This document shows positions 1 through 8,561 of a stretch of DNA of 8,561 nucleotides, piece by piece. This DNA comes from Ktedonobacter sp. 13_1_20CM_4_53_11 (lineage in GTDB: Bacteria > Chloroflexota > Ktedonobacteria > Ktedonobacterales > Ktedonobacteraceae): assembly GCA_001919995.1 (NCBI GenBank), contig MNIY01000105.1, positions 1 through 8,561 on the forward strand, in the 5' to 3' direction. The position numbers and the translations under genes were made by a program. The notes beneath the pieces were generated by a model. It had not been told where the DNA came from. It searched no databases and saw only the letters and a list, made by a program, of their open reading frames with translations. Numbering within the stretch: the stretch's first letter is position 1; each line of letters starts with the position of its first letter.

Positions 1-1111
1 CATCTAAGGTATGGGCTTTCCCATCCAGAATGAACTCACTCATAATCATTCCTGTGGCCGGGCTTTGCATCACACCGTGACCGCTAAAGCCTGTTGCGAC
101 GAGCAGGTTCTCCACTCCAGGGATAGGCCCCAGGATCGCATTGTGGTCAGGCGATGTTTCGTACAATCCTGCCCACCCATGATGAATCTTTGCCTGCTCT
201 AAAACAGGAATCCGCTTGGCAGCATCTTCCATCACTCTCTCCAGCCATTCCCATCTCATCGTCGTATGGAAGCCGTATGGCTCGTCCTGGTCACTCGTCC
301 CAAGCATGAAGCCTGCTCCTTCCGGTCGAAAGTGGAAGGTGTTCGGCATTTCAATCGTCATGGGGGCATCCTGTGGGATCGCATCAAAAGGATCTGTGAC
401 AAAACACATCCGGCGCAAGGGTTGGACGGGTATCTCGACGCCTGCCAGACGACCAAGCTCACCGCTCCATGGGCCAGCACAGATGATGACGCTCCCTGGC
501 GAGAAGCTCCCTTGATTGGTCTCAACCGTCATAATCCGCGCCGCCTTTCGCGTGATCGCAGAGACTTCGGCTCCTTCAACGAAGGACGCACCAAGACGCT
601 GTGCCTGTGTCGCGAACGCTTGCATCACGTTATGAGGCCTGCCATAGCCATCCGTCGGACAGTAGGTGGCTCCCACTAGATCATGCACCGAGAGCCACGG
701 CCAGCGGCTTCCTACTTGTTCTGGTGTCAGCACCTCAACCGGCAGTCCCAGGCGCTGCTGGAGAGCGGCACTGCGTTCAAAGGTCGTGAAGGCTTCTGGC
801 GTCGAGAGCAGAAAAAGATAGCCAATCTGATGAAAATCGACCCCTTCTGCATCAGGAGGAAGTTCTAATCGTTCATGAAAATGCTCAAAGAAATTGATCG
901 AATACATTGCCAGCCGTACGTTGGTCTCATAGGAAAACTGCTGCCGAAACCCGCCAGCCGCTTTGGCGGTCGAGCCACTACCAATTGTATTGCGCTCGAC
1001 GACGACCACATTGCGACAACCGCGCTTGGTCAAGTGATAGGCAATGCTACAGCCAATGACTCCACCTCCAATAATTAACACATCAGGAAATCGGGAATTC
1101 TGTGTACTCAT
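1..1111 (-). CDS. FAD-dependent oxidoreductase, DAO (D-amino acid/sarcosine oxidase-like) family, C-terminus cut by window edge
   Basis: 370 codons are visible, running off the left edge. The N-terminus has the FAD-binding Rossmann motif GGGVIG (residues 15-20) with the ribose-binding Glu at 39 (VVVVER), followed by the DAO-family motif GSGSTAKAAGGFRQQF (44-59). Near the visible end is the second flavin motif, GWAGLYETSPDHNAILGPIP (312-331), then ATGFSGHGVMQSPATG (339-354). These mark the family of sarcosine oxidase beta subunit, D-amino acid dehydrogenase and related soluble amine oxidases, which oxidise a C-N bond of an amino acid. Proteins of this kind usually have about 380-400 residues, so only a short tail is missing. 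The start ATG is the only reasonable one in frame. A strong AGGAGG lies too far upstream (about 26 nt) and better serves a 5-codon leader ORF. The gene is divergent from an Lrp/AsnC regulator, which fits amino-acid catabolism. The exact substrate cannot be read from the sequence. Confidence 0.93.
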   Translation of the reverse strand, partial: MSTQNSRFPDVLIIGGGVIGCSIAYHLTKRGCRNVVVVERNTIGSGSTAKAAGGFRQQFSYETNVRLAMYSINFFEHFHERLELPPDAEGVDFHQIGYLFLLSTPEAFTTFERSAALQQRLGLPVEVLTPEQVGSRWPWLSVHDLVGATYCPTDGYGRPHNVMQAFATQAQRLGASFVEGAEVSAITRKAARIMTVETNQGSFSPGSVIICAGPWSGELGRLAGVEIPVQPLRRMCFVTDPFDAIPQDAPMTIEMPNTFHFRPEGAGFMLGTSDQDEPYGFHTTMRWEWLERVMEDAAKRIPVLEQAKIHHGWAGLYETSPDHNAILGPIPGVENLLVATGFSGHGVMQSPATGMIMSEFILDGKAHTLD

Positions 1112-1125
1112 AGCTGTGTCGGCAT
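1108..1125 (-). other. Possible 5-codon leader ORF overlapping the oxidoreductase start
   Basis: The minus strand carries ATG CCG ACA CAG CTA TGA. Its stop overlaps the oxidoreductase start as ATGA. The only strong Shine-Dalgarno sequence (AGGAGGAAG, plus-strand 1135-1143) is at a usable distance from this mini-ORF (9 nt from the end of the SD stretch) but 23 nt from the main ATG. This could be a translationally coupled leader, or simply a poorly spaced ribosome binding site. Confidence 0.3.
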
Positions 1126-1202
1126 CACTTCTTGCTTCCTCCTCTTACCAGGGAACGAAGAGAAGCCAATGCTCATTTCCTTTCTGATTGGTAAGCTTGA
1201 TA

Positions 1203-1219
1203 ATCCTTCCTGGAAGGAT
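1203..1219. promoter_or_regulatory. 17-bp palindrome between oxidoreductase and Lrp gene; likely Lrp operator
   Basis: ATCCTTCC-T-GGAAGGAT is a perfect inverted repeat around one central T. It lies in the 189-bp divergent intergenic region. A -10-like TAAAAT follows at 1235-1240 for the rightward Lrp gene. A weak leftward TTGTGC/GATTAT pair (spacer 18) flanks it for the oxidoreductase. The placement would let one bound regulator act on both genes. Lrp/AsnC proteins typically bind imperfect palindromes of about this length; binding here is inferred. Confidence 0.6.
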
Positions 1220-1300
1220 AGAGGCACAAGAGCGTAAAATGAAGAAAAAAGCATCGGTGTTTTGGGATCTGAACCAAAAAAAGAAAGGGAAACAGGGACA

Positions 1301-1759
1301 ATGACCGAAAATACTGAGAAACTGCTGGATGATGTTGGCTGGCAACTGCTTTATCTCCTTCAGGAAAACGCTCGTCTCTCCTTCAAAGAACTGGGACAAC
1401 GTGTCGGACTCGCTCCTTCTTCCGTCGCCGAACGGATTCACAGAATGGAAGAGGCAGAGATCCTTCTTGGCTATCACGCCCAAATCAATCTGGAGAAAGT
1501 GGGCTTGTCCATTCTGGCATTTATTCGTATGAGTACTCCCGGACAAAATAGTGCTCGCATCGCCCAGATCCTGGCTGCCTTGCCTGAGATCCTGGAATGT
1601 TATCGTCTCACTGGGAGTGAGGCATTCATAATGAAAGCCTGTGTCTCCTCAGTGAAACAGCTTGAGATCCTGATTGATCAGCTTTCGCAGTATGGTCAGC
1701 CAACCACCTCGCTGGTCTTATCGGTCCCTTTGACAAGACGCATTGTTGAGAAGAGATAA
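1301..1759 (+). CDS. Lrp/AsnC family transcriptional regulator
   Basis: A 152-residue protein, the usual size for this family. The N-terminal winged HTH covers about residues 8-60. The recognition part is LSFKELGQRVGLAPSSVAER (27-46), followed by the typical linker GYHAQINLEKVG (57-68). A C-terminal RAM/AsnC ligand-binding domain (about 70-145) includes PEILECYRLTGSEAFIMK (95-112) and ends in the strand TTSLVLS. Lrp/AsnC proteins form dimers and octamers that sense amino acids and often control a divergently transcribed amino-acid catabolic gene, here the DAO-type oxidoreductase. The start at 1301 gives the family's normal N-terminus. An in-frame ATG at 1262 would add 13 charged residues without family character. 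The ribosome binding site is weak (AAAGGGA, 10 nt upstream). Self-regulation through the 17-bp palindrome is plausible. Confidence 0.93.
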   Translation: MTENTEKLLDDVGWQLLYLLQENARLSFKELGQRVGLAPSSVAERIHRMEEAEILLGYHAQINLEKVGLSILAFIRMSTPGQNSARIAQILAALPEILECYRLTGSEAFIMKACVSSVKQLEILIDQLSQYGQPTTSLVLSVPLTRRIVEKR

Positions 1760-1806
1760 AAGCCACTCTGTCCGGAACCGTCGGGAAGTCAAGTCCAGGT
1801 TTGGTG

Positions 1807-1834
1807 CGTGGTGTCAGTTGTTGCTGATACCACG
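1807..1834 (+). terminator. Hairpin behind the Lrp gene (terminator-like, no T tract)
   Basis: CGTGGTGTCAG and CTGATACCACG form an 11-bp stem with one G-U wobble and a 6-base loop (TTGTTG), starting 47 bp after the Lrp stop. There is no T run behind it, so it is not a canonical intrinsic terminator. It may stabilise the 3' end of the mRNA or help stop transcription between convergent genes. Confidence 0.4.
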
Positions 1835-2009
1835 GGATATCGTCCGTTGACGCGGCAATCACCAACAGAGCTGAGCTTGAGCTGAACCGTGTGGCTGACT
1901 TGTGATGTCTTTTCTTTCTCACTGTCTCATTCGGTTGCAATGTGCTTCTCTGCATCTCGTTGCGCAACCTCAGGGAACAGCAGCCCAAAAGGAGTGCAGT
2001 GATAATCCA

Positions 2010-2046
2010 CCTGATGCTTGGCATCGGCTCGCACGCAAGCATCAGG
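2010..2046. repeat. 11-bp perfect inverted repeat (hairpin) in the convergent gap
   Basis: CCTGATGCTTG and CAAGCATCAGG are exact reverse complements separated by 15 bases. The structure lies about 80 bp behind the DapB-like gene and 250 bp behind the Lrp gene. No T tract follows on either strand. It could be a bidirectional 3'-end structure or the remnant of a mobile element end. Confidence 0.5.
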
Positions 2047-2124
2047 CTCAAGAGCAACAGAAGCACCGCTTCTGGCCTACCGTCTCATGCCTGTTGAGCA
2101 GCCTGATTTTTTGCCCTCATGTGC

Positions 2125-2928
2125 TCAATGAAACAGGAGCCGATCTAATCCGCGTACCAGTCCACTCACCTCCATCACTTTGCGGGCTGCAAGCAAGGTG
2201 CCACTCACATAGGGCTCGGCACCAGAGCCGGCATAGTGGCGAATAATCAGACGCTCATTGGGTAAGCCAAAAATCGTTTCAAAGGCAATCACATAGCTTG
2301 GCAGGCGGATAGAATGCACTTGTGTTCCGTCAATAGTGGCTCCTCGTGCCTCTTTTGGACTATGGGTCTGCTCAAGAGCAACTTCCAGGTGGTTCTGGGA
2401 GACCGTTGCCAGTTCTTCAGCCAGTTCGCGGGTGGTCCCGCTGGGAGCATCCATTTTGGCCGCACTCGCATAATCAATGATTTCCCAGGAAGGCAGATAG
2501 CGAGCCGCAATCAAAGCAAAATGTTTGGCCAGCGCTGCCGTGATGGAGAAGTTGCCTGCGGCAATGACGCCGAGCTGGCGTTCTTGTGCTCGTTGTTCAA
2601 TCTCCACGTAATCGCTTGCCGTCAGCCCGGATGTTCCCACGACCACGCGGACGCCCTTGTCCAGTGCTGCTAGAATATGGCCTTTCACCACCTCAGGCCC
2701 GGTGAAGTCAATGAGAACATCAGTTGGCACTGCCAGTGCCTCTTCCAGAGAGGCTACAATGCTCACATGAGCTTTCTCCTGGCCCAGTACCTCTCCGATA
2801 TCCCTACCAGCTTGCCGACGCGCAATGGCACCGGTCAGTTGGAATTCGCTTGATGTAATCATGGCCCGTGTCACTGCGCTCCCGGTCCAGCCTGTCGCCC
2901 CTGCGACACACACACGTATCGTCATCAT
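2125..2928 (-). CDS. DapB-like reductase (4-hydroxy-tetrahydrodipicolinate reductase family) with a changed active site
   Basis: A 267-residue protein, the normal DapB length. It has the nucleotide-binding motif GATGWTG (residues 10-16), IDFTGPEVV (73-81), VVGTSGLT (96-103), AAGNFSIT (123-130), KMDAPSGT (158-165) and a C-terminal HYAGSGAEPYVSGTLLAA (231-248). DapB uses NAD(P)H to reduce the cyclic product of DapA in lysine and diaminopimelate synthesis. Here the catalytic lysine (K158, E. coli K163) and SGT are kept, but the positions of E. coli His159 and His160 are Ala154 and Ser155 (IDYASAAK). It may therefore be a paralogue acting on another substrate rather than the lysine-pathway enzyme, so no gene symbol is given. 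The start is ATG at 2928 with AAAGGA 6 nt upstream; ATG at 2925 is equally possible. It lies 92 bp behind the tetR gene on the same strand, with no clear promoter between them, so it is probably co-transcribed. Confidence 0.85.
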   Translation of the reverse strand: MMTIRVCVAGATGWTGSAVTRAMITSSEFQLTGAIARRQAGRDIGEVLGQEKAHVSIVASLEEALAVPTDVLIDFTGPEVVKGHILAALDKGVRVVVGTSGLTASDYVEIEQRAQERQLGVIAAGNFSITAALAKHFALIAARYLPSWEIIDYASAAKMDAPSGTTRELAEELATVSQNHLEVALEQTHSPKEARGATIDGTQVHSIRLPSYVIAFETIFGLPNERLIIRHYAGSGAEPYVSGTLLAARKVMEVSGLVRGLDRLLFH

Positions 2929-3020
2929 TCACGATCCTTTCTCACCATTTGGTCAAAACGTGAAAGCAGTTGCTAGCCTCCCTTGACCCACCAGAATCTC
3001 GCGCAGAACCTCATCGGCGT

Positions 3021-3650
3021 TCAATGCTCTTCTGCATGCACGCGGAGCCCATCGACGAATAGACGGCGCATGCCAGCAGAGATCTGCTCAAGACTGAACT
3101 GGCGGCCTGTGCGTTGGAACAGAAACAGCGGCGGAGTGATGGCCGCATAGATGGCATCAGCGGTGAAGGCGATATTGAGATCCACTGCCTCCCCCTGTTC
3201 CACCGCTCTCGCCAGCAGGGAGCTGAGGTGCGCGTGGAGGGTGCCATAAAAAGGACCTTGATAGTACACGGAACTGCCTTGCGGCCGCTGGATAGCCGCG
3301 AGCAATGGGACGTGTGACTCGATCAGGTGAAGGAGTTCGTCAATCAGCCAGCCAAGCTGGTTCAGGGCTGGCTCTCCACTGTGTGCGAGAGCGGTATCGA
3401 TCCGCTCCCAAAATGCCGCGTTATCTTCCATCAGCAACGCCTCGCAGAGTTCCCCCTTATGGGCAAAGTGCCGGTACAGGGTGCCAGGACCGAGTCTTGC
3501 GACCTGGGCAATTTCATTCATACTCGTGGCCTCCACGCCCTGCTCGGCAAAGAGCTGTCGAGCCAGAGTGAGCAGACGCTGGCGGTTCTGGGCGGCGTCA
3601 CTGCGCTCGCGCCGCTGCACGGCCTTTGCCTCATGCAACATATCAGACAT
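3021..3650 (-). CDS. TetR/AcrR family transcriptional regulator
   Basis: 209 residues from the chosen start. The N-terminal TetR HTH covers about residues 22-68: RQRLLTLARQLFAEQGVEAT, then SMNEIAQVARLGPGTLYRHF and HKGEL, the family signature. The C-terminal ligand domain (about 75-205) is helical and was not matched to a specific ligand. ATG at 3650 is preferred because AGGAGGAAGGAG (plus-strand 3658-3669) sits 7 nt upstream. An in-frame ATG at 3686 (AGGGG upstream) would add 12 residues, and a TTG at 3704 is unlikely. The gene reads away from a hydrolase unit across a divergent promoter that carries two matched palindromes, so it probably represses both that unit and itself. The DapB-like gene follows on the same strand. 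TetR proteins usually lose DNA affinity on binding a small molecule. Confidence 0.94.
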   Translation of the reverse strand: MSDMLHEAKAVQRRERSDAAQNRQRLLTLARQLFAEQGVEATSMNEIAQVARLGPGTLYRHFAHKGELCEALLMEDNAAFWERIDTALAHSGEPALNQLGWLIDELLHLIESHVPLLAAIQRPQGSSVYYQGPFYGTLHAHLSSLLARAVEQGEAVDLNIAFTADAIYAAITPPLFLFQRTGRQFSLEQISAGMRRLFVDGLRVHAEEH

Positions 3651-3697
3651 ACCCGTTCTCCTTCCTCCTGATCCTTCATTTTTCATGGCTTTTCCCC

Positions 3698-3726
3698 TTG
3701 ACAAACGGAGAGTTCTCCGCTATGAT
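3698..3726 (+). promoter_or_regulatory. Sigma70-type promoter of the hydrolase unit
   Basis: TTGACA (3698-3703) and TATGAT (3721-3726) are separated by exactly 17 bp, a near-consensus housekeeping promoter. Operator O2 fills the spacer, and the predicted start (about 3733) lies at the edge of operator O1. Repressor binding should block it completely. The transcript would have a leader of about 250 nt before the broken esterase and then the CocE-type hydrolase. Confidence 0.85.
3705..3720. promoter_or_regulatory. TetR operator O2
   Basis: ACGGAGAGTTCTCCGC has perfect 6-bp arms CGGAGA/TCTCCG around a 2-bp centre (3706-3719). It matches the core of O1 at 13 of 16 positions and lies 30 bp from it centre to centre, about three helical turns, so both sites face the same side of the DNA. 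It occupies the spacer of the rightward promoter. Confidence 0.82.
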
Positions 3727-3730
3727 TTTC

Positions 3731-3754
3731 TTATGCGGAGATATCTCCGCATAA
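3731..3754. promoter_or_regulatory. TetR operator O1, 24-bp perfect palindrome
   Basis: TTATGCGGAGAT is followed directly by its reverse complement ATCTCCGCATAA. The site covers the predicted transcription start of the rightward promoter and touches the leftward -10, so one dimer could repress both directions. A perfect two-fold palindrome next to a tetR gene is the usual form of a TetR-family operator. Confidence 0.88.
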
Positions 3755-3762
3755 TTATACCA
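3754..3762 (-). promoter_or_regulatory. Extended -10 promoter of the tetR gene
   Basis: The minus strand reads TGGTATAAT, a perfect TATAAT with the upstream TGn extension. No good -35 is seen (TAGTCT at a 17-bp spacing is poor), as is common for extended -10 promoters. The start would fall inside O1, which implies autorepression of tetR and the downstream DapB-like gene. Confidence 0.7.
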
Positions 3763-3980
3763 GAAAAAGAACAGCAAGACTATGGAGAAAGAGCGTAACG
3801 ACTCGTCCGTGGAGTACCCTCCTGGCTGTTGAATGCCTGACTTTGGCGCTCTTGTTGGAGGCGAGGGATCAAACCATTGGGGCCAGGGCTTTGCCGCGCA
3901 TTGCTGGTGACCTGCGCAGCTCCTCCCTCTATGCGTGTGGAGGAGGACATCGGCTCCATCCTCAATCTAAGGAGTAGACG
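3763..3980 (+). other. Long leader between promoter and broken esterase, no recognised gene
   Basis: About 220 bp of transcribed leader. It contains only short frames, such as a 16-codon frame from ATG 3783, and a CTCCTCC/GGAGGAG inverted repeat (loop 12) at about 3920-3945. One frame ends in ATGA overlap with the esterase start at 3981. It may be the remains of a deleted gene, but no protein family could be recognised. Confidence 0.4.
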
Positions 3981-4752
3981 ATGACATCGAGACATCTTGT
4001 TGATCGCGAGCTTGTTGCCATGCTCGATAGCTTTCCCGGCCTGGAACTGACTGATGAAACTGTGAGACAGATGCGCACCTTGATGAAGGAAATGTGATCC
4101 CAGATGGGTGCGAATCTGTCCACATTCCCTGACATTTCCGTCAGTGAGCGCTTCGTCCCCGGTCCAGAAGGTGCGCCTGAGGTGCCGGTGCTGGTCTACC
4201 TGCCAATCGCCGCCCAAGCACCGCTCTCGGCCTTGCTCTGGATTCACGGCGGCGGCTCTGTGATGGGCGAAGCCTCGCAGGACGACCTCGCGGTCTCGCA
4301 GATCGTCTCAGCTGTTGGATGCGTCGCGGTCTCGGTGGACTACCGCCTGGCACCCGAAACCCCTCATCCAGGGCAGATCGAGGATGGTTATGCGGCGTTA
4401 CGCTGGTTGTCTACCCACGCTGGGGAATTGGGAGTCGATCCCGCCCGCATCGCCATTGGTGGCGCGAGCGCGGGAGGGGGACTCTCCGCTGGGTTGGCGC
4501 TGCTCACCCGCGACCGTGGCGAAATGCCGCATCTGTTTCTGGAGGAAGATCTGGAGTATGCCCGTCGGCGCGTCGCGGGCAGGTGTGCCCACCGAGTTGC
4601 ATGTCTCTCCTGGCGCGTTCCATGGCTTCAATCTGGTGGCAGCAGCCTCGGTCTTGCAATCCGCACTGCGCGATCAGGGAGATGCGCATCTCTCGCGCTT
4701 TTCACCAACCCGCAGAAGCGTCAAGCTCTGCGAAGGAACATCCAATGGATAG
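3981..4752 (+). pseudogene. Broken HSL-family (family IV) alpha/beta hydrolase/esterase
   Basis: The start is good: AAGGAG 6 nt before ATG, then MTSRHLVDREL, the usual N-terminus of this hydrolase group. Codon 39 (4095-4097) is TGA. The same frame then continues with the oxyanion motif HGGG (4245-4256), VDYRLAPE, and the nucleophile elbow GGASAGG with the catalytic Ser codon at 4467-4469. After RDRGEMP the sequence jumps at about 4530 to LFLEEDLEYARRR. In relatives roughly 80-100 residues lie between these parts, including the catalytic Asp just before LF. An extra G in the run at 4577-4579 then shifts the frame, and the end is read one frame over as AGVPTELHVSPGAFHGFNLV, with the catalytic His codon at 4621-4623, to TAG at 4750-4752. 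Three independent lesions, one removing the catalytic Asp, mean no active enzyme. Family members have about 310 residues. Reinitiation at ATG 4104 would give a defective 236-residue product. Confidence 0.9.
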
Positions 4753-4790
4753 ATGAAGAGCATACATTTCGTAAAAAGAGAGCAATTCAT

Positions 4791-4805
4791 ATTTTCTCAG
4801 AAAAT
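4791..4805. repeat. AT-rich 15-bp palindrome before the CocE-type gene
   Basis: ATTTTCT-C-AGAAAAT is a perfect inverted repeat around one base, in the AT-rich 100-bp gap between the esterase remnant and the hydrolase. It may be a minor regulatory site or a weak stem-loop. It does not resemble O1 or O2, and no clear promoter accompanies it. Confidence 0.35.
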
Positions 4806-4852
4806 TTCACGTAGAAGGTTGGATCTGCTTCTTTGAGAACAGGAGGACAACG

Positions 4853-6589
4853 ATGAACATTGTGATTGAAAAAAACGTGATGGTCGCGATGCGCGACGGC
4901 GTGCACTTGGCCGCTGATGTCTATCGACCAGTTGAGGAAGGACAGCATCCGGTGCTCCTCATGCGCCTGCCCTATAACAAAGACCTGCCGGGCAGGCTCG
5001 CGGCGTTTGTGAGCACGGCGTTCCGAGCCGCTCAGCAGGGATATGTGGTGGTGCTTCAGGATTGCCGGGGACGGTTTGCCTCCGAGGGCGAGTTCTATCC
5101 ACAGTTCGACGATGCCAACGATGGCGTGGATACCATCCACTGGATCGTCGAGCAGCCCTGGGCGAATGGCAAGGTCGGGATGATCGGTGGCTCCTATCTT
5201 GGGTTTACTCAGTGGCTGCTGGCCAAGGAGCATCCCGAGGCTCTGCGGGCCATCGCTCCCCAGGTAACTACCTCGAACTATTACCAGACCCCTATGCGTC
5301 ACGAGGGAGGGGTGTTCGAGCTTGGGGTCCTTTTCTGGGCGCTCTCGATGGTTCCCGAAGAAGTGCAACGACGCATGCGCCAGGGACAAGCAAGTAGGGA
5401 ACAGATGGGAGCCATCATGCAGGCGATGCGTGATCCCTCGGCGCTGATGGCGCATCTGCCCCTCGTCGATCAGCCCTTGCTGCGCGAGTTCGCTCCCTGG
5501 TATCTCGATTGGCTGAACCATCCCACCTATGATGACTACTGGAAGCGCATCGCGCATAGCGAGTATTACGAGCAGTTAACGGTTCCTACCCTCAACATGG
5601 GTGGCTGGTATGATCTGTTCCTGGGCGGGACGCTGGCCAATTACGTCGGCATGAAACAGCGTGGGGGCAGCGTTGTGGCACGCGCCCACCAGCGCCTAGT
5701 CATCGGTCCCTGGTCACACACCAACGACATGGGCATGTTCTCGGAGCGGTCGTATGGTCTGGCGGCAAGCAGCGCGGCCATTGATCTCGAAGGGATGCAA
5801 TTGCGCTGGCACGATCACTGGCTCAAGGGAGAGGAGAATGGTGTGGAGCAGGACAAGCCGGTGAAGATCTTTGTGATGGGCCTGGATCAGTGGCGCGACG
5901 AAGACGATTGGCCGCTGCCGGATACGCAGTACCGCCCCTATTACCTGCACAGTGGTGGGCATGCCAATAGCGCGACCGGGAATGGCACGCTTTCCCCCGA
6001 TGCCCCAGCAGAGGAGCCAGAGGATGTCTATCTCTATGATCCACGCCACCCCGTGCCGACCGTTGGTGGCGCGATCCTGATCGATCTAGCTCCTGTGGAA
6101 GGACCGCGCGATCAGCGCGCGGTGGAAGCGCGGGAGGATGTGCTCTGCTATAGCACCCCGGTGCTGGAGAAACCGGTTGAGGTGACCGGCCCCATTGCCC
6201 TGGTCTTGTATATCTCATCCTCGGCCCGCGATACCGACTTCACTGGCAAACTGGTCAATGTGTACCCCGATGGCCGCGCCGAGATCCTCACCGATGGAAT
6301 TCTGCGCGCCCGCTATCGCGAATCGTTCACCGAGGCGAAGCTGCTAGAACCGGGACAGATCTACGAACTGCGCCTGGATCTTTGGGCCACCTCCAACCTG
6401 TTCAAAGCGGGACACCGCATCCGCCTGGAGGTCTCCAGTTCCAACTTCCCGCGTTTTGATCGCAATACCAACACAGGCGGAGTCATCGAGCGACAAACCG
6501 AGAAGGACCTCGTGCAAGCCGTCAACCGGATCTACCATGATGCCGCGCACCCCTCGCATCTGATTTTGCCCATCATCGAGCGCAACTGA
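4853..6589 (+). CDS. CocE/NonD family hydrolase (X-Pro dipeptidyl-peptidase S15 type)
   Basis: 578 residues, close to the about 570-580 of cocaine esterase CocE. An N-terminal alpha/beta hydrolase domain (about 1-145 and 240-345) is split by a helical cap (about 145-240). The nucleophile is Ser114 in GGSYLG, the acid is Asp254 in GGWYDLFL, and the base is His289 in GPWSHT. A C-terminal jelly-roll domain (about 350-575) ends with the typical GHRIRLEVSSSNFPRFDRN. The family cleaves esters or amides of small acyl compounds, and some members act on glutaryl-cephalosporins or proline dipeptides. The natural substrate here is unknown. No signal peptide is visible, so it is probably cytoplasmic. The start has AGGAGG 6 nt upstream. 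The gene is probably transcribed from the TetR-controlled promoter at 3698, through the esterase remnant. A Tn3-type miniature element begins 16 bp behind its stop. Confidence 0.95.
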   Translation: MNIVIEKNVMVAMRDGVHLAADVYRPVEEGQHPVLLMRLPYNKDLPGRLAAFVSTAFRAAQQGYVVVLQDCRGRFASEGEFYPQFDDANDGVDTIHWIVEQPWANGKVGMIGGSYLGFTQWLLAKEHPEALRAIAPQVTTSNYYQTPMRHEGGVFELGVLFWALSMVPEEVQRRMRQGQASREQMGAIMQAMRDPSALMAHLPLVDQPLLREFAPWYLDWLNHPTYDDYWKRIAHSEYYEQLTVPTLNMGGWYDLFLGGTLANYVGMKQRGGSVVARAHQRLVIGPWSHTNDMGMFSERSYGLAASSAAIDLEGMQLRWHDHWLKGEENGVEQDKPVKIFVMGLDQWRDEDDWPLPDTQYRPYYLHSGGHANSATGNGTLSPDAPAEEPEDVYLYDPRHPVPTVGGAILIDLAPVEGPRDQRAVEAREDVLCYSTPVLEKPVEVTGPIALVLYISSSARDTDFTGKLVNVYPDGRAEILTDGILRARYRESFTEAKLLEPGQIYELRLDLWATSNLFKAGHRIRLEVSSSNFPRFDRNTNTGGVIERQTEKDLVQAVNRIYHDAAHPSHLILPIIERN

Positions 6590-6600
6590 GCGAATAGACG

Positions 6601-6633
6601 AGCAAGGGGTCAGCATATCCACCCCTGCTTTTT
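6601..6633 (+). terminator. Intrinsic terminator of the hydrolase unit, formed mostly by the mobile element end
   Basis: AGCA-A-GGGGT pairs with ACCCC-TGCT (9 pairs, one bulged A, 10-base loop) and runs into TTTTT at 6629-6633. It begins 11 bp after the CocE-type stop. The GGGGT arm and everything behind it belong to the left inverted repeat of the miniature element; only AGCAA is flanking DNA. Confidence 0.65.
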
Positions 6634-6796
6634 GTACGCTAAGCTGGTAAATTGGCTCTACAAGCCAATTGGCCCTTCGCACTCAAACATTTCGAGGATC
6701 TTATCCTCCCAATCCCCTTATGAAGGCTCACAAGGGCAGCAGTGAGCCCCTTGTTTTGCTTAACGTACACTTTTCAAGTTTGGATGTGCTGACCCC
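6606..6796. mobile_element. Tn3-family-derived miniature inverted-repeat element (TIME-like), 191 bp
   Basis: The ends are inverted repeats of exactly 38 bp: left 6606-6643, right 6759-6796 on the other strand. Both start GGGGTCAGCA and end GTACG(C/T)TAAG, with 28 of 38 positions identical and the differences concentrated in the middle 12 bp. A 38-bp repeat starting GGGG and ending ACGYTAAG is the signature of Tn3-family transposons. The 115-bp interior codes for nothing recognisable. It contains an 8-bp stem AATTGGCT/AGCCAATT (6650-6670) and ACAAGGG/CCCTTGT followed by TTT (6730-6756). Such an element could be moved only by a Tn3-type transposase acting in trans. The expected 5-bp target duplication is absent (AGCAA against TATCT), so the copy is old, rearranged, or formed by recombination. 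Confidence 0.78.
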
Positions 6797-7076
6797 TATC
6801 TCAGCTCAACTGTAAATCCCAACATGCTGCTTCTGCACATCCATGCACGCTGACCGCAAAGGTGCGGCCAATACCATAGAACACAGCTAGGAAGTAGCGA
6901 AACGAGCAGGAAGAGTATTTACGTCTCTAACAGCTCAAAATGGCTGTTCTAGGAAGGAATCCTTGCCAGATCTCACCCAGACGAGACCAACGTCTCCGTA
7001 TGGGGTTTGTGTGCCTTCTCCAGTGCCGGGATATCGCCTCTTCCTCGCGAGATCGCTGAGCGCTCCGCTCTTGTGC
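6797..7076. other. Intergenic region without a recognised gene
   Basis: 280 bp between the miniature element and the end of the MFS gene. Only small stems are seen: CCGCA/TGCGG near 6860, AACAGC/GCTGTT at 6929-6948, GAGAC/GTCTC near 6985, and GAGCG/CGCTC at 7058-7070. None has a T tract, so no intrinsic terminator for the MFS gene can be pointed to. No open frame has domain character. Confidence 0.5.
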
Positions 7077-8324
7077 TCATCTGGTCACGCTTTTCGTCTT
7101 CCCGTCCAGGCCGCGCATCGTTGGAGAGAGCAATCCTCCTCCCCTCGCCAGAATACATGCGATGCCAGAAAGACCAATCACCAGTGCAGATGAGAGGTAT
7201 TGGAGAAGGAGCCCGCCCATCAATGTTCCGAGTGGTGCCGCCGCAGTCGTCAGCGCAAGACGCGCACCGAAGACCTGTCCTCGCATGGTCGGCGGAATGA
7301 GTCGCTGCAACAGTGAGGCTTCTATCGGCACATACGGAGCCCAGGAGCACGCTCCCAGAGCGAGACACAGGAGCGCCAGGGGCAACGAATGGAAGATCAT
7401 CAGCGGGCAAAGGAAGCCTCCCCACAGGAGAGCGATCAGCGGTTGGCTCAACCCTGGCCGGAACCGGGCAGCAACGAAACTGGTGAACAACGCGCCGATC
7501 AGTGCTCCTACCCCAAAGCCCGTCCAGAGCAAGCCGTATCCCTGGACTCCAGCATGCAGGATCTTGTCGCTGTAGAGAGGCAGGGCTGCTTCCAGAGGAC
7601 CATACGAGAAAAAGAAGAGCACTGATAAGCTCGTGAGCAGACGGATCTCCTTGGTGCGGACGAGCAGATCAAAGCCACTCAACCATGTTTGCTGAACTTC
7701 CGACGCTTCGTTGAACGTATGACGAGCGATGGGAGGCAGCGAAAAGACGAGGAACCCCATGAGGAGGAAACTCATCGCGTCGATCAACAGGGCGAAAGCT
7801 CCTCCCACCTCGGCGACCAGTATTCCGGCGAGTGCGGGACCAAGCAGCGACGCGAATTGCAAACTCGTTGAAGCAAGGGCATTGGCTCGTTCAAGAGCAC
7901 CCTCTGGAACGAGATGTGGCAAAATGACGCGAACGCCTGCTCCCGTGGCAGGAGAGAGCGCTCCTGCCAGCAAAACCAGTGTATAGATCTGCCACAACTG
8001 CAAGACTCCCACCCATGAGAGAACGGGAATGGCCCCGATCAGCAGGGCACGCGTGCAGTTATCTATTCCCATCACCACACGAGGCTGCCAGCGATCCAAC
8101 ACTGTTCCAAGCAACGGTCCTGTCAGCATGGCGGGGAGTTGAAAACACAGAAGCACGAGACTGAGAGCTACCCCGGACCCGGTGAGCTGCAAGACGAACC
8201 AGAGTAAAGCAATCGTCGTAAATTGATCTCCCAGATAGGAAATACTTAGCCCCAACCATAAGCGCAGAAAGGCCGGGGAACGCAATGGGTGACGTTCGAC
8301 CCTCAATTTGAGGGAAGTGAACAC
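7077..8324 (-). CDS. MFS transporter, DHA3-type drug/siderophore exporter
   Basis: 415 residues from the chosen start, the usual size of a 12-helix MFS exporter. The N-terminus LRSPAFLRLWLGLSISYLGD and the loop 2-3 motif A (GPLLGTVLDRWQPRVV) are typical of the DHA3 group that includes macrolide efflux and enterobactin exporters. The hydrophobic segments are spaced as expected, with a central cytoplasmic loop (PPIARHTFNEASEVQQTW). It should be an inner-membrane, proton-driven exporter; the cargo cannot be read. GTG at 8324 is preferred as start because GGAAAGGAG lies 7 nt upstream. ATG at 8342, 6 codons earlier, has no comparable ribosome binding site and would give 421 residues. The gene stands alone on its strand, convergent with the hydrolase unit. 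No resistance or siderophore gene is next to it. Confidence 0.92.
   Translation of the reverse strand: MFTSLKLRVERHPLRSPAFLRLWLGLSISYLGDQFTTIALLWFVLQLTGSGVALSLVLLCFQLPAMLTGPLLGTVLDRWQPRVVMGIDNCTRALLIGAIPVLSWVGVLQLWQIYTLVLLAGALSPATGAGVRVILPHLVPEGALERANALASTSLQFASLLGPALAGILVAEVGGAFALLIDAMSFLLMGFLVFSLPPIARHTFNEASEVQQTWLSGFDLLVRTKEIRLLTSLSVLFFFSYGPLEAALPLYSDKILHAGVQGYGLLWTGFGVGALIGALFTSFVAARFRPGLSQPLIALLWGGFLCPLMIFHSLPLALLCLALGACSWAPYVPIEASLLQRLIPPTMRGQVFGARLALTTAAAPLGTLMGGLLLQYLSSALVIGLSGIACILARGGGLLSPTMRGLDGKTKSVTR
8300..8314. repeat. 15-bp palindrome at the start of the MFS coding region
   Basis: CCCTCAA-T-TTGAGGG is a perfect inverted repeat 10 bp inside the coding region counted from the GTG start. 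In mRNA it would be a tight hairpin only if the loop opens. It could be an operator or a chance repeat. Confidence 0.25.
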
Positions 8325-8342
8325 GAACAGGCTCCTTTCCAT

Positions 8343-8561
8343 GACATTTCACCCGTCTCGGCATGACAGAAAGCGGCTCTTGACTCATTGCTTCCAACTC
8401 AATCATGTGTCGAATCGGAGAGATACATCATTCGCACGAAAAATGTGAGAGAGGGCCGATTTATCAGGTCCTATCCCGATTGATCGGTGATCGCTGCAGG
8501 ACACGAAATGCCTATTGGAGACGACCGTGCACCTGTGCAGACGCAGGCAGAATCGCACAAA
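8343..8561. other. Upstream region of the MFS gene, no recognised gene
   Basis: No coding frame is supported in these 219 bp up to the window edge. A short palindrome CCGAT-TG-ATCGG lies at 8476-8487 and could be a regulator site. No convincing promoter was seen for the MFS gene. The region may also carry the promoter of a gene beyond the right edge. Confidence 0.4.

Follow-up and report, generated by a model that had tools for sequence, protein, structure and literature searches.

Two palindromic elements, designated O1 and O2, occupy region 3698-3762 between a minus-strand tetR gene (3021-3650) and a plus-strand hydrolase gene in the Ktedonobacter sequence analysed here (hereafter the window, 8,561 nucleotides in full). 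This arrangement raises the question of whether the two elements serve the adjacent TetR protein as operators common to two divergent promoters, and of how their unusual CGGAG lettering arose. The features that bear on this question are listed in Table 1.

Table 1. Features of the window around the two palindromic elements
Feature	Position	Strand	Description
tetR	3021-3650	-	TetR/AcrR-family repressor, 209 aa; N45 and P55 track the operator letters
Ribosome-binding site of tetR, AGGAGGAAGGAG	3658-3669	-	Read from sequence
-35, TTGACA	3698-3703	+	Rightward (hydrolase-side) promoter; constant distance to O2 in relatives
O2, CGGAGAGTTCTCCG	3706-3719		Inverted repeat of 14 bp, six of its pairs matched; within the spacer of the rightward promoter; the other candidate operator
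-10, TATGAT	3721-3726	+	Rightward promoter, spacer 17 bp; predicted start near 3733
O1, TTATGCGGAGATATCTCCGCATAA	3731-3754		Perfect 24-bp palindrome, centre 3742.5; core CGGAGATATCTCCG at 3736-3749; candidate operator over both predicted transcription starts
Extended -10, TGG-TATAAT	3754-3762	-	Promoter of tetR, directed leftward; start predicted near 3747; one-base overlap with O1
Decayed alpha/beta hydrolase (Abhydrolase_3)	3981-4740 (ends approximate)	+	Behind the rightward promoter
CocE/NonD family hydrolase	4853-6589	+	Intact, 578 aa; TIGR00976, E 2.4e-165

Inspection of the two elements bore out most of the sequence-only reading from which this study started. O1 is the perfect 24-bp palindrome that it had described (3731-3754). 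O2 had been taken for a 16-bp palindrome, which was wrong: its central pair (G/T) and the first pair beyond the 14 bp (A/C) are mismatched, and O2 is therefore a 14-bp inverted repeat. The proposed common core, CGGAGA-NN-TCTCCG, and the 30-bp distance between the two centres were both verified. One exact copy of the core CGGAGANNTCTCCG lies at 3706-3719 and another at 3736-3749, with no further match in the window even when up to two mismatches are allowed, a loose search in which 27 of 200 shuffled sequences likewise gave two matches. None of 400 sequences drawn from a first-order Markov model of the window contained a palindrome of at least 24 bp (the longest was 22 bp); nor did any of 400 contain two same-arm 6-2-6 inverted repeats within 60 bp. 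O2 does fill the 17-bp spacer of a TTGACA/TATGAT promoter, as had been proposed, and O1 does meet the leftward extended -10, with an overlap of one base; the exact TATAAT of this promoter lies 4 nt before the O1 core. The transcription starts at 3733 and 3747 are predictions. By sequence, two like elements thus lie between divergent genes and overlap both predicted promoters, which is the dual-operator layout of the Tn10 tet type. A weak third site of the GGAG type (TGGAGTACCCTCCT, 3812-3825) is present on the hydrolase side of O1; it probably arose by chance and was excluded from the residue-base count described below.

The product of tetR belongs to the TetR/AcrR family by both domain and fold, with a helix-turn-helix (HTH) domain and a separate ligand/dimer domain. 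It contains the TetR_N helix-turn-helix (PF00440, E 3.4e-14, 52.8 bits against a cut-off of 24), and its AlphaFold2 model (mean pLDDT 88.8) is all-helical with ten helices, including the HTH. Foldseek matched this model to TetR-family structures, with 5wm9_A as the top match (TMq 0.67, 18% identity). The first gene behind the rightward promoter is a pseudogene. This gene, whose remaining frame matches Abhydrolase_3 (PF07859, E 2.4e-32), contains a TGA in frame at 4095-4097, has lost an internal segment and changes frame; in a tblastn comparison with the intact relative at locus L126, it aligned at 63% over 192 residues and at residues 269-280, with residues 283-332 in another frame. Because this first gene is broken, the CocE/NonD hydrolase downstream is probably the live target of the promoter at present, a link that is drawn from its position. 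It was rejected as the ancestral partner: no relative of it lies behind the two Ktedonobacter cassettes for which about 8 kb of sequence is available (L178 and L179).

To compare the intergenic regions of related tetR genes, we collected homologous proteins of the window TetR (198, of which 120 were listed, metagenomic TetRs of 73-92% identity among them); an alignment of 30 led to at least 80 loci from species genomes. Of 400 Chloroflexota genomes searched with the single window protein, 27 gave matches, and a search for viral relatives found none. Loci among the matches listed were kept when their upstream DNA reached 150 bp, which left 105 and dropped the shorter ones, and a pair was defined as two NGGA-N6-TCCN sites 24-40 bp apart. 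Among these listed matches, such a pair was present in 52 of the 105 loci, the window included, at distances of 25-37 bp, and absent from the other 53; in a separate survey, 32 of 105 loci had no site of this spacing. The sites are concentrated upstream of tetR, with 128 in 30.45 kb of upstream DNA versus 135 in the remaining 753.8 kb of the same loci. According to the record titles, the pair-bearing loci among the matches listed include Chloroflexota, Truepera (Deinococcota), Cohnella (Bacillota), Rubrobacteraceae and Amycolatopsis (Actinomycetota). This conservation beside a clade of TetR genes was observed directly, and it supports, strongly if indirectly, the proposal that the palindromes are operators of the adjacent TetR common to two divergent promoters. 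At one locus (L003, 4911-4984), three operator-like sites follow one another at intervals of 30 bp.

Removal of identical copies left 46 of the 52 pair-bearing loci, in which the promoter elements are placed regularly around the tetR-nearest site, the counterpart of O2. The TTGACA of the divergent promoter lies exactly 2 nt from this site in 35 of the 46 loci, and in 38 when one mismatch is allowed, compared with 0 exact and 7 one-mismatch occurrences at 966 control positions; six of the remaining eight loci appear to have TTGACA offset by one base. On the other side of the site, at a distance of 1 nt, a -10 element within two mismatches of TATAAT is present in 39 of the 46 loci (control, 53 of 1,334). 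Therefore, the filling of the 17-bp spacer by O2 is a family trait. The same cannot be said of the suggestion that two dimers sit on one DNA face. Because the spacing varies from 25 to 37 bp without preference for a helical phase (619 of 2,000 uniform draws reached the observed clustering), same-face geometry was rejected as a conserved feature.

The extent of symmetry bears on how many dimers each element may accommodate. It is possible, but in our judgement unlikely, that two overlapping TetR dimers bind each palindrome in the manner of QacR or CprB, in which case O1 by itself would be a full operator for four subunits, with O2 as a weaker accessory site. The perfect 24-bp symmetry of O1 is in keeping with this, as is the literature on related proteins: one report (PMC4150764) groups CprB, two dimers of which bind a 22-bp semi-palindrome, with QacR, CgmR, SlmA and Ms6564 as dimers of dimers, and gives single-dimer members sites of 15-17 bp. 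The window TetR also shares its fold with the gamma-butyrolactone receptor-like proteins CprB and ScbR, and its best NCBIfam match is the ScbR family. However, this match (NF041196) scores 60.9 bits against a cut-off of 150, and the protein is thus not assigned to the ScbR-type butyrolactone receptors. Furthermore, only the central 14 bp are consistently symmetric across the 46 loci, which is close to the length of a single-dimer site, and O2 of the window has only six matched pairs.

The letters of the half-sites vary between loci, and this variation follows the TetR protein. The x in the G-x-GTLYR motif is residue 55 of the window TetR, with which helix 3 begins in the model (56-62 in the model's 210-residue numbering, which has one extra residue in front). 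In the 73 loci for which both x and a site were available, base 5 was C in 33 and T in one of the Q-type loci, C in all 34 K-type loci, and G in the three P-type and two I-type loci. Base 6 was A in 31 and G in three of the Q-type loci; the K-type loci had T (22), G (6), C (5) or A (1). The half-site is accordingly GGACA with Q, mostly GGACT with K, and GGAG with P, as in the window. One Q-type locus (L030) is mixed: of its four half-sites, one is CGGAG. N stands at residue 45 in each of the five GGAG loci compared and in none of the 67 GGAC loci. By mutual information, N45 outranks P55 for base 5, and for base 6 P55 is outranked by both column 101 and N45. Shared ancestry limits the weight of these counts: the association of P or I with G comes down to three phylogenetically independent pairs, which agree throughout (p 0.25), and that of Q and K to two supported pairs.

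One genome (G456) encodes three paralogues, each with matching sites, namely TGGACAATTATCCA/TGGACAACTGTCCG for the Q type, TGGACTATGGTCCA/CGGACGTCCGTCCG for the K type and TGGAGCCTCCTCCA for the P type. Four P-type TetRs (L071, L076, L077 and L079) are without a site of the standard spacing. The latter three have a one-base-longer form, CGGAGA-N3-TCTCCG, and D at residue 45; this longer form was also looked for at L071, where none was found. Residues 45 and 55 presumably align with Arg28 and Gln38 of Tn10 TetR, both of which contact bases. In the CprB crystal structure, K43, which aligns with P55 of the window, is among the direct base contacts described (PMC4150764); one of the two residues linked to the letters therefore touches bases in a related structure. 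The window can be read as holding the cassette in its CGGAG form, where other loci mostly have CGGAC, a reading that fits recognition-helix residue P55 together with N45.

The cassette was also searched for by DNA alone, with the protein left out of the pattern. Of 400 Chloroflexota genomes, 20 contained the pattern, at 22 places in all; its reversed form, the control, had no match. By tblastn, a TetR homologue is located beside 21 of the 22, counting L125, where only a 35-residue TetR piece remains at the contig end, and L133 and L134, where the homologue belongs to a distant TetR subfamily. Seventeen of the 22 matches are known loci from which the pattern had been derived, and four of the five new ones adjoin TetR. 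In the class of genome G002, eight matches were found in 6 of 158 genomes; five of them were new (L136-L140), four with TetR beside them. L136, L137 and L138, found in this way, fit the residue-base pattern, and the K-type L139 is without A. L133 and L134 have a GGAG half-site cassette beside the distant subfamily (GIGTLYRNF) and a divergent short-chain-dehydrogenase-like gene, which suggests that the cassette layout is wider than the clade of the window TetR. In Actinomycetota, a blind search for CGGAGA pairs gave 22 matches in 18 of 396 genomes, and only one of the 22 (L162, GVGTVYRRF) adjoins a TetR-like helix in a motif scan. Therefore, the motif alone is not predictive in GC-rich genomes, and this result counts against its blind use.

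Two of these loci, L126 (G360) and L140 (G456), have a full cassette with no TetR gene within the surrounding 1.5 kb; the former cassette fronts a hydrolase and the latter, as read by eye, an MFS-like gene. Regulation in trans or loss of the repressor gene is possible at both. Such loci would also be expected if the palindromes served another regulator and TetR were a mere neighbour, but we consider this very improbable, given that 21 of the 22 cassettes found by DNA alone adjoin a TetR homologue and that the half-site letters co-vary with TetR residues 45 and 55. Moreover, L140, an orphan cassette, has GGAG half-sites, and a P-type TetR encoded elsewhere in G456 suits it. An RNA-hairpin role for the palindromes, as attenuator or terminator, is scarcely credible and was rejected from the placement of O2: a terminator-like pattern does exist at 3706-3719 (two such sites in the region versus 1.1 expected from shuffles), but O2 is fixed in position relative to the -35, its letters vary while symmetry and placement persist, and its position upstream of the predicted rightward start would leave it out of the rightward transcript.

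We thus consider it highly probable that O1 and O2 are the two operators of the TetR encoded at 3021-3650, through which the hydrolase side and tetR would be repressed together and released by a ligand. Binding, repression, induction and the ligand are what we infer, as follows. When no ligand is present, TetR dimers would occupy both O1 and O2. The protein at O2 would fill the stretch that separates the -35 from the -10 in the rightward promoter, and that at O1 would cover both promoter starts and the edge of the leftward -10. The target promoter would then be blocked at two points, its spacer and its start, and the tetR promoter at its start. Transcription of the hydrolase side and of tetR would be repressed jointly, and a small molecule would release both. 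From the placement of the sites, tight repression in both directions is plausible.

For TetR proteins, a pair of operators serving divergent promoters is a classic arrangement. In the tetR/tetA region of Tn10, a TetR-family repressor and divergent promoters are combined with palindromic tetO1 and tetO2 between them, the centres of which are about 30 bp apart. The window has the same components, with two palindromic candidate operators between its divergent promoters, and this resemblance in overall layout to the Tn10 region suggests that its switch works like one of a known kind. In contrast to Tn10, the operator letters are different, one operator is placed in the -35/-10 spacer of the target promoter, and the target is a hydrolase rather than the TetA pump. 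Rv0078 (EthR2) of Mycobacterium tuberculosis, which faces a divergent alpha/beta hydrolase gene, is the protein of the top structural match 5wm9_A, yet the sequence identity is as low as noted above.

The controlled genes differ between cassette loci. Twenty divergent ORFs from the 46 loci encode YceI (4), MFS (3), ABC transporter (3), Abhydrolase_3 (2), SDR (2), DUF6069 (1) and F420H2-dependent quinone reductase (1) proteins, and four have no family, that of L001 reflecting a poor choice of ORF. In Ktedonobacter relatives, the divergent gene encodes a hydrolase of the family to which the broken gene of the window belongs (Abhydrolase_3). The residue-base pattern, which is likewise a direct observation, and the conserved spacer-operator cassette with swapped targets are the new parts of this system; a literature search, with most subscription papers outside its coverage, found no report of the cassette or of a residue-base code. 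We give even chances to a broader interpretation, in which residues 45 (helix 2) and 55 (start of helix 3) would set operator bases 5 and 6 by a short recognition code (Q55, GGACA; K55, GGACT and relatives; P55 or I55 with N45, GGAG). One portable promoter-operator cassette would then have been retained across at least four phyla while repressor specificity and controlled gene were swapped, paralogues within one genome would be insulated from each other, and operators would be predictable from protein sequence.

TetR proteins are very numerous, and for most of them, to our knowledge, the operator has not been described. In the present case, conserved DNA allows the probable operator of an entire TetR clade to be read, with its letters tied to two residues. 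If the pattern holds in binding, it would become possible to predict operators for members that are still uncharacterised and to select orthogonal repressor-operator pairs from nature. For the window itself, the analysis provides a concrete motif and an explanation of the CGGAG lettering. The palindromes do yield a usable, testable motif, as had been anticipated. The wider regulon expected from a genome search did not emerge, CGGAGANNTCTCCG having 0 matches in the 3.2-Mb assembly of a near-identical strain (G001; reversed control, 1 + 1 matches). This assembly is without window 3600-8561, save for weak matches of a CocE paralogue, and its lack of the motif therefore says little about the operator itself. 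Directly after the CocE/NonD gene of the window, an inverted repeat with 45-nt arms, 73% complementary and 113 nt apart (6600-6802), looks like a small MITE-type element.
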